A stretch of DNA of 64,000 bases from positions 1-64,000 of the forward strand of contig NZ_CP100003.1 of the NCBI RefSeq assembly GCF_024138165.1, read 5' to 3'. The notes beneath the pieces are model-generated. The model searched no databases. It worked only from the letters and a program-made list of their open reading frames with translations, and was not told the DNA's origin. Position 1 is the first letter of the stretch. Each line of letters begins with the position of its first letter. Positions 1 through 64,000 of the stretch are shown here, piece after piece. Made by a program: the position numbers and the translations under genes. This DNA comes from Halorussus vallis (GTDB taxonomy: Archaea > Halobacteriota > Halobacteria > Halobacteriales > Haladaptataceae).

Positions 1-1281
1 TCGCTCAAATGTGAGAATAACTACACAGGAATCGCACACCAGTCGCTTCGATCACCAAGAGGTTACGAGTACAGTTGCCACATTCAAGCTGGAACGAATA
101 GCCAATCGAAACCGGGATTGTTGGCCTGTGTTCAGGACCCTGACAACCCGATAGACAACTGCTACTGGGCATCCGCAGACACGGTTAATAACAAACTCTC
201 TATGTTCCGGAGGGAAAGTGGAACTTCAGTAGCACTCGATCGCGTCGATGTAGAGATCAAGGAGGGCAAAGAATACCAGTTAGCCATTCAGTTGCTCAAG
301 AACTCGATAAGAGCCGTCCTCAGCGACGAAAACGGAGTGTTCATTGCGGCGACAAAGATAGTGGACGATACGACGTATCAAAACGGCACTTTCGGCTTCT
401 ACACTGGCGGGACTGGGTCTCCCGCTTACTACGATTCTGTCGGTAGATACCCCTTTGTCGACAGATCGCTCGCTGAGGTTACTACCTCTTCGTCGGTTGC
501 ACAAGACGCTCTAAACACGACCGCCGCCCAAGAAGTGCTGACCGAACTCAATAATCCGACCACCGATACGACGAGCGCGAAACGTGTGAACCACTTCAAC
601 GCGAATTCTGGCGTCGATAGTTTCGGAATTAAGGTTCCGATCGAATATGGAAACCTTGGAGTGGTGAATCCAAATAGTTCCTCGACAACTGCGATCGCCT
701 ACTTGGATCGGTCGAAGATGCCCCAATCGTTGATCGACGATCTAGCTGGAAATTTAGGATGGCCTACATCAATCCAAGACGGATTTGTAGAATTCTCTGA
801 CGGGGACTCTGCACCGTCTTTTGGTCGAGGTGTGACCGACTCCAAGCGCAGTGAGATAGAAACCCTCGTGAGCGATAACGAAGGACGAATGGACGATTCA
901 GTAAAAATCAATGCATGGGTGGATAGCGATAAGGAGTTCTACAACGCGATGTACTATGACAAGAGGTACCATGTAGATAGCGGAGTGACAAAGATTCAAG
1001 AAAAACACAATATCATGGAACACGAGACACCAAGCCCGTTGTGCGTCTCGTTTAGCATTACTTGCATAAATCTGAGAATCATAGGCCTCGGCGATCAAGC
1101 CGCTGGTTGTATCGCAGGGTTAGAAGTTTGCCTCCGGAGACTAACAAAGGGTCGCCTTAATTTCCCGATTTGTGGGATTTCGATAGGGTTCGGATGTGCA
1201 GGCTTTGATCTTCCAGATCCATATGCATGCAAAGCGGCTCGTAGATACTGCTCTAATCGGCGTAATCGGAAACGCCTATGA
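1..1281 (+). CDS. Secreted-type protein with Cys-rich C-terminus, possible halocin C8-like precursor (5' end cut off)
   Basis: The reading frame is open from the first base of the window, so the N-terminus lies upstream; the TTG at 118 is not a convincing start. Around residues 75-120 of the visible part is a beta-rich stretch ending in GTFGFYTGG, typical of concanavalin-A/LamG-like folds. The last 85 residues form a separate module with eight cysteines in spaced pairs, glycine-rich hydrophobic segments and a basic tail (RRNRKRL). That arrangement resembles halocin C8 precursors, where a Cys-rich peptide is released from the C-terminus. A small four-TM protein follows 84 bp downstream and could be an immunity protein. 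The halocin link is inference from cysteine pattern only. It could also be an ordinary Cys-rich surface protein. Confidence 0.6.
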   Translation, partial: SLKCENNYTGIAHQSLRSPRGYEYSCHIQAGTNSQSKPGLLACVQDPDNPIDNCYWASADTVNNKLSMFRRESGTSVALDRVDVEIKEGKEYQLAIQLLKNSIRAVLSDENGVFIAATKIVDDTTYQNGTFGFYTGGTGSPAYYDSVGRYPFVDRSLAEVTTSSSVAQDALNTTAAQEVLTELNNPTTDTTSAKRVNHFNANSGVDSFGIKVPIEYGNLGVVNPNSSSTTAIAYLDRSKMPQSLIDDLAGNLGWPTSIQDGFVEFSDGDSAPSFGRGVTDSKRSEIETLVSDNEGRMDDSVKINAWVDSDKEFYNAMYYDKRYHVDSGVTKIQEKHNIMEHETPSPLCVSFSITCINLRIIGLGDQAAGCIAGLEVCLRRLTKGRLNFPICGISIGFGCAGFDLPDPYACKAARRYCSNRRNRKRL

Positions 1282-1365
1282 CTCAGTAAAAAGGAAGAGC
1301 CAGCCCAGGTTCGTGACAACTCCTTTTCACTACGGTTAAGTAGTTTGCTAACGTCGTAATCGGTA

Positions 1366-1752
1366 ATGTGGCAGGAATTTTCGCGGCTGTTTTCGGGGAA
1401 GTTGGGCAGGGTAGTCATTACATTGTTATATATAGCATTTATTTATACGTATGTACAGGAGTGGATTCTTAACAACGAACTGAACATTTCATGGATTATT
1501 ATTCACACGGTCGTAATTTCCACTCTGTTATACGTTGCATTAGAGACTCTCATTCCGGGATCATGTGACGCACTTCGCCAATTCTATAGTAATTACGACA
1601 AACTGCTCTCAGGTTTGCTCTCTCTCTCTTTTTTCAGTTGGACAGCGTATCTAATGGTTTCGGGAGCAAAGGAACTATTGTTCTATGCAGTGAGCATTAC
1701 TCTCAGTATCACATTTTTACTCAACTATACATTTAATAAAGGAAAGAAATAA
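1366..1752 (+). CDS. Small four-TM membrane protein, possible immunity partner
   Basis: The 128-residue protein is almost entirely membrane: four hydrophobic segments at about residues 12-33, 41-62, 79-98 and 103-122, joined by short loops. No enzyme motif is visible. It follows the Cys-rich gene in the same direction, and its DNA is clearly AT-richer than typical haloarchaeal core genes, suggesting recent acquisition. Small polytopic proteins beside peptide-antibiotic genes often give producer immunity, but here that role is inferred from position alone. I do not recognise the family. Confidence 0.55.
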   Translation: MWQEFSRLFSGKLGRVVITLLYIAFIYTYVQEWILNNELNISWIIIHTVVISTLLYVALETLIPGSCDALRQFYSNYDKLLSGLLSLSFFSWTAYLMVSGAKELLFYAVSITLSITFLLNYTFNKGKK

Positions 1753-2011
1753 CTCTAATGCGGCGAAGTCGCACATTTGTCACGAAAATCCTCGATGACT
1801 TGACCACCCAGTGCGTCCAAAAAAGCCTCTCCCTTCGCGGACATTGAGCGCCGCGTCGAGACTGCCGGGGAGAGGGATGCCGTACTCCTCGCCTTTTTCT
1901 CGTCGAACTCATAAATGTCCTTGCGAACGGGGTTCCCCGGGGTCGGTGTAGGTTGATGACGTCGAGCCCGGCCCAGGCAACCAAGGCCAGCGCGAGAAAG
2001 AGATTGCACAA
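1733..2011 (-). pseudogene. Frameshifted gene remnant
   Basis: Two minus-strand frames each carry part of what reads as one protein. One gives LFLALALVAWAGLDVINLH; the adjacent frame continues with VRKDIYEFDEKKARSTASL and an acidic-basic tail. Neither has a convincing start or a full domain. A broken haloarchaeal gene left by a mobile element is the simplest reading. The original family is not identifiable to me. Confidence 0.3.
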
Positions 2012-2057
2012 CAGGTCCAGAAACTAATCTATATACTACGAAAAGTGTCTCTATTGG

Positions 2058-2831
2058 CTATGTCTCCACTTCTGCTAAGCGTGATTCACATTTTCCACAC
2101 TTATACAAAATCACAGATTTACTGCGGCAACAAGATTCCACCAAAGTTTCCACAAACGTCGGTGTTCCAGAACACATTGGGCACTCCTCAAGGAAAATTC
2201 GGAGCCCCGTAAGTAGTTGTTCCTGCTCACTATCTGAGAGCCTAACCCAGTTTTTCGTCCGGTTCTGAAGTAATTTAACCGCAGCAAGATCGGCGACCAG
2301 CGCAGTTCGCGATGGAAGACGGGCAACTTCGTGACCGTCGTCGACCACCACGCAGGCATCGCCTCGATCTCGTACTTCTGCCTTCGAGTAGCCAAGTTCG
2401 GCCGCCAAATGAGCCTCGGGATTCTGCTTCACTCTGGTGATGGTCGACGTCCACTGCGATTCGAATGAGTCAGTAAGTGAGAGGTCCCCTTTGGTCTCTT
2501 CGATGACGCCAAGCGAGAGTAATTGTTCTTCCGTATCCAGTGTGGTATCCACGGTCGTTCGTGGAGTTTTATCGAACCAGCGGAGGACTCGATCCGGGAA
2601 ATACTGTTTCGTGAGTGTGGGCGTTCCAGGCACGAGATAGCCCCTGAAATAGATAATCGTGGCGGAAAGACCGGCGACGGCTATTCCAGCTGGGATGGAG
2701 AATGTACTGACAGCTACACTCGCGATTGCTGCAAGGGCGATATTCACGCTCGTACATGGTATGCAGCGATTTTCGCCAGTGTATTCCGGGTGATGGAGTC
2801 GTCGTTTCAGCTGGTCTACTTGAATCCCCAT
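2058..2831 (-). CDS. Haloarchaeal membrane protein with Cys motifs at both ends
   Basis: The 257-residue protein begins with a cytosolic stretch carrying ENRCIPCTSVN (a CxxC next to the first TM), then two TM segments at about residues 27-45 and 47-63, an acidic soluble domain, and a C-terminal zinc-ribbon-like part with CPMC, a CC pair and CGKC. Such proteins are conserved in haloarchaea but I know no assigned function. The cysteines could bind metal or take part in thiol exchange. The ATG at 2831 is supported by a TATA-like element about 26 bp upstream, fitting a leaderless transcript. It faces the halocin-like genes tail to tail, so a shared role is possible but unproven. Confidence 0.65.
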   Translation of the reverse strand: MGIQVDQLKRRLHHPEYTGENRCIPCTSVNIALAAIASVAVSTFSIPAGIAVAGLSATIIYFRGYLVPGTPTLTKQYFPDRVLRWFDKTPRTTVDTTLDTEEQLLSLGVIEETKGDLSLTDSFESQWTSTITRVKQNPEAHLAAELGYSKAEVRDRGDACVVVDDGHEVARLPSRTALVADLAAVKLLQNRTKNWVRLSDSEQEQLLTGLRIFLEECPMCSGTPTFVETLVESCCRSKSVILYKCGKCESRLAEVET

Positions 2832-2852
2832 AGACTAATCTACGGAGCAATG

Positions 2853-2860
2853 CTTATAGA
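2853..2860 (-). promoter_or_regulatory. TATA box of the Cys-motif membrane protein gene
   Basis: On the minus strand the sequence reads CTATAAGC, centred about 26 bp before the ATG at 2831. This spacing is typical of leaderless haloarchaeal genes. Confidence 0.5.
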
Positions 2861-3177
2861 TTTTACTTCCAGTAAGAAAACATCTGTAACCGAGGTGCGG
2901 AAAAGATTGCTGAAAAAGGATGGGGCTTCTTTATCAATCGGACGGAGTCAGTCGTCTCCTGGATTGAAATGAATTCAGTAGCCAATCCATGTGCTTGGCA
3001 TACGATTAATTCATTATTATTTACTAATGTAAATATTAACGTTTCAGTGGAGATGAATTCATTTTCAGTTCTACTTCTAGCGGTTCTAAAGAATAGTCTG
3101 GCACACTGAACTTAACATCTTCATTTCGGTCAATTTATTTTATCCTATTCCCTGTTCCTGTGCGGTCCACTTATGAT
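2861..3177. other. AT-rich intergenic region before the transposase
   Basis: This stretch is strongly AT-rich (runs such as ATTATTATTTACTAATG) and contains no credible gene. It should include the left end of the insertion sequence, but I could not pair a terminal inverted repeat with the right side. Confidence 0.4.
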
Positions 3178-4824
3178 ATGCCGCCAAAATCCAGACGTTC
3201 CAATTTCACAAGGAGTTCTCGGATGAACGAAGTCGAATCTCCTACACGGCTGAGTGAGGACGTACTCAACCAGCTCGAAACAGCCACTACGCTCAGCGAC
3301 CTCGTTCGACGCATCGATGCTGATTTGTTCCTGAGAGCAGTGGACTACGAGTCCTTCGAAGACCTAGAGTACAATGCCGTCCCGATCGTTCGAGCGCTCT
3401 TCTGTCGGGGACTCGCTGGCCTCTCGTGGAACGGTCTCTACGAATTCCTCTCGACCAAGGGACGAGCTGTTGACCTCGGATTTGATTCCACGAAATTCGG
3501 GAAATATAATACTGCACCGACGCGCCAAACATTGACCGCCGCCTGGGATACCGTGCTCTCAGACGCTGCGAAACGAACCATCCTTTCAGTGAGCGAACGG
3601 CTCGTCGACGCCGCCAACGGGAGCGACGACGCCCTCGACCTTCGTAAGCCACGTCGCGTCGACGACAACGATTCTGACTTGCGCGAACGTCACGTCGGCG
3701 AGTTCTCGAACGACCAAATCCGGAAGCATGTCCGACTCGCCAGAGACACGATTTTCGGGGCGTTCGATACCGGGAGGGCGGAGAACATGAAATATCCGGA
3801 TAGCCGGTTCGACGAGCTACAAGCGTTCATGGCGCTGCGTGGATGCGGGACACCACAGGGCCACTCGCGGATGGAAAACTTCTACAGCGAGGACTACACG
3901 CCACATGGCGATACGCACCTCCGAACCGTCAAAAAACACTCCAAAGACGCCGTCAAAGAAGGATTCAAGAAGTCTATCGAGAGACTGCTTGACGCAATCG
4001 ACGTACAGATTCTCCAACCGCCGGTCACGGTCGCGATTGATATCACGACGTGGGAGTATCACGCAGAAGACAATCTCCCATGCGAGGTCAACGGTACGAA
4101 AGACGGTGAGGGGAGAGCGTACAAGTTCGCAACGCTCTCGTTGGTCGGCAAGAGCATGCCTGTGGTCTTAGCGTATGAGCCAGTCATCGAGAGATCTGAG
4201 TGGGACGACAATCCGAAACACCGCTATCATCGGACGGTTCGGAAACTACTCTCACGAGCGAAGGAGCTGGTCAACATCGACCTCGTACTCGCAGACCGTG
4301 GCTTTGAGTCGTGGAAGGTCTACCAGACGCTCGATAACGCTAACGTGAACTATCTCTTGCCGAAAATCGAACGATCGGACGAGTTAGAGTGTATCGATCG
4401 AATGGAACGAGAGAGCGAGGACGTCGCGGTTGAGCGTGGGAAGATCGAGGTCGAACAGGGCTCGCACGAATGCCAAGTCCTCTACGTGCCGGGTCGAAAT
4501 GGAGAGACGCAGTCGTTCATCACGAACAAGCAAATTGGCCCCGAGGATGCTGAAGCATGGGTCAACCACTACGCGTATCGGTGGATTATCGAGAACGAGT
4601 ACCGTTCGATCAAGCAGGAATTCTTGGCGAAGACCTGCTCGAAAGACCACGAACTACGGCTCTACTACTTCGTGTTCGGTATCCTCATGTACAATGTGTG
4701 GCGGCTGGCGGACGTCCTGCTGAAAGCAACCGTCACTCGTGAAATCACGGACTACACCCCAGCAATCACGGCGGGCGAGTTAGCTGATTGGGTTGCGATT
4801 CATTTGCAGCGCGAACCCGACTAA
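3178..4824 (+). CDS. DDE transposase of IS4-superfamily type
   Basis: A large transposase of about 548 residues that would catalyse excision and insertion of its element. Counting from an in-frame GTG at 3160, the catalytic triad is visible as D294 (VAIDITTWEY), D379 (VLADRGFES) and E478 in a Y471-x2-R474-x3-E478-x6-K485 block, the YREK signature of IS4-type enzymes. I take the ATG at 3178; ATG 3223 is also possible. The gene appears intact. Another transposase of the same general type lies 400 bp away in opposite orientation, but their sequences differ clearly, so they are separate elements. No terminal repeats could be assigned. Confidence 0.85.
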   Translation: MPPKSRRSNFTRSSRMNEVESPTRLSEDVLNQLETATTLSDLVRRIDADLFLRAVDYESFEDLEYNAVPIVRALFCRGLAGLSWNGLYEFLSTKGRAVDLGFDSTKFGKYNTAPTRQTLTAAWDTVLSDAAKRTILSVSERLVDAANGSDDALDLRKPRRVDDNDSDLRERHVGEFSNDQIRKHVRLARDTIFGAFDTGRAENMKYPDSRFDELQAFMALRGCGTPQGHSRMENFYSEDYTPHGDTHLRTVKKHSKDAVKEGFKKSIERLLDAIDVQILQPPVTVAIDITTWEYHAEDNLPCEVNGTKDGEGRAYKFATLSLVGKSMPVVLAYEPVIERSEWDDNPKHRYHRTVRKLLSRAKELVNIDLVLADRGFESWKVYQTLDNANVNYLLPKIERSDELECIDRMERESEDVAVERGKIEVEQGSHECQVLYVPGRNGETQSFITNKQIGPEDAEAWVNHYAYRWIIENEYRSIKQEFLAKTCSKDHELRLYYFVFGILMYNVWRLADVLLKATVTREITDYTPAITAGELADWVAIHLQREPD

Positions 4825-5222
4825 CAGGTTTGGTTTGAGCTGAGTTTGCATAGCGGGTAGCGACGGATTTCGTCAATTCACCCCATTTTGGACCAGAGAG
4901 ACGTTGAGAATTACGATTCCGGATTCGGTTCTCGATTTACAAGGTGCAATCGACTGATTTTGCCAATAGCCACTTGAATTGAAGGCTCTACTGCGCCAGT
5001 TTGCGTTTACACTCCGAAGTCAGGTGGAGTTCCGAATGTGCATTGGATTGGCCGAAATTGGAGTTTATTTTGATGAATATAGTTTGAATACTTCGACCGC
5101 AAGCAGTCATCAGTAATAGAGATTCCGTGAACTGAATCGAATCATCGACTTCGTTCAACGAAGAAAAGATTTGACGAGTGCTGCGGCTCCTCGCCGGGTG
5201 AGCCCGTCAACGACGACGCTGC
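4825..5222. other. Intergenic region between two opposed transposases
   Basis: No gene is visible. The region should hold the right end of the upstream element and the end of the downstream one, plus any target DNA between them. I found no convincing inverted repeat or target duplication by eye. Confidence 0.4.
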
Positions 5223-6911
5223 TTACCCGACGTCACCGAGTTCCTCTTTTGCAAGCGCAAGGAATCGCTTTGCTGTTACACATGGCTTGTATCGGTGTTC
5301 AACATCTTTGATACTCACCTGTACCAGAAAGTCCACAAGCAGCCACATATTGTACAACAAGACGGCGAATGCGACGTAGAACAGGCGGACGGAGTATTCT
5401 TTTGAGGTGGTCCATGCGAGGAAGTCCTTAATCGATTTGTAGCTGTTTTCGATGCCCCAGCGCCGTCGATACCGATTCACTGCCCCTCTCGCTTTCATCC
5501 GGTCACGTCGGATTTCGTTGTTGATGTCCTTATTCGTGAGGAACACGATTGTACTATCGATCACACGGTCTTCGTCATTAGCGTTCTTCTTCGGGACGCC
5601 GATGAGGTGGGCTTCAGCGCGGCCGTGGCCGGGGACACCGTCAATATCCCCGTATATCGCGTGGTCGCGCTCCACCTCAATATCTTTACTCATCCCTTGA
5701 ATGAAGTTCTTGATCCGAGACGTTTTGCGGCGTGGGATCACGAACTCGACGCCAGCTTCATTGAGCGAATGCACGACATCTGCTGCGTCGAACTCTCGGT
5801 CGGCATACACCGTGTTAATGCTCACGTGTTCTTTCGCCTTCCAAACAAGCTCACGCACGAGCTCGCCGCGGGACCTGCCTTTTGGGACGGGTTCGACGCC
5901 GAGCGTGAATTGGACGTTCTCCCCGACGATACAGCAGGTAGCAACTTTATAGCAAATTACGTACTCTTTTGAGGTGGGTGCACCTTGTACCATCTCGACG
6001 TCATCCGGTTCGCCCTCGTCGAGTGGAGTAGTTCGTAACTCAACGCGGTCTTCGTCAGGATAGTACGCCAGGTAGGTAATATCGATGGCGAGGTCGGCCG
6101 GTCGACTGAATTCGAGATGCCGTTTCGCGGGTGTGATCATCCGTTCGATGGCGTCATCGACAAACGAGAGGATTTCCGCACGATGTAACTGCTTCAGCCA
6201 GTAGAGGTGAGTATCACCGTCCGGAGCACCGGTCGACCGCGTTGTGTGATCGTCGTAGATCGTACTGCCGGTCTCAGCAGCCGTATCATGCAGGCTCATC
6301 AGTACGCTCATGTCTAAGAAGGCGTTATCGTGGTACTGCACGCCCTCCTCGGGTCGGCCAAGGTCGATTTCGGGATAGACGAGGCGTTTCATCTCTTGGA
6401 TCACCTCACTAATTTTCTTGCGGGTGTAGCGGGTCTCGACTGCGGTTGAGACCTCACCTTTGTCTTCGGGTTCGAGTGCGCGCATGCCAAGTGGATTACC
6501 TTGCTCATGGGCGTAGTCAAGAATACGATCGCTCGTCTGCTGGATGTAGTGTTTCAAATCGTCGCCGAAGTAGTGATTCCACGCCCGGGAAAATGTTGAA
6601 TGGACGGGTGCAGCCTGTTCACCACAAAATTGGTCTGTATCGAAGCCCAGCCGGGCGGCGTTGTCTACTTCGTTCAGGTGGTCTGCGAGCTCTGTATTCG
6701 AGTAGCCGGTGAGTTCCCGGAGGTACATCGCCCGGACGAGTGATGCAAGATTGTATTTCGAATGCCAGTCTATCCGGGCATCTTCATAGGATGCCAACGA
6801 CTCGAACTCAAGGGCAGCAACGAGGCTGGTGACATCGTCGGTCGTCTCAAGTAGTCGAATCGCTTGCTGCTCGATGACCGTTCGAGCAACAGTGGATGTT
6901 GTCTCACTCAT
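5223..6911 (-). CDS. DDE transposase of IS4-superfamily type, second element
   Basis: The 562-residue protein has the same architecture as the neighbouring transposase: a helical N-terminal half, then LAIDITYLAYY with the first Asp, VYADREFDA with the second, and a YRRRWGIENSYKSIK block holding Y-x2-R-x3-E-x6-K. A hydrophobic stretch near the C-terminus (FYVAFAVLLYNMWLLVDFL) is common in these enzymes. The reading frame is intact. It converges on the other transposase. Similarity between the two is limited mainly to the catalytic blocks. Confidence 0.85.
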   Translation of the reverse strand: MSETTSTVARTVIEQQAIRLLETTDDVTSLVAALEFESLASYEDARIDWHSKYNLASLVRAMYLRELTGYSNTELADHLNEVDNAARLGFDTDQFCGEQAAPVHSTFSRAWNHYFGDDLKHYIQQTSDRILDYAHEQGNPLGMRALEPEDKGEVSTAVETRYTRKKISEVIQEMKRLVYPEIDLGRPEEGVQYHDNAFLDMSVLMSLHDTAAETGSTIYDDHTTRSTGAPDGDTHLYWLKQLHRAEILSFVDDAIERMITPAKRHLEFSRPADLAIDITYLAYYPDEDRVELRTTPLDEGEPDDVEMVQGAPTSKEYVICYKVATCCIVGENVQFTLGVEPVPKGRSRGELVRELVWKAKEHVSINTVYADREFDAADVVHSLNEAGVEFVIPRRKTSRIKNFIQGMSKDIEVERDHAIYGDIDGVPGHGRAEAHLIGVPKKNANDEDRVIDSTIVFLTNKDINNEIRRDRMKARGAVNRYRRRWGIENSYKSIKDFLAWTTSKEYSVRLFYVAFAVLLYNMWLLVDFLVQVSIKDVEHRYKPCVTAKRFLALAKEELGDVG

Positions 6912-7402
6912 TAGTTGAAAACGTTCACCAGAGCTGAAACAGCCTGAAGTGTCCAGCTAGTCATTTGTAAGCCGTACACGTTCACCCGCTCGAACAGTAT
7001 GAAATACCCGAAATTAGGTAGAAGCTTTTGGCATATTGGAATGTGCCACTGCATTGAATCGTTATACAGTGGATTATTTTCTCACGTTTTCTAAGGAGCT
7101 GGACATTTAGTGAAGGGATTGATATAGTTCACTATACCTATTGGCTGCATTTTCTATCCGCAAATTCATTTTCGTGTAGTAGAATGAGTGTACACCAGGA
7201 AGGACTGCTACTGCATCGACAGTGCGGTCGCTCTCCGTGGACTACTGCGTCACTGTTAAGGATAAGTGGCTATGTTTCTCATCTACTGCAAGCTTCGACT
7301 TTAGGACGCCTACGTTAATAATCCCAGAGTTGGTTCGCTAGTCGTGATATCCTTTCCAGTCAACCTCTTGCTGACGAGTACGGAACAGGAATAATACACT
7401 AA
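6912..7402. other. Non-coding region downstream of the mobile elements
   Basis: About 490 bp with no convincing gene. It begins with the end of the insertion sequence and continues into AT-rich DNA. The 70-residue minus-strand frame at 7310-7522 looks like chance, as it runs antisense to a better small gene. Confidence 0.4.
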
Positions 7403-7531
7403 ATGAAACCAAGTGAAAGAATTAACTGGGATACAGTTTTTCGGATGGCAGCAGACCACCCTAAACTCTGGGCACGTTATGCCATGGATACTCGTGGCCT
7501 TGAGATACCGGACGAACTTCACGACGAATAG
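7403..7531 (+). CDS. Small acidic protein of 42 residues
   Basis: An ATG at 7403 opens a 42-codon frame beginning MKPSERINWDTVF, with a helical hydrophobic-aromatic middle (HPKLWARYAMDTRG) and an acidic end (ELHDE), the composition expected of a real haloarchaeal protein. The next frame begins five bases after the stop, suggesting a two-gene transcript. No family is recognised. It may be a small regulatory or toxin-antitoxin-like protein. Confidence 0.45.
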   Translation: MKPSERINWDTVFRMAADHPKLWARYAMDTRGLEIPDELHDE

Positions 7532-7536
7532 GTCTG

Positions 7537-7932
7537 GTGAATAGTATAGTTTCTAAGGCACTACAATCGCTCCCGTTTGTGCCGAGTGCGGCTCAACTAT
7601 CAATAGTTAGCAATACTGTTTCTTTATTCAGTCGTCAAGCCGAAGCAGAACCAGGTATTTGCTCAAGGTGTGGTACATATTTAACAGGCTTTTTGAGTCT
7701 ATGGCTCGTTCTTCGCCATATGGCTGTAGATTTGGACGAGGTTGGTGGAAATCTCTTGCGGGGATTCACTGCACTGATACTCTGGATAATATTCAGTACA
7801 GTTATCCAGATACTCGTTACACCGTTGATTTCCAGCAATTGGGCCGCAATTCTTGGTTACAGTCTTGGGTTTATTATCGTCTTTGGGGGATTTTCCTACT
7901 GGTACTATCGCCAACAGACCATCAAGAGTTAA
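7537..7932 (+). CDS. Small membrane protein with a CxxC motif
   Basis: Starting at GTG 7537, the 131-residue protein has a CSRC motif near residue 42 and two or three TM segments (about 49-63, 72-98 and 104-124). It directly follows the 42-residue gene. The low GC matches the surrounding acquired region. No function can be assigned; the CxxC might bind metal or form a disulfide near the membrane. Confidence 0.5.
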   Translation: MNSIVSKALQSLPFVPSAAQLSIVSNTVSLFSRQAEAEPGICSRCGTYLTGFLSLWLVLRHMAVDLDEVGGNLLRGFTALILWIIFSTVIQILVTPLISSNWAAILGYSLGFIIVFGGFSYWYYRQQTIKS

Positions 7933-8092
7933 TGTTTCACCTCTCTTCTGACCTATGCAGTTCACGCTCTGACTCTCAATTCGTGGTGCGAATGTATCAT
8001 GCAGCTACTGTCTGATTCTAAGCACCTCGATAGCCACAGACGGTATATAGAGGTTATATTCAGGTTGGACGGTTAACTGATTTCTCGTTTTG

Positions 8093-8380
8093 CTATACCA
8101 CGAATACTTTGAGATTACTTGGTGCCGTCATCGTCGGTTGCATCCTCACATTTCCCTTCTCGGTACTGTTCAAGCAGGTGTCCCGGCCAGAAATCCCTCC
8201 AGAGAACCTTGAGAGCCAATAGGAGTAGAGGATGCCGACGACTATCGAGATCAGTATTTCCAAAAAGAGTTCAGAGCCGACCGCCAGTAAGACTGGGAGT
8301 TTGACTTCGCCTACGAACGGGACCGCCAGAGTACCTATGGTCGCACCAATATAGATGTCTGGTTCAACCAGCTGTAGCAC
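8093..8380 (-). CDS. Small membrane protein, unknown function
   Basis: The frame starts with GTG at 8380 and encodes 95 residues with one long hydrophobic stretch (about residues 28-55), possibly two TM helices. The likely start is supported by a TATA-like element near 8401-8411 at about -27 on the minus strand. The C-terminal 30 residues are polar and Thr/Ser/Asn-rich. No family is recognised. Confidence 0.4.
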   Translation of the reverse strand: MLQLVEPDIYIGATIGTLAVPFVGEVKLPVLLAVGSELFLEILISIVVGILYSYWLSRFSGGISGRDTCLNSTEKGNVRMQPTMTAPSNLKVFVV

Positions 8381-8493
8381 CGAGAACTGTATTGGATATA
8401 CGATTATAGCCGCCCTTCTTTATAAAAAGTGTGTTGAAACCATCTTTACAAGACGCGTAGCTGTCCTGTCCAAAGAAGAATGTAAGTTAGACG

Positions 8494-9087
8494 TTAACCA
8501 CGGACAAATTCGAACTGATCCACCGTGACTTTCTCTGTTCCCCCGTCAGAGTCGTCAACATCAGCTACAGCCCCGCCAGCGATGTCAGTTGATGCAGAGG
8601 AAGTGATCTTCACTAGTACTTCGTAATCGTAATCCGGATCGAGATTGACGCTTAGAGAGCCCGACAGTGAAACGCTCTCCCATGCCTCTCCATCAACCCC
8701 GTAATCCGTTTCCTTATGAGCTAATTGCGTGTCGAAGGTGACGTCCGTTGCGACCTGCGAGCAGATGAGCGTAACTGTTCCTTCGGCTGTACCCCCAAAC
8801 AGGGAGAAGAGAGTTCCTTCGATGTTACCGGTAGGATAGATCTGAAAGTTCCGTGCTTCTGACCCAGTAACACTGAAGGTCGACCCGACGGCTGCCCAAG
8901 CACTCGTACTTGCCAGGCCAGCGGGATCGATTGCTGCTAGTGCCTCTGCTACTCCAACGTCGCCCGTTGCGTATTCGTGTGTGGTCGTTCTAATTGCACC
9001 GATTCCGCCGCCGCTTTCACCGCTTGAACCGGTGTTCGTCTTCTGGATGTACTGACTTCCGCTCGTGTCCGTGTCAATAGTTGGCAT
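8494..9087 (-). CDS. Ser/Thr/Gly-rich beta protein, partner of the four-repeat surface protein
   Basis: The 197-residue protein is acidic and rich in Gly, Ser, Thr and Val, with a repetitive beta-strand pattern such as SVSLSGSLSVNLDPDYDYEV. It has no Tat or Sec signal that I can see. The gene begins 19 bp after the 916-residue exported protein and is probably cotranscribed. The composition suggests an extracellular adhesin-like or particle-like protein, but without a signal peptide its route out is unclear. No homologue is recognised. Confidence 0.6.
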   Translation of the reverse strand: MPTIDTDTSGSQYIQKTNTGSSGESGGGIGAIRTTTHEYATGDVGVAEALAAIDPAGLASTSAWAAVGSTFSVTGSEARNFQIYPTGNIEGTLFSLFGGTAEGTVTLICSQVATDVTFDTQLAHKETDYGVDGEAWESVSLSGSLSVNLDPDYDYEVLVKITSSASTDIAGGAVADVDDSDGGTEKVTVDQFEFVRG

Positions 9088-9106
9088 CTTGTTTCACTCC
9101 AGTTTG

Positions 9107-11857
9107 TTACTCGTTCTGCGCTTCCGTACGCTCAAGCGCCATCGTTGTTTGATTGATTGCTTCTGGGGTTCTCCGCGTCCAATATCTGGCGTTACTGTCC
9201 TCTATTCGGTACTTGTCGTTCCCCGTGTAAGCGACGGTCTTTTCGTAGCTGTACCCGTCCTGATAGGTGACGGTGGCTTTCTTTCGCGATTCGTAACCAT
9301 TGTCCGACAGCGTTTTCGACGACATGTCCGAGAACTTTCCATGCGCGTCGTGGAGCGAATCGTACTTCCGTGCAAGACCATCGACGAGAACGTGGTCGAA
9401 GTACACCGTTCCACCATCCGAGAGGTATGCATCGTATCCGATTCCACCAGTACTCCAGGTTGAGTCCGTTGCCGTGAACTGAGACAGGAGGTCTTCCGAA
9501 TCGTTGTACAGTTTGACGGTGTGTTCGCCGTTGGTTTCCCACTCGATTTCGATTCTGAACCAAGTGTCCTCAGCAAGACAGAATCCAGTCGAGTTGGCGG
9601 CCAGTTTAGTGGCCGTTTCATTTTCATATCGGTACAGCGCAAGTCTGTCAGTGGCAAAATTCACCCGCACGAAGTACCGATTGTTGTGGTCCTGTACTCC
9701 GTAGGTGAAGTTTATTTTGTCAGCACCACCAGTGGCACGGACTCGACAACGGAACTGGTTACCAGCCTCCGGGTAGCGCGGAAGCCCACTCGTACTAATC
9801 ATCTCGACCGCCGTTCCGCTGAGTTCGAGTGCATGCGAACCGTAGTACGGTGGTGTGGAGACGAGGCGTGCACCGGAGCCACCCCGGTCGAACGTGTACT
9901 CGCTGAGATCTCCATCGTCGAAATCGTCGACGACCTTACCAACATCTGGTGTTCGGTGTTTCCCTTTCGTTACGTAATCGAAGTGGACTGTACCTCCGTT
10001 CGAGACGTAAGCGTCGTAGCCAGTGCCGCCAGTCGACCACGTAGTGTCTTTGGCCGAAAGCTCAGCTACATCGTCTCCATCTCTTAAGGTAACCACGTGC
10101 CGCCCGTTCGTCCGCCACTCAACGACAACTTCGTACCAGACACCTTCGGAGTAATTGACAGAGGAGTCCGAATCGAGGAAAGTTCCCGACCCGTTTTCGT
10201 ACTGGACAAGGCCCAGGATTCCGTCCGCGAAATCTAGTTGGACGTAGTAGCGGTTGTCGTGGTCCTGCACGCCGTAGGTGAAGTTGGCCACTCCACTTGA
10301 TCCAGCTCCGTCTGTCGGCCGTACCCAACAACTAAAGGTATCACCAGTTTGTGGTTCCTTCGGAAGTCCAGATGTCCGAATCATCTCGGTGTTCGTCCCA
10401 CTAATTTGTAGCGCGTACGAACCATCGAACGTCGTACTCGAAACGACACTCGCACCGGAACTTCCCCGGTCGAAGCTGTATTCGCTCAGATCGCCATCCT
10501 CAAAATTCTCGACGATAACACCCTCACCGGTGTCGTCCAGATCGTCGATGGTGACTCCGTCGAAGTACGCCGCCTCACTCCCGGAGAGATACGCGTCGTA
10601 ACCGACGCCACCGCTACTCCACGTCGAATCCGTCGCGGAAATCTGTGCGAGTTGCGTCCCACTACTGTTGAAGAGGGTCACCGTATGCGTCCCGTCACGC
10701 GCCCACTCGATATCGACTTCGTACCACGTGTCCTGAGAGAGGGCGACACCTGTCCCCGCCAGTTTCGTCGAGGTCCCATTCTCAGTTCGATACAATCCGA
10801 GGGCACCCTGTTCGGGGTTGACACGGACGAAGTACCGATTAGTGTGATCTTGGACACCGTAGGTGAAATTCGTCCGATCTGCACCATTTGTGCCTCGAAT
10901 CCAGTAACTCATCGTCGACCCTGCCGAGGGATAATGGTTGAGTCCAGCGGTGCTAATCATCTCGGTCGAGGTACCAGCGATTTCCAGCGCGTACTCGCCC
11001 GTTTTGGTCGGCGACGTGACCACGCTTGCACCCGAACTCCCGCGGTCGAAGCGGTACTCGTTCAGGTCGCCATCTTGGAAGTTATCCACGATTAAACACC
11101 CGTCGGAGGGGTCGCGCGTGCCCTTCGTCACGTAGTCGATGTATACGGTGCCGCCGTCGCTGAGGTAGGCGTCGTAGCCGACGCCACCGCTACTCCACGT
11201 CGGATCTGTAGCCGATATTTGCGCGACTTGGTTCCCTGCCGCGTCGGAGAGCGTGAACGTGTGGTCGCCGGTACTTGACCACGCGATCTCTGCCTCGTAC
11301 CACGTATCCTGCGAGAGGGAGACGCCCTTGTCTGCCAGCAGGGTGGCACTCCCGTTCTCGTACCGGTACAGCGCGACACTCCCCTGCACGGGGTTCACGC
11401 GTGCAAAGTACCGATTCTGATGATCTTGAACGCCGTAGGTGAGGTTGATGCGATCAGCACCATTGTGGCCACGAACCCAGTACCTGAAGGTATCACCCGC
11501 GGCCGGGTAGTAATCTAACCCAGAGGTGCTGATCATCTCCGTGTCGGTGCCACTGATCTGAAGTACGTCGTCACCGTGGTAGGTAGGATTATCGACAATG
11601 CTCGCGCCTGAACTCCCCTTGTCGAACGTGTACTCGCTCAAGTCATCATCTTCGAAGTCATCGATGATGAAAAAGCCGACCTCATCGTTCGATTTGAGCG
11701 AAGCTGCTGCAGGTTCGGAGCCCAGTGTCGAAACACCAGTTCCGCCGAGGGCAAGTCCTGCGCCGGTTGCTCCAACTGTTTGCAAGTACGAACGTCGATC
11801 GATGTTCACCTGTTCTTGCTTGGGATTAGGCTGTGCATTATTATTTCTCTCTGCCAT
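9107..11857 (-). CDS. Tat-exported surface protein with four LamG-like repeats
   Basis: The 916-residue protein starts with a twin-arginine signal (D-R-R-S-Y-L-Q-T-V at residues 20-28, then a hydrophobic Ala/Gly segment), so it is exported folded. Four repeats of about 190 residues follow, starting near residues 64, 255, 446 and 641. Each contains the pattern DDGDLSEYTFDRGSSGAS, TYGVQDHxNRYF and TWSSGGVGYDAYLS. This is the look of concanavalin-A-like carbohydrate-binding modules. A polar tail from about 835 follows. No C-terminal anchor is seen, so it may be secreted or held by partners. Likely role, by inference: binding extracellular polysaccharide or another cell. The next gene downstream is probably in the same operon. 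Confidence 0.75.
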   Translation of the reverse strand: MAERNNNAQPNPKQEQVNIDRRSYLQTVGATGAGLALGGTGVSTLGSEPAAASLKSNDEVGFFIIDDFEDDDLSEYTFDKGSSGASIVDNPTYHGDDVLQISGTDTEMISTSGLDYYPAAGDTFRYWVRGHNGADRINLTYGVQDHQNRYFARVNPVQGSVALYRYENGSATLLADKGVSLSQDTWYEAEIAWSSTGDHTFTLSDAAGNQVAQISATDPTWSSGGVGYDAYLSDGGTVYIDYVTKGTRDPSDGCLIVDNFQDGDLNEYRFDRGSSGASVVTSPTKTGEYALEIAGTSTEMISTAGLNHYPSAGSTMSYWIRGTNGADRTNFTYGVQDHTNRYFVRVNPEQGALGLYRTENGTSTKLAGTGVALSQDTWYEVDIEWARDGTHTVTLFNSSGTQLAQISATDSTWSSGGVGYDAYLSGSEAAYFDGVTIDDLDDTGEGVIVENFEDGDLSEYSFDRGSSGASVVSSTTFDGSYALQISGTNTEMIRTSGLPKEPQTGDTFSCWVRPTDGAGSSGVANFTYGVQDHDNRYYVQLDFADGILGLVQYENGSGTFLDSDSSVNYSEGVWYEVVVEWRTNGRHVVTLRDGDDVAELSAKDTTWSTGGTGYDAYVSNGGTVHFDYVTKGKHRTPDVGKVVDDFDDGDLSEYTFDRGGSGARLVSTPPYYGSHALELSGTAVEMISTSGLPRYPEAGNQFRCRVRATGGADKINFTYGVQDHNNRYFVRVNFATDRLALYRYENETATKLAANSTGFCLAEDTWFRIEIEWETNGEHTVKLYNDSEDLLSQFTATDSTWSTGGIGYDAYLSDGGTVYFDHVLVDGLARKYDSLHDAHGKFSDMSSKTLSDNGYESRKKATVTYQDGYSYEKTVAYTGNDKYRIEDSNARYWTRRTPEAINQTTMALERTEAQNE

Positions 11858-11882
11858 GCAATGGTACCTTCCTGAGGGAATG

Positions 11883-11890
11883 TTATAATT
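11883..11890 (-). promoter_or_regulatory. TATA box of the four-repeat surface protein operon
   Basis: The minus strand carries AATTATAA centred about 29 bp before the ATG at 11857. This fits a leaderless haloarchaeal promoter. Confidence 0.55.
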
Positions 11891-12708
11891 ACCACGGTAA
11901 GTCGATGTCTAAAGTTTCCTCGGTATTTATTAGTGATGGGGAATAAGATCTAATCTTAGCAAATAAGGTTCTAATATGTTCGGTGTTCTCTAATATCGAT
12001 GGGAAAGGGCGGTTTTGAAGATCGAGGCAAGTCCGTATCGGACAAACTCGGGCATCGTGTCGGTGCAGTCCTGCTGCCGGGTACGCTCGCCGAGATAGTT
12101 CCATTCAAAGATATCCTCATTCCGCGAGTCCTACAGGCGGCAACTGCTGCTGTTCGCACCTTGCTGCTCGGGCACTGCTGGCGATAGAGTCGGTACTAGG
12201 TTCGGCGTCTCGATTAACGAGTTCGGAAGGTGAATAATCCGGCTCTAAACCGGTGGATTTTGAACAATATCAGGGGGAATCATATCGAGGAGAGTCGATC
12301 CCGAGAGATAGCTCAGTGGTGATTCTAACCGAGCAATCTTATATGCCTCCGACGTTTTGGAGTGAGAACTTCGAAGTACCCTTCGTGAACGGCGATACCC
12401 TGGCAGTGGGCTGCTTAGACATCATTTGCAACAACCGCGTCGTGGTGGCGTCGCGTGTCGCTGACAAGGGGATGTCCATTCCGCACTCAGACTAAAGTAT
12501 CGAACACGATTTCCGCGGGCGTCACGCCGCCAAGAGATGCAACGCATCGGTCGGCTCATGCACGGCAATGGCAGCATCAAGGACGATAGGGATAGAAGCG
12601 AGAGAGACTGACTCCGAGACGACGAAGCAGAATTTGTGAAGGACCGTGAGGGTCCAATGCACAGATACCCCTTTTCGGAACTTCACTCGGACCTCGTTCT
12701 GCGAGAGG
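11891..12708. other. Long region without a confident gene
   Basis: The first 300 bp look non-coding. A GTG frame at 12253-12495 (80 residues, with SSVVILTEQSYMPP) could be a fragment of a lost gene, but there is no supporting promoter or partner. The minus-strand frame at 12522-12761 runs into the partition gene and is probably chance. I see no RNA gene here. Confidence 0.35.
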
Positions 12709-13116
12709 TCATTCATCGCCGAGTTCCGAAAGCCGAGCTTGGATTTCCTCAGCATCCGCATCAGAGAGCGCTTCTACACCGAACTGGACGAGTAGCGGGT
12801 AGAAGTGGCGGTTCTTCTTAAACTCGTCCTGGCCCGCCTTGCGGAGCTTCAGCTGGGACTCGAGGTAGGTGTCCTCCATCTCGTCGAGGACATCGTCAGG
12901 AATGTAGATCGTTCGCCCGTTCCACTCGTCCTTGATGTTCGTCTCCGTTTTGCTCGTTTCGTTCGTTTCACTCGTTGAAGTCGATTCGTTCGTTTCAGTC
13001 GATGAGCTGGTTTCCACCGTTTCACTCACCTCACTCGTTTCGCTGGAATCAGCCTCATCGTCCTCCTCTTCGTAGTTGCCCTCGATGCCGGAAGCATCGC
13101 CCCAGCCGTCGCTCAT
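12709..13116 (-). CDS. ParA-associated plasmid partition protein
   Basis: The 135-residue protein has an acidic N-terminus, a low-complexity Ser/Thr/Glu linker at about residues 22-60 built on three-residue units such as SET, NET and TET, and a folded C-terminal half with RTIYIPDDVLDEMED that looks like a ribbon-helix-helix-type DNA-binding or small adaptor domain. It overlaps parA by 4 bp (ATGA), so the pair is translationally coupled. The known layout of ParA loci predicts that this is the centromere-binding adaptor. The linker DNA carries the same 9-bp-phased CGTT repeat seen upstream of parA, which is odd and discussed in the findings. Confidence 0.7.
   Translation of the reverse strand: MSDGWGDASGIEGNYEEEDDEADSSETSEVSETVETSSSTETNESTSTSETNETSKTETNIKDEWNGRTIYIPDDVLDEMEDTYLESQLKLRKAGQDEFKKNRHFYPLLVQFGVEALSDADAEEIQARLSELGDE
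12946..13039 (+). repeat. 9-bp-phased CGTT repeats inside the partition protein gene
   Basis: CGTT occurs at 12946, 12955, 12964, 12973, 12991, 13018 and 13036, all in one 9-bp register. On the coding strand this writes the three-residue repeats of the protein's linker. The consensus CGTTTCNNT matches the non-coding array upstream of parA in sequence and orientation. Confidence 0.75.
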
Positions 13117-13931
13117 GCTTCCACCTCCCCAGGTGCGGTCTTCTCAAACGTCTCGTCGAACAGGTCGGCGATTTCGTTGAACAGGTCGCGTGCATCCTCA
13201 ACGCGCTGGTTCTCCTTGCCGAAGCCGAAGACGGATACCCCCTCGCCAATCGACTGGGAGAGGTCGGTCCGCTTCGGAATCTCGAACACTGGAAGGGAGT
13301 ACGCCGACTTGATCTCCTCGATGGTGTCGCGGTGTTCAGCGTTCTGCTCGACACGGTTACAGACGATGGCGAGCCGATTGATGTCTCCGTACGCCTGTTC
13401 GAGGGAGCTCAGCTGCTTTGCGAAAATCTGGAGGCTGTTGGCGTTGAGTTTCTCCGGAATGACGGGGATAACGACGTTGCCGGTCGCGACGAGGGCGTTA
13501 TCGGTAAGGACGTTCAGAGATGGCGGCGTGTCGACGATGATGTAGTCGTAATCCCTATCGAGTTCGTCCAGAGTCATCTCCAGACGTTCCCGACTCTTCG
13601 GCGCCTCAAGCAACGTTTGGATGTTCTTGTTGTTCGCGAGCTTCTCGCTCGCGGGGAGGATGTCGAATTCCTCGTGCTCGACGATGATGTTGTTCACCGA
13701 CTCCATCTGATCGAAGTCGAGGACGTCGAACAGCGTTGTACGGTCGGTATCGTAGTACAGATCGTTGTAGCCGAGTGAGCAGGTGAGCCCTCCGTGATAG
13801 TCGATATCGACCAGGAGCACGTCGTAGCCCCGGGCAGCTAGCGCCCCGCCTGTGTGAATGACGTCAGTCGTCTTCCCAGCGCCTCCCTTCTGATTCGCCA
13901 CGGTGATTCGTGCGGTGTTGGTGTCGGTCAT
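13113..13931 (-). CDS. parA: ParA-family partition ATPase
   Basis: The 272-residue protein carries the deviant Walker A motif KGGAGKTT at residues 15-22, a Walker A' region LLVDIDYHGG (D42, D44), and DYIIVDTPPS as Walker B. ParA ATPases form nucleotide-dependent patterns on the nucleoid and move plasmid copies apart with help from a centromere-binding protein, here probably the overlapping downstream gene. Its size is normal for plasmid ParA proteins of the short type. The start codon lies 7 bp from the first unit of a phased repeat array, so binding of the partner there could both mark the centromere and repress the operon. Confidence 0.9.
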   Translation of the reverse strand: MTDTNTARITVANQKGGAGKTTDVIHTGGALAARGYDVLLVDIDYHGGLTCSLGYNDLYYDTDRTTLFDVLDFDQMESVNNIIVEHEEFDILPASEKLANNKNIQTLLEAPKSRERLEMTLDELDRDYDYIIVDTPPSLNVLTDNALVATGNVVIPVIPEKLNANSLQIFAKQLSSLEQAYGDINRLAIVCNRVEQNAEHRDTIEEIKSAYSLPVFEIPKRTDLSQSIGEGVSVFGFGKENQRVEDARDLFNEIADLFDETFEKTAPGEVEA

Positions 13932-13937
13932 TTCCTT

Positions 13938-13991
13938 CGTTTCCCTCGTTGTGTTCGTTTCGTTCGTTCTAATCGTTCTGTTCGTTTGGTT
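13938..13991 (+). repeat. Phased CGTT array next to the parA start, putative centromere block 1
   Basis: CGTT occurs at 13938, 13947, 13956, 13965, 13974 and 13983, six copies at exactly 9-bp spacing, consensus CGTTNNNNT. It touches the parA start region. Short tandem iterons beside parA are the usual form of plasmid centromeres and ParB-type operators. Confidence 0.75.
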
Positions 13992-14046
13992 CGGTGAGGG
14001 TGTTTCACTCGGTGAGAGGAATACTACGATGTTAAAACCAAGTGTT

Positions 14047-14122
14047 CGTTACACTCGTTGAAGCAAACACACTCGTTGCCATCAACGCATTCGTTCCATT
14101 CATTACGTTCGTTTCCCTCGTT
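14047..14122 (+). repeat. Phased CGTT array, block 2
   Basis: CGTT lies at 14047, 14056, 14074, 14092, 14110 and 14119, all in one 9-bp register; the vacant positions carry related 4-mers such as CATT or CAAC. No gene covers this stretch. Confidence 0.65.
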
Positions 14123-14165
14123 TTGTTCATCGAGTACGGGGCAGCCAGTTCATCCACTACCAGTT

Positions 14166-14241
14166 CGTTTCTCAGAATGCGTTCAATGCATTCGTTTTTC
14201 TCGTTCCGTTCGTTTTGCTCGTTGAATTCGTTATAGTCGTT
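14166..14241 (+). repeat. Phased CGTT array, block 3
   Basis: CGTT lies at 14166, 14193, 14202, 14211, 14220, 14229 and 14238 in a single 9-bp register. Block 3 ends about 110 bp before the next gene. Blocks 1-3 share orientation but are offset from one another by one or two bases. Confidence 0.65.
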
Positions 14242-14353
14242 CCGCGTGTTTTCAGCGGGAATCAGGACTACCTTCGAGACGAAGGGAGAGATCGTGCTTC
14301 ATGGGCAGTCGAGTAAAACTTTTAACTGTTACTGGATTATTGGTAACCACCAG

Positions 14354-15028
14354 ATGTATGAGGTACTCGACGACACGGCGGCACAGACCATCCTCGCCAT
14401 CGAGAGTGGTGACTCCATCCGCCGTGTCGCCCAACACCTCCACACGCCCTACGAGACAGTGAGACAGGCCGTCAATCGGCTGGAAGACGCAGGCTACGTT
14501 TCCTATGACGATGGCCTCACTGTCGTCGACGAGCGCGTACGCGACGCAGCCCGCGAGCTCGTCGCTGCCAGCGCCGGCGTCAGTCCGCCCTCCATCGAAG
14601 AGGCCTACGTCATCCCACAGTTCGGTGACTGGCCGTTCGCGTTTGCGCGGATCGACGCCGTCTACGTGTGGACCCAGGGCGGCTACCAGGTCGGTCGCGA
14701 GCCCAACGACTATCCGTTGTTCCTGGCCGTCCGTGAGCGGGACGTCGACGCCTGGGAGGCGTTTCTCCATTCGTTTGACCTCCCGACCGCATTCGAAAGA
14801 CAGCCCCGAGACGATCTGGACGGACCGCTGCAGATCGTCCTCGAGCCACGCCCCTCACTCGACATTGAGCACGTCGAGGGGTACCCGGTCACCCCGAGAA
14901 CCGAGACGATCGAGTACATGCGCGAGAACTACGCCCAGTTCCAGTCGGCGCTGGCGATGCTCGACCGGATGTACGAGGACCTCGACCTCGGCGTCACGTA
15001 TCGAGAGACCGAACGGGCGCAGCCATGA
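14354..15028 (+). CDS. Winged-helix regulator/antitoxin of an AbiE-like pair
   Basis: I place the start at ATG 14354 because a TATA-like CTTTTAAC lies about 30 bp upstream and the N-terminus then begins directly with the folded domain. Residues 1-70 form a winged helix (SIRRVAQHLHTPYETVRQAVNRLEDAGYV), followed by about 150 residues without a motif I recognise. The stop overlaps the next start by 4 bp (ATGA). A DNA-binding protein coupled to a nucleotidyltransferase is the layout of AbiEi/AbiEii type IV toxin-antitoxin systems, where the first gene is the antitoxin and autorepressor. Assignment is by architecture. Confidence 0.7.
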   Translation: MYEVLDDTAAQTILAIESGDSIRRVAQHLHTPYETVRQAVNRLEDAGYVSYDDGLTVVDERVRDAARELVAASAGVSPPSIEEAYVIPQFGDWPFAFARIDAVYVWTQGGYQVGREPNDYPLFLAVRERDVDAWEAFLHSFDLPTAFERQPRDDLDGPLQIVLEPRPSLDIEHVEGYPVTPRTETIEYMRENYAQFQSALAMLDRMYEDLDLGVTYRETERAQP

Positions 15029-15720
15029 GCTTCAACAACCGAAGTGACGCGCTCATCGAACTGCTCGAAGAGCTCACCAAAGAGGGCCACGAGTACGTTC
15101 TTGTTGGCGGCTACGCTGTCTCAGCGTTCAATGCTCGCTTCTCCACGGACCTCGATATCGTCGTCGCGCCGGATTCCAAAGCTGACTTCGTCGAGTTCCT
15201 TGAACAGCAGGGATTCGAGGAAACGGACAGTCACGCCAAGAAATGGTTCTACGACACCGAAGTAATCGAGTACGAGAAGCGGCTCACGCCGCAGCAGCCG
15301 ATCGGCTTCGATCTCCTGGTAAACGGACTCGGGTGTCGCCAGACGGAGGCACAGTGGTCGTTCGACTACCTGTACGACCACAGCCACCAACAGGAGGTGA
15401 GCGGAGGTACAGTGACGATCACAGCCAGAGTCATCGATGGGGCAGTCCTCGTCGCGGCAAAGCTCCATAGCGGCCGTGAAACAGACCTCCGGGACGTCCT
15501 GGCAGTAGCACAAGAAATCGATCTCGACGCTGTCACGCCTCACCTTCGGCGAGGGGACGAAGATGCGCTACGGGAGCAGCTTGAGCGTGGACTGGAGATC
15601 ATAGAGAGCGATGAACTCAAGCACGGGTATCGGAGTGACTTCGGGGCCTCAGCAGTCTCAGAAGAAACGGTCACCGCTCTCCAAGAGTATCTGTCTGCAC
15701 AGATTAACCACCTGAGCTGA
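15025..15720 (+). CDS. Nucleotidyltransferase, AbiEii-like toxin or substrate-modifying partner
   Basis: The 231-residue protein has the nucleotidyltransferase signature: VLVGGYAVSAFNAR (G28-G29) followed by STDLDIVV with D42 and D44, the metal-binding Asp pair. A third acidic position may be in GFDLLVNGL. In AbiE-type systems such enzymes transfer nucleotides to tRNA or another target and stop growth during phage infection. It is coupled by a 4-bp overlap to the upstream winged-helix gene. A similar pair lies at 40.7-42.4 kb, but the proteins are only distantly alike. The target is unknown. Confidence 0.75.
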   Translation: MSFNNRSDALIELLEELTKEGHEYVLVGGYAVSAFNARFSTDLDIVVAPDSKADFVEFLEQQGFEETDSHAKKWFYDTEVIEYEKRLTPQQPIGFDLLVNGLGCRQTEAQWSFDYLYDHSHQQEVSGGTVTITARVIDGAVLVAAKLHSGRETDLRDVLAVAQEIDLDAVTPHLRRGDEDALREQLERGLEIIESDELKHGYRSDFGASAVSEETVTALQEYLSAQINHLS

Positions 15721-15804
15721 AGCGGTCGGGACCCCCTTGATCGGAAGTGAAGATAGGGTCCTTCAGCGGTGTTTACAGTCAGTCAAAAAATTGGAGGGGC
15801 GGTG

Positions 15805-16110
15805 TCAGTCGACCGTCGCTAACACACGGACATCCGTAGCTGAGTGTCGTTCCCGTTCAGTACGAGCACCATGCTCGCGGAGGAACTCATCAATACGGTC
15901 GGCAAGGGACTCCGCGTCCTCTCTATCAACGTGGACGATCAGCGTCGGATGTTCCTCGTCGCTGTTCTCAATCACGAGCGAGACATCCTTGAATTCGTCC
16001 GGCTGTCTGTACGCTTCGAACTCATCGGCGACCTGGTCGGCCAGGTCGTCGAGTACCTCAATCGGTTCCTTTGTCATAGATTGTATTTCGGCTTTGGAAG
16101 GTTGTGCCAT
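15805..16110 (-). CDS. Small conserved haloarchaeal protein, unknown function
   Basis: The frame gives about 101 residues from ATG 16110; a later ATG at 16077 (MTKEPIEVLDDL) is also plausible. It is highly acidic with alternating helix and strand (SLVIENSDEEHPTLIVHVDRED), a compact alpha/beta fold with no catalytic motif. It stands alone between the nucleotidyltransferase and TRAM genes. No function is assigned. Confidence 0.5.
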   Translation of the reverse strand: MAQPSKAEIQSMTKEPIEVLDDLADQVADEFEAYRQPDEFKDVSLVIENSDEEHPTLIVHVDREDAESLADRIDEFLREHGARTERERHSATDVRVLATVD

Positions 16111-16233
16111 CGCGAGCGCGTGAAGAAAACGTGACGTGACTTTCAGAACCACCTCCATCAGACAAACGCGAACGGAGCCTTCTCACACCGCTGGTTTCCC
16201 GAGAAGAAGACCGATCCACGAAGGGACAATGGG

Positions 16234-16668
16234 TTAGAGTGCTCGCGGATCGCTATCGACGATGCTCGCAAACGCGACGTTCTCCTGAACTTGTTCGATT
16301 TCGACTGTTGGCTCGTCGCCGGGTTGAGCGCCGGGAACGATCACGACGTACCCCCGTTCGACTTTCGCAATACCGTCTCCTTGATCACCGACGGTTTCGA
16401 TTGTCACGTCGCGCACTTCTCCCTCATCAACAGGAGGACCAGATGAATCGTGGCTCGTGCTCCCCTGAGAGGCGGGATGCCGTGGGGCCTGCGGAGATGT
16501 TGATTCAGCTTCGGAGGAGGAATCAAGGAGAGCGATGCGGTACGTTTCATCACCGGTCAGCGCCCCGTGCTTGATCTCACTCGGAGGAATCTCGATTACG
16601 AAAGTGCCATCCTCCTCCTTAATTTTCGCAGTGAAAAGCGAACACAGGGAGTCTGAGATTTCTACCAT
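16234..16668 (-). CDS. TRAM-domain protein
   Basis: From ATG 16668 the protein has 144 residues. The N-terminal 45 residues form a small domain (VIEIPPSEIKHGAL) followed by a Ser/Pro-rich linker. The last 60 residues are a TRAM domain: VTIETVGDQGDGIAKVERG, then VIVPGAQPGDEPTVEIEQV. TRAM domains are small beta barrels that bind RNA; free-standing haloarchaeal versions act as RNA chaperones or are fused to tRNA-modifying enzymes. Most haloarchaeal TRAM proteins are shorter, so the N-terminal extension is unusual. Confidence 0.75.
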   Translation of the reverse strand: MVEISDSLCSLFTAKIKEEDGTFVIEIPPSEIKHGALTGDETYRIALLDSSSEAESTSPQAPRHPASQGSTSHDSSGPPVDEGEVRDVTIETVGDQGDGIAKVERGYVVIVPGAQPGDEPTVEIEQVQENVAFASIVDSDPRAL

Positions 16669-16725
16669 AACTGGGTTTGATACTGGATACAATTAATCGG
16701 TCTCTTTGAGAAGGAGCGAACTGGA

Positions 16726-17292
16726 TCAGCTGTCCTCAGCTGGTTCTTCCCAAGGAATGTCTCGCTTATGGACTACAGCGAGCTTCGAGTCGTCATCATC
16801 TTCTATTGCACTTAGACCACGCTGGACGAGAGTGTGAACCTGTCCAGCAGACTCCGGGAACGAAAATTGGTCATCCTCCGCGTCAGCACGGAGTTCCAGA
16901 TAATGGAGGTACAACCTGAACCTCGTATCTGCTCCGATTGGCCACCAAATCGTCCCTATCTGCTCATCTACCTGATTGTCCCAATGCTCTATGAGTTCAC
17001 GGATATCGTCGACGAGCTCCTCCCCAGAGGTGCGAAGGCGGAGGGAGTATTCCCGATCCCGCTCCATCTCTTCGATTATATCCTGAAGGAAAGGCTCAGC
17101 CTCCAGGGCGGTAGGTGAGGTCTGATCCGCTTCTAGAAGGTGTTCTAACGCCCGAATTTCTTCACGCCGAGCGGCTACAGCGTATGCGACATTGTACTTA
17201 TCCTCGGGGAAGATTTCGTGCTGACTCGGTTGCTGTGCCTGAGGGACAGTATCCCCAGTGGATGAGCTAAATAAGGTCTCAAAGAGTCCCAT
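16726..17292 (-). CDS. Acidic helical protein, unknown function
   Basis: I choose ATG 17292 (MGLFETLFSSS) because CTTATGGG lies about 24 bp upstream on the minus strand. The 188-residue protein is mostly helical, with charged heptad-like stretches (AARREEIRALEHLLEAD, IIEEMERDREYSLRLR) and no TM segment. It could be an accessory structural or regulatory protein. No family is recognised. Confidence 0.5.
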   Translation of the reverse strand: MGLFETLFSSSTGDTVPQAQQPSQHEIFPEDKYNVAYAVAARREEIRALEHLLEADQTSPTALEAEPFLQDIIEEMERDREYSLRLRTSGEELVDDIRELIEHWDNQVDEQIGTIWWPIGADTRFRLYLHYLELRADAEDDQFSFPESAGQVHTLVQRGLSAIEDDDDSKLAVVHKRDIPWEEPAEDS

Positions 17293-17417
17293 AGGCTTCG
17301 TCCGGAGGGCACCCATAAGTACTTCCTGTCATATCAGACGGCAATTCTGGCGGCTGTGAACCGATTCACCTTGCCACTCGAAGAAGAAGCGGATTATCTT
17401 TGTATCGACAGACAGCG

Positions 17418-18095
17418 ATGAATATGGTAGCAACACGAGAGAGGGCCCTTAGCGAACGCGAGTTCGAACTACTGTTAGAAGGTGCTGGGCGAATAGATGA
17501 TACACAACAGAGACTCGAAACACGAGCGGCCATTCTCCTTGGAGGCCGTCTTGGACTTAGACCAGGAGAAACAACGCACTTGTCGAAATCGTGGGTTGAC
17601 CTAGAGCGGCAGATGATCCAGATTCCCACACAGGAAAACTGTACGAAGGGACGGGATGGTGGCATCTGTGGATACTGCCGGCAGGCGGTGAAACAACGGC
17701 TAGATCACAATCCCAATACGGATTTTCAGAGCTTTGCTGAGCGTTATTGGCTCCCGAAAACAGAAGCCGCATCTCGAACAGTTCCGTACCACTTTTCGTA
17801 TCGGGTTCGAGTCGCGGTTGAATTGTTACTCGACGAACATAGTGGCTGGCCGTATTCGTTCTCGACCTTACAGCGACGTCTAGAAACGGCCCTGAAATTG
17901 TCCCCAGAATTGTCTAACGACGCAACCTCATTACATGGATTACGTGCCACAGCAGCGTCGTACCATGCAGGAAGAGGCTTGGATCTTCCCGCACTCCGAG
18001 CAATGTTCGGGTGGGAGGACATCACGACCGCACGTCAATATCTAAATGTCGATGGAGCTATGACCCGACGAGCGCTGGACAGTATTCATCAGTAA
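17418..18095 (+). CDS. Tyrosine recombinase, candidate DNA invertase
   Basis: The 225-residue protein matches the catalytic half of phage-integrase/Xer recombinases: R48 in GLRPGE, H173-x2-R176 in LHGLRATAAS, W199 and the nucleophile Y208 in ARQYLNVDG. It lacks the usual N-terminal core-binding domain and has an unusual insert with three closely spaced Cys (CTKGRDGGICGYC) that may bind zinc. It ends 49 bp from the end of the methyltransferase gene, tail to tail. Its position beside a 54-bp inverted repeat makes it the natural candidate for flipping that segment. It could instead be an integrase remnant of the island. Confidence 0.8.
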   Translation: MNMVATRERALSEREFELLLEGAGRIDDTQQRLETRAAILLGGRLGLRPGETTHLSKSWVDLERQMIQIPTQENCTKGRDGGICGYCRQAVKQRLDHNPNTDFQSFAERYWLPKTEAASRTVPYHFSYRVRVAVELLLDEHSGWPYSFSTLQRRLETALKLSPELSNDATSLHGLRATAASYHAGRGLDLPALRAMFGWEDITTARQYLNVDGAMTRRALDSIHQ

Positions 18096-18144
18096 ATCTG
18101 AACCCACTGATATTCAGGAACCAGGCGTAGCGCTATTTCAGTGA

Positions 18145-21100
18145 TTACTCCATCGAGCCTACATCTCCAAGATAAGTGTATTTCTCAGCGACCTTCTCGA
18201 AGTACGCTTCCGTCATAATTCGAGGATTCGACACCCGATGGAAGTCATCAAGGACGAACTGCATTTCCTCCTCATCCAACCCATATGCGTGGAACACGGC
18301 CGCGTCGACTTCGGCTTGTAGTTCACGCCGGGTCTCCATATCCGTCGCTGGCTCAATTCCGCCGAGTCGCTCACGCATCTCAGCAAACTCCTCACCGTAG
18401 CAGTTGAGCTTCGCCGCGCGATCAGCGATGTAGTGGAACCAGTCGTCGCCATCAGTGAGTCGGGGGACCTGTGACTCCTCAAACTTGTACTTCGAGGCGT
18501 GAGAATCAACCTTTGTCCGCATCAAGAAATCGAACGGAATACTATTGATCAGCCCAAGCGCGACGAAAAGCTCCTTTTCAGTGAAAACACGGTCGTAAGC
18601 GCTGTGCATCGGGAATTCCGAAAGATCATCCTTGCTAGGGTTTGCCTCGAATGGTCGAACCGTGTACAGCGTATGGACGACGACTCCACCCGGTGGGATT
18701 ACAGCCGCAATGAGCGTCCGTTCGTCGGTTGCACGAGCGACTTCACGAAGCACAAGCCGGTACTCAGAACTATGGAGACGGATGTCCTCCAAAGAAAGTT
18801 CGGGGCGGTCGAATTCTTCTGTTAGCAACCGATTGACGAACCGCTTCTGCGAACTTGCCGGGAGATGGCGGAACTCAGGGTCATCAGCGAACTTGTTGTA
18901 GATAGCCTTCTTCAGGCTGATCGCATCGTCCCGGGCACGGAAGTTCTTCTCTCGAACGCGACGCTTCGCGCTCAGCTCCTCGTTATCCTCATCGACACTC
19001 CACAAAGAGATGGGTTTGAGGTCGTCGACGTAGGTCGACTCATAACAGAATTGGTGAATATTCTTTCCCTGATAGACCGGATAATCCCCTTTGGATTCGT
19101 CTTCGATGAATCTATCCCGATCTCGTCCTCGATCCAGTTCCTTGTACAAGACCGTTCGCCAAGCACCTTCAATTTCAGTCGCCAATGGTGGTGTCTGGAG
19201 AATTTTATCCAGCACTGAGATCTCCTGCTGGTCCTCGATGTTGGGGAAAATTCGAGCTCCAGGAGAATACTCTTTGAGGATTCGCGCTGGAATTTCTAGA
19301 GCTACATCGTCAATTGACCGAAGAACATCAACGGAAGTCTGATGAAATATTCCGTGGACAGTATCAGTGCTTCCCTCTGTTCGGAGCGTAACGATACCGA
19401 AGTTATACCTAGTGTCTATATCGGAGAAAATGCCGCGGTTTTCAAATCCGATGATACTCTGAATCTCAGACTCTTCCAATGCATGTACTCGCAAATCCTT
19501 TCCAGCGGCGGCATTGAAGAACGGACCAGGAAGCAGCTGTGAAACATAACCACCGTCTCTGACGATATCATAGACTCGCTCAAAGAACAGTAGGGACAGG
19601 TCGTTCGTCCGTGCAACCTGTTGTCCTTCTACGCTTGGTGTCTGGTACTCGTATTCTCCACTCTGGTTGATATAGGTCGCTTGCCGTTCCTTGTCACGCT
19701 GGAACTTCTCCCATTCGGCAGCGATTTCAGGGTTCTCTAAGAGCTCCTCTACCTTCTTGTCCTTTTCACCTGGTGGGCGGCTACGAAACTCAGTATCGTA
19801 CTTTGGGAAGAAGTCCGTCCGGTATGGCTTCAGCTCATCCCACGGTGGATTCCCAATGATGACATCAAAGCCGCCTTCCCGATAGACTGTCGCGAACTCA
19901 AGCACCCAATGAAACGGTGAGGACTCCTCTAATTCCTCAAGAGAAATATCCTCATCGACAAGTTCGTTGAACTGATCGCGGATCTTCTCATTAAGCTCCT
20001 CGCTGTGGGTGTCGATTTTTCGTTCAGCCATTTTACGAGCATTCTGCGCTTCACGGGCAGAATCCGCAGCTCGATGGCGGTCCTGTTCCCGGATGACATC
20101 CTCATAGAGATCTTTGACTGCAGTTCCGACACCCCAATTCGAGAGTGACGCGTCGCCCGCATCTTCCCGTGCGACTTCTTGGAGCTCAGTAAACCCGATC
20201 AGTGAGTTACCCTGACGGATGTTAAAATCAATATTTGGGAGGGGTTCGACCTCGTTCGGTTCGTCCTCGATATCAGCGACCATCGACAGCCACAGGCGTA
20301 GTTTACAGATTTCGACTGCCCCGTCCCCAATATCGACTCCATAGAGATTGTGAAGGATGATAGAACGCTTTGCGAAAAGTGAGACCCCTCCATGTCCCTC
20401 TTCTATTCTCTCCAATTCTTCACGGCTACGACTCTCCAACTCCCAGCCTTTCCCTTCAGCTTCGAGCCGCTGGAAATACTCAATGCATTGCATGTATAGG
20501 TCCATCAGCACCTCCTGTGCGGCGAGCAGGAAGGCGCCACTTCCTACGGCGGGATCGAGAATATGCGCTTCCTTCAGAATGTCGTGGTAGAGAGTCTCCA
20601 CATGGCTGGTTTGGACGTTTTCCGTTGGAACTTGCTGAGTTATGGTTCCGCCATCGGCAACAGCTTCTGTGCTGGTATCTGCCTCCGGCACGGGGAATCC
20701 GAACACATTGTCGATCTCGTCATAGTCCGCGTCCACAGCCTCGTTGAGTTGATCGAGCAGATACGGATGGATCGTCCGCCGGGCCATGAACCCCGTGATC
20801 TCTTCCGGTGTGTAGTACGCCCCCATCTCCTTCTGATTGACCGTTTGCTCGAAGATGTGGCCCAAGATCGCCGGGGAGAGGTTCTTGGGATCGACGATGT
20901 CGAGTCGTTCGTCTACGTTCCAATTCCAGTCGGAGAGGAAGTCGAGGATATCGTCGAAGAGCCCGTTCGTTTCCTCGGCAGAGACACCTAATTTCGCGTC
21001 CTCAAACTCCTCTTCGACAGGATTCCTTGCGAACAAGCCACCGTTCAGGTACGGAAGACTACCGAAGTCAGGGTTCTGTTTGTCTTCTGCGAGGTATTCG

Positions 21101-21798
21101 AAGAAGAGCGGCTCGTAGAACTCTTCGTAGTGGTCACAACCCTCGTCAACGACTTCATTCGGCTGTTCGTGAAGGTAATTCGGGTCCCGATCAAGGAGGC
21201 GCTTTTCCTGGATGAAGTATAGGAATATCATCCGGTCAAGAATGACCTGCACATATCGTTGCTTCGCATCACCCCGATCGTCAGGGATGCCTGTAACCTC
21301 TTGAATGAGATCTGTCCTGAGTTCCTCGAACTGTTCATAGAACTCCTTGACGACCTGTTGCGTGTCGTAGAGCGTATCGTATATCGCAGCAGAGGAACCG
21401 TACTCGATCGAGTTCAGCTTCTGGAGAATAGTGTTCTTCTCTCCGCTGTCCCGCGTGAACTGCTCCTTCGAGAACGAAATCTTTTGATGCTTAATTCGAC
21501 CGTGCTGCTGCCCCTCCCAGCTTCGGACTCGGGTAATGAAGGTGAAGATCTCGAAATCGTTGGTGGCAACAAGGTTGGTATGCCGTGAGCGATTTTCCGG
21601 TTTGAAGTCTGTGGCAGTCTCCCCGGGGCCCGCGTTGACAATGACGATGAATTCGTCATCATCAAGCTGGACTACGAGTTCGTTATCGCCCCCAAGTTTC
21701 GGGCGTGGTTTGAGCCCGCGTTTTTCAAAGGAGTTCGCTATATCCTGTAAAGAGTCCCAGCCCGCGATATCGGATGCGGTGATCTGCTGGAGAGTCAT
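18145..21798 (-). CDS. Eco57I/PglX-type adenine DNA methyltransferase, expressed copy
   Basis: The 1217-residue protein is a large class I DNA methyltransferase. Residues 1-330 are an N-terminal helical domain; the SAM-binding motif I is LDPAVGSGAFL (D415); the catalytic motif IV is GNPPW (N650-W653), indicating N6-adenine methylation. The C-terminal 500 residues include the target-recognition region. Size and layout match Eco57I-type or BREX PglX enzymes. The nearby gene with PLD and SNF2 helicase domains is the likely restriction partner, as in DISARM-like systems, though other DISARM genes are absent. Residues 436-453 are encoded by a perfect 54-bp inverted repeat shared with a truncated opposed copy, allowing C-terminal swapping. 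Confidence 0.85.
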   Translation of the reverse strand: MTLQQITASDIAGWDSLQDIANSFEKRGLKPRPKLGGDNELVVQLDDDEFIVIVNAGPGETATDFKPENRSRHTNLVATNDFEIFTFITRVRSWEGQQHGRIKHQKISFSKEQFTRDSGEKNTILQKLNSIEYGSSAAIYDTLYDTQQVVKEFYEQFEELRTDLIQEVTGIPDDRGDAKQRYVQVILDRMIFLYFIQEKRLLDRDPNYLHEQPNEVVDEGCDHYEEFYEPLFFEYLAEDKQNPDFGSLPYLNGGLFARNPVEEEFEDAKLGVSAEETNGLFDDILDFLSDWNWNVDERLDIVDPKNLSPAILGHIFEQTVNQKEMGAYYTPEEITGFMARRTIHPYLLDQLNEAVDADYDEIDNVFGFPVPEADTSTEAVADGGTITQQVPTENVQTSHVETLYHDILKEAHILDPAVGSGAFLLAAQEVLMDLYMQCIEYFQRLEAEGKGWELESRSREELERIEEGHGGVSLFAKRSIILHNLYGVDIGDGAVEICKLRLWLSMVADIEDEPNEVEPLPNIDFNIRQGNSLIGFTELQEVAREDAGDASLSNWGVGTAVKDLYEDVIREQDRHRAADSAREAQNARKMAERKIDTHSEELNEKIRDQFNELVDEDISLEELEESSPFHWVLEFATVYREGGFDVIIGNPPWDELKPYRTDFFPKYDTEFRSRPPGEKDKKVEELLENPEIAAEWEKFQRDKERQATYINQSGEYEYQTPSVEGQQVARTNDLSLLFFERVYDIVRDGGYVSQLLPGPFFNAAAGKDLRVHALEESEIQSIIGFENRGIFSDIDTRYNFGIVTLRTEGSTDTVHGIFHQTSVDVLRSIDDVALEIPARILKEYSPGARIFPNIEDQQEISVLDKILQTPPLATEIEGAWRTVLYKELDRGRDRDRFIEDESKGDYPVYQGKNIHQFCYESTYVDDLKPISLWSVDEDNEELSAKRRVREKNFRARDDAISLKKAIYNKFADDPEFRHLPASSQKRFVNRLLTEEFDRPELSLEDIRLHSSEYRLVLREVARATDERTLIAAVIPPGGVVVHTLYTVRPFEANPSKDDLSEFPMHSAYDRVFTEKELFVALGLINSIPFDFLMRTKVDSHASKYKFEESQVPRLTDGDDWFHYIADRAAKLNCYGEEFAEMRERLGGIEPATDMETRRELQAEVDAAVFHAYGLDEEEMQFVLDDFHRVSNPRIMTEAYFEKVAEKYTYLGDVGSME
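20440..20493 (-). repeat. Inverted repeat IR-1 inside the methyltransferase gene
   Basis: 54 bp beginning ATGCAATGCATTGAGTATTT on the minus strand are identical to 21961-22014 on the plus strand. Identity ends sharply at both edges. It encodes MQCIEYFQRLEAEGKGWE in the frame of the full-length gene, 20 codons after the SAM-binding motif. Confidence 0.9.
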
Positions 21799-21957
21799 AC
21801 CACCTGAAAGTTGCTTTACTCATATGAAAATGATGGATATGAGGGTGGCTTTCGACTGCACTGGTCAATACACTTGTTGAATAGATTGTAAGAAGCAGCT
21901 TGTATTTCACCGGCAATCGTAGATAAAGTCGAAAACAGCCAATAGCGAGACGATCAG

Positions 21958-24267
21958 TTGATGCAATGCATTGAGTATTTCCAGCGGCTCGAAGCTGAAG
22001 GGAAAGGCTGGGAGCTAGAATCCAGAACGCGAGAAGAGATAGAGGTAATCGAGTCTGGAAAAGGCTCCTCATCATTGTACGCAAAGCGAACGGCCATCCT
22101 CAACAATTTGTACGGAGTCGATATCGACGAAGGTGCTGTTGAGATCTGCAAGCTCAGGCTCTGGTTGTCGATGGTCGCTGATATCGAGGATGAACCGAGC
22201 GAGGTGGAGCCACTCCCCAACATCGATTTCAACGTACGACAGGGCAACAGCCTAATCGGTCAACTCGATACGGACATCGAGAGTAACGAAGACGGAGACA
22301 GCGATCTCGATTCTTGGGAGGTGAAAACTCGTTTTGAGGATGTGAAAGAGGCTATCGAGAAGCACAAGAAAGCGGAGACCAGTATTGAAGCTCAAGAATG
22401 GCGGAAGGAGGCAGAAGACAGAATAGAGGAACACCGGGACAAATTTGACGAAATCCTTCGGCGAGAATTCCAAGACGCTGGCTTTGACGACATAACGATC
22501 GAGGAAATTCGGGAGTGGTCCCCCTTCCACTGGCCGTTGGAGTTCGCCGACGTCTTCGAGAAAGGTGGATTCGACGTGTTCATCGGGAACCCACCATGGG
22601 ACATGCTCTACGCGAATCGCGACGACTTCTTCATCCGCTACGATGAGCAGTTCCGTACCTATCCGTCGGAGGAAAAAGACGGTGTGATGGAAAACCTCCT
22701 CTCAAGCCCAGAAGTTGCGTGGGAATGGGAGGACTACAAGGGCTCGATGGAAACTCAGGCAGACTTCTTCACGCAGGGAGACGTCTACAAGCTCCAATCT
22801 CCGGTGGTGGGCGGTCGGACGATGCCGACAAAAAATGAACTGTCTGCTCTCTTTCTAGAGCGGGTCTTCAGACTCTCTCGAGACGGCGTGAGGGTGAGTC
22901 TGCTCCTCCCGGGAACTATCTTCGGTGGAGTGATGGGGAAAGACCTCCGGACACATCTACTGGATCACACAGACGTAGAGAATCTCATTGGATTCGAAAA
23001 TAAGGGCATCTTTGAGGCGATTGACGATCGCTATCGATTTGCTGTACTGACGTTTAAATACGGAGGGAGGACGTCAGTACTTCGCGGCATCTTCAACCAG
23101 CATAACATGGACATCGTATATCGAATCGAGGAGGAAGCAGTTACTATCCCACGAGAGGTGCTTCTTAGCTACTCGCCTGAGGGGCGGATATTCCCTTCAA
23201 TCACCTCACAGATGGAAGCAAGCGTCTTAGAGAAAGTGGTTGACCAACCGTCTTTGGGAGAAGGGGTGGAGGGGGCCTGGACAGTAGATATGCTGACGAA
23301 GGAATTTGTAGAATCGACTGACAAGGACCGATTACAGAATACACCTGAAGGTGCTGACTACCCAGTTTACGGGGGTAAAAATATCCATCAATTCCAGCAC
23401 GATAATAGCCTCAATAGTGACTTAGCAGGTCCTGAGTACTGGAGTAAGGGACTCCAGGATCCGCCGAATAGTGCACAATATCGTGTCCGGGAAAAGAAGT
23501 TCAATAGAGGCCACCTGAAACGAGCAATCTACGAGGCATTCGGTGGGCCAGAAACCAGCAAGTCACAAGTACAATTCGTGGACGAACTCCTCAAGGAACA
23601 TCGTGGCCACGGATTAGAAGAAGAAGATGTACTCCTTGATTGTGACGAGTATCGCGTCGGAATTCGAGACGTTACGAACTCCACAAATGAGCGGACGATA
23701 ATCGCCACTGTACTCCCGAAAGACATCATCTGCCTCCATACGATTAACACGTTCAAACCGTTCGATATTAGGCCCAAAGAGGGACACCTCTCAGAGTCTC
23801 CGCTTCGGTCACCCTACATCCGGCGATTCACGGATCGGGAACTCTTCGTGGCGACTGGACTCCTGAATAGCATTGCGTTCGATTTCCTGATGCGGACCAA
23901 GGTCGAGACGCACATCATCAAGCGTGAGCTACTGGAATCCCAGCTACCACGCCTCACCGACGGAGATGACTGGTTCCATTATATCGCTGAACGAGCTGCC
24001 CGGTTGAACTGTTACGGGGAAGAATTCAAAGAAATTCGTGAGCGACTCAGCGGAATCGAGGCAGCGGTAGAAGATCAAGAGCGCAGAGAATTACAGGCTG
24101 AAATCGACGCGGCCGCATTCCACGCGTATGGCCTGGAACGTCGTGACGTGAAGTTTGTCCTCGACGACTTCCATCGCGTTGAGAATCCGAAGCTGATGGA
24201 CGAGATGTACTTCGATCTGATCTTGGAGAAATATGATCTGCTGGACCAGAAGGGGCCCCTACCGTAG
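21958..24267 (+). CDS. Silent methyltransferase C-terminal cassette lacking the N-terminal part
   Basis: The 769-residue frame is homologous to residues 436-1217 of the neighbouring methyltransferase, including GNPPW (N211) and DWFHYIAERAARLNCYGEE, but diverges strongly in the putative target-recognition region. It lacks the first 435 residues and the SAM motif DPAVGSG, so alone it cannot be an active methyltransferase. It has only a TTG/ATG at the repeat edge and no clear promoter. The frame is fully open over 2.3 kb, which argues that it is kept by selection. Inversion between IR-1 and IR-2 would fuse it in frame to the missing N-terminal part, giving about 1200 residues. Confidence 0.85.
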   Translation: MMQCIEYFQRLEAEGKGWELESRTREEIEVIESGKGSSSLYAKRTAILNNLYGVDIDEGAVEICKLRLWLSMVADIEDEPSEVEPLPNIDFNVRQGNSLIGQLDTDIESNEDGDSDLDSWEVKTRFEDVKEAIEKHKKAETSIEAQEWRKEAEDRIEEHRDKFDEILRREFQDAGFDDITIEEIREWSPFHWPLEFADVFEKGGFDVFIGNPPWDMLYANRDDFFIRYDEQFRTYPSEEKDGVMENLLSSPEVAWEWEDYKGSMETQADFFTQGDVYKLQSPVVGGRTMPTKNELSALFLERVFRLSRDGVRVSLLLPGTIFGGVMGKDLRTHLLDHTDVENLIGFENKGIFEAIDDRYRFAVLTFKYGGRTSVLRGIFNQHNMDIVYRIEEEAVTIPREVLLSYSPEGRIFPSITSQMEASVLEKVVDQPSLGEGVEGAWTVDMLTKEFVESTDKDRLQNTPEGADYPVYGGKNIHQFQHDNSLNSDLAGPEYWSKGLQDPPNSAQYRVREKKFNRGHLKRAIYEAFGGPETSKSQVQFVDELLKEHRGHGLEEEDVLLDCDEYRVGIRDVTNSTNERTIIATVLPKDIICLHTINTFKPFDIRPKEGHLSESPLRSPYIRRFTDRELFVATGLLNSIAFDFLMRTKVETHIIKRELLESQLPRLTDGDDWFHYIAERAARLNCYGEEFKEIRERLSGIEAAVEDQERRELQAEIDAAAFHAYGLERRDVKFVLDDFHRVENPKLMDEMYFDLILEKYDLLDQKGPLP
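21961..22014 (+). repeat. Inverted repeat IR-2 at the start of the silent methyltransferase cassette
   Basis: The plus-strand partner of IR-1, 54 of 54 identical. It sits at the first codons of the truncated cassette and reads in the same frame as in the full gene. The invertible segment between the repeats is 1467 bp (20494-21960) and holds the promoter and codons 1-435 of the expressed gene. Confidence 0.9.
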
Positions 24268-27200
24268 CTCCCGAATCACTGTCCGACAACCCCCAGCATA
24301 CGAGCTTCGCTTGTACATCACTCTCTCCCATCAGTTTTGTCTGGTATTCAGTAGAGGCTTCAACGTTCTCTTCCAAGAACTCCTCAAGCTGACTGAGGAA
24401 CTCCACAGTCGGCCACTCTGGGAAGGAGTCGTACTGCTCGTTCTGGCGAAAGATCTCCCGTAGAATTCGGTCTTCATCTGTGTTCGCCAGCTTTACCTCC
24501 TGCAGCCGCTCTTCGATGTCGGTAGCCCATTCTCCTAGCGTTTCGAACTCTTCGACAGGCGCCGGCTCATCGCCGTGATTCGGCTGAACGTAGTGACTGA
24601 TGAAATCGAGGATCGTCTCCTGTTCCTTCGAGAAGGCCTCTCCCTGTTTGAAGGCTCCCTCAACCTGGCCTTCTCGAATCACCTCCAGACGCTCGTCAAG
24701 CACTGCTTGAATCTCCTCACGGTTCGACAACACCGTATCTGGATTTCCGGTGATCGGTTCGCCGTCAACTGAAGGGTCAATGTTGAGCGTGCTCACGGGC
24801 CGCTCTTTGACCTCGTCGGCGAAGGGCTTGTAGTAGAAAGCACGACGGACGCGACCAAGCGGGGACTCGTGGTCATCATCGTCGAACCAGAGGTGGGCAA
24901 GGGCGAACACGCCCGGACGAGGACCGGCATCGTGGTCAGTTACATTCGTGTAGAGGAATTCTCGTTCTTCGGGCGGGTCATCGAAGAAGTCCTCAGCGTA
25001 CTCGAAGTCTTCCGCAGTCAGATCGTAATCCTCGTTCAGTTCTCGCTTCAGAAGGTACCGCTCGAACGCAGCATGTTCATTACTCCCAGCATTGCGGAGG
25101 AGCGGATTCTTGCTCGTGTCGTCGAGTTCATTCACGTCGTCAATTTCACGGGACTTCTGGAGAGAGTCCTCAATCTCGTCCACCTGTAATTCCCCGATTG
25201 TCTTCTCCGTGTCTACACCTGTCTTTTCGAGAATCTGGTCTTCGTTCGGATCGAGGATATTGTTCTCCTTTCCGACGATGAGCGCGATATCGTTGATTTT
25301 TGCCTGCAGGCGTTTCAGGAGCTTAATCGCCGCCTCGATGTCGCCGTCCGGGTAGAAGTTGTGGACGTGTTTCTCGGCGGTACTCCCGATCCGGTCGACT
25401 CGCCCGACACGCTGGACAATCCGCATCGGGTTCCACGGCAGGTCGTAATTGACCACCACATGAACGTCCTGGAGATTAACCCCTTCACTCAGCGTGTCAG
25501 TGGCCACTACGTACTGTAGCTCTGAGTCCCCCGACTCGGCGAGCGTTTGCTGGTAGCCTGACGCCTCGGGAGCAAAGCGTTGAATGATGTCCTGTTTATT
25601 CTCGTCGCCACCCTTGACGACGGCACTGTTCGCCTCTGTGAGTGGTGAATCCTCGTTGTCACAGAGGGTTCGATAGACGTAGTCTGCAGTTGCCCGATAC
25701 TGTGTGAAGATGAGCACCTTCTGATCGTGGTTAGTGAGGACATCTGCAAGTCGGTCGATCTTCGGGTCGCGGAACTCGCGGAGTGAAAAGACGGCCTCGT
25801 AAAAGTCGCGTGTGGCGGGGTCGACTTCGCTCAGGTCACTATTCGGGTAGAGAATCGGATTCATCTCTTCTTCAGGAATATCTGGGAGGACACCAGCGTC
25901 GTGGTCAGCGAGCCATTGCCGCGTGGAAACCGCATAATCACTCACATCACCCGCATCACGGGCGACATCACCGATGAACTGCGAGAGGAAATACGAGAGA
26001 AGGGTGAGGTCCTCCCTGATGTACGTCTTCACCTCGCCGATGGTGGCGTCTGCCAGTTCATCTCCCTCGGTATCAGCTCCTTCTTCCGCTTGAATAGCGG
26101 TGGTATCGAAACCGAATTCTTCGAGTGTTTGTTCGAGATCTTCAGCAGCGTCGGCTCCTTCGACAAAGTCACCGAGTTCAGAGTCATCCCCTTCCCGAAC
26201 AGTTCGGAGCATATCGATGTCTTCGTCCTCGGGAAGTTCACCAAGAAGGCCGAGAAGCTGGCGTTCGCTCTGATGTAGCGTCTCGATCGACTGGACGAAC
26301 GCGTACGTTGAGGACTCGAGCCGTTTGAGGAGGTTCAGCTTGTAGAGGGCTTTCAGCGTGCTCCCCGCTTTCGGGTTTTTGACTGTGATGTGGGGAAGGT
26401 GGAGAGCGTCCATCACGTCGGGAAGCATCCGATACACTGGCTGGTAGGCCGCCGGCAGGGAGTACTGTTGCTTGTTGAGTTTCGGCGGCTTGAAGCTCAT
26501 CTCGAAGTCTTCGCTGTCCTGAATCTGGTCTTTGACGTGCTTGCGCGTCCGAAGAACCATCACTTCGTTCAGGATATTCGAGATCTCAGAGGAGTGTCGC
26601 TGGAGCTGTTCAGTGATTTTCTGCTGTTCGTCGTCGCAAACCTCCTCTTTCCCGGCCGCGATTCGTTTTCGCGTCTCCGAGAGTTCGATGTATTCGTCGA
26701 ACGCATCAAAGTCGAGTGATGCCTTGTTCCGAAGTTCCTCCGGGCTGGTGAACAAGCTGATGAGGTTCTTCAGGTCGGTAGCGCTGTTATTGATCGGGGT
26801 CGCGGTCAGCATGATCATCGTCTTTCCTCGGAGTTGCCTGAGATTCGCGTGTCGTCGCGTCCCCTTGTAGTCGTCATCGTGGTCCGGGTTCGGTCGCCAC
26901 TTCCCGTAATTCCGGAACCGGTGAGCCTCGTCGATAAGCAGGACGTCGAACTCGTCTTTGAGATCCTGCACCTCATCGTAGGATAGATTCTGGAACTTAC
27001 TGATACTCATCACATCAAGATGCGTGCCGTCCACCTCTAACCCGAAGTACGGATTGCCGTCTTCGTCAGTGTCGTGCTGGAGTAGGTCTTCCCACTGATC
27101 AGTCAGGTTGGCCGGGACAATGAGGAGACAGTGGTCGCCATGTTGGCGGTAGTCGTGGAGGAGTTCACCGCCAATAAATGATTTCCCCAGGCCGACCGAG

Positions 27201-28081
27201 TCGGAGACGATGCACCCGTTGAACTGGGAGAGCTTTTCCTTTGCACTCTCATACCCGAGCTTCTGGAAGTAGTACAGTGGGCTGTCACGGATGTTGACGT
27301 TCCCACTCAGTTCGTCGTAGGCGAGCAGCTTGTAGAGCTCGAACGGCTCGAGATACGTGCCCAGCTCCTCGGATGACGTCTCCTTGTCGGACTCGTCCTC
27401 CTGCTGTTCCTTCCAGTCCTGGTACTCATCGCTGTTCTCGATGATTCGGATGATCTCCTCACTGAACTCCTCGGCGTTGGCCCACTGGTTGTCGTACCAC
27501 TCCTCGAACGCTTCGGCCTTGTGTCGATCCTGACTCGTGAGATTCAGTTCGATGTTATTCTGGTGGCCGCTCTTGGTGAAGTTCGAGGAGCCGACAACTG
27601 TAGCGCATGGGCGGGTGTCTTCATCTTCGTCTTGTCCCCAATCTTCATCATCTTCGAGTGGCGCTCGAAATGATGCACCCTTTGCGTGGAAGTAACCGTT
27701 TTCAGGATTTCGCACACGGACGCTCACCTCGCCTTCGGCGATAAAGTCTCGTAGCCGGTCTAGTCGCCCGATCTGAGCGTTATTCAGCTCCGAGATGCTT
27801 TCTCTCACTTCTCTTTTGAGTTCCTCTTTGAGATTCTGCCCCTCACCGATTTCGTCAGCAGTTCCCCTATTCGTCTGACGGCCCATCAAGATCCGAAGCG
27901 GAGCGTGGCCGAGCTCGTCGGGGTCAGCCAGGTTCTCAAGGTCTTCCCGGTAGAGGTCGAATCCTGAGAGATAAAAGTATCCAGTTGCGATACGGCCCTC
28001 CTCGATCTGGGGAATAATTCGCTTGTAAGCGTCTTCTAGTGTTCTGTTGGCGTTATCGACAAGCGGAGGAAGCGAGAGCAT
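24047..28081 (-). CDS. PLD-nuclease/SNF2 helicase fusion, likely restriction partner
   Basis: A protein of about 1300 residues. Residues 20-200 are a phospholipase D-type nuclease domain with H132-x-K134 (YFHAKG) and GSSNFTKSGHQNN. Then follows an SNF2-type helicase: Walker A GLGKS (K300), DEAH from D384, TATPINNS, and the second lobe with FTQYRATADYVY, LSEGVNLQDV and RVGRVDRIG. PLD nucleases with SNF2 helicases occur in DISARM and related restriction systems and would act on unmodified DNA, with the methyltransferase as partner. The last 75 residues overlap the 3' end of the opposed cassette by 221 bp and look like antisense read-through, so the native C-terminus probably ended near 24270 and was disturbed by rearrangement. 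Confidence 0.85.
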   Translation of the reverse strand: MLSLPPLVDNANRTLEDAYKRIIPQIEEGRIATGYFYLSGFDLYREDLENLADPDELGHAPLRILMGRQTNRGTADEIGEGQNLKEELKREVRESISELNNAQIGRLDRLRDFIAEGEVSVRVRNPENGYFHAKGASFRAPLEDDEDWGQDEDEDTRPCATVVGSSNFTKSGHQNNIELNLTSQDRHKAEAFEEWYDNQWANAEEFSEEIIRIIENSDEYQDWKEQQEDESDKETSSEELGTYLEPFELYKLLAYDELSGNVNIRDSPLYYFQKLGYESAKEKLSQFNGCIVSDSVGLGKSFIGGELLHDYRQHGDHCLLIVPANLTDQWEDLLQHDTDEDGNPYFGLEVDGTHLDVMSISKFQNLSYDEVQDLKDEFDVLLIDEAHRFRNYGKWRPNPDHDDDYKGTRRHANLRQLRGKTMIMLTATPINNSATDLKNLISLFTSPEELRNKASLDFDAFDEYIELSETRKRIAAGKEEVCDDEQQKITEQLQRHSSEISNILNEVMVLRTRKHVKDQIQDSEDFEMSFKPPKLNKQQYSLPAAYQPVYRMLPDVMDALHLPHITVKNPKAGSTLKALYKLNLLKRLESSTYAFVQSIETLHQSERQLLGLLGELPEDEDIDMLRTVREGDDSELGDFVEGADAAEDLEQTLEEFGFDTTAIQAEEGADTEGDELADATIGEVKTYIREDLTLLSYFLSQFIGDVARDAGDVSDYAVSTRQWLADHDAGVLPDIPEEEMNPILYPNSDLSEVDPATRDFYEAVFSLREFRDPKIDRLADVLTNHDQKVLIFTQYRATADYVYRTLCDNEDSPLTEANSAVVKGGDENKQDIIQRFAPEASGYQQTLAESGDSELQYVVATDTLSEGVNLQDVHVVVNYDLPWNPMRIVQRVGRVDRIGSTAEKHVHNFYPDGDIEAAIKLLKRLQAKINDIALIVGKENNILDPNEDQILEKTGVDTEKTIGELQVDEIEDSLQKSREIDDVNELDDTSKNPLLRNAGSNEHAAFERYLLKRELNEDYDLTAEDFEYAEDFFDDPPEEREFLYTNVTDHDAGPRPGVFALAHLWFDDDDHESPLGRVRRAFYYKPFADEVKERPVSTLNIDPSVDGEPITGNPDTVLSNREEIQAVLDERLEVIREGQVEGAFKQGEAFSKEQETILDFISHYVQPNHGDEPAPVEEFETLGEWATDIEERLQEVKLANTDEDRILREIFRQNEQYDSFPEWPTVEFLSQLEEFLEENVEASTEYQTKLMGESDVQAKLVCWGLSDSDSGATVGAPSGPADHISPRSDRSTSRPSASDSQRDGSRRGQTSRHDVPGHTRGMRPRRFQPVILCALDLLPLPRFR

Positions 28082-28162
28082 CGTAATGCCGAGATGTATT
28101 CAGTACGCTAACTTAGTGTTTAGTGACCTTAGACTACAGAGGTGTCACCATACTATGGCCAA

Positions 28163-28396
28163 TCAAACTGGCCGAAGATCCCGCCAGCGGACGTCAACGG
28201 TGTCACCATTAGCAATCTCAACCCGGAAAAGATAGCCCTCTCGTTGATCACCAGTTACAGTTCCTGCATCGTCTGGGATGATCTCAACGACTGTTCCTCG
28301 ACGTCCATGGAGGCGCTCGTGATCTGGATCTGTCTCGTCCGGGACATCGATTCGGACCGTGTCTCCAATATCGAATCGTTTCATAGTAGGTGTCAT
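28163..28396 (-). CDS. Small SH3/KOW-like protein
   Basis: The 77-residue protein (ATG 28396, or 28384) consists of MKRFDIGDTVRIDVPDETD, then HGRRGTVVEIIPDD and RVEIANGDTVDVRWRDLRP, an SH3-like barrel similar in look to KOW or nitrile-hydratase-beta-type domains. The ATG at 28396 overlaps the upstream stop by one base (TGATG). It closes the TIR/RipA operon and may bind nucleic acid or a partner. No function assigned. Confidence 0.6.
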   Translation of the reverse strand: MTPTMKRFDIGDTVRIDVPDETDPDHERLHGRRGTVVEIIPDDAGTVTGDQREGYLFRVEIANGDTVDVRWRDLRPV

Positions 28397-29175
28397 CAGC
28401 TCCGAATCCAGAATAGCCCTATCGAACCAACCATAACGGTTGCACCGATTATTAGCCCGACTGTCGTCGGAGACGGCAGAGAATAGCCTGCACCCGTGAG
28501 CAAAGGAGTTAGAATGAACCCGCCAGCGTATCCTCCGATAGTAAGGTATCCAGCGGCAAGGAGACGGACAAACCACTGTTCAACAATCGTATGCGAGCGG
28601 TGATCTGGGTCTTCATCAGGTCGAGGCTCAACGATTTCCGGATCAGGCTTTTCCCGCTTGAGGTATCGCCATTCATCAAGATACATTCGGACAGGAAGGG
28701 CAGATTCGATTTGGTTGAGAATAGCATATCGGGCCTTGTTCAGCCGGCGATACGACTGTAAACTCTGATACCAAAAGTAACAGATCAGACTTCCAAATCC
28801 AGAGGCGAATAGAACGATTGCAGCACTCGTAGTCGTCAAATTTCCTCGGGCGAGAGCGAAGAGTCCGGCTAGTATCGACGTCAAAATCAAGCCAAAAAAT
28901 CGGTTCATCTGAACCCGCTGATTCGCAGTTTCGATTGCCACCTCCCCATAGTGGATGTATTGATCCATCAAGCGGTCCGTCTCTTCGTTGTTCAGATTCG
29001 TTAACGGTCCATCCCCTACGGTATCGGAATCGGTCGGTTCGGCCGGGTCACCACCAGTAACCTCTTCGGGGTGTTCCGGCTCCGTTTCAGGCGTGTCTTT
29101 GTCCTCGGTATTTTCGCCAAAATTTGCATTATTCGGCTCGCTCTCACCAGGAGTCTCGTCAGCAGATTCAGGCAT
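28396..29175 (-). CDS. RipA-family-like membrane protein
   Basis: The 259-residue protein has an acidic disordered N-terminus (1-60), then DQYIHYGEVAIETANQRVQMNRFF, two TM segments (about 93-110 and 117-137), an amphipathic segment with SLQSYRRLNKARYAILNQIE and LPVRMYLDEWRYL, and two more TM segments (about 203-225 and 231-256). The spacing of QR, NxFF, SYRxLNxAK and LPxxxYxxEW matches RipA-type octameric inner-membrane proteins. Such proteins often sit beside TIR genes, so a membrane effector in a defence pair is plausible. The recognition is by motif memory and needs a profile check. Confidence 0.65.
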   Translation of the reverse strand: MPESADETPGESEPNNANFGENTEDKDTPETEPEHPEEVTGGDPAEPTDSDTVGDGPLTNLNNEETDRLMDQYIHYGEVAIETANQRVQMNRFFGLILTSILAGLFALARGNLTTTSAAIVLFASGFGSLICYFWYQSLQSYRRLNKARYAILNQIESALPVRMYLDEWRYLKREKPDPEIVEPRPDEDPDHRSHTIVEQWFVRLLAAGYLTIGGYAGGFILTPLLTGAGYSLPSPTTVGLIIGATVMVGSIGLFWIRS

Positions 29176-29398
29176 ATTCCGCTAAGGTGTCGACGAATGA
29201 TGCTTTGTGCCATTCTGGGAATAGGGAACTGTAGAAACAGTTTAGATCCAGACGCTGTTCGGAAACCGCCATTATGCTCTCCGCGTAGTGCCCATACTGG
29301 TTGATGAGCGTCTCATCACGCACTGGCCGTCTGAGTGAAGATCGTGTACAGCCATCCCCCTGCATTGGGCCATACTCGTCCGAGGGTAGATCATGCAT
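29168..29398 (-). pseudogene. Truncated RipA-like fragment
   Basis: The 76-residue frame contains LINQYGHYAESIMAVSEQRL, which parallels the N-terminal part of the downstream RipA-like protein, and then ends without any TM segment. It overlaps the TIR gene stop and the next start by 8 bp each, so it still couples translation through the operon. It is probably the remains of a duplicated paralogue, but could have been retained as a short dominant-negative or regulatory peptide. Confidence 0.5.
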
Positions 29399-29774
29399 GC
29401 TTCGCGATGGCGTTCACGATAGACTTCTGCCGCCAACCGACAATCTCATCGGCTTCCTCCTTTACCACTGCTGGAAGTCGCTCGTTCCCGTTCGGTCGCA
29501 CACCGATAATGGGTTTCTCGAAGTGGTCTGCCATCTCAATCTCCTCCTCGATCCACTCGCTGTGCGAGACGTACATCCCAGCGACGACGACGACCACATT
29601 TGCCTGCCCAACCTGCTGATAGAGCTGCTGACGAAGATCATTCTTATCTTCGAACTCCATCGGATCGTCCTCTGGGACACTGAAGTTCTGCCAGTCCAGT
29701 CGATTTTCATCATCGAGGAACTCCTCAATGCGTTCACGCTGCTCGGAGTACTTCCACGAGTGACTCACAAACAC
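29391..29774 (-). CDS. TIR-like protein (ThsB/DUF1863 type)
   Basis: The 127-residue protein is a compact TIR-like domain: MFVSHSWKYSEQRERI at the start, VVVVAGMYVSHSEWIEEEIEMA in the middle and KPIIGVRPNGNE before the last helix. The pattern is that of MTH538-type TIR domains, which in Thoeris systems make a nucleotide signal on phage infection. No ThsA-like NAD-consuming effector is seen; instead a RipA-like membrane protein follows, which might be the responder. The likely catalytic acidic residue lies in the SHSEWIEEE region. It overlaps both neighbours, consistent with one operon. Confidence 0.75.
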   Translation of the reverse strand: MFVSHSWKYSEQRERIEEFLDDENRLDWQNFSVPEDDPMEFEDKNDLRQQLYQQVGQANVVVVVAGMYVSHSEWIEEEIEMADHFEKPIIGVRPNGNERLPAVVKEEADEIVGWRQKSIVNAIAKHA

Positions 29775-30223
29775 CCGATACGGTCGATCTTCCAGAGGGA
29801 GACGCGGCTGTGTCGACGTGCCGGTCTCATCTGTTGTTGAACCAGATGAAACAGGCCACCAAGTCCCTGAGCGCCCTTGTATGTGAAATAGCCTGCTACG
29901 GCAGCAGCGATAATGAGTTCCGGAGCATCGTGCCAGAGATAACGAAGTGGGTCGTCATGCGGATCATGATCGACTTGTCCACCTTTCCAGTCCGCATATC
30001 CGGCGAGGAGTTCTTTTCCAAGGTCGACGACATCGGGGTTTTGCTGGTTTGCGGTTGGAACTGATGTTGTATCGGATTCATCAGTAGTTTCCTCAAACAG
30101 GCCAGCAAACGGATCGTCTTCCCCGTTTGATTTGATAAGGGCATTCACGTCAAGGCTTCCAGTGGGGCTTTGCACCTCGACGGTCGGGACGTTGGTGACA
30201 GGGTCGTTTTCGTTGGGTGTCAC
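29765..30223 (-). CDS. First gene of the TIR operon, single-TM protein
   Basis: The 152-residue protein has a long acidic N-terminal region, one TM-like helix at about residues 103-125 (ELIIAAAVAGYFTYKG) and a basic tail. Its stop overlaps the TIR start by 10 bp. A strong TATA box is placed 27 bp before its ATG. It may anchor or regulate the TIR/RipA system. No family is recognised. Confidence 0.55.
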   Translation of the reverse strand: MTPNENDPVTNVPTVEVQSPTGSLDVNALIKSNGEDDPFAGLFEETTDESDTTSVPTANQQNPDVVDLGKELLAGYADWKGGQVDHDPHDDPLRYLWHDAPELIIAAAVAGYFTYKGAQGLGGLFHLVQQQMRPARRHSRVSLWKIDRIGCL

Positions 30224-30245
30224 AGGCGATACATCGCAATTTGGG

Positions 30246-30253
30246 TATTTAAA
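30246..30253 (-). promoter_or_regulatory. TATA box of the TIR/RipA operon
   Basis: Minus-strand TTTAAATA is centred about 27 bp before ATG 30223, flanked by GGG and CCC. It is the only promoter I see for the five overlapping genes down to 28163. Confidence 0.65.
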
Positions 30254-30448
30254 CCCAAGGGGGATATTTGCTATTCAGGAAGGTTCGTGTTTCCGCGAAC
30301 TTCCGAAAAGCCGCCACTTCAGAGTTCTACAGAATCACCACCAGGAGACCCAGTACCCAACCGGTGGCCAATTGTTGAAATTTGCTTTCCGGAAACAGCC
30401 CGGTCACGTATTTATGGCCTGAGGCAGAACCAGTCATTTACTAACACA

Positions 30449-31477
30449 ATGATCCGCGATGCTCGCGTTCTCCGCGCCGGGTTCGTCCCTCGGGAAGTTG
30501 AGCATCGCGACGCGGAAGTCAACCACCTCTCCAGTGTTCTCGAGCCCATCACGAACGGAGAACCAGCCGACACAGCCATCGTCACCGGACCCAGTGGGAC
30601 GGGGAAGACGTGTATCTCGAAATTCGTCACGGAACGGCTGCGTGAAGAGGTCCTCGACGTCGAGGCCATATACGTCAACTGTTGGCGCAACTACACCCGG
30701 TTCCGCACGCTCTACCAGATCCTCGACGATCTCGGCGCGACCATCGATATCCACCGGCAGTCGACGCCTCACGACGAACTCGTCGACCGCCTCCAACAGC
30801 ACGATGGCCCGCGAACGGTGGTCATCCTCGACGAGGTCGACCAGCTAGAGGACCCCAGCGTCATTTACGACCTCCACAGCCTGCCACAGTTCGCGATTAT
30901 CTGTATCGCGAACAAGGAAGAGGAGCTGTTCAGCCGCGTCGACGACCGCCTCGTGAGCCGCCTGCGATCCAGCGAGCACGTCCGGATGGACAAGTACCAC
31001 GACGAGCAGCTGTACGACATCCTGAGTGCTCGTGCGAAATGGGGTCTCGACGAGAACGTCATCACCGACGACCAGCTCTACCGGATCGCCGACGCGGCCG
31101 CCGGCGACGCCCGCCTCGCAATCGGCATCCTTCGAACGGCCGCCGGCAAGGCTGATCGCGAGAACCACGAGCACATCACCGACGACATTCTCCTGAACGC
31201 CGCCGAGGATGCCCGAGCCCAAATCAAGCAGAAGAGCCTCGATTCACTCACGCCGCACCAGCGCGTCGTCTACGACATCGTTCGCGAGCACGGCCCGGTC
31301 GGGCCGAGCGAGATCCACGAGCGCTACTCCGAGGCCGTCGATGACCCCCGGACGAAACGGACTATCCGCACGTACCTCTCGAAGATGGAGCAGTACAACC
31401 TCCTCGAGGCGGAGGGGACGAGTCGGGATCGAGAGTACTCGCTCGTCGATTCGTCCGCTGCGTCGCCGATGCAGTAA
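30449..31477 (+). CDS. Orc1/Cdc6-family replication initiator-like protein
   Basis: Taking ATG 30449, the protein has 342 residues. It is an AAA+ ATPase with Walker A GPSGTGKT (47-54), Walker B VVILDEVDQL, sensor region ICIANKEE and a C-terminal winged helix (QRVVYDIVREHGPVGPSEIHERY). Orc1/Cdc6 proteins bind origin repeats and load the MCM helicase. No ORB-like repeats are visible next to this gene, unlike the second Orc at 38.2-39.5 kb, so it may act elsewhere or have a regulatory role. A TATTTATG box lies about 35 bp upstream. Confidence 0.85.
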   Translation: MIRDARVLRAGFVPREVEHRDAEVNHLSSVLEPITNGEPADTAIVTGPSGTGKTCISKFVTERLREEVLDVEAIYVNCWRNYTRFRTLYQILDDLGATIDIHRQSTPHDELVDRLQQHDGPRTVVILDEVDQLEDPSVIYDLHSLPQFAIICIANKEEELFSRVDDRLVSRLRSSEHVRMDKYHDEQLYDILSARAKWGLDENVITDDQLYRIADAAAGDARLAIGILRTAAGKADRENHEHITDDILLNAAEDARAQIKQKSLDSLTPHQRVVYDIVREHGPVGPSEIHERYSEAVDDPRTKRTIRTYLSKMEQYNLLEAEGTSRDREYSLVDSSAASPMQ

Positions 31478-31495
31478 CCGTTATGCCGTCACCTA

Positions 31496-32182
31496 TCAGG
31501 AGCTGAACTCGCTGAGGCCCGATTGCTCGTGGTCCAGCGGCTCGATGACCTGAGAATCGTCGTTGCCGGGATTGTTGACCTGCGTCGAGATTTCGTAAGC
31601 GTCTAGATCGTCCTTCGGATACGGCTGGCACAGTTCCTTGCGGGTATCCGGGTCTGCGGCGAGCCAGTCGGACTCAGCGTCCTGTGGGAGGACGACCGGC
31701 ATCCGGTCGTGGATGGGGATCATCAGGTCGTTCGGCTCCGTCGTGAGAATTGTGACGCAAGAGATCATCTTGTCGTCGCCCTCCCAGACGTCCCAGAGGC
31801 CGGCCATCGCGAACGCGGGGTCGTCCTCGCGGTAAATCCGGTAGGGCTGTTTCAACCCGCCGTTCGGTGATTTCCATTCGTAGAACCCTGACGAGAGGAC
31901 CAGACAGGGACGGGTTTCCCATGCCTGCTCGAAGACGCGTTTCTCGTCGGCAGTCTCGGAGCGAGCGTTGATGATGCCCTCCTCGGGCTCATCCGCCCAG
32001 AACGGAATCAGCCCCCAGTGGTAAGCGTCAATCTTGTCTGGAGCCTCGTTCGTGATGATGTGGAGGTCGTCGCCGGGCGCGATGTTGTATCGGGGTGTGT
32101 ACCCGCCGTCCGTGACGGCCTCGGCGTCGAAGCGAGTCTCGAGGTCGGCTTGGTCGATGAAGAGAGAGTTTCGGCCACACAT
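31496..32182 (-). CDS. SRAP (HMCES/YedK) family protein
   Basis: The real start is ATG 32182, because the catalytic cysteine must be residue 2 after Met removal (MCGRNSLF). The 228-residue protein then shows PRYNIAPG, the HWGLIPFWA block, NARSET, SSGFYEWK and IHDRMPVVL with the conserved His. SRAP proteins form a covalent bond with abasic sites in single-stranded DNA and shield them during replication. The gene lies between the Orc gene and a palindromic site about 65 bp upstream of its start, which may control it. Plasmid copies of SRAP may protect ssDNA during transfer or replication. Confidence 0.9.
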   Translation of the reverse strand: MCGRNSLFIDQADLETRFDAEAVTDGGYTPRYNIAPGDDLHIITNEAPDKIDAYHWGLIPFWADEPEEGIINARSETADEKRVFEQAWETRPCLVLSSGFYEWKSPNGGLKQPYRIYREDDPAFAMAGLWDVWEGDDKMISCVTILTTEPNDLMIPIHDRMPVVLPQDAESDWLAADPDTRKELCQPYPKDDLDAYEISTQVNNPGNDDSQVIEPLDHEQSGLSEFSS

Positions 32183-32246
32183 ACCTGAGAGTTCGGAGGA
32201 GGCATCTTCAACATGGTCGCACAGGAACTTCGCGGCGCCGACGTAC

Positions 32247-32287
32247 TTAACCAACATACGCCCCGTCACGCACAGAGTGTTGGTTAA
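32247..32287. promoter_or_regulatory. Palindromic site A (TTAACCAACA / TGTTGGTTAA)
   Basis: Ten-base arms at 32247-32256 and 32278-32287 with a 21-bp spacer. It lies 65 bp upstream of the SRAP gene and about 200 bp upstream of the divergent GmrSD-like gene. The right flank CGGAGG is shared with site B. Confidence 0.85.
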
Positions 32288-32450
32288 CGGAGGCAGTACT
32301 AGACAAGCCTGATTCTGGAAACTTCTCGGAAACGAGCGCACAACCGCAAAAATTCGGCGACTGTTTCACCCATACAGTACCTCTAGCAATCCAGCTAAGC
32401 ACTCGAGTTGATTCTGGGCAATATACACCCGGAATTCGATGGGCGACGAC

Positions 32451-32466
32451 AGAGTATTTATACTCT
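32451..32466 (+). promoter_or_regulatory. TATA box with overlapping inverted repeat before the GmrSD-like gene
   Basis: AGAGTA-TTTA-TACTCT is a 6-bp-arm inverted repeat that contains the TATA element TATTTATA, centred 27 bp before ATG 32485. The overlap suggests that a repressor could occlude the promoter. Confidence 0.55.
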
Positions 32467-32484
32467 TCTTTCGTTCTGGTGACC

Positions 32485-34398
32485 ATGTCCAGACAGGTCT
32501 CGGATTATTTGTCTGAAATAAACGACCACATCTTTCTTCCCGGCCTCCAGCGGGAGTTTGTCTGGAATCCCAGGCAGATTGAGGAACTGTTCGATTCATT
32601 GATTCGAGACTATCCAATCGGAGCCATAACTGAATGGAGAGTTCGAGCGGCCAATATCAGCGACTACAACTCGTATAATTTCCTGCGGATGTACGTTGCC
32701 GATGACTATCGGCCACCGGATCCAGTTTTGGCGGAATACGACCTCTACAATCAGGAGGTTGAAGACAAAGAACCGGAGATTCTGATTATAGACGGCCAGC
32801 AGCGCTTGAACTCGCTCTATATCGGTGTCGAGGGGGGAATTACAGTATATAATGGCGGGCGGGGGAAGCCCAGTGATCAGCTCCAGTACTGGGAAGGCCA
32901 GCGGCTGTGTGTTGACCTATTCGGTCACCCAGAGTACGATCGCGACGATACAGCAGGCGACTACGAGTTTGAGTTCAAATCGACAGGGAAGTTTGGAGGA
33001 ACGGACGAGACGGGCTATACCATGACCGGCGACACGCGACACCTGTGGATGCCGGTCGGGGAGTTATGGAACGGAGGCGACGAAGGGAGCTCCGGGAACT
33101 CCACGGTACTTGAGGGAAGATCGCTTAGCGAAGTCGTCGATGAATACGTGGATACCGCCGAACTGAGGGCGGACAACGAAACCCGCTACCAACTGCGCAG
33201 TATTTCGATGGCCGTCGCGAGAGACATTACGAGCAACGTTCTACAGGACGATCTCGAAACTGACAGTACGAACAAGGATAGATCCGAAATTCCCGAGATA
33301 TTCACGAGGCTGAACATGGAGGGCTCTGATCCGAAGCCCTACCAGCTCCTTCTCTCAAAACTAATGAGTTATTGGCCGTACGCAGAAGAGGAGGACGAGC
33401 GGATCAATCCTAGGGAGGTCATCCAAGATTGGATTGACGAATTTAAACAGAAGTTCCCTGAGTATGAGCAAGAAATCGACCGGAAGCTGTTCCTCCGGTA
33501 TACAGCATACTTAGTCGGAACAGACCTCCTCCGCAGCAATCTTAGCAGTATCGACGAAGATAGAATGGACGAGATGCGCGAGCGGTGGCTGTATAATGAG
33601 CCCGTCGTCGCCGGACGGCGCTTCGAGTGGTTTCGGACATCGCTCGAAAAGGCATTCCAGACAGTAATCGAGAGCGGGATTCGGAGCTCGGTTATGAACA
33701 CGATGCCGATCTTCGCCCTACTTGGCGTGTTTTATTACCAGAATTCGGATGCTGAGGTCTCCGACGCGAACCGTGAGGGTGTTTTCCAGTTCGTCGCAAG
33801 AGCTCTCTTGCTGAACAAGTACTACCAGGTTCTGACCTACGGCAAGTGCCGCAACTGGATGCGATATCTTCGCGAATGGGAGCCAGAACCCGATGAGCCC
33901 ACCGTTTTCCCAGGAGAGGAGCTATTTGAATCTGAGAACATCAGCCCATCTGCTGAAGACATCCGTCGGGTCGTAGCCAACGCTCGTTACGAGAGCAGCC
34001 CAGGAGAACCTGTATTTACTGACACAGATGTCACGGCAGTACTCGGACTCATTGAGGAATCATATACGCAATCGACGTCCACCAGTATTGGCGACTACTC
34101 GGTTGATCACATCTACCCGAAAAGCAGGGAAGAATCCGTATCTGAATCCATTGGAGAGACTGTTGATCTTAATCGAATCGGGAATCTACAGCTGTTGCCA
34201 CACGAGATGAACGAAGAGATCAAAAGCGATCAGTGGCCCCACGACTGGTTGGACGACCTCGGCAACGCCGAGGCTGAGCGTATCCAACGTGTAAATCAGT
34301 ATCCCGATATCGAGCCGACCCCGGAGAACGCACAGGCGTTTATTCAGGCTCGCGAAGAGCAGATTACCGACTACTTGATAGACAAATACGTGAAGTAA
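32485..34398 (+). CDS. GmrSD-like DUF262/HNH restriction nuclease
   Basis: From ATG 32485 the protein has 637 residues. The N-terminal DUF262 domain shows LPGLQREFVWNPRQIEELFDS and IIDGQQRLNSL (D103-GQQR), the nucleotide-hydrolysing ParB-like motif of GmrS. The C-terminal domain has VDHIYPKS (H542) and NRIGNLQLLP, the DUF1524 HNH nuclease of GmrD. Fused GmrSD proteins are type IV restriction enzymes that cut DNA with modified bases. The gene stands alone, bracketed by palindromic sites A and B in direct orientation, like a cargo gene. Upstream ATG choice is supported by the TATA position. Confidence 0.85.
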   Translation: MSRQVSDYLSEINDHIFLPGLQREFVWNPRQIEELFDSLIRDYPIGAITEWRVRAANISDYNSYNFLRMYVADDYRPPDPVLAEYDLYNQEVEDKEPEILIIDGQQRLNSLYIGVEGGITVYNGGRGKPSDQLQYWEGQRLCVDLFGHPEYDRDDTAGDYEFEFKSTGKFGGTDETGYTMTGDTRHLWMPVGELWNGGDEGSSGNSTVLEGRSLSEVVDEYVDTAELRADNETRYQLRSISMAVARDITSNVLQDDLETDSTNKDRSEIPEIFTRLNMEGSDPKPYQLLLSKLMSYWPYAEEEDERINPREVIQDWIDEFKQKFPEYEQEIDRKLFLRYTAYLVGTDLLRSNLSSIDEDRMDEMRERWLYNEPVVAGRRFEWFRTSLEKAFQTVIESGIRSSVMNTMPIFALLGVFYYQNSDAEVSDANREGVFQFVARALLLNKYYQVLTYGKCRNWMRYLREWEPEPDEPTVFPGEELFESENISPSAEDIRRVVANARYESSPGEPVFTDTDVTAVLGLIEESYTQSTSTSIGDYSVDHIYPKSREESVSESIGETVDLNRIGNLQLLPHEMNEEIKSDQWPHDWLDDLGNAEAERIQRVNQYPDIEPTPENAQAFIQAREEQITDYLIDKYVK

Positions 34399-34489
34399 AG
34401 AGAGAACTGCACGTCGCAGTTTCCTTAGAATTTTCACAGAAATCAAACTGAGACACCGGCCTACTGAGCTCCTTACGTATTAACCAACA

Positions 34490-34522
34490 GACAGAGGGCG
34501 TATGCATCCAATTGTTGGTTAA
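34490..34522. promoter_or_regulatory. Palindromic site B
   Basis: Arms TTAACCAACA at 34490-34499 and TGTTGGTTAA at 34513-34522 with a 13-bp spacer, shorter than the other six by nearly one helical turn. The right flank CGGAGG and a later TTCTCGGAA resemble those at site A, as if the two were direct repeats around the GmrSD-like gene. Confidence 0.8.
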
Positions 34523-34788
34523 CGGAGGAGGCGCCTCATATCGGAATTGTTCTCGGAAGTGTCCATCCTAACACGAAAACACGCAAACAGCGACGCCACT
34601 CGTTGTATTCTGATCGATTCCCTGAAACGCGGAAGTGACACGCCGCGGCTTATCGGGAACGTGTACATCTAGTTGAGTATGTCCAAGCACTCAACATCGA
34701 CGTCGAGCCGATTGGCAGTGGACCAGCCGACACGGGGGCTGACCGTAATCGGTCCCTCGCTGACCAGGCCGATCCGACTACGGACGAG
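34523..34788. other. Leader region before the RecA-like gene
   Basis: The reading frame of the next gene stays open upstream to about 34639 without ATG, GTG or TTG, and its translation looks protein-like (VEYVQALNIDVEP). The true start of that gene may therefore be lost or use an unusual codon. Confidence 0.4.
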
Positions 34789-35628
34789 ATGCTGCTGCCG
34801 CAGCTCGACGACGGCATCACGCTGCTCGACGTCGAGGGAGGCCGCGGCGTCCCGATCCTGCAGTCGCTCGTGCTCGACCATCTCCTCCTGCACGACGGGC
34901 CCGCCTTCTGGGTCGACGCAAACGGACACGCGACAACGACGACACTCGCCCAGATCGCGCCCAGTCAACGGTTGCTCAACCGAATCCACGTGGCACGCGG
35001 ATTTACCGCCTACCAGCACTACGGCGCCGTCTGTGATCTCCCGACGGCAGTGAACAAGTCGATCCAGACGTCCACCGCCGACGCCCGGGCGGCTGGTCGA
35101 GGGGCGCCAGGTCGTGACGAGGACACGTCGCCCCACACCCCCGCCCTCATCGTCGCGCCGGCCGTCGACGCCCAGTACCGCGCCGACGATACCCTCGGCG
35201 AGACCCACGCGAAAACCCTTCAGGCTCGAACTCTCGCCCGGTTGGCGACCTACGCCGATGGGTACGACATCCCGGTGCTCGTTACGCGAAACGAACGAAA
35301 CGAATTCACCGAGTCAGTCGCGACGGTCGCCGACCACCCCCTGGAGTGCGAGCAGACGCGGATGGGCCCACGGGTCGTCGGCGAGGACTTCGAGACGCTC
35401 GTCTATCCCGTCGACGACGGCGCGTACTACCAGACGACGTTCGCGTACTGGCGGCAGCTGCTCGCGGCACGCGCCACGCAGGTCGGCGTGGAACCGACGA
35501 CGCCGGCGCCGTCGACGCCGACCCCCGAGGGTGTCGGGACGGGCGTCACAGCTGACGGTGAGACGGTGTCGGCCACCGCGGACCCCTTGCTCGATGCGTG
35601 GACGGCGAGCGGTACAGGAGGCCGATAG
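34789..35628 (+). CDS. RecA/RadA-like protein without a clear Walker A, mutasome-type
   Basis: The 279-residue protein from ATG 34789 follows the RecA-fold order: ITLLDVEGGRGVPILQSLVLD where the Walker A should be, PAFWVDANG, RIHVARGFTAYQHY, HTPALIVAPAVDAQYR as a Walker B position, and DIPVLVTRN. The P-loop lacks the GKT/GKS lysine, so ATP hydrolysis is doubtful. In archaea, inactivated RecA-like proteins are paired with PolB2-type polymerases and have been compared with the bacterial ImuA-ImuB-DnaE2 mutasome. Here the next two genes complete that trio in one operon. The role in translesion synthesis is inferred from this context. Confidence 0.7.
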   Translation: MLLPQLDDGITLLDVEGGRGVPILQSLVLDHLLLHDGPAFWVDANGHATTTTLAQIAPSQRLLNRIHVARGFTAYQHYGAVCDLPTAVNKSIQTSTADARAAGRGAPGRDEDTSPHTPALIVAPAVDAQYRADDTLGETHAKTLQARTLARLATYADGYDIPVLVTRNERNEFTESVATVADHPLECEQTRMGPRVVGEDFETLVYPVDDGAYYQTTFAYWRQLLAARATQVGVEPTTPAPSTPTPEGVGTGVTADGETVSATADPLLDAWTASGTGGR

Positions 35629-35630
35629 CG

Positions 35631-35936
35631 ATGGGGCGTACGAACCCGACGTACCGAGATGCGCTGCGGGCCATCGAAGAGCGCTGGGCGGAGTTCCGGC
35701 GGGCACTGCGGCGTCGCGACCAGCCGCGCTTCGACCGGCTGTTCGAGTACGCCCGCGAGCACGCCAACGCGAGCGGGCTGTTGAACCACCAGAATCCGCT
35801 GCTGCCGGCGCTACTCAGCATCGATCTTGAACAGGAGGGCCGCCTCGACGACCACGAAGAGCGCCTCGAGGAGCTCGAAGCCGCGGTCGCAGCACGCGAT
35901 GACCAGGAGAGCGCCCCACCGGACGCGAACCCGTGA
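35631..35936 (+). CDS. Small protein between RecA-like and PolB-like genes
   Basis: I take ATG 35631, two bases after the upstream stop. The 101-residue protein is Arg/Glu-rich and helical (YRDALRAIEERWAEFRRALRR), ending in a coiled-coil-like acidic segment (DDHEERLEELEAAVAA). It overlaps the polymerase gene by 4 bp. It probably bridges its two neighbours or DNA. Haloarchaeal genomes keep this trio together, which supports a shared complex. Confidence 0.65.
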   Translation: MGRTNPTYRDALRAIEERWAEFRRALRRRDQPRFDRLFEYAREHANASGLLNHQNPLLPALLSIDLEQEGRLDDHEERLEELEAAVAARDDQESAPPDANP

Positions 35937-38107
35937 CGATGCCGTTCAGTATCGACTTTCTGGACGACGGCCGCGTCCTAGAGTGGGAAGCAACCGCCGA
36001 CGGCGCCGTCGCTACCGAACGCGATGATTACACCCCACGCTTCTACGTCGCCGCTCGCGACCCAGAAACCGACCTCGACCTCACGACACTCCAGTCGGTG
36101 TACGACCAGCACCCGGATGTCGTCGCTACCGAGATTGTTGCGCGACGGCCGGGCTTTCGACGAGACGAGGAGACCGTTCTCGCGGTCAACGTCGCCCACA
36201 TCGACCGCGTCACCCCACTCGCCCGGCAGGCACGCCAGTTGTCGGACTATCCAGTCGGGAATCTCGCCTGTTTCAACGTCGACTTCTCGCGGGAGTTCCG
36301 GTACTGTCTGGAGACCGGCGCCGATCCGACGCCGGCGAGCGAGCTGTCGACGCTCCGGCTCAGCGTTCCGGTGACCGAAACGAGCAACGATGTCTATGGG
36401 GAGCTGTCCGTCGCCGGCGACACCGTCACCGGCTCGCCGACGGATATCCTGACCGCCGTCCAAGGGGCACTCGAAGCGCACGATCCAGATGTCTTGGTCT
36501 GTTCGACGAGCGAAATCGTCCCGACGCTGTACGAGATGGCGACGGCTGCCGGCGTCGACGACTTCTCGCTGAGTCGGTGGCCGGACGTCGACTACCAGCA
36601 GCTCGCGAGCCGGTCGACGTACTCGAGCTACGGCCGCGTCGGTCACTCCCCGGCGCGGTACAACGTGCCCGGCCGGGCGATCATCGACGAGTCGAACACG
36701 TTCTTCTACGGGGAGACGAACCTCGAGGGCGTCCTCGACCTGGTGTCGCGCTCGAAAAAGCCCGTCCAGGAGCTCGCGTGGGCGTCGATCGGGAACGTGC
36801 TCACGGCGATCCAGATCTGCGAGGCCCACGACCGCGGTGTCCTCGTGCCATGGAACTCCTGGCGCCACGAGTTCTACAAGCCGATGGGGACGCTCCACGA
36901 CGCCGACCGCGGCGGCTTCATCTTCGCGCCCGAGGTCGGCCTCCACGAGAACGTCCACGAACTCGACTTCTCCTCGTTGTATCCGAACATCATCTGTACC
37001 CGGAACGTCTCGCCGGACGTCATCCGGTGTAGCTGCCACAGCGACCGCGACGACGTCCCCGGCCTGGGGTACTCGATCTGCGACGACCGGGGCTACCTCG
37101 TCGACGTGCTGCAGCCGATCATCGACGCACGCGACGAGATCAAGGCGGCCATCCGTCGCGAGAAGGAACGGGATGACCCCGACGAGGACCGTCTGGCGGA
37201 GCTCGAGGGACGGTCGGGAGCGCTGAAGTGGATCCTCGTCGCCTGCTTCGGCTATCAGGGCTTTGCGAATAGCAAGTATGGGAGAATCGAGTGTCACGAG
37301 ACGATCAACGCGTTCGCTCGCGAGATTCTGCTGGCGGCGAAACAGCGGCTGGAAGCCGGCGGCTGGCGCGTCGTCCACGGCATCGTCGACTCCATCTGGG
37401 TGACCCCGGACCCTGATGTCGACGACGATGACCGCGAGGACCTCGAGACGCTCGCGACAGAGATCACGGAACGCGTCGAGATCCGCCTCGAACACGAAGC
37501 CCACTACGACTGGGTGGCGTTCGTGCCGCAGCGCGAGAGCGACGCGGGCGCGTTGACGAAGTACTTCGAGAAGGTCGCCGGCGACGACGATTTTAAGATC
37601 AGAGGGATCGAAGCCCGGCAGCGCTCAACCCCGCCGTTCATCGAGGCCGTCCAGCGGGACTGTCTCGACCGGCTCGATGCCACGCAGTCACCGGACGCTG
37701 TGCTCGGGCGTCTCGAACGAGCAATCGACGAACTGCAGGCGGGCAACTTAGCAGTGGAGCGACTCGTCGAGCGGAATCGTGTCTCCAAGCCGCTGGAAGG
37801 CTACTCACAGAATACTCAGAACGTAGCCGCCTTGAAGCGAGCCCGCGAGCAGGACCTGGCAGTCCACCCGGGGCAGGATATCGAGTACGTGGTCGTCGAC
37901 GACGAGAAATCCTCACGAGAGCGTGTCGCCCTCGCCCACGAAGCGATCAAGACCTACGACGCCTCGTACTACGAGACGCAGCTGGTCAGAGCTGTCGAGA
38001 GTGTGCTTTCACCGCTCGGGTGGGACCGAACCGATATTCGTCGAGAGCTCTCCGGTGAGAGGGACGCTGTTTTGAGCTCATTCGGGACTACCAACGAACT
38101 GTCGTAG
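35933..38107 (+). CDS. Family B DNA polymerase, PolB2-like with altered active site
   Basis: The 724-residue protein has a degenerate exonuclease half followed by polymerase motifs. Motif A is ELDFSSLYPNII (D345), motif B is around KWILVACFGYQGFANSKYG, and motif C is HGIVDSIWV (D486). Canonical motif C is YGDTDS, so one of the two catalytic aspartates is replaced by Ile. That pattern, with the short length, matches archaeal PolB2-type enzymes thought to act in damage tolerance rather than replication. It starts at GTG 35933 (GTGA overlap) or ATG 35939, coupled to the upstream gene. It may be a weak translesion polymerase or a structural subunit. Confidence 0.8.
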   Translation: MTMPFSIDFLDDGRVLEWEATADGAVATERDDYTPRFYVAARDPETDLDLTTLQSVYDQHPDVVATEIVARRPGFRRDEETVLAVNVAHIDRVTPLARQARQLSDYPVGNLACFNVDFSREFRYCLETGADPTPASELSTLRLSVPVTETSNDVYGELSVAGDTVTGSPTDILTAVQGALEAHDPDVLVCSTSEIVPTLYEMATAAGVDDFSLSRWPDVDYQQLASRSTYSSYGRVGHSPARYNVPGRAIIDESNTFFYGETNLEGVLDLVSRSKKPVQELAWASIGNVLTAIQICEAHDRGVLVPWNSWRHEFYKPMGTLHDADRGGFIFAPEVGLHENVHELDFSSLYPNIICTRNVSPDVIRCSCHSDRDDVPGLGYSICDDRGYLVDVLQPIIDARDEIKAAIRREKERDDPDEDRLAELEGRSGALKWILVACFGYQGFANSKYGRIECHETINAFAREILLAAKQRLEAGGWRVVHGIVDSIWVTPDPDVDDDDREDLETLATEITERVEIRLEHEAHYDWVAFVPQRESDAGALTKYFEKVAGDDDFKIRGIEARQRSTPPFIEAVQRDCLDRLDATQSPDAVLGRLERAIDELQAGNLAVERLVERNRVSKPLEGYSQNTQNVAALKRAREQDLAVHPGQDIEYVVVDDEKSSRERVALAHEAIKTYDASYYETQLVRAVESVLSPLGWDRTDIRRELSGERDAVLSSFGTTNELS

Positions 38108-38111
38108 TGGT

Positions 38112-38220
38112 CCCCACCCCTGGTTTCCGTCGTTTCGATCCAACCCCACGTTTCCGACGTAATTTTCGACCCCCCTCGTTTCCGTCGTTTCCTCACGCCA
38201 CACCCCAGATTTCCGTCGTC
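38112..38220 (+). repeat. Four ORB-like repeats downstream of the second Orc gene
   Basis: Four direct copies around a GTTTCCGTCGTT or GTTTCCGACGT core preceded by a C-run lie near 38117-38136, 38143-38160, 38170-38191 and 38201-38220. The same core recurs on the other side of the Orc gene. Haloarchaeal Orc1/Cdc6 proteins bind such boxes. Confidence 0.8.
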
Positions 38221-38246
38221 CGTACCCACTCTGTAGTAGGAGGTTT

Positions 38247-39479
38247 CTACTCGCGAGTCCAGTCCTGCATCCGGCTGTCTTCGAGGATCGTTTCGCGGAC
38301 GACCTGGGGGTCCTCGATGAGTCGGTTCTGGAGGTGGATGCCGCCGGCACTCCCCTTGTTAATCTTCTCGATTTCGACAACTCCGAGGAAGGCTTGCTCT
38401 TTCAGGATGTCGCGGAACCGGCGGACGGAGAGGATGTCCATATCGAGATGGTTGCAGATCCGTTCGTACTGGTCGTACACCCGACTCGTGAGGAAAGCAT
38501 CGTCGTTGCTGTTGACACTCAGTTCCGTGAGCGCCAGCAACGCCGCCTTCGCCTGCGTGGGTGCGCCGTTCACGAGTTCTCTGAACCGATCCTTTTCGGC
38601 GTGTTGCTGTGCCTGGCGGACGTGGTCCTCCGTCACTTGCTCTGCCCCGGCCTCGTAGCCGACCTCCCCGGCGTGGCGAAGAATATCGATCGCCTTCCGA
38701 GCATCGCCGTGTTCCTGCGCGGCGAAGGCAGCCGAGAGCGGAATCACGTCCTCGGAAAGGACGTCGTCCTGGAAGGCGTCCTCGCGGTTGAACATGATCT
38801 CCCGGAGCTGGTTGGCGTCGTATGGCTTGAAGAACAGCTCCTTGTGCTGGAAGCTGCTTTTCACGCGCTCGTTCACGTTGTCGACGTACTGGATCTTGTT
38901 GCTGATCGCGATGACACCGACGCTACAGTCGATTTTCCCCGCCTCCTCAGCGCGCGAGAGCTTCATCAGCACGCTGTCGTCGTTCATCAAGTCGATCTCA
39001 TCCAGGATGATGATCACAGAATCGAATTGAGCGTCGAGCGTCTTCCAGAGGAGTTTGTAGTATTTCGACGTACTGAGGCCGGTATGGGGGACGGTGATTC
39101 CAGTCGAAGGTTCATCGTTCAGCTTCGCGGCAAGTGAGGAGATTGCTTGGGTCTCGGTATTGTCTTCAGCACAGTCGATATACGCTGTTCCAATCTCGAC
39201 GTCATCCTGAGCGGCATTTTGAGCTCGTTGACAGACGTGTTTTGAAACGAGAGATTTACCGGTCCCAGTTTTCCCGTAGATCATCACGTTTTCCGGAGAG
39301 TACCCGTGGACAGCACCATTGAGACGTTTCGCGAGCTTCGAGATTTCCTCGTCGCGACCGACGATTCGGTCAGCCTCCGGAACGTGGCCGATTTTCAGGA
39401 GATCCTTGTTCGCGAAGATACGATGCCCCGATTCAAAGAGTGGGTCGTCGACAGAACTGGGTGAAGAGTCGGGCGTCAT
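38247..39479 (-). CDS. orc: Orc1/Cdc6 origin-binding initiator
   Basis: The 410-residue protein has an N-terminal basic/acidic extension, IVGRDEEI, Walker A GKTGTGKS (69-76), Walker B IIILDEIDLM, sensor 1 VIAISNKI, and a C-terminal winged helix (RVYDQYERICNHLDMDILSVRRFRDILKE). It is flanked on both sides by ORB-type repeats, so it probably recognises the adjacent origin and starts replication of this replicon. The start at ATG 39479 is supported by a TATA box about 33 bp upstream. Its length is normal for haloarchaeal Orc proteins, and its position makes it the replicon's own initiator. Confidence 0.92.
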   Translation of the reverse strand: MTPDSSPSSVDDPLFESGHRIFANKDLLKIGHVPEADRIVGRDEEISKLAKRLNGAVHGYSPENVMIYGKTGTGKSLVSKHVCQRAQNAAQDDVEIGTAYIDCAEDNTETQAISSLAAKLNDEPSTGITVPHTGLSTSKYYKLLWKTLDAQFDSVIIILDEIDLMNDDSVLMKLSRAEEAGKIDCSVGVIAISNKIQYVDNVNERVKSSFQHKELFFKPYDANQLREIMFNREDAFQDDVLSEDVIPLSAAFAAQEHGDARKAIDILRHAGEVGYEAGAEQVTEDHVRQAQQHAEKDRFRELVNGAPTQAKAALLALTELSVNSNDDAFLTSRVYDQYERICNHLDMDILSVRRFRDILKEQAFLGVVEIEKINKGSAGGIHLQNRLIEDPQVVRETILEDSRMQDWTRE

Positions 39480-39507
39480 TGAATATCACACGGTGTGAGC
39501 GGGGGGA

Positions 39508-39515
39508 GTATAAAT
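39508..39515 (-). promoter_or_regulatory. TATA box of the origin-linked Orc gene
   Basis: The minus strand reads ATTTATAC about 33 bp before ATG 39479. The first ORB starts only 13 bp further upstream, so Orc bound to the origin could repress its own gene. Confidence 0.55.
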
Positions 39516-39527
39516 CTAGTGGAGGAC

Positions 39528-40092
39528 ACCACCCTACGTTTCCGACGTTCCTTGTCCGATATCAGCAGGAAAATGCCCTAATTCGGTGGAATTGGATTGC
39601 TGACAATATAGCCGCGTTTCCGACGTGAGGTAGGAAACCCGAAGACGGAAGCGTCGCCTCGATCTCGAATTCCGAACACACACACCCTACGTTTCCGTCG
39701 TAATCACTGAACAGGTGGGGAGGGACTTCGAAGAAGACGTCCACGACGAGATACCCAAGACAAAAGCGGCCTAGCCGTCCATAGCTAGCCGTCTATAGAA
39801 ATGGCTGGAAAGGGTTGTTTCATCTGAGAGGGCGAAGTACTTCGCCCCTCCTTGGCAGAAGTACACTTAATGAACGTTTCTCAGCTATACTACTTTAATC
39901 TATGTGTTGCAGAAGTTAGTTCATCTCTAGGTTGCTTCTAGGCCAACATGATTAGCAGCTGCATAGTACTAATCGTAGCCTCTCCCTACTCCGTCGTGGA
40001 GAAACGACGGAAACGCGGGGGGTGTGATCCCTTCGAAATCAGCTTCACCCCCTCCACCGACATCCAGTTACGACGGAAACGTGGGGTGGGTG
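39528..40092. other. Putative replication origin with ORB repeats and AT-rich core
   Basis: Three ORB-like boxes in plus orientation lie at 39528-39552, 39611-39629 and 39681-39705 (core GTTTCCGACGT or GTTTCCGTCGT). Two in reverse orientation lie near 40001-40020 and 40069-40092 (core ACGACGGAAACG, then a G-run). Between the inward-facing sets is an AT-richer stretch at about 39860-39970, the likely unwinding element, and an 18-bp perfect palindrome. This is the classic haloarchaeal layout next to an orc gene. Confidence 0.85.
39830..39847. repeat. 18-bp perfect palindrome in the origin
   Basis: GGGCGAAGTACTTCGCCC is fully self-complementary and sits at the edge of the AT-rich core between the opposed ORB sets. 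It could form a hairpin or bind a dimeric protein. Confidence 0.7.
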
Positions 40093-40245
40093 TCCTCCCT
40101 CTTCGAGTTTTACTCGTCCGGGTTGACCGGACCCATTCACACTGAGGGATGTTGGGCAAACCGATCCCATTCACACTCTGGGGGGTGCCGTCTGCTTCGT
40201 CTCTAATGGTACTGAAAAGAACATCAGGCTACAGTTCCATCTAGT

Positions 40246-40569
40246 CTACTCGTCGGGATTCACCGGCCCTTTGTACTTCGACGTCACCGAATCTCCTTCC
40301 CGCCACTGCCAGTAGTAGTAGCGGTTGTCGTTGATTTCTTTGATCGTGATCGTCGCCTTCGCCGGCACGTCGTCCGGAAGGTCATCGGGGCGCTCCTCGA
40401 CGTCGGCGTCGTCCGCTTCCTCCTCAAGACGAGCTTCACGCTCCTTGTGTTCGGCCAACGCCTCGGCGTAGCTGGCAGCGTCCCGAAGATGCTCCGGTGT
40501 GGCTTCGCTGAGGGCGTCGACGATCTCCGTCGGGAGGTTTGCCGGTGGGGACGGTGGTTCGTAGGACAT
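40246..40569 (-). CDS. Small conserved plasmid protein (DUF6788-like)
   Basis: The 107-residue protein has an acidic helical N-terminal two thirds (HLRDAASYAEALAEHKERE) and a C-terminal strand block, INDNRYYYWQWREGD followed by SKYKGPV. This ending is shared by many small haloarchaeal plasmid and phage proteins, some called DUF6788, of unknown function; it may contact DNA or RNA. Its start is 15 bp from palindromic site C, so that site overlaps its promoter region. Confidence 0.65.
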   Translation of the reverse strand: MSYEPPSPPANLPTEIVDALSEATPEHLRDAASYAEALAEHKEREARLEEEADDADVEERPDDLPDDVPAKATITIKEINDNRYYYWQWREGDSVTSKYKGPVNPDE

Positions 40570-40583
40570 CGACTCTCTCCGTG

Positions 40584-40624
40584 TTAACCAACACGAACTC
40601 TCTATCCATAGTTTTGTTGGTTAA
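40584..40624. promoter_or_regulatory. Palindromic site C
   Basis: Arms TTAACCAACA at 40584-40593 and TGTTGGTTAA at 40615-40624, spacer 21 bp. It lies in a divergent intergenic region, 15 bp before the small DUF6788-like gene and 85 bp before the HTH gene. Confidence 0.85.
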
Positions 40625-40677
40625 GACGATGGAGCAAGCTCTTGTTCCTCTCTGTCTGCAACACTACTCGAAACTTC

Positions 40678-40685
40678 TTTATATA
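40678..40685 (+). promoter_or_regulatory. TATA box of the second HTH/nucleotidyltransferase operon
   Basis: TTTATATA is centred 27-28 bp before GTG 40709, which supports that GTG as a leaderless start rather than the out-of-frame ATG at 40699. Confidence 0.65.
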
Positions 40686-40708
40686 GTAGTTTCGTACAAT
40701 GTTACACC

Positions 40709-41635
40709 GTGCTCCGGCGTATCGAACTCGAGGTACTCGCCACGGTCGACCGCGGCGACACGATCTCCGAGCTCGCGACGAAGCTCGACCACAGCGAGAG
40801 TTACCTCTCTCGTGCCGTCGGCGACCTCGTCGAAAAGGGACTCGTCTACACGGAACGCGACGGGCGGCGAAAACGAGTCGTCCCGTCGGATGCTCGCGCC
40901 GTCGAACTCTATCGGGACCTTGTCCGCCAGCACTCCCACATCGAGTTCCCAGAGCTGCTGACCGGGAAGGCACTCGAGGTGCTGTACTACCTCGACCAGC
41001 CGCGAACCGTCTCCGAGATCGCCGACCGGAGCGACAACTACCGTAACACGGTCAACCGCGTCCTCAAGCGGTTTCGTGACCGTGGTCTCGTCGGGACGGC
41101 CGACGGCCGCAATGACTTCAACGCCGATTTCGACCGCCTCCACGAGTTCGCACGTGAACTCGCACACCATCTGCATCGCCAACGCCTCGAAGCCGTCGCC
41201 CCAAAGGGGACGATTCTCTGGGAGGATTACGACGAATTCCTCACACAGACCGAGAGGGAGATCGACGCGGAGGCGTTCCACGAAACCGGCCTCGCTCGGT
41301 TCGCGGCCTTCGACCTCCAGTTCCTACTTACCGGCCACCGCTACTACGTCTACTCCGAGGAACTCGACGCAGTCTCGCCGGCGGAGCTCTGCTGTCACGC
41401 CCTCTTGATCGACGACGGCAGCCGCCACCGCTCGTACTGTCTCCTCCTGCTCAGCCACGTCGACGTCGACGAGGAGGATCTCCGAGAGCAGGCGGTGAAG
41501 TATGGCCTCGAAGACGAAATCGACGCCTTGCTGCTCTACCTCGAGACGCACGGCGAGGTTGATGACGAGCGGCTCCCGGAGTGGGACGAGTTCCAGGAGC
41601 TGGCGGCTGATTACGAGGTGCCACTATCACCATGA
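40709..41635 (+). CDS. Two-winged-helix regulator, antitoxin candidate
   Basis: The 308-residue protein starts at GTG 40709, fixed by the TATA box. It has two MarR-like winged helices: residues 5-58 (TISELATKLDHSESYLSRAVGDL) and 85-130 (TVSEIADRSDNYRNTVNRVLKRF). A C-terminal domain of about 160 residues has no motif I know. It overlaps the nucleotidyltransferase gene by 4 bp (ATGA). By analogy to AbiEi/AbiEii pairs it would neutralise the partner and repress the operon. The same architecture appears at 14.4-15.7 kb with different sequence. Confidence 0.7.
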   Translation: MLRRIELEVLATVDRGDTISELATKLDHSESYLSRAVGDLVEKGLVYTERDGRRKRVVPSDARAVELYRDLVRQHSHIEFPELLTGKALEVLYYLDQPRTVSEIADRSDNYRNTVNRVLKRFRDRGLVGTADGRNDFNADFDRLHEFARELAHHLHRQRLEAVAPKGTILWEDYDEFLTQTEREIDAEAFHETGLARFAAFDLQFLLTGHRYYVYSEELDAVSPAELCCHALLIDDGSRHRSYCLLLLSHVDVDEEDLREQAVKYGLEDEIDALLLYLETHGEVDDERLPEWDEFQELAADYEVPLSP

Positions 41636-42435
41636 GACCAACATTCGGACGCGAATACATCGAGAACGAATTCCAGCGAATCGGGGACGGGCTGTCTGAA
41701 CCGCTCACGGTCTACCTGATCGGTGGTGGCGCGATGTCGCTGCGCGACCTCAAGGGGGCGACGAAAGATATCGACCTGGTCGTCCCGGATGGCGACGCGT
41801 ACGGCCAGCTGTGGGCTGTCCTGATGGACCTCGGGTATGCCGAGGTACAGTCGCTGGACGCCGATTATCGGGCGCTGGGTGCGACCAGCTGCGTCGAGAA
41901 TGACGATGGCTGCCGCCTCGACATCTTCAACCAGCAGGTCGCGAACAAGCTCGTGCTGACCGAGGGGATGCGCGACCGAAGCGAGCCGTTCCTCGCGACC
42001 GACCGATTGACGGTCCGGCTGGTCAGCAACGAGGATATCTTCCTGTTCAAACTGATTGCGGGCCGTGACGACGACATCGAGGACATGAATATGCTCGTGC
42101 AGGCTGGCCTCAACTACGACGTCGTCCGAGATGAACTCGAAGCCCAGATCGATCGGCTCGGCGACGACCAGTTCGCCACCTTTGCGAATGAAGCCCTGGT
42201 CGAGCTTGAGGAGCGGTACGGGGTGACCACACCGATCGAGGACCGCATCCAAGAGCTGACGAACCGATACTACCGCGGGCTCGAAGTCCTCCAGGCACTC
42301 GACGAACCGATGACCGTCAACGAACTGGTCGCCGAATTGGAGTTGGATACCGACGAGGTTGACGACCGGATCGCGTATCTCTCAACGTTCGACCGGGTCC
42401 ACAGGGATGGCGACACAGTCCGTCCCGTGGAGTAG
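41632..42435 (+). CDS. Nucleotidyltransferase-fold protein, toxin candidate
   Basis: The 267-residue protein shows VYLIGGGAMSLRDLKGATKDIDLVV with G31-G33 and the Asp pair D46/D48, the core of nucleotidyltransferases. A further acidic position occurs at CRLDIFN. The C-terminal 60 residues look like a small winged helix (MTVNELVAELELDTDEVDDRIAYL). A DNA-binding tail on the enzyme itself is uncommon in AbiEii proteins and may add operator binding. It is coupled to the upstream HTH gene. Confidence 0.75.
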   Translation: MRPTFGREYIENEFQRIGDGLSEPLTVYLIGGGAMSLRDLKGATKDIDLVVPDGDAYGQLWAVLMDLGYAEVQSLDADYRALGATSCVENDDGCRLDIFNQQVANKLVLTEGMRDRSEPFLATDRLTVRLVSNEDIFLFKLIAGRDDDIEDMNMLVQAGLNYDVVRDELEAQIDRLGDDQFATFANEALVELEERYGVTTPIEDRIQELTNRYYRGLEVLQALDEPMTVNELVAELELDTDEVDDRIAYLSTFDRVHRDGDTVRPVE

Positions 42436-42448
42436 TCCGGTCGCCACC

Positions 42449-43264
42449 CTACGGTGAGGGAAGTCGCCCATCTGGTCGGGGAACACGTCCCTGTTTGATT
42501 TCGTGATCCACGCGACGCAGATGCTTGCAGCCACCTTCGGGTGAGCGCTGCTGCCAGTCGGGACAGGTACACGACTCGTCGATGACGTCGACTTCGTACC
42601 TGTTTCCGGACGCGGACTGCACCTCGTAGCGGCCACCTTTCGAGAGGAGCGAGACGTCCATCGCTTCGCTGACGGCGCGCTGGGTACGTGGTTCGAGGTC
42701 GTCCTGTAGCTGTGGGTCATCGTCGACGACCAGCCGGTCGCGGACGTCGCCGGTTCGGCCACCGTCCGGGGCGACGGCTTCCGTAGGGCCAGCGAGTCGC
42801 TCGTGGAGCAGCTCCTCGACCGGATGGCTTTCCGGCCAGAGGTAGTGGACTTCGCGACGCTCGCGATGGTCGTAGGATCCACACGCGGCCGCGCTGCCGG
42901 TCCAGACTCGCCAGGCACCGAGCGCGGCCATCACGTCGACGATGGTCCGTGGAACTGTCTCGTGGTCGTCCGGGAAGAACACCCGGAAGCGGGTACACGC
43001 TTCTTGCGGCGGGATGGTCTCCCACCAGTCTTCGCTGGAGCCCCAACTGTCGAACATTGCTTCGTCCGTCCCGTAGCCGACAGTCAGGCCATCGATCTGC
43101 GGCACGGTTCTTGGTGTCGCATCAGGCTCGCCTTCGAGTACCCGGAGGATGGCGTACCGAAGATACTCGTGTGCAGGGTGGTCTGTCGGCCGGGCGATTT
43201 GGTCGTGCTGTTCTGCAACTCGTTCCGCCTCCTCGAGGATGACGGTCAGATACTGGTCAATCAT
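42449..43264 (-). CDS. SWIM zinc-finger protein
   Basis: The 271-residue protein ends with a SWIM finger (CTCPDWQQR followed by CKHLRRV, that is CxC...CxH) at about residues 233-252. The N-terminal 190 residues are acidic with several His and Trp, no known motif. SWIM domains bind DNA or proteins and are frequent in haloarchaeal plasmid proteins and recombination-related factors. A GC-rich hairpin and palindromic site D lie just upstream, the promoter module shared with other core genes. Confidence 0.75.
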   Translation of the reverse strand: MIDQYLTVILEEAERVAEQHDQIARPTDHPAHEYLRYAILRVLEGEPDATPRTVPQIDGLTVGYGTDEAMFDSWGSSEDWWETIPPQEACTRFRVFFPDDHETVPRTIVDVMAALGAWRVWTGSAAACGSYDHRERREVHYLWPESHPVEELLHERLAGPTEAVAPDGGRTGDVRDRLVVDDDPQLQDDLEPRTQRAVSEAMDVSLLSKGGRYEVQSASGNRYEVDVIDESCTCPDWQQRSPEGGCKHLRRVDHEIKQGRVPRPDGRLPSP

Positions 43265-43291
43265 GGTTTAGTGGAGACGGGAATGCGCCTC

Positions 43292-43307
43292 CGCCCCTCG
43301 GCGGGCG
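43292..43307. promoter_or_regulatory. GC-rich hairpin upstream of the SWIM gene
   Basis: CGCCC-CTCGG-CGGGCG can form a short stem-loop. It lies between palindromic site D and the SWIM start codon, the same order seen at three other plasmid-core genes. Confidence 0.55.
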
Positions 43308-43316
43308 ATGATAAAC

Positions 43317-43358
43317 TTAACCAACAAATAGAGCGGATTACACCCGATTGTTGGTTAA
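43317..43358. promoter_or_regulatory. Palindromic site D
   Basis: Arms TTAACCAACA at 43317-43326 and TGTTGGTTAA at 43349-43358, spacer 22 bp. It lies 53 bp before the SWIM gene and 18 bp from the stop of the ArdC-like gene. Confidence 0.85.
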
Positions 43359-43376
43359 GTTTGAATGAACGCTGAT

Positions 43377-44305
43377 TCAGTCTTCGACAATCTTCCCGAT
43401 GATTTCCTGAGCCGTCGAACTGATCCGACCGAGACGATCCTGAATCACGTCCGGCTCATCGCCCTGCCACGCGGCCACGTAGAACGCGGATCCGCTCGTA
43501 TCCAGATCGAAATACCGCCCGACGATGTACGCGACGGCTTCCGCTTCGACCTCGCGTTTCGCCCGTTCAGCCTCGTCGGTGACGTCTGCGTGGAGGAGTG
43601 CGTGGGCGTACTCGTGGATGAGTGTCACGGCGAGATCAGCCTGATTCGTGCGGGCTTTCGCCTCGACGACTGGTTGGAGATCACGCGTACTCCGGTATTT
43701 GCAGACGCCCTTTGCGTCGCCATGCTCCCACTCGGCAGCGTCGACGATACGGACCGTCACGCCGATATCAGCGGCTGCGTCCGTGAGTGTAGGCACGAGA
43801 TCGTCGGCGTCCCCAGTTGCCTCGGTTTCCAGTTCGGGGATCGGCTCACCTTCGGTCTGGGACACGTCGAAGACAGACGTGGGTTTGAAGCCGACAAGCC
43901 CTTTCGACCACTCGTCCGGCGACGTTTCGTCGTATTCACAGTCACTTTGCTCGTGGTAGCAGGCGAGTTCTCGCATTCAGGACACTGCTTGGTGATGATC
44001 GGGGCCCAAATCCAGATGGCTGACTCGCCTTCCTGGACGTGCCGGTCGAACTCATTCCGCCAGGTGTTGTACCCCGCGACCTTCGTCGCCTCGGGACACT
44101 GAAGATTGATGAGGAGGGTGTTTCGGTGGGAGTAGTCGTGGAACCGACTCTGGACGTCGAGCCACTCCTGGAATTCATCGCTGGCCTGCGCATCGTCGAC
44201 GTGGTCGACGAGGTCGTCGATCCACGCTTCGATGGTACTGTGCATCTCGTCGTGTCGCGTGTCGGTCTCCTTGAACGAGACCGATGAGTCACTGGTCGTA
44301 GCCAT
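43377..44305 (-). pseudogene. ArdC-like antirestriction gene with a one-base frameshift
   Basis: The first frame from ATG 44305 encodes an ssDNA-binding ArdC N-terminal domain (SRFHDYSHRNTLLINLQCP, VAGYNTWRNEF, KQCPECENSP). The second frame picks up at once with YHEQSDCEYDETSPDEW and continues to a zinc metallopeptidase domain with LIHEYAHALLHAD. A single missing base near 43958 explains the split. ArdC proteins protect incoming DNA from host restriction. The break could be real inactivation, a sequencing error, or ribosomal slippage. A GC-rich hairpin with an A-run lies upstream but there is no palindromic site. Confidence 0.75.
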
Positions 44306-44354
44306 GTTTTCAGTAAATCGCGTTCACGGCGACTGCGTCAGTTCAGATCGCGCC

Positions 44355-44378
44355 GCACCCCTTCGGGGCGCATAAAAA
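44355..44378. promoter_or_regulatory. GC-rich hairpin and T-run before the ArdC-like gene
   Basis: GCACCCCTTCGGGGCGC followed by ATAAAAAA; on the minus strand this reads as a T-run and then a stem-loop 50 bp before the start. The upstream gene stops 15 bp away, so it could serve as terminator or as promoter element. Confidence 0.5.
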
Positions 44379-44392
44379 ACTCGCGGCGGCGG

Positions 44393-44770
44393 TCACCGGA
44401 GGACGGCCTTCTCGTCAGCGAAGCCGACCGCCACGAGGTACTCGAGGAACTCATCGAACTGTTCAACGTCGCTGGGCGTGTCGGTCGCGAGGTGTCGCGC
44501 CCACTCGATAGCCCACCGGAACGCAGGGTCGGTACCGCCCGTTCCGTGGATGTACCACCAACGAGCAGCCTTCAACACGACGAGCGGATTCGTCGGTGGC
44601 TGTTCGCTTGCAAGCCTACGAGTGATCGACCGGATCTCCTCAGGAACTTCGGCGGAATCGACCTTCCCTGATTGCGTGTTTGCAATATCGATTGGAATGT
44701 CGTCGATCGAGATGTTGTTGGCACTCTGTTGTTGACTCACGAAGTTCACCTGTGTGTGAAGGCTCTCCAT
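44393..44770 (-). CDS. Small plasmid-core protein, unknown function
   Basis: From ATG 44770 the protein has 125 residues, starting MESLHTQVNFVSQQQSANN. It is mixed helical with KAARWWYIHGTGGTDPAFRWA, an aromatic block that may form a small binding surface, and an acidic end. It sits between the DUF6610 and ArdC-like genes in the same direction. No family is recognised. Confidence 0.6.
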   Translation of the reverse strand: MESLHTQVNFVSQQQSANNISIDDIPIDIANTQSGKVDSAEVPEEIRSITRRLASEQPPTNPLVVLKAARWWYIHGTGGTDPAFRWAIEWARHLATDTPSDVEQFDEFLEYLVAVGFADEKAVLR

Positions 44771-44778
44771 CGAGCCTT

Positions 44779-44801
44779 CGCCCTCTCCGGGCGCGAAAAA
44801 A
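44779..44801. promoter_or_regulatory. GC-rich hairpin and T-run before the 125-residue gene
   Basis: CGCCC-TCTCC-GGGCG followed by CGAAAAAA. On the minus strand the T-run precedes the stem-loop, 9-30 bp before ATG 44770 and just after the upstream stop. Confidence 0.5.
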
Positions 44802-44813
44802 CTGCTCGTGGCG

Positions 44814-45815
44814 TCACGCGGGCGGGAGGTACACGCTCTGCTCGCCGGCGAACTCCTCGAGATTGTTCCGATGACGATGCGCGAAGTAGCAATCATAGCT
44901 GCAGTAGCCACAGATCTCGCCCGTATCGTACTCAGCGATGTAGGGGCTGCGCCGGGTCATCCAGACGTTTGCGCCACATTCAGTACAGGTAGCACTGTCG
45001 AGATCGCTTGGTGACGGTCCCTCGTACTCGATGTGAATGCCGTTCTCCTGCGGCGTCGACTCAGGCCAGACGCCGTGTGCCTTCCAGAACCCCCGAATAC
45101 GACCGAGGCTGTGCCGGACAGTCTTGCGAACTGTAACATGGTCAGCGTCGCGACCGCTGTCGTCCCAGCCATCAGCTGTCCAGAACTCCCCGAACTGCGC
45201 CCCGCGATGCAGGCCGTTCCAATCGAGGCCGACGATGTCGGCGGGTGGTTCGTCCGTGAGCGTCGGTCGAGTCAGTTGCCGGATGACGTCAAGTTGTTTG
45301 GGTGGGCTTCCACCGAGGATGTGGACGCGCTGGCCACGCCAGTCAGTCGGTTCGGAGAATTCGTGGGCCAATCGGTCGGCGTACCCGCGCGAATAGCCGA
45401 GGATGAGGTCGTCGGGAATCGTGTGAATCACCTCTCGACACTTGGGAACGATAACGAGTTCTGCATCGGGATAGCTCGCCTGGATCTCGCGAGCAGCGGC
45501 TACGTACTCATCGACCTCGTCGGGTTCGTATGCATCCCCGATCACACCAACTCGGGGCTCGTGTTCGAAAAATCGGGAGACGTACCGGTCAAGATCGGGA
45601 TTTCGAAAATCATTATCGAGCATCCCGACGGGGATGTCCAAGTGCTGAAACTGGGTCTGCTGATAGCCACAGTCTTCCCGAAAGCCAGGAAGAAAGTCGA
45701 ACTTCAAGGCGTCCAACGCGAACGGAACTCGGTGCAGGAACGCCACGACGTCGGCTTGTCTGGCAGCGGCAATCTCTCGCGCAGTGCTGCTGCTAGTGCT
45801 GATATCAAGTGACAT
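44814..45815 (-). CDS. DUF6610-like protein, possible TGT/DpdA-type enzyme with zinc finger
   Basis: From ATG 45815 the protein has 333 residues. It looks like a TIM barrel: VGVIGDAYEPDEVDEYV, DAELVIVPKCREVI, LGYSRGYADRL, RVHILGGSPPKQLDVI and IVGLDWNG. The HxLGGSPP loop is reminiscent of the phosphate/target loop of tRNA-guanine transglycosylases and their DNA-acting DpdA relatives, which exchange guanine for 7-deazaguanines. The C-terminus has a zinc-binding block, CTECGANVW then CGYCSYDCYF. The family is known in haloarchaea as DUF6610 with no proven function. Enzyme assignment is a hypothesis. Palindromic site E and a hairpin precede it. Confidence 0.65.
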   Translation of the reverse strand: MSLDISTSSSTAREIAAARQADVVAFLHRVPFALDALKFDFLPGFREDCGYQQTQFQHLDIPVGMLDNDFRNPDLDRYVSRFFEHEPRVGVIGDAYEPDEVDEYVAAAREIQASYPDAELVIVPKCREVIHTIPDDLILGYSRGYADRLAHEFSEPTDWRGQRVHILGGSPPKQLDVIRQLTRPTLTDEPPADIVGLDWNGLHRGAQFGEFWTADGWDDSGRDADHVTVRKTVRHSLGRIRGFWKAHGVWPESTPQENGIHIEYEGPSPSDLDSATCTECGANVWMTRRSPYIAEYDTGEICGYCSYDCYFAHRHRNNLEEFAGEQSVYLPPA

Positions 45816-45848
45816 GAGTAGGGCCTGGCGCGGCCACATCTGGCCGCC

Positions 45849-45872
45849 CGCACCCTCTCAGGGGGCGAAAAA
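45849..45872. promoter_or_regulatory. GC-rich hairpin and T-run before the DUF6610-like gene
   Basis: CGCACCCTCTCAGGGGGCG followed by AAAAA, 35-55 bp before ATG 45815 and 18 bp from palindromic site E. Same order as at the SWIM, DUF932-like and zinc-binding genes. Confidence 0.55.
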
Positions 45873-45890
45873 CCGCTCTGAAGGCTGCTA

Positions 45891-45932
45891 TTAACCAACG
45901 GCGGCAGACGAGACGATGATTGTGTTGGTTAA
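45891..45932. promoter_or_regulatory. Palindromic site E
   Basis: Arms TTAACCAACG (one mismatch) at 45891-45900 and TGTTGGTTAA at 45923-45932, spacer 22 bp. It marks the left edge of the metal-resistance block. Confidence 0.8.
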
Positions 45933-46074
45933 CGTGGGCGCTTACTCCTGGTCTTCTTGTAACTCAGTTACCTTCCACGACGAGAACTCGTTTCTCGGCC
46001 CCCTTTCTAACTGTATTATACCGATATCATTGTTACCGTAATGGTCTTGCCGCCGGAGCGTGTAGCACCTAGAT

Positions 46075-46281
46075 ATGGAGCGAAAAACGATTGCGGTCAC
46101 CGGGATGTCCTGCAACGGCTGTGAGCAGAACGTCGAGAACGCGCTCAAAACGATCGAGGGTGTCACTCGCGTCGAGGCCGACCACAAGGGAGATTCTGTG
46201 GAGATCGTCGTCGACGAGAACACCGCAGACGACGACCTCAATACAGCGATTCGAGACGCTGGCTACGACGTCACGGCCTAG
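46075..46281 (+). CDS. HMA-domain metallochaperone, CopZ-like
   Basis: The 68-residue protein is a single heavy-metal-associated domain with GMSCNGCEQNVENAL (CxxC) near residue 10. Such chaperones carry Cu(I) or related thiophilic metals to P1B ATPases. Its stop overlaps by 4 bp the stop of the convergent ATPase gene, so the two are tail to tail rather than cotranscribed. Length and fold are typical. Confidence 0.88.
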   Translation: MERKTIAVTGMSCNGCEQNVENALKTIEGVTRVEADHKGDSVEIVVDENTADDDLNTAIRDAGYDVTA

Positions 46282-48566
46282 ACGGTTGCCTCATCCTCCT
46301 GTCCGATTGCTGTGTTTTCCCCATCAACGGTGAAGTCGGTGTTGACGCCCTCGCCGGCGAGCAGTTGGCCACCGAAACTGTTGGCGAGGACGGCCGTTAC
46401 TGACAGTACCATCGCGATCATCGCGAACACCGGATGGATCAGTCCGGTCGTCGCGGCGGCGACGCCGACCCCGTTGAACGTGAACGCCGCTAGCAGGTTC
46501 TGACGCGTCTTCCGGTAGCTTTCCGTCCCGATTTCGTAGGCATCCATCACGCCGCCGAGGCGGTCGCCCATCAGGACAATGTCCGCGCTCTCGATGGCGA
46601 TGTCGGTGCCTGCACCGATGGCGATCCCAATATCGGCTTGCGTGAGGGCAGGCGCATCGTTGATCCCGTCACCGACCATCGCTACACGATGCCCTTCGTG
46701 TTGGAGACGGCCGATCTCGTCACGCTTCTCGTTCGGCAGGACGTCGGCCATTACCTGGTCGATACCTACCTCAGCCGCGACCGCCTCGGCGGTGCGCTCG
46801 TTGTCTCCGGTGATCATTACCGGGGTAATCCCTGCGTCGGTCATCCGCTCGATTGTCGCTGCGGCGTCGGCCTTGATCTCGTCACCGATTCCGACGAGGC
46901 CGACGAGAGTACCATTACGAGCGATGCCCGATACAGTGAGGCCCCGATGCTGGAGGCGCTCAATCTCGTCGGTGGCCGCTGAGAGGTCGATGCCCTCTGT
47001 CGTAAGCCAGTCTGGTTTGCCGACCCGCACATCATCCCCGTCGACTGTCGCCGTCACACCCTTGCCGGTCACCGACTCGAACGATTTGGGATCTGCGTAC
47101 TCGACGCCGCGTTCGTCGGCGTACTCGAGGATGGCGTCGGCGAGGGGATGTTCGCTGAACGCCTCCGCGCCTGCCGCCGTCGCGACCACCTCACTTTCGT
47201 CACTCTCGAGTGCCACGACCTCGGAGACTGCGGGCGTCCCAACCGTGATGGTCCCCGTCTTGTCGAGGACGACGTGGTCGACGTCCGGGAAAATCTGGAA
47301 GGCGTCGCTACTACGCATCAGGATGCCCCGGTTCGCGGCCTTGCCGCCGCCGCGAATCAGGGCCAGCGGTGTCGCCATGCCGAGCGCACACGGATACCCG
47401 AGGACGAGCACCGCGAGCGCGGCGAAGGCTCCGGTCTGTACCTGTGGGCCCGTGCCGAGGATCGTGCCGGGAACCACTGCCGGCACGAGAATCCAGAACA
47501 GGAACGAGAGGACGGCGATCGTCAGCACGCCGGGAACGAAGTACTTGAGAACGCGGTCGGCGAGCTGGATAATGCCGGGCTTCATCGCGCGCGCTTGCTC
47601 GATTTCGCGGGCCACCTGATTCAGGAACGCATCCTCGCCGGTGGCGGTTACTTCCACCAGGAGCGTCCCGGTCTCGTTGATGCTCCCACCGATCACCTCA
47701 TCGCCCGACTGTTTCTCCTCGGGGATGGACTCGCCAGTCGCGACCGACTCGTCGACCGTCGACTCTCCGTCGACGACCGCGCCGTCGATGGGGATTGTCT
47801 CGCCGGGTTTAACGCGCACATGGGCACCGACTTCGAGGTCGTCGATAGCGAGTTCTTCGACAGCACCGTCGTCGGTGACGCGACGGGCGGTGTCCGGCCG
47901 AAGGTCGAGGAGGCTCTGTACTGCCTGGGATGCCCGCGTTCGGACGAGGAGACTGGTGTATTCTGAGAGGATGTGATAGGTGGTGATGAAGACGGAGACG
48001 GCGAAGAAGTGGACAGTCGGGAACCCGGGGAAGACGAACAGACCGAGAAAGCCCCCAAAGAGGCCCGCGAACGCGCCGGCCTCCAGCAGGACGTGCTGGT
48101 TGAAGATGCGCCTTCGAAGGCTGTTGTACGCCTTCTCGAGGATGTAGCGGCCAGGGCCGAACATCGTGCCGAGTGCGAGGCCGAGGGTAACGAGATTCAT
48201 CGCGAGCGATGTCGATTCGAACCGCCCCATCACGAAGATCATCCACAGCATCAATCCGGCAGTACCGATGGATGCACCGCCGGCGAGCAGGAGTCGACGT
48301 TTCCCGTTGGTGAGCTCTGCCTGCTGTTCCTCGAACCGTTTTTCTTTGTCCGGGTCGCGGATCGTGTACCCGAGGTCGCGAAGCGTATCCTTGAGTTCGA
48401 CCTCGCTCAGCGTCTCGTTGTCGTAGCGGACGAGTACCTCTTCGTGGGCGAGGCTCACGTCGACGTCTTCGACGCCGTCGGTCCGGTTGTATGCCTTCTT
48501 GATACTCTCGGCGCAGAACGAGCAGGACATCCCCCCGACGTTGAATTGGTTCTGTGTCGTTCCCAT
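46278..48566 (-). CDS. P1B-type heavy-metal transporting ATPase
   Basis: From ATG 48566 the protein has 762 residues. It has an N-terminal HMA domain with GGMSCSFC (C15, C18), TM helices, the actuator TGES, phosphorylation motif DKTGT (D435), SEHPLADAIL and GDGINDAP. It would pump a soft metal cation out of the cell using ATP. The metal-binding TM motif reads YPC (Y391-P392-C393) where Cu and Zn pumps have CPC, which changes the expected metal site. The divergent ArsR-like regulator and HMA chaperone support a Cu/thiophilic-metal role, but the ion is uncertain. Confidence 0.88.
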   Translation of the reverse strand: MGTTQNQFNVGGMSCSFCAESIKKAYNRTDGVEDVDVSLAHEEVLVRYDNETLSEVELKDTLRDLGYTIRDPDKEKRFEEQQAELTNGKRRLLLAGGASIGTAGLMLWMIFVMGRFESTSLAMNLVTLGLALGTMFGPGRYILEKAYNSLRRRIFNQHVLLEAGAFAGLFGGFLGLFVFPGFPTVHFFAVSVFITTYHILSEYTSLLVRTRASQAVQSLLDLRPDTARRVTDDGAVEELAIDDLEVGAHVRVKPGETIPIDGAVVDGESTVDESVATGESIPEEKQSGDEVIGGSINETGTLLVEVTATGEDAFLNQVAREIEQARAMKPGIIQLADRVLKYFVPGVLTIAVLSFLFWILVPAVVPGTILGTGPQVQTGAFAALAVLVLGYPCALGMATPLALIRGGGKAANRGILMRSSDAFQIFPDVDHVVLDKTGTITVGTPAVSEVVALESDESEVVATAAGAEAFSEHPLADAILEYADERGVEYADPKSFESVTGKGVTATVDGDDVRVGKPDWLTTEGIDLSAATDEIERLQHRGLTVSGIARNGTLVGLVGIGDEIKADAAATIERMTDAGITPVMITGDNERTAEAVAAEVGIDQVMADVLPNEKRDEIGRLQHEGHRVAMVGDGINDAPALTQADIGIAIGAGTDIAIESADIVLMGDRLGGVMDAYEIGTESYRKTRQNLLAAFTFNGVGVAAATTGLIHPVFAMIAMVLSVTAVLANSFGGQLLAGEGVNTDFTVDGENTAIGQEDEATV

Positions 48567-48699
48567 CGTGGTAGTAGCTTGCTGCGCGACGCTAAAAACC
48601 ATTACGACAAATATTATAGCGGTTTTCAATTCATTATATCACTGCTGGCTGAGTGGCGATACTCTTACTGTCGTCGTGCGTCTATACACTCCTAAGAAA

Positions 48700-49299
48700 A
48701 TGGCTCTACTCGAATCTGACGTGCCGATTCGCGAGGTTGTGACGACAGATCCGGAGAAGGCGAAAGCACTGGAGAACGACGTACGAGCGAAGATCATCGA
48801 TATGCTCGCTGAAAAGGAGATGACCATCGAGGAGATTCACGACGAGCTAGACCATCGCGGCGAGGAGAAGGCCGAGACGACGGTGCGCCATCACGTAAAC
48901 GTCCTGAAGGACGCGGGGATGGTCGAAATAGCGCGACTGGAGGAAGCTGGCGGTGGCACGCAGAAATACTACAAATCGAACACCCGCATTTTCTCCTACG
49001 ACCTTCCAGAGGACGCTGAGGAGACGCTCGCTGGGGCGCAAGAAACGGCGACAGCGGAGCTAACGAACCTCGTAGAGATGCTCTATGAGGAACACGGCGA
49101 CGACATCGAAGCGGTTGCACGGGAGATGAAGCCGTGCGAGTACTGTGCAACACAGCACTACGAGGAGTTCGTCATCCGGGAATTGCTGAACCGCGCGCTC
49201 ATCGACCTAACAGAGGGTGAGACGCTGGAGGCGCTACGTCCTGACTTAGAACAAGCCGACGATGAATCCGAGTCCCATGATGACGAGGACGGTCGCTGA
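48700..49299 (+). CDS. ArsR-like metal-sensing regulator
   Basis: From ATG 48700 the protein has 199 residues. The N-terminal winged helix reads VRAKIIDMLAEKEMTIEEIHDEL and KAETTVRHHVNVLKDAGMV, typical of haloarchaeal ArsR/HTH_20 regulators. A CEYC pair followed by QHYEEF near residue 148 may be the metal-sensing site. It is divergent from the P1B ATPase with 133 bp between starts, so it probably represses that gene and itself until metal binds. Its 3' end overlaps the convergent nickel exporter gene by 54 bp. Confidence 0.8.
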   Translation: MALLESDVPIREVVTTDPEKAKALENDVRAKIIDMLAEKEMTIEEIHDELDHRGEEKAETTVRHHVNVLKDAGMVEIARLEEAGGGTQKYYKSNTRIFSYDLPEDAEETLAGAQETATAELTNLVEMLYEEHGDDIEAVAREMKPCEYCATQHYEEFVIRELLNRALIDLTEGETLEALRPDLEQADDESESHDDEDGR

Positions 49300-50067
49300 G
49301 AATAGCGGAAGGTACGGTGTGTACTTTTCGACCGTTTCCTCATACTCCTGGTAGCCAGCGATGAGCAGCATCGTCAACCCGACGATCCCGACGATGACCG
49401 TCAGCGCATACGCAGTCATCAATTGCAGACAGTACGTTGAGCCAGCGCAGAGTCCGATAATTTCGAACTCCTCCTCGTGAGCGAACCCGAGTACGAACGC
49501 GAACCAGGCAATTCCGAACAGTCCCCGGTCGGCGTCATCAGCTGGCTTCGCCCCGTGCTCGTGAGAATGTCCTCCGATTCCTCCAAGCCGAGCTTTCACC
49601 CGTGCAACGAATCCATCCGAAGTGTGTTCCTGCACCGGAGACGTGGCGTGGTCGTGCTGGGCCGACTGGCCCTCTGCATGCTCATCGTGCTCGTGATCGT
49701 GGTCATGCTCGTGATTATGAGAGTGGCCGTGCGTGTACTCTCGAATTCCGAGACCGATGAGTAAGATACCCGCGACGATGCTCACCGGGCCGCCAATGGC
49801 GATGCCGCCGAGGATCGAGATCGGCTCGTTCACCTGAGTCAGCTGGAAGTACGATTTCGCGTAGAAGAACACGCCGACCATTGCCAGACTGCTGATAAGG
49901 TGTCCGATACCGATGAGGGAGCTGGCGGCGAGTCCGTAGAGCCACTTATTGGATTGATCGAGCGCATAGCTCGCAGCGACCGGCCATCCGTGTCCGGGTT
50001 CGATGCCGTGCACGAATCCAAGCGCAATCGCGCCGACCAACAGTGGAAACGCCTCGCCCTGTAGCAT
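49246..50067 (-). CDS. NicO/RcnA-type nickel-cobalt exporter
   Basis: The 273-residue membrane protein has about six TM segments, the motif GFVHGIEPGHGWPVA in TM1 and GFAHEEEFEIIG in a later TM, and a cytosolic His/Asp-rich loop (HGHSHNHEHDHDHEHDEH) that likely binds Ni or Co. NicO-family proteins move these ions; with a NikR-like regulator beside it, export under nickel stress is likely. It is divergent from the nikR gene, sharing a 103-bp control region. Confidence 0.85.
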   Translation of the reverse strand: MLQGEAFPLLVGAIALGFVHGIEPGHGWPVAASYALDQSNKWLYGLAASSLIGIGHLISSLAMVGVFFYAKSYFQLTQVNEPISILGGIAIGGPVSIVAGILLIGLGIREYTHGHSHNHEHDHDHEHDEHAEGQSAQHDHATSPVQEHTSDGFVARVKARLGGIGGHSHEHGAKPADDADRGLFGIAWFAFVLGFAHEEEFEIIGLCAGSTYCLQLMTAYALTVIVGIVGLTMLLIAGYQEYEETVEKYTPYLPLFSATVLVIMGLGFIVGLF

Positions 50068-50170
50068 TCACCAGTCCATATATCGTCGCGCTGTATAGCG
50101 ATTGTTAAGACTGAAACGGGAATTCCGTAATAATCGAGGGCTCAAGACGCCGGGGGACCAACTGGGGAGT

Positions 50171-50563
50171 ATGCGAACGAGTTTGAACGTGTCTGAGGAC
50201 ATTCTCGATGAGTTCGACGAGACGTGGCAGGCTGAGGGGTTGGACTCTCGCTCGCGGGCAATTCGTGAAGCAATGCAGGAGTATATTGAGGGCCATTCAC
50301 AGCTCGAAGAGGTATCCGGTGACGTGGTCGCTGTCTTGGCCTTTGATTATCAGCATCACGAGGTGATTCATGACCTTCATTCTGCCCAGCACCAGTTCCA
50401 GGACGTGATCGAGACAATGAGCCATACCCACCAAGGCGACTGGTGTTTGGAGACGGTCTTCTGTCACGGCGATGCTGCGCGGATACGAGAACTTGTGTAT
50501 CGGCTCCGCGATTTCGATGGGGTCGGTCGGGTGAAAACGATGTTACTCCGATCAGCCACATAA
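50171..50563 (+). CDS. nikR: NikR-like nickel-responsive regulator
   Basis: From ATG 50171 the protein has 130 residues. Residues 1-40 form a ribbon-helix-helix (MRTSLNVSEDILDEFDE, SRSRAIREAMQEYI). The ACT-like C-terminal domain holds H74, H85-x-H87 and C92, matching the NikR nickel site (His, His, His, Cys), though the last spacing is one residue shorter than in the E. coli protein. NikR binds DNA when loaded with nickel. It faces away from the nickel exporter, which is its probable target. Confidence 0.88.
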   Translation: MRTSLNVSEDILDEFDETWQAEGLDSRSRAIREAMQEYIEGHSQLEEVSGDVVAVLAFDYQHHEVIHDLHSAQHQFQDVIETMSHTHQGDWCLETVFCHGDAARIRELVYRLRDFDGVGRVKTMLLRSAT

Positions 50564-50608
50564 CCTTCTTGCGTACCGAAGTACTCCCGGATAGGTCGAT
50601 CTAGATTG

Positions 50609-51988
50609 TCACGAGGGTTTATGAACGCCACCGGCAGCGGAATTGATGCTCTCTGGGAGTGTCGGGTGGATGTGCATCGTGTTCGCAATCTGTTCGGCCG
50701 TCGCGCCGAGTTCGATTGCGAGGACGAGTTCGTGGACGATCTCGGCGCCCTGTTCGCCGACGATGTGCGCGCCGAGGAGTTCGTCCGTCTCGGCGTCCGT
50801 GACGAGTTTGATGAAGCCAGCGGTTTCGCCGAGCGCCTTCGGCTTGGCCTGCTCAGCGAGGGTCTGTCGACCGACTCCGACCTCATAGCCGGCGTCACGG
50901 GCCTCCTCCTCTGTCAGTCCGACGTGGCCAACCTGTGGGTCGGTGAACACCGCCCACGGGACGGTTCGGCCCTCGGTGCTGACCTCTTCGTTTTTCGCGA
51001 GGTGGCGATACAGCAGGTCTGCGTCGTCGCGTGCGGAGTGAGTGAACATCGGTGGCCCACTGACATCGCCGATGGCATAGACGCCGTCAGCAGTCGTTCC
51101 GAAGCTGTCGTCAGTCTCGACGAACCCGTGCTCGTCGGTTTTAGCACCTGCCTCGTCGAGACCGATTCCATCGGTGTTCGGTCGGCGTCCCGCGGCGAGC
51201 AGGACGTCCGAGGCGGTCGTCTCGACGGTTCCGTCTGGTCCGTCGGCCTCGACAAGGATGTCGTCTCCGTCCGATGTGAGAGCCGTCACAGCTGTATTAG
51301 TGTGAACGTCGATGCCCTCGTCCGTGAACACATCCTCGATCACGTCACTGACCGCCGGTTCCTCTCGCGGGAGCACCCGATCACCACGCTGAAAGACGGT
51401 CACGTCCGCACCAAACCGGCTGTACATCTGTGCGTATTCGGTGCCGACGTACCCCCCGCCAATCACCACCAGCGAATCCGGCACCTCGTCGAGAAATAGC
51501 AGCGATGTACTATCTTGGACCTCAACCTCGTCGAGGCCATCGATCGGCGGTTTTGCTGGACGGGCTCCCGTGTTGATGACGATCCGGTCGGCAGAGAGTG
51601 TCCGGTCACCGACGCGGAGCTCGTGGGCTGACTCGAAGACGCCGTGGTCTTCGACGAGCGTGAGATTCTCGTTGTCCTCGACGTTGTTGTAGGCTCCCTC
51701 GCGAATGCTCTCGACGACGTCGTCCTTCCGCTGGACGATGGCGTCCATGTCGGCCTTGATGGTACCGTCGATGTCGATGCCGAACTCCTCGCTACGGTGG
51801 GCGAGGTTCGCCACTTCGGCGCTCCGGATCATCGTCTTGGTCGGAATACAGCCGCGGTTGAGGCACGTCCCGCCGAGCAGGTCCTCCTCAACGAGTGCGG
51901 TCTCCATGCCTGAGTAGGCAGATTTCATTGCGACTGGGAGGCCGGCCATACCGCCGCCGAGAACGATAAGATCGTACTCGTCCGGCAT
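50609..51988 (-). CDS. FAD/NAD pyridine nucleotide-disulfide oxidoreductase, MerA-like
   Basis: The 459-residue protein has the FAD motif LGGGMAG, the redox pair GGTCLNRGCIPTK (C42, C47), a second Rossmann motif VVIGGGYVGTEYAQ, AIGDVSG and the C-terminal HPTLPESI dimerisation motif. It belongs to the dihydrolipoamide dehydrogenase/mercuric reductase group. It lacks the C-terminal CC pair of true MerA, unlike the gene at 54.7-56.2 kb. It overlaps the CopZ-like gene by one base, so it may reduce a metal or disulfide delivered by that protein. Confidence 0.85.
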   Translation of the reverse strand: MPDEYDLIVLGGGMAGLPVAMKSAYSGMETALVEEDLLGGTCLNRGCIPTKTMIRSAEVANLAHRSEEFGIDIDGTIKADMDAIVQRKDDVVESIREGAYNNVEDNENLTLVEDHGVFESAHELRVGDRTLSADRIVINTGARPAKPPIDGLDEVEVQDSTSLLFLDEVPDSLVVIGGGYVGTEYAQMYSRFGADVTVFQRGDRVLPREEPAVSDVIEDVFTDEGIDVHTNTAVTALTSDGDDILVEADGPDGTVETTASDVLLAAGRRPNTDGIGLDEAGAKTDEHGFVETDDSFGTTADGVYAIGDVSGPPMFTHSARDDADLLYRHLAKNEEVSTEGRTVPWAVFTDPQVGHVGLTEEEARDAGYEVGVGRQTLAEQAKPKALGETAGFIKLVTDAETDELLGAHIVGEQGAEIVHELVLAIELGATAEQIANTMHIHPTLPESINSAAGGVHKPS

Positions 51989-52434
51989 CAGACTAGTTCC
52001 TCCTGTGCTTCAGTGATCGCCGCTCGCACGTTCCCGAGACAGCAACCTCCAAGTGGACTCTTCCATCGACAGGCACACTCCTCGGCCTGGACGCGTTCAG
52101 TGATCCAGTCGTCGATGTTCGTTTCGCCGTTCTCCGCGATGTCCTCTTGGATGTGTTCCTTGTTGTATCCAAAGCAGTAACACAGCGGGTATGGCTCGGC
52201 GTCACCATCCAACTTGAAATTCGGTTGTTCGCGAATCACGTCAATCTCGAACTGCTGATCGAGTTCGTCGGCGAAGTAGACGACTGGACAGTCCTGAGTT
52301 TTGCAGATTCGGTACTGAACGTCGTCCTCTATATCTTGATTCCCGAACGGTTCGACCATGTTACGAACTGTTTCGGTCTTTATTTGCCCGGCAGCGTTCC
52401 CACAGTCGGGGCAGGGTTCAGTCGTCGCTGGCAT
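51988..52434 (-). CDS. CopZ-like zinc/[2Fe-2S] protein
   Basis: The 148-residue protein has CPDCGN at the N-terminus, then KTQDCPVVYF, YPLCYCFGYNKEHI, ECACRWKSP and GGCCLGN. The layout resembles the N-terminal zinc and [2Fe-2S] domain of the Archaeoglobus CopZ protein, without its HMA domain. Such a protein could pass electrons or metal, and the directly coupled oxidoreductase gene suggests a metal-reduction pair. Function is inferred from this pairing. Confidence 0.75.
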   Translation of the reverse strand: MPATTEPCPDCGNAAGQIKTETVRNMVEPFGNQDIEDDVQYRICKTQDCPVVYFADELDQQFEIDVIREQPNFKLDGDAEPYPLCYCFGYNKEHIQEDIAENGETNIDDWITERVQAEECACRWKSPLGGCCLGNVRAAITEAQEELV

Positions 52435-52683
52435 AATTCGTCCTCTAATGGTACAACGACAATTAGAATAAAAGTGGTGCCGGAATTCGAGCCACCAGTG
52501 GAAGCCGGTCGACTAAGCCCTATTAGTATAAAATACTCACGTAGAACTTAGAGATTTTCGGAATAAGGGGTGATAACGCATCTGCCTCCTAGCGAGGTGA
52601 AGCATAGATAATTGATGTCAAGTACGCCCTAAATGGGGGTTCTAGCACCAACGCTTTTGGAATTTCAATTCCTATTGAGTCGT

Positions 52684-53157
52684 ATGGGAATTCTTGAAAC
52701 AGGAAGAGAAGACGTTGTCAGCGTTGCACCGGACGCCACCGTCGAGGAAATTGCACAGACAATGTTCGATCAGTCCGTCGGCAGCGTTCTTGTCGAAGAG
52801 AACGGTGAGCTAGAAGGCATTATTACCGACCGTGATCTCGTCGTCGAACTCATGACCGGTGACGGAGCGGCCAATGTCTTCGAAGACCCGTCGACAGCGG
52901 CCGACGTGACTGCCCAGAATCTCATGACGGCTGATCCGGTGACTGTCGATCACGAGATGGAGTTTCCGAAGGTTCTTCGCGAGATGGAAAACGCGGCTGC
53001 ACGACGGATTCCGATTACTAAAGACGGAGACGTAGTAGGAATTGTGACCCTCGACGATTGTCTTCCCCGCATCGCAGGAGAAAGCGAGCAGGTGTCGGCG
53101 AAACTCGAATCGCTTGCGGGGGTCGTCCGTAAGGAATCTCCTGAACCGGATACATAA
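52684..53157 (+). CDS. Two-CBS-domain protein
   Basis: From ATG 52684 the protein has 157 residues comprising two CBS repeats: DATVEEIAQTMFDQSVGSVLV with GIITDRDLVVELM, and MTADPVTVDHEMEFPKVLREM with GIVTLDDCLPRI. CBS pairs bind adenosine nucleotides and regulate partner proteins. No partner domain is fused. It stands alone between the CopZ-like and the HTH-10 gene. Confidence 0.85.
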   Translation: MGILETGREDVVSVAPDATVEEIAQTMFDQSVGSVLVEENGELEGIITDRDLVVELMTGDGAANVFEDPSTAADVTAQNLMTADPVTVDHEMEFPKVLREMENAAARRIPITKDGDVVGIVTLDDCLPRIAGESEQVSAKLESLAGVVRKESPEPDT

Positions 53158-53306
53158 ATAGAAACGTCAGTCAACAAGTGATAGTTGCTGTCTGCAGATG
53201 TGTAGATAGAACACTGTTTTAGAGTGACCAGTGGTAGAATCGTATGTAGTCATGCCCAGTCTACTGGGCGGTGGGTTCATTCTGCTGTGCCAGTAATATT
53301 AGCGTC

Positions 53307-53930
53307 ATGCGCCAGGCGGTACTCAGCGTCGACCACGAAACACTGGCCGAGTACGGATTCGCGGTCTTTCAGGATGCCGGGTTACTCGACATTGAAATCC
53401 TCTCGTGCGAGGGGCCGCGCGGCGTGTCCCGAATCCACGTCGAAGAGCAACTGGACGAACACCGGCTGGACGAACTCAAGACGATCCAGTGGTGGGAATG
53501 CGTAGCGGACGAGGGATCGAAGCATGTCTATCTCGTCGAGATGAACGTGGCTGAACAGTTAGACAGGGTCGGTGTCGATGCTGACGTAATGACGCGGACT
53601 GAATGGGCCGAGGTACACAGCCAGGGGTTCTCGTTCGAGCAGACTGGCTCACAGGAGGAACTCAGTGCTATGCTCGCTGACTTGCAGGCTGCTGGACAAA
53701 ATATCACCTTAGAAAAACTGCAGGACTACCGTATCCAGGAGACGCCCATGGATGTACTGACGGATCGACAGCACGAAGTGCTTGACGTCGCGTACGAACT
53801 CGGGTATTACGACGTGCCCCGCAAATCGTCAACGGCGGAGGTTGCGGCCGACCTCGGCGTGGACGATTCGACGGTGTCCGAACACCTCCAGCGAGCGGAA
53901 CACAATCTCCTCGAATCCCTTCTGGGCTAG
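53307..53930 (+). CDS. Bat-type HTH-10 transcription regulator
   Basis: From ATG 53307 the protein has 207 residues. The C-terminal HTH-10 domain begins LTDRQHEVLDVAYELGYYDVP and ends SEHLQRAEHNLLESLL, as in bacterio-opsin-activator relatives found only in archaea. The N-terminal 150 residues form a sensor part with WWECVADEG and a few Cys. It converges on merB with a 4-bp overlap of stops. It may regulate the mer genes, but that is only positional. Confidence 0.8.
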   Translation: MRQAVLSVDHETLAEYGFAVFQDAGLLDIEILSCEGPRGVSRIHVEEQLDEHRLDELKTIQWWECVADEGSKHVYLVEMNVAEQLDRVGVDADVMTRTEWAEVHSQGFSFEQTGSQEELSAMLADLQAAGQNITLEKLQDYRIQETPMDVLTDRQHEVLDVAYELGYYDVPRKSSTAEVAADLGVDDSTVSEHLQRAEHNLLESLLG

Positions 53931-54535
53931 TCGAGGACCACGTACCGCCGTACTAGCGTCCCGACTGCCGCTGGTTGAAACGGGACGGTTTCTCCGTCAG
54001 TTTCTGCGGCCCACTGCTCGTAGGTGTCTGCGGATTCGAACGCGTTGATGTATTGGCAGAACGTGTTCGTAAGACTGGGCGTCTCGGCTTGCAGCATCCA
54101 GCTGAAGATGGTTTCATCGCTGTCTTCGAGTTCAGGGATGGTCGCAGCGATCCCGAATGTGATCACGGCCTCTTCAGGGGTGACGTCCACGGTCCCGTCG
54201 TCGACGGTGAACGTGACCGGCGTCCCGGTCACAGGGTCAACCGAGCGGACGGTCACCGGGTCCTGGTCCTCCATCACCGCGGCCCCGAGCGCATCTAAGA
54301 TGCACGGCGAGTACCGGATATGGTCGTTTACGCGGACTTCGTGACGGGTCGGGTTCTCCGTGTACAGATCTTCCGGCTCGATGGTCTGGTCGCTCGCCGC
54401 AAGCTGCTCGGCGAACCTGGCCCAGTAGTCGTCCATCGTTTCCGGAGGCGTCTCGAAATTGCCCACCGCCGCGAGGTGATCCGCGAAGTCGGGCGGCAGG
54501 TCGATACGGTCGTCGGTCTGGGGTTCAGTTCCCAT
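53927..54535 (-). CDS. merB: Organomercurial lyase
   Basis: The 202-residue protein matches MerB: RYSPCILDAL supplies C78 and D81, and NTFCQYINAF supplies C160, the Cys-Asp-Cys set that cleaves carbon-mercury bonds. An N-terminal helical part, and TGTPVTFTVDDG in the middle, also fit the family. The Hg(II) released would pass to MerA, encoded 190 bp upstream in the same direction. Length is normal for MerB. Confidence is high from motif positions. Confidence 0.88.
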   Translation of the reverse strand: MGTEPQTDDRIDLPPDFADHLAAVGNFETPPETMDDYWARFAEQLAASDQTIEPEDLYTENPTRHEVRVNDHIRYSPCILDALGAAVMEDQDPVTVRSVDPVTGTPVTFTVDDGTVDVTPEEAVITFGIAATIPELEDSDETIFSWMLQAETPSLTNTFCQYINAFESADTYEQWAAETDGETVPFQPAAVGTLVRRYVVLD

Positions 54536-54575
54536 TGCAAGGTAAGAGATGGGCTAGCGAGCGGTGTTGCTTGCT

Positions 54576-54589
54576 CCCAGCTAGCTGGG
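54576..54589. repeat. 14-bp perfect palindrome upstream of merB
   Basis: CCCAGCTAGCTGGG lies 41-54 bp before ATG 54535, between merA and merB. It may be an operator or form a short terminator-like stem for merA; no T-run follows. Confidence 0.45.
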
Positions 54590-54720
54590 GGACTTCATAG
54601 GAGGCTCCAAATCCCTGCAAAACCGAGTAGGACTACTGATTTCTCCTCTGCACTGACTTCCAGGATAGACAAAACGCTAGCCCAAAACTACCAATATCTG
54701 AGGGTTTCGATAGAGCCCAG

Positions 54721-56232
54721 TTACTCCACACAGCAGCTCATCGTCGAGGTATCCCGTCGGAACGCCTGGCAAGCGTGTTTGAACGCTTCGCTGAACGTCG
54801 GGAACGGGTGAATGGTGTCGATGATGTCGTCGACGGTGAGCCCGAATTTCACGGCGAGCGTCGCCTCCATGATCATGTCTGCGGCGCGGGGAGCGACCAT
54901 GTGGACGCCGACGATCTCGTCGGTTTCGTGGTGTTTGACGATTTGGACGAGCCCGTCAGTGTTCTCGACGGCCTTCGCCCGCGGGATGTCCTCCATCTGG
55001 ACGGTGCGACACGAACACGTCCCGTGCTCGTCCATGTACTCCAGTTCGGTGATCCCCACTGAAGCGACCTCAGGGCTCGTGAACACGACCGCCGGAACTG
55101 CATCGTAGTCGATGGTGACGCCTTCGTCGTCTTCTCGCGGGCTCTGCCCGCTCGAATGGCCCGCGGAGCTTCGCTCCACGCTGCCGAAGGCATTCTTGAC
55201 GCCGTGGTTGCCTTCTTTGGCGGCGACGGTCTCCAGTTCGGGTTCGCCGATGACGTCGCCCGCGGCATAGATATCCGGGTTGGTCGTCTGGAAGTACTCG
55301 TCGACGCGGATTGTTCCGTCAGCGTCGGTCTCAACCCCGACCGCTTCCAGCCCGATGTTTTCGCTGTTGGGCTGGACGCCGGTCGCGACGAACAGGCCCT
55401 CCGCTCTAAAGGTATGTTCGTCACCGTCGACTTCGGTTTCAACAGCGATCCTCTCTTGGACGGCCTCAGCGCCGCCGTCTGCGACTGGCGAGTGAACCTG
55501 CCGGACGTCATTATCGGTCACGACGTTGATCCCTTCTTCCTCGAATGCCCGCTGCATCTCACGGCCGAGCTGCCCCTCCATGGCCGAGAGCACGCGCTCG
55601 GAGCGCTGGAGGATGGTCACGTCGACGCCGACGCGGTGAAGGATCTGGCCCCATTCGAGCGCGATATATCCGCCACCGATGATGACGATGCTCTCGGGGA
55701 GATCACGCTCGTCGAGGATGGTCTCGCTCGTGTAGTAGTCGACATCGTCGAGGCCGTCGATGGGTGGCGCCCACGGTGCGCTCCCGGTGGCAACGAGCGC
55801 TTTCTCCCCGGTGATGCGCGCACCCTCGTCCGCACCGTCGACTACCTCGATGGTTGTATCATCGACCAGCTTGCCGTATCCCTCGTAGATGTCTGTATCG
55901 TAATGCTCGGCGACGTCAACGTAGTTCGTCTGCCGGAATTGCTCGACAAGGTTGTCGGTGCCGTCCAGCGCGGCTCCCCAGTCGACGGTCGGCTCGTCTT
56001 TGCTGTACTGGACGGCGTCGAACGGGTTGTCCCGAGAAGCGAAGGCGCTCTCGCCGACGGCCAGTAGATGCTTGCTGGGGACACAGCCGACGTTGACACA
56101 GGTTCCGCCAATAGGCAGTCCAGTATTGACCATCGCCGTTGAAAGCCCACGACTACTCGCTTCGGTGATAGCGGCGAACGCTGCTGCGCCGCCACCGAGA
56201 ATCACGAGATCATATTCGCCTGTTCCATCCAT
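54721..56232 (-). CDS. merA: Mercuric reductase
   Basis: The 503-residue flavoprotein has FAD motif LGGGAAAFAA, the redox cysteines GGTCVNVGCVPSK (C45, C50), the second dinucleotide motif IIGGGYIALEWG, AAGDVIG and the C-terminal vicinal pair MSCCVE (C500, C501). The CC tail that receives Hg(II) separates MerA from other disulfide reductases. It would reduce Hg(II) to Hg(0) with NADPH. A TATA box 28 bp before ATG 56232 indicates a leaderless transcript. A Ser/Gly/Arg insert near residue 340 is unusual, and the N-terminal HMA domain of many bacterial MerA proteins is absent. Confidence 0.92.
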   Translation of the reverse strand: MDGTGEYDLVILGGGAAAFAAITEASSRGLSTAMVNTGLPIGGTCVNVGCVPSKHLLAVGESAFASRDNPFDAVQYSKDEPTVDWGAALDGTDNLVEQFRQTNYVDVAEHYDTDIYEGYGKLVDDTTIEVVDGADEGARITGEKALVATGSAPWAPPIDGLDDVDYYTSETILDERDLPESIVIIGGGYIALEWGQILHRVGVDVTILQRSERVLSAMEGQLGREMQRAFEEEGINVVTDNDVRQVHSPVADGGAEAVQERIAVETEVDGDEHTFRAEGLFVATGVQPNSENIGLEAVGVETDADGTIRVDEYFQTTNPDIYAAGDVIGEPELETVAAKEGNHGVKNAFGSVERSSAGHSSGQSPREDDEGVTIDYDAVPAVVFTSPEVASVGITELEYMDEHGTCSCRTVQMEDIPRAKAVENTDGLVQIVKHHETDEIVGVHMVAPRAADMIMEATLAVKFGLTVDDIIDTIHPFPTFSEAFKHACQAFRRDTSTMSCCVE

Positions 56233-56256
56233 TCTAATGCTCGTTAGAGTATTACG

Positions 56257-56263
56257 TTATATA
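56257..56263 (-). promoter_or_regulatory. TATA box of merA
   Basis: TATATAA on the minus strand, centred 28 bp before ATG 56232. It faces the arsR-type promoter with about 60 bp between them, so one regulator could control both. Confidence 0.65.
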
Positions 56264-56320
56264 GGGATTGCGGAGGATCGTAGAAGAGGCCCTCCCTTAA
56301 TGCAGTATAACTCCAAAAGC

Positions 56321-56328
56321 CTATATGG
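56321..56328 (+). promoter_or_regulatory. TATA box of the arsR-led membrane-protein operon
   Basis: CTATATGG is centred about 27 bp before ATG 56351, consistent with a leaderless start. Confidence 0.6.
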
Positions 56329-56350
56329 CAATAGTCCAGTGAGTATTGTA

Positions 56351-56716
56351 ATGAGTGTTCAGCTCCTCCAATCGAATGCAGACGTGAACGACGCACGGGC
56401 AAATATCTTCGGAGCGTTGAGCGACCCAACTCGATTACGGATTTTCCAGAAGCTGATCGAGAGCGACGAGCCGTTGAACGTGACTGAGATCTGTGATCAA
56501 ACGGATCTAAAGACGAATCTGGTCTCACACCACCTTCAGTGTCTCAAGAATTGCCAACTCGTCGACGCCGAGAAGGACGGCCGGAAGAAGTACTACGAAG
56601 TCAGTCGCCCAGAGGCCGTCGAAATGCTCTCGCTCGCCGACGACTGCATCCGCCAGAACATCGAGAGCGTCATCGGTTGCGAGATCGTTACCGATTCAGA
56701 TGACCATGACGAGTAA
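56351..56716 (+). CDS. ArsR-family regulator of the mer region
   Basis: From ATG 56351 the protein has 121 residues with the ArsR winged helix FGALSDPTRLRIFQKL, VTEICDQTDLKTNLVSHHLQCL and KKYYEVS. Five cysteines, including C in the recognition helix region (EICDQ) and in DDCIRQN and VIGCE, could bind Hg(II) or another thiophilic ion. Haloarchaea lack classical MerR, so an ArsR protein as mercury sensor is plausible. It is divergent from merA and leads the operon to 60296. Confidence 0.85.
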   Translation: MSVQLLQSNADVNDARANIFGALSDPTRLRIFQKLIESDEPLNVTEICDQTDLKTNLVSHHLQCLKNCQLVDAEKDGRKKYYEVSRPEAVEMLSLADDCIRQNIESVIGCEIVTDSDDHDE

Positions 56717-56939
56717 ATGGTCGTGGCTGCCGTACGCGGGGGTCGGAGGCGCCGTTGTCTGTTGTCTCGCCATCGAGTTACTCGGCGGAGCAGTGATACT
56801 CGGTGGCATCGCGGCTGCAGTCGGCCTCTCGACCGGGCTGACGTATCTCCTCGCCGTCGGTCTCGGTGGAATGCTCGCGGGACTGCTGGCGATCAGCTAC
56901 CATCGGATAGAGGGGGTGAGCCATGGCACCCTCGGGTGA
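56700..56939 (+). CDS. Small two-TM protein with CC motif
   Basis: The 79-residue protein has two TM segments and GGAVVCCLAIELLGG in the first. The vicinal cysteines within a TM recall MerT/MerF/MerC, which take Hg(II) into the cell for MerA. It overlaps arsR by 17 bp and the next gene by 17 bp, so it lies in one operon. Sequence similarity beyond the CC position is not evident, so transport of mercury is an inference. Confidence 0.65.
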   Translation: MTMTSKWSWLPYAGVGGAVVCCLAIELLGGAVILGGIAAAVGLSTGLTYLLAVGLGGMLAGLLAISYHRIEGVSHGTLG

Positions 56940-57168
56940 CGGCTCCGCCTGGGGCCTCCTCGGAGTCGCCGGTGCGATAAGCCTCTGTTGTATCGGCCTT
57001 GCGACCCTCGCCGGTGGTGCCGCCGTCGCTGGCGGGACAGCTGCTGGCGCGACGGCTGCGAGGGGTACTTCCGGTGGGTTGGGTGGCATCCTCGCGACTG
57101 TGTTCGCGACAGCGTTGCCACTGCTCGTCATCGGAGTCATTGTTCGCCGACGGGGATACCACGGATGA
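56923..57168 (+). CDS. Second small two-TM protein with CC motif
   Basis: The 81-residue protein resembles its neighbour: TM1 with GAISLCCIGLATLAGG, an Ala/Gly-rich link and TM2 (LATVFATALPLLVIGVIV). The overlap with both neighbours (17 bp and 4 bp) suggests coupled translation. The two CC proteins may form a hetero-oligomeric channel. Role inferred from context. Confidence 0.65.
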   Translation: MAPSGDGSAWGLLGVAGAISLCCIGLATLAGGAAVAGGTAAGATAARGTSGGLGGILATVFATALPLLVIGVIVRRRGYHG

Positions 57169-58616
57169 CGGGAAGGAACAACTGTCCGGTCTGCGGAGAG
57201 AGCTTCCCGAGAGAAACCAGTACCCGTGACCACGCGTGGGACGTTCACGGCGTCTGCCACCACTGCGGGGCCTCATTCGAGGACCGAGCGGTGCTGTATA
57301 CCCATTGGTTGGAGGCCCATGAGGACGACCTCACGGCGGAAGACCGCAAGCGGGCCGAATCCAAGGTCGGTGACGGGACCGTCTGTCCGGTCTGCGACCA
57401 GCGATTTGCGAGCGAGACGGCCGTCCACGACCACACGTGGAACGCACACGGGGCATGCCACGTCTGTGGTGCGGACTTCGACACCCAGAACGCATTGTTC
57501 ACCCACCAGCTGGCCGTTCACGCCGAGGCATTGTCCCGGGAGACCCGTGACCGGCTCGAGGAGGCGGTCGGCCCGCTCACGTTCGGGAACCGGCTGGCCC
57601 ACCAGGGTCCCATCGATGCTGTAACGAATACTAGACTTAGCCGGCGGAAACTCCTCGCCGGTGGGGCCATCGCCACCGCCGGACTCGGCGGCGTCGCTGC
57701 AGATAGCTTGCTCGGATCGTCTGCCAGTTCTGTATCGCCGGAGCGTGGGGGGACGAGTCCCGGGGCGACCGCGGCCCCTGCCACGTTCACCACCGTCGAC
57801 GGCGAGGAGAAACAACTGGCCGACTACCGGGGCCAGAAAGTGATGTTCTGGGTCTTCGCCACGTGGTGTCCGTCGTGTAAAGAGGGCGCACGAGCACTCC
57901 AGGCGAACAAGGACAAGTTACAAGACGTGACCTTCCTCGGGCTAAAGACCGACGGGAACGCGGGTTACGACGGCCCGTCGGTCTCCGAGTTCGCCCAGCA
58001 GAACGCACCGGAACTCGTCGATGCAGACAACTGGGTGTGGGGGGACCTCTCGGCAGAATCGACCCGCGTCTGGAATCCACAGGACCGACCGGACATCTTC
58101 TGGCTCATCGATGCAGAGGGAACGATCCAGGCGAAGACCGCGGCGCCGGCCGCGAGGATAGACCGAATCATCCAGTTCGCACAAGCCGAAAATCCGGGCG
58201 GTGACCGACCCGGGGAATCGATCGAGATTCAACCTGCCGAGCATATCCAGCAGGGTGCCAACCATCCCGAGTACAACTCGAACCCGCCAACCTCGGGCTG
58301 GCACTATTCCAGACCGGCGGAGTGGGGGTTCTACGACCAGGCGCTCCCTGACGAACGCGTGGTACACAATCTGGAACACGGCGGCATCTGGATCACGCAC
58401 AAGAACGTGAGTGACAGCACCCTCTCGCAGTTACAGCAACTCGCCACGGACTATCCAAAGAGCGTCGTTATCACGCAACGCAGCGAGAACGATGCGCCAC
58501 TCGCCGTCGCCTCCTGGGGTCAGCTCATGAAACTCCAGTCGTTCGACCGAGAACGGATTGTCGAGTTCATCGAACAGAACCGGAATCGCTCCCCGGAACC
58601 AATCGCGGGTGAATGA
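57165..58616 (+). CDS. Zinc-finger/thioredoxin/DUF3105 fusion protein
   Basis: From ATG 57165 (ATGA overlap) the protein has 483 residues. Residues 1-120 hold C2H2-like fingers (CPVCGESF, CHHCGASF, CPVCDQRF, CHVCGADF with paired His). At 159-180 is an internal twin-arginine-like segment (SRRKLLAGG plus a hydrophobic stretch), then a TlpA-type thioredoxin domain with WCPSC (C235, C238) and finally a DUF3105 domain (NPPTSGWHYSR, VVHNLEHGGIWI). This order is odd: fingers would be cytosolic and thioredoxin outside, with the internal segment as anchor. It may relay thiol-bound metal to the adjacent CC membrane proteins. Confidence 0.75.
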   Translation: MTGRNNCPVCGESFPRETSTRDHAWDVHGVCHHCGASFEDRAVLYTHWLEAHEDDLTAEDRKRAESKVGDGTVCPVCDQRFASETAVHDHTWNAHGACHVCGADFDTQNALFTHQLAVHAEALSRETRDRLEEAVGPLTFGNRLAHQGPIDAVTNTRLSRRKLLAGGAIATAGLGGVAADSLLGSSASSVSPERGGTSPGATAAPATFTTVDGEEKQLADYRGQKVMFWVFATWCPSCKEGARALQANKDKLQDVTFLGLKTDGNAGYDGPSVSEFAQQNAPELVDADNWVWGDLSAESTRVWNPQDRPDIFWLIDAEGTIQAKTAAPAARIDRIIQFAQAENPGGDRPGESIEIQPAEHIQQGANHPEYNSNPPTSGWHYSRPAEWGFYDQALPDERVVHNLEHGGIWITHKNVSDSTLSQLQQLATDYPKSVVITQRSENDAPLAVASWGQLMKLQSFDRERIVEFIEQNRNRSPEPIAGE

Positions 58617-59154
58617 CGTGAGTCAACACCAGATAGACGACACCCTTCGAAACCAAATCGAGTCCTGGAGCAGGGCGTCCAGTATCGTCTTCTCGCAGCG
58701 CAAATACCGGGCCATCGGGGCGGCGACGTTCGTGGTCTTCGCCACGCTCTACCTCTTCACGCTCCCTGCCACGTACACAGGGGGACGGGTCGGCCTGGTG
58801 TCGCTGAGATTGCTGACGCCGACGCTCGCGACGTTCTCCGTCATCATGGCCGGGTTGGTAGCCGTTATCGTGTCGTTCACGGCGTACACGATACGCCTCG
58901 GTGGCTCAGCCAGTTCAGCGACGACCACGACAGGGTTCGTCGGCAGCGTCTTGCCACCGCTACTCTGCTGTTCGCCGCTACTCCCTATACTCGCTGCGTC
59001 CGTCGTCGGCGTATTTCCCGCGGCCTTCGGCGTGAGTGGCTTCATCCAGGGCGTTATGGCGACATACGAGGTGGAGATTCTGACCGGGGCCACGCTCGTA
59101 CTGGTGTACGCAGCGACGCAGAACGCAAACGGGGTGACAGAGTGCTCTGTCTAA
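58609..59154 (+). CDS. Membrane protein with LLCCSPLLP motif
   Basis: Translation probably starts at GTG 58609 or 58618, overlapping or directly following the upstream stop. About 180 residues with five TM segments; the fourth begins PPLLCCSPLLPILAASVVGVF. CC followed by Pro recalls the MerT-type metal-binding TM. It is in the middle of the operon between the thioredoxin fusion and the CCCC protein. Confidence 0.7.
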   Translation: MNDVSQHQIDDTLRNQIESWSRASSIVFSQRKYRAIGAATFVVFATLYLFTLPATYTGGRVGLVSLRLLTPTLATFSVIMAGLVAVIVSFTAYTIRLGGSASSATTTTGFVGSVLPPLLCCSPLLPILAASVVGVFPAAFGVSGFIQGVMATYEVEILTGATLVLVYAATQNANGVTECSV

Positions 59155-60296
59155 CTCCGCGGCGTGTGCTGGCGACCACCCTCCTCACCCTCGCTAGCCT
59201 GTCGATGGCCCCGACCGCGGCAGCGCACGGTGGGAGCACTCACGCCGGAACCCCACACTGGATCTTTCTGGGAATCACACTGCTCGGTGTGGGTATCGTC
59301 GGGATTAGCATCCACTTCGGACGGACGCGCTGGGCGGGTGCCCCGCGGCGAACGATCAAAAGTCTCCTCCTCGGGACGGTGGTCGCAATGATCGGCTCGA
59401 CCGCAGTGATACAGATCCAGATCGAACCGATCGGGACGACGCCGACCGCCCTCGAGTGGTACCCGATCCTCGCTGGCATCGTCGGGGTCAGCATCCTGAT
59501 TGCGAGTCTCGTCGTGGGGATTGTCCGCTGGCCGGAGCGCCCGCGATATACACTGCTCGGAACGCTGCTCGGCCTCTGGGTGCTCTACCCTGCCGTCATG
59601 CCGAGGGCGGGATACACGCATCCGCTAGGCTATCTGCTCGTCGCCGTCGTCCCGCTCGTCATCGGCTATATCTTCTGGCGCGATGTCTCCCCGGCCCTCT
59701 CCACCGCCGTGGTCGACCAGTTCTCTCGACGCGTCGGCGGAATCGTCGCTGCGCTGTTCACCGTCTTCTTTCTGTTTTCGGCCGGGTTGTTCACAGTCAA
59801 TCCCGACGAGGGCGTGAACGCGCCGACGGAGTCGTTCGTGACGACAGCTTCGTTCGCGAATCCGCTTGTCATCTGGCCAGCCATCGAGTTCTACATTCCA
59901 TCGATTCCACTCTTCGGTGGACTCTCGATCGGAACGGCGCTGGTCATCGGGCTACTCGCTGTCCTCATCGGCGTCAATACGGCCCTCATGACGACGGTCT
60001 GGCAACGCGATATCGAACTCTCCTCGACGGTCGGTGGTGGCGGGGCGGTGGCGACCACTGGTGCAACCGCGTGCTGTTGCTGTGGTCCCGCTGTGTATGC
60101 CATCGCGAGCGCAATTCTGGGGGTGTCGGCCAGCCCACTCTATTGGTCGTTTGTAGCTCCGTCATCGCCACTCGGCGCACTCTTCTTCGTCAGTGCTGTA
60201 ACACTCCTGACCGGAAGTTCGGTCCGACTCACTCGCTCGTTGAATGATGCTGGCGTCTGCGCTCACCCGGGGGATCACAGAGTAGTACCGGGGTGA
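59142..60296 (+). CDS. Polytopic membrane protein with CCCC motif
   Basis: The 384-residue protein starts at GTG 59142 with a signal-like segment (LLTLASLSMAPTAAAHGG) and then about nine TM segments. Near residue 307 it has four consecutive cysteines (ATACCCCGP) at the start of a TM helix. Its position last in the arsR-led operon and the repeated CC theme suggest metal or thiol transport across the membrane. No family is recognised. Confidence 0.7.
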   Translation: MLCLTPRRVLATTLLTLASLSMAPTAAAHGGSTHAGTPHWIFLGITLLGVGIVGISIHFGRTRWAGAPRRTIKSLLLGTVVAMIGSTAVIQIQIEPIGTTPTALEWYPILAGIVGVSILIASLVVGIVRWPERPRYTLLGTLLGLWVLYPAVMPRAGYTHPLGYLLVAVVPLVIGYIFWRDVSPALSTAVVDQFSRRVGGIVAALFTVFFLFSAGLFTVNPDEGVNAPTESFVTTASFANPLVIWPAIEFYIPSIPLFGGLSIGTALVIGLLAVLIGVNTALMTTVWQRDIELSSTVGGGGAVATTGATACCCCGPAVYAIASAILGVSASPLYWSFVAPSSPLGALFFVSAVTLLTGSSVRLTRSLNDAGVCAHPGDHRVVPG

Positions 60297-60383
60297 CGAT
60301 TCATTTCATGTGGTGGATATTCTCGAGTTAGCGTGTTGAGTAATGTGATAGACCGAGAAGCTGTAGGGTCAGCTCATCGCGTC

Positions 60384-61442
60384 CTAGAACCACCCGCGGA
60401 GCGCATCCTCGCGTTCCTCGAACTGGTCGACCCTCTCTTGCAGGTCGTCACTGACGCGCTCGATGGTGCCTTCGGGGTTGAACAGGATGTCGTTGACGAT
60501 GCCGACGTACTGATCGAGGGACGCTCCCTCCTTGCCCTGGAAGAAATGCGTCAGCGCGTACGTGTCGCCGGAATGTAGCGTCCACACATCGATCTCGAAG
60601 GATGATGCCGCATTTGCTTCTGCATCGCCTGCAGCGCGCTCGGCCAGGTAGTCCGGGAAGCCCAGCAGGCTGTAGAACTCTGTGACGGTGAACGGGAGTT
60701 CCGAGAAGTCGAGGTCGATCTCCTGAGCGTCACGAATGAACTCGAAGAGGTCGTCGGCGACGAGTTCGACCTGTGCGAGGATCTCCTCCCACCAGATCCG
60801 GAAGTTCCGGACGCCGCCGACGTGCTTGATGACCTCCTTGTCGGTGAGCGAGCGCATCGTGTTCGAGCAGTAGCCGTCCTGGGCGAACCCCTCCACGTAG
60901 ACGGCGTGCTCGCCGAAGAAGTCGTAGCCCGACGTGACGCCCATCGTGATCGGGTCTGATCGGCCGGGGAGGCGCACCTCGAGGCCATCGAACATAATGT
61001 CCATGTGGACTTCGCCCCCACCTCGGTAGCGCCGAATTTCCCCGAACATCACGTCGCCCAGCGGCGTCCCATCGATGGTCTCCTCGCGAAGGATCTCTTC
61101 CAGCGGGCCGTACACGTCGACCGGGTTGATGATCGAGTACGAGTCGGTCGGGATATGGAAGAGAGAATCCATTTCAGCCTCCCCTGCGGTCGCCTGTTCA
61201 CGAGCTCGACTCGGCTCGACGAGCGCGTTGAAGCGCTCCGTCTCGACCCACTCGTCGGTGAATGGGTTCTGGTACGCCACGGTGGTCTCGACGGCCTGGG
61301 GGAGGTCTCGGATCGCCTCCGCGAACGTCACGGACTCTACGCCTCCGCGACGCTCCCGATACCACTCAGGGAGTTCGGTGTCGGTACGTCCGTCGACGCC
61401 AGCGAAGATGGTTCTGGACTTTGGGTCTTTCATTTCGGTCAC
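60384..61442 (-). CDS. DUF932-like plasmid protein
   Basis: The 352-residue protein has SYSIINPVDVYGPLEEIL, RYRGGGEVHMDIMF, DPITMGVTSGYDFFGEHA and GYCSNTMRSL, the order seen in DUF932 phage/plasmid proteins (a Cys-Ser-Asn-Thr block is their hallmark). Function of these is unknown, although they are common on conjugative plasmids. A GAGGTGAC ribosome-binding site lies just before the ATG, so the transcript has a leader. The hairpin and palindromic site F are upstream. Confidence 0.7.
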   Translation of the reverse strand: MTEMKDPKSRTIFAGVDGRTDTELPEWYRERRGGVESVTFAEAIRDLPQAVETTVAYQNPFTDEWVETERFNALVEPSRAREQATAGEAEMDSLFHIPTDSYSIINPVDVYGPLEEILREETIDGTPLGDVMFGEIRRYRGGGEVHMDIMFDGLEVRLPGRSDPITMGVTSGYDFFGEHAVYVEGFAQDGYCSNTMRSLTDKEVIKHVGGVRNFRIWWEEILAQVELVADDLFEFIRDAQEIDLDFSELPFTVTEFYSLLGFPDYLAERAAGDAEANAASSFEIDVWTLHSGDTYALTHFFQGKEGASLDQYVGIVNDILFNPEGTIERVSDDLQERVDQFEEREDALRGWF

Positions 61443-61484
61443 CTCGAATCAAGAACGCTCATCGATCCGCGACTGCGTCGTCTC

Positions 61485-61508
61485 GCGCCCCTCTCCCGGG
61501 CGCAAAAA
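61485..61508. promoter_or_regulatory. GC-rich hairpin and T-run before the DUF932-like gene
   Basis: GCGCCCCTCTCCCGGGCGC followed by AAAAA, 43-66 bp before ATG 61442. Palindromic site F begins 11 bp further upstream. Confidence 0.55.
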
Positions 61509-61518
61509 CAACACCACG

Positions 61519-61560
61519 TTAACCAACAATAGCAGCTTTGCCGCTCCTGATGTTGGTTAA
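61519..61560. promoter_or_regulatory. Palindromic site F
   Basis: Arms TTAACCAACA at 61519-61528 and TGTTGGTTAA at 61551-61560, spacer 22 bp. It sits between the DUF932-like gene and the stop of a small zinc-binding gene, and marks the right edge of the block that starts at site E. Confidence 0.85.
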
Positions 61561-61561
61561 T

Positions 61562-61828
61562 TCACAGCTGATATCGTGCCTCAAGTGGTTCGATCTCTCC
61601 GGCGTGGACGAGACTCGTCTGTGAGTCTGCCTCTTCGTGAAGAAGATCGACGAGTGCGAACTGCGCGCAGGCAGTGAACGAGCATTCCTCGTCGAGACAC
61701 CACACATCGGCGTAGGCAATGTCGGTCTGCTCACCAGCGTAGATGGGTTTCCCGATGCCAAGGTGAGATTCGCAGTCGTCACGGGGGCAGATCGGCTCGA
61801 TACGCGTGAACGTGGATGTGTCTTCCAT
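61562..61828 (-). CDS. Small Cys-rich plasmid protein
   Basis: From ATG 61828 (or 61837) the protein has 88 residues. CPRDDCESHLG and VWCLDEECSFTAC form two Cys pairs that likely bind one zinc ion. Acidic otherwise. The start at 61837 overlaps the stop of the upstream gene, so they are coupled. Function unknown. Confidence 0.6.
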   Translation of the reverse strand: MEDTSTFTRIEPICPRDDCESHLGIGKPIYAGEQTDIAYADVWCLDEECSFTACAQFALVDLLHEEADSQTSLVHAGEIEPLEARYQL

Positions 61829-61836
61829 CGAATTCA

Positions 61837-62256
61837 TCAGTAGGGAGAGTAATTCGGCGTGATATCGCCGGTCAGGACACTGCTCTCGACGGCGTCGCTT
61901 TCACTGCCCTCGAGATCGACGATTCGATAGACGGCGTCACCGCTCCACTCGCAGTGGACACTGGAACACATCGCACTTGCGTACGCGCCGTTCTCGTTAT
62001 CAAGGTGGACGCTCAGGAGGTCGAGACGCTCGCTACAGAGCGGACACTCTGCCGGAACCTGTACATACCGATAGCCCGTCGCGACGGTGATATCGTCCTG
62101 GTCGACCTCGACGCCGTGACGCTCCCCGAGCCGGTCTCGGACCGCTACGCGAATATCGTCGAGGAGTGCATGGCGCACGTCCTCGTCGACGGGGAGATCG
62201 ACGCCGTCGACGGTAATCGTTAGCCGGTACGCTGTCGTCTGGTCTGCATCTTCCAT
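61837..62256 (-). CDS. Zinc-binding plasmid protein
   Basis: From ATG 62256, preceded by GAGGTGAC, the protein has 139 residues. A helical acidic part is followed by CPLCSERLDLL and MCSSVHCEWSG, two Cys pairs forming a zinc ribbon. It leads a two-gene operon with the small Cys-rich gene. Palindromic site G and the hairpin lie upstream. Function unknown. Confidence 0.65.
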   Translation of the reverse strand: MEDADQTTAYRLTITVDGVDLPVDEDVRHALLDDIRVAVRDRLGERHGVEVDQDDITVATGYRYVQVPAECPLCSERLDLLSVHLDNENGAYASAMCSSVHCEWSGDAVYRIVDLEGSESDAVESSVLTGDITPNYSPY

Positions 62257-62291
62257 TCTGGTCACCTCTGGGGGCACGTCTGCTCGCGCCC

Positions 62292-62315
62292 GCGCCCCTC
62301 TCGGGCGCTCAAAAA
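62292..62315. promoter_or_regulatory. GC-rich hairpin and T-run before the zinc-binding gene
   Basis: GCGCCCCTCTCGGGCGC followed by TCAAAAA, 36-59 bp before ATG 62256. Palindromic site G begins 20 bp further upstream. Confidence 0.55.
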
Positions 62316-62334
62316 CCACCAGTCGCACCCAGTG

Positions 62335-62374
62335 TTAACCAACAGCAGCAGTGAAACGGCCTCTTGTTGGTTAA
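62335..62374. promoter_or_regulatory. Palindromic site G
   Basis: Arms TTAACCAACA at 62335-62344 and TGTTGGTTAA at 62365-62374, spacer 20 bp. The right flank TTGGTTAATTCA is shared with site F. Confidence 0.85.
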
Positions 62375-62476
62375 TTCAACTAACACCCCTTCGACTGTCA
62401 CGACAGACTTGCGTGTTCGTCGGACCCCGCTCGGGGAATGAGTCCCAATCTTTAAGACGAATCGAGAAAATACAAT

Positions 62477-62629
62477 ATGATGGTGATGGCTCAGAGCACT
62501 CTCGATCGCATCTGGAATCGGCTCGTAGACCGCTACAACCAGGATGATGAGGCAGATTGCTGCGGCCCCACTATCGAAGAAGACCAATCTGACTCCGCAG
62601 AATCCGAGTCGGAACCCTGCTGCGAATAA
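62477..62629 (+). CDS. 50-residue protein with two CC pairs
   Basis: An ATG at 62477 (or the codons at 62480 and 62486) opens a frame of up to 50 codons, MAQSTLDRIWNRLVDRY then ADCCGPTIEEDQ, ending in SEPCCE. The length, acidic composition and a TTTAAG box about 24 bp upstream support a real gene. Two vicinal Cys pairs in so small a protein suggest binding of As(III), Hg(II) or Cu(I). It ends 21 bp before arsR and is likely its operon partner, perhaps a carrier to the permease. Confidence 0.6.
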   Translation: MMVMAQSTLDRIWNRLVDRYNQDDEADCCGPTIEEDQSDSAESESEPCCE

Positions 62630-62650
62630 ACCAAACCGTACAATTCCAAT

Positions 62651-63034
62651 ATGTCTGAAACAGAGTCACCGCCGGAGGATGCCCAGGATGCACTCGAACG
62701 GCTCTACGATGATCCAGCGGCCCGGATTGCCGCCTTACAAGACGTCCGGCCATCTGAACAGGATGTCGCCGGTCAGGAGACTGTCTTCAAAGCCCTCGGA
62801 AATGAAGATCGACTCCGCGTTCTCGAGGCGCTCCGTGATTCAGAGTGCTGTGGCTGTGAATTACAGGTCGTCCTCGACGCCCCACAATCGACCGTCGCCA
62901 CGCACCTCCGGAAGCTGAAAGAGGCAGGCCTGGTGAAATCGCGGAAGAAGGGGAAGTGGAGCTACTACCGTATCGCCGACACCGCGGTCTTCGAACTACT
63001 CGACCTCGCTCACGCGATCCAGGAGGACGCCTAA
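62651..63034 (+). CDS. arsR: ArsR-family repressor
   Basis: The 127-residue protein has [36 protein letters not shown] and a [15 protein letters not shown] recognition helix. The CCGC cluster right before that helix is the usual As(III)/Sb(III) sensing position of ArsR. It is one base apart from the permease gene, so it controls that operon. N-terminal 35 residues are an extra acidic segment. Confidence 0.88.
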
Positions 63035-63035
63035 G

Positions 63036-63995
63036 ATGCTTCCACCAGGTCTTGGCGAGGCACTCTTGGATTCCTGGGACTACTTCCTCCACCTCGCCGT
63101 CATTCTCGTCCCGCTATTCATCGGGGCTTCGTTCCTCGTGGGCCTCGCGCAAGAGTACCTACCCCCGGAGAAAGTCGAGCGCAAGCTCCGCGGCCACGAT
63201 GAAGGAACCGGCAACGTCGCTGCCGCTGGATTAGGAGCTGTCACGCCGTTCTGTTCGTGTTCGACGGTTCCCGTCCTCGCCGGGTTGCTCCAAGCAGGGG
63301 CACCGCTCGGACTCGCGTTCTCGTTCCTGCTCGCATCGCCCCTCGTCAATGAGATCGCTATCCTCCTGCTTATCGGCCTCTTCGGAATTGAAGTCACTGT
63401 CTACTACGTCCTCATCACGTTCGTTGCCGCTGTCATCGGTGGCATCGTCATCGGACGGCTCGGATTGGTCGAGCACGTCAAAGATGTCCGTGTCGTCGAA
63501 GAGACGAACCAGGCCGTCGCAACGGACGGTGGGACGGCTGACTGCTGTGCAGGTAGTCCAGTTACGGCGAACCAGACGCACAGACAGCACGTCGAGACGG
63601 CCGCACGTGAAGCGTGGTCGTTCTTCGTCGATACGCTCCCGTACTTGATTCTGGGGATGACGCTCGGGGCGCTGATTCATGGTGTCGTTCCCGTCGACGT
63701 GCTCCACGCCGTCCTCGGGTCGGAGAATCCGCTGGCCGTGCCACTGGCGGCGGTGGCCGGTGCGCCGGTCTACATCAGCCTCAGCGGGATGCTCCCCATC
63801 GCGGCGTCCCTGAGTGAACAGGGGATTGCTATCGGGACTGTCCTCGCGTTCGTCGTCGGTGGCGCGGGCGTGAGCATTCCGAACCTGATTCTACTGAATA
63901 AGCTCTTCGAGCGCCGGCTGTTATTCGTCTACGCTGGTACTGTCGTCACGATTGGAGTCGTCGTTGGTGTCGTGTTCAACGTCTTCATCGTCTGA
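63036..63995 (+). CDS. ArsP-type permease (SO_0444/DUF318 family)
   Basis: The 319-residue protein has about eight TM segments, [19 protein letters not shown] in TM2-3 (C73, C75) and [12 protein letters not shown], which mark this permease family; a second half repeats the layout ([22 protein letters not shown]). A cytosolic loop holds a CC pair near residue 169. Relatives export trivalent organoarsenicals or other thiophilic compounds. The arsR gene just upstream supports arsenic or a related metalloid. The stop codon lies 5 bp before the window end. Confidence 0.85.
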
Positions 63996-64000
63996 GTCCC

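Follow-up and report, generated by a model that had tools for sequence, protein, structure and literature searches.

A phased 9-bp repeat upstream of a haloarchaeal plasmid parA recurs in the linker-coding sequence of its partner gene

We analyzed a two-gene partition locus within a 64,000-nucleotide stretch of Halorussus vallis plasmid DNA (hereafter, the window). The parA gene and a small partner gene lying immediately 3΄ of it form one operon, in which the partner ATG overlaps the parA stop codon; the same order, parA and then partner, was found in nearly all homologous loci parsed. The features of the locus are as follows:

13113-13931, minus strand: parA, encoding a 272-aa ParA/MinD-type ATPase with a Walker motif near residue 15
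12709-13116, minus strand: partner gene, taken from the list of open reading frames, encoding a putative centromere-binding adaptor of 135 aa
12712-12936, minus strand: folded C-terminal domain of the partner (AlphaFold2, pLDDT about 77-92 over most of it)
12937-13071, minus strand: residues 16-60 of the partner, a disordered Ser/Thr/Glu/Asn linker that carries the in-gene array
12946-13039, minus strand: in-gene array of 7 in-phase AACG units in a 9-bp register, with the codon consensus xxA ACG ARx
13938-13986, minus strand: upstream array block 1, with 6 units, immediately ahead of the parA start codon
14047-14122, minus strand: upstream array block 2, with 6 in-phase units in 9 slots
14166-14241, minus strand: upstream array block 3, with 7 in-phase units in 9 slots

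The parA product (272 aa) matched the Pfam family AAA_31 over residues 9-179 (1.8e-35) and the ParA-like PHROG 164 (1.6e-46), and an N-terminal DNA-binding domain is absent from it. The partner had no Pfam family match, and its PHROG matches were solely to families of unknown function; when 13 members of the partner family were searched, RHH_5 of Pfam was matched in one of them at 0.088. In the AlphaFold2 model of the partner, pLDDT falls below 50 at residues 24-32 and 35-55, and the C-terminal domain is predicted to contain a strand (68-73), which is lost when the domain is modelled alone, and two helices (74-93 and 101-112). Neither the full nor the domain-only model had a structural match in the PDB (Foldseek and VIA-align), and a profile search against PDB sequences gave no match of note. 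As neither a known family nor a solved structure resembles the partner, we infer its DNA-binding fold: the predicted strand-helix-helix order, as in ribbon-helix-helix adaptors, suggests that the C-terminal domain is probably of this type. Residues 1-67 contain no Arg and hence no arginine finger candidate in the tail, although the tails of two diverged subfamilies, B and C (see below), do contain Arg.

The plasmid contig (G000:C4, 167465 bp) is over-circularised, its first 46 kb recurring as its last 46 kb, and the true circle is therefore about 121,284 bp. A second parAB copy at C4:133996, considered as a duplication, was accordingly rejected as a product of this end overlap. Two Orc1/Cdc6 genes are present on the plasmid, about 16 and 24 kb from the arrays. 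Adjoining the partition locus on the plus strand (14246-15720), a divergently transcribed winged-helix-like protein is encoded, followed by an AbiEii/DUF6036-like nucleotidyltransferase, and the two are possibly a toxin-antitoxin pair. Farther away, inverted repeats at 20206-20493 and 21961-22248 are 76% identical, and the segment that they span (20206-22248), which lies between two type IIG restriction-methyltransferase-like genes (18145-21798, minus strand; 21958-24267, plus strand), is flipped between the two overlapping ends of the contig. With a tyrosine recombinase gene nearby (17400-18095), this segment looks like a phase-variable specificity switch.

We counted the repeat units at the locus. 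Upstream of parA, CGTT starts in 9-bp phase at 13938-13983 in block 1 (6 starts), at 14047-14119 in block 2 (6) and at 14166 and 14193-14238 in block 3 (7), which gives 19 in-phase and 4 off-phase copies in total. In the partner gene, seven copies share one phase (12946, 12955, 12964, 12973, 12991, 13018 and 13036) and two more lie outside it; two near-matches, ATCGA at 12982 and at 13000, are also in phase. The upstream and in-gene arrays have the same consensus and the same strand orientation, with AACGA on the coding strand, where the unit is slightly longer than CGTT and reads AACGAR followed by three variable bases. This recount agrees with the initial annotation, which had reported at least 19 upstream copies, spread over three blocks, and 7 more within the partner gene, all with one 9-bp register, consensus and orientation. 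Its further statement that the operon is bracketed by sites on both sides had to be narrowed: the second array sits inside the second gene, within the operon, and the arrays therefore flank only parA. From the 9-bp step, the annotation further predicted that bound proteins would spiral around the DNA.

The repetition is far beyond chance. Pairs of units at lag 9 numbered 12 upstream, compared with 0.19 expected from dinucleotide shuffles (0 of 1000 reached 12), and 3 in the linker, compared with 0.08 expected (0 of 1000 reached 3). The pattern TCGTTN4TCGTT was matched 16 times in the window against 0.24 expected, and 14 of the 16 matches fell in the upstream and linker regions. Throughout the 5.05-Mb genome, three-unit arrays occurred only in the region upstream of parA and in the partner linker, each being counted twice in the scan because of the contig end overlap.

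We then compared the linker DNA with that of homologues from many Halobacteria genera, using 40 distinct genes of equal linker length for codon-column counts. The reading frame of the array is nnA ACG ARn, and the linker is therefore built in three-residue steps, X-Thr-(Ser/Asn/Lys/Arg), which yields a Ser/Thr/Glu/Asn repeat. When the linker was recoded with synonymous codons, a mean of 1.7 in-phase units was obtained compared with the 7 observed, and none of 5000 recoded sequences reached 7. Each in-phase ACG is preceded by an A-ending codon (codons 26, 32, 41, 47, 50, 53 and 56), and in the 40 homologous genes, which are related and whose counts are thus pooled rather than independent events, A is the last base of these codons in 279 of 280 cases, though E, K, G, S, P and V alternate there. 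Of 15 residue changes at motif-core codons (E to K, G or V; S to P or E), 14 left the third base as it was, whereas it was retained in 52% of changes at other linker codons and in 61% of those in the remainder of the gene. The mean synonymous entropy was 0.11-0.24 bits for linker codons versus 0.59 for the folded domain. Across genera, synonymous positions within the motif core hardly change, whereas the spacer bases vary. Some homologues differ by whole 9-bp units, and the total unit count was not above the codon null in the linker L008 and marginally above it in L109.

In the linker, the constraint on DNA thus looks stronger than that on protein. Since the DNA letters were kept where the protein letters changed, this stretch seems to have two functions, one as protein and one as a centromere-like DNA site. 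The proposal in the initial annotation that the linker doubles as a DNA site is to this extent upheld: when relatives were examined for linkers lacking the CGTT phase, the related linkers (40 genes) were found to keep the phased motif in their DNA beyond amino-acid need, and diverged subfamilies to carry their own upstream word instead.

These diverged partner subfamilies are B ('VGTYMYLPE') and C ('NVNMYLPD'), the latter taking in the virus contigs L021-L024; when further viral relatives were looked for, few distinct ones were found. The linkers of both are likewise built in three-residue steps with different words, TCAAAACCG/TCCAAACCG-like in B and TCAAAGACA-like in C. Each subfamily also has its own linker codon use, distinct from that of the remaining module; in subfamily C, for example, TCA accounts for 47% versus 13%, ACA for 56% versus 18% and GCA for 66% versus 21%. 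Under synonymous codon permutation within the linker, an excess of identical codons was seen at a lag of 3 codons (z = 3.2 in A, 1.6 in B and 5.1 in C) and at one of 6 codons (z = 3.7, 3.7 and 2.4, respectively), and the sole other lag above z = 1 was lag 5 in B (z = 2.1).

We further evaluated a pooled k-mer test, in which k-mers were taken solely from the 90 bp upstream of parA and their enrichment in linkers was measured over synonymous recoding. For upstream 5-mers and 6-mers of the same subfamily, the z values were 12.1 and 10.3 in A, 3.5 and 4.8 in B and 13.9 and 11.5 in C, the upstream k-mers of B and C including promoter elements besides possible operators; cross-subfamily z values lay between -1.8 and 2.0. 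Generic 6-mer sharing between a linker and its own 330-bp upstream region was clear in A (z from 2.2 to 8.6), and this comparison was underpowered in B and C except for L012 and L166. A k-mer matrix of this kind is not what slippage, the codon bias of the genome or constraint on the protein would yield. Judging from these sequences, the upstream word and the linker word of one operon have changed together in three subfamilies. Subfamily B gave the weakest signal, and its members L013, L118, L123 and L124 have linkers without a clear array; the in-gene sites are therefore not essential in every part of the family. The upstream region of subfamily C has only a few sites, beside the start codon.

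Across 194 Halobacteria genomes, 118 of the 144 four-unit AACGA arrays listed lie at parA-partner loci, 30 of them in the partner gene and 88 upstream of its parA, and the remaining 26 of those listed lie elsewhere, including low-complexity coding repeats. In homologous upstream regions, conservation is good for the blocks at about -10 to -60 and -119 to -191, and the distal block (about -220 to -310) is more variable. On plasmid 1 of Halalkalicoccus jeotgali (NC_014298.1), the array of linker L008 is largely lost, and no three-unit array is left at the parA locus. The same plasmid carries two free-standing intergenic AACGA arrays far from parA, at 148358-148398 and 163663-163694 (L206 and L207). 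Four-unit AACGA arrays were also observed within a disordered-looking part of a large gene, at about 1025-1060 of L208 (NZ_CP083669.1 near 17024; gene annotated as an ATP-binding protein) and at about 894-930 of L209 (reverse complement), on two plasmids that both also carry the partner. In L210 and L211, the same four-unit array lies near the C-terminal end of another plasmid ORF, which has no Pfam match, and no close partner gene is among those listed on their contigs.

Taken together, the array with its register, orientation and locus specificity, the synonymous constraint and the co-variation of linker and upstream words in three subfamilies, all read directly from DNA, make it fairly probable that this is a type Ib-like ParA/adaptor partition system in which the adaptor binds both arrays, so that the linker DNA would also be an operator or centromere. 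The system would consist of a small ParA ATPase and a small adaptor with a disordered N-terminal half and a folded C-terminal domain. The adaptor would bind AACGAR units laid every 9 bp and couple the arrays to ParA, which would drive segregation. The three upstream blocks would serve as operator and centromere, and a fourth block, embedded in the adaptor's own coding sequence, may contribute extra centromere units, autoregulation or both. DNA binding by the partner and centromere function are what we infer here.

Alternatively, the in-gene array might be bound by the partner only to control transcription of the operon, through a roadblock or looping with the upstream blocks, and take no part in segregation. 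The identical word and orientation of the in-gene and upstream units, the position of block 1 directly before the parA start codon and the few sites beside the start codon in subfamily C are consistent with this explanation, which we nevertheless consider unlikely, since the intergenic arrays far from parA on the Halalkalicoccus plasmid, as well as those that lie within a plasmid gene of another kind, have the look of dispersed centromere units and not of parA operators. It is very unlikely that an initiator of the Orc1/Cdc6 or RepH type binds the arrays as replication iterons and that parA simply happens to lie next to them: although origins typically feature direct-repeat arrays close to plasmid backbone genes and the plasmid has two Orc1/Cdc6 genes, these genes lie at the distances given above, the word co-varies with the subfamily of the partner, whose gene carries it, and the arrays track the parA-partner pair across genomes. 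The idea of a plain protein repeat, a Ser/Thr/Glu tract grown by 9-bp slippage whose upstream resemblance reflects common descent or coincidence, hardly deserves credence, because, common as low-complexity linkers are and despite the whole-unit differences among some homologues, the core synonymous positions are near invariant next to variable spacers, the third base stays when the residue changes, and the linker word matches non-coding upstream words separately in three subfamilies.

The proposed partition system resembles type Ib systems (ParF/ParG of TP228 and delta/omega of pSM19035; PMC5016525) in its small ParA, its small adaptor, whose N-terminal tail is unstructured and whose C-terminal domain is predicted to be strand-helix-helix, and a repeat centromere upstream of the operon, for which three conserved blocks are present here as sequence. 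It differs from them in its 9-bp AACGAR unit, in having part of the array inside the adaptor gene, where it encodes the tail, in being archaeal, and in the absence of arginine from the tail in this subfamily; the flexible tail of type Ib adaptors has an arginine finger, by which the ATPase is stimulated. As a candidate for this finger is absent and the fold is only predicted, we liken the module to type Ib and do not file it as a member. Sulfolobus SegAB (PMC5120986, PMC9178275) also pairs an archaeal ParA-type ATPase with a small site-specific partner, SegB, whose fold is ribbon-helix-helix; however, the SegB sites are chromosomal, imperfect palindromes upstream of segA, and no in-gene array is described in these papers (PMC5120986, PMC9178275). 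StbA of R388, a plasmid stability protein, likewise binds 9-bp direct repeats, which occur in sets ahead of its operon (PMC3098194), but these stbDRs (5΄-TTGCATCAT) are spaced by two bases, giving an 11-bp step, and no coding-sequence array is described in that paper (PMC3098194). The StbB ATPase of R388 is not required for stability (PMC3098194).

Sites inside genes have precedents in the lambda ori and a putative mycobacterial parS. In B. subtilis, parS lies in spo0J. The putative mycobacterial parS is located within parA, so that a centromere site would again lie in the coding sequence of a partition gene (PMC2346475). Both of these are single ParB sites, whereas here a phased array sets the amino-acid repeat of a disordered linker. 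In the phage lambda ori, repeated sites lie inside gene O, the gene of the binding protein, as in the present case (PMC5043065); however, these are 19-bp iterons of inverted symmetry that function in replication (PMC5043065), in contrast to the short direct 9-bp units here, which are also found upstream and belong to a partition operon. In the open-access literature that we searched, we found neither a haloarchaeal ParA partner described with 9-bp repeats nor a phased array setting the linker sequence of its own binding protein, and no haloarchaeal plasmid partition system whose centromere had been worked out.

For dozens of plasmids, the present reading predicts the sites, the word, the register and the adaptor. 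It would also provide a clean case in which a predicted DNA-binding array and a disordered protein segment share one set of bases, on which the DNA function apparently imposes the stronger constraint. If the linker is a binding array for its own protein, adaptor specificity and linker sequence would evolve together. We tentatively suggest, as a possibility still short of a probable one, that in this adaptor family of haloarchaeal plasmids and viruses the linker is primarily a centromere and secondarily a protein, that its repeat is a by-product of the adaptor's own 9-bp array, and that where upstream sites are few, as in the viral-type subfamily C, the in-gene array may be the main centromere.
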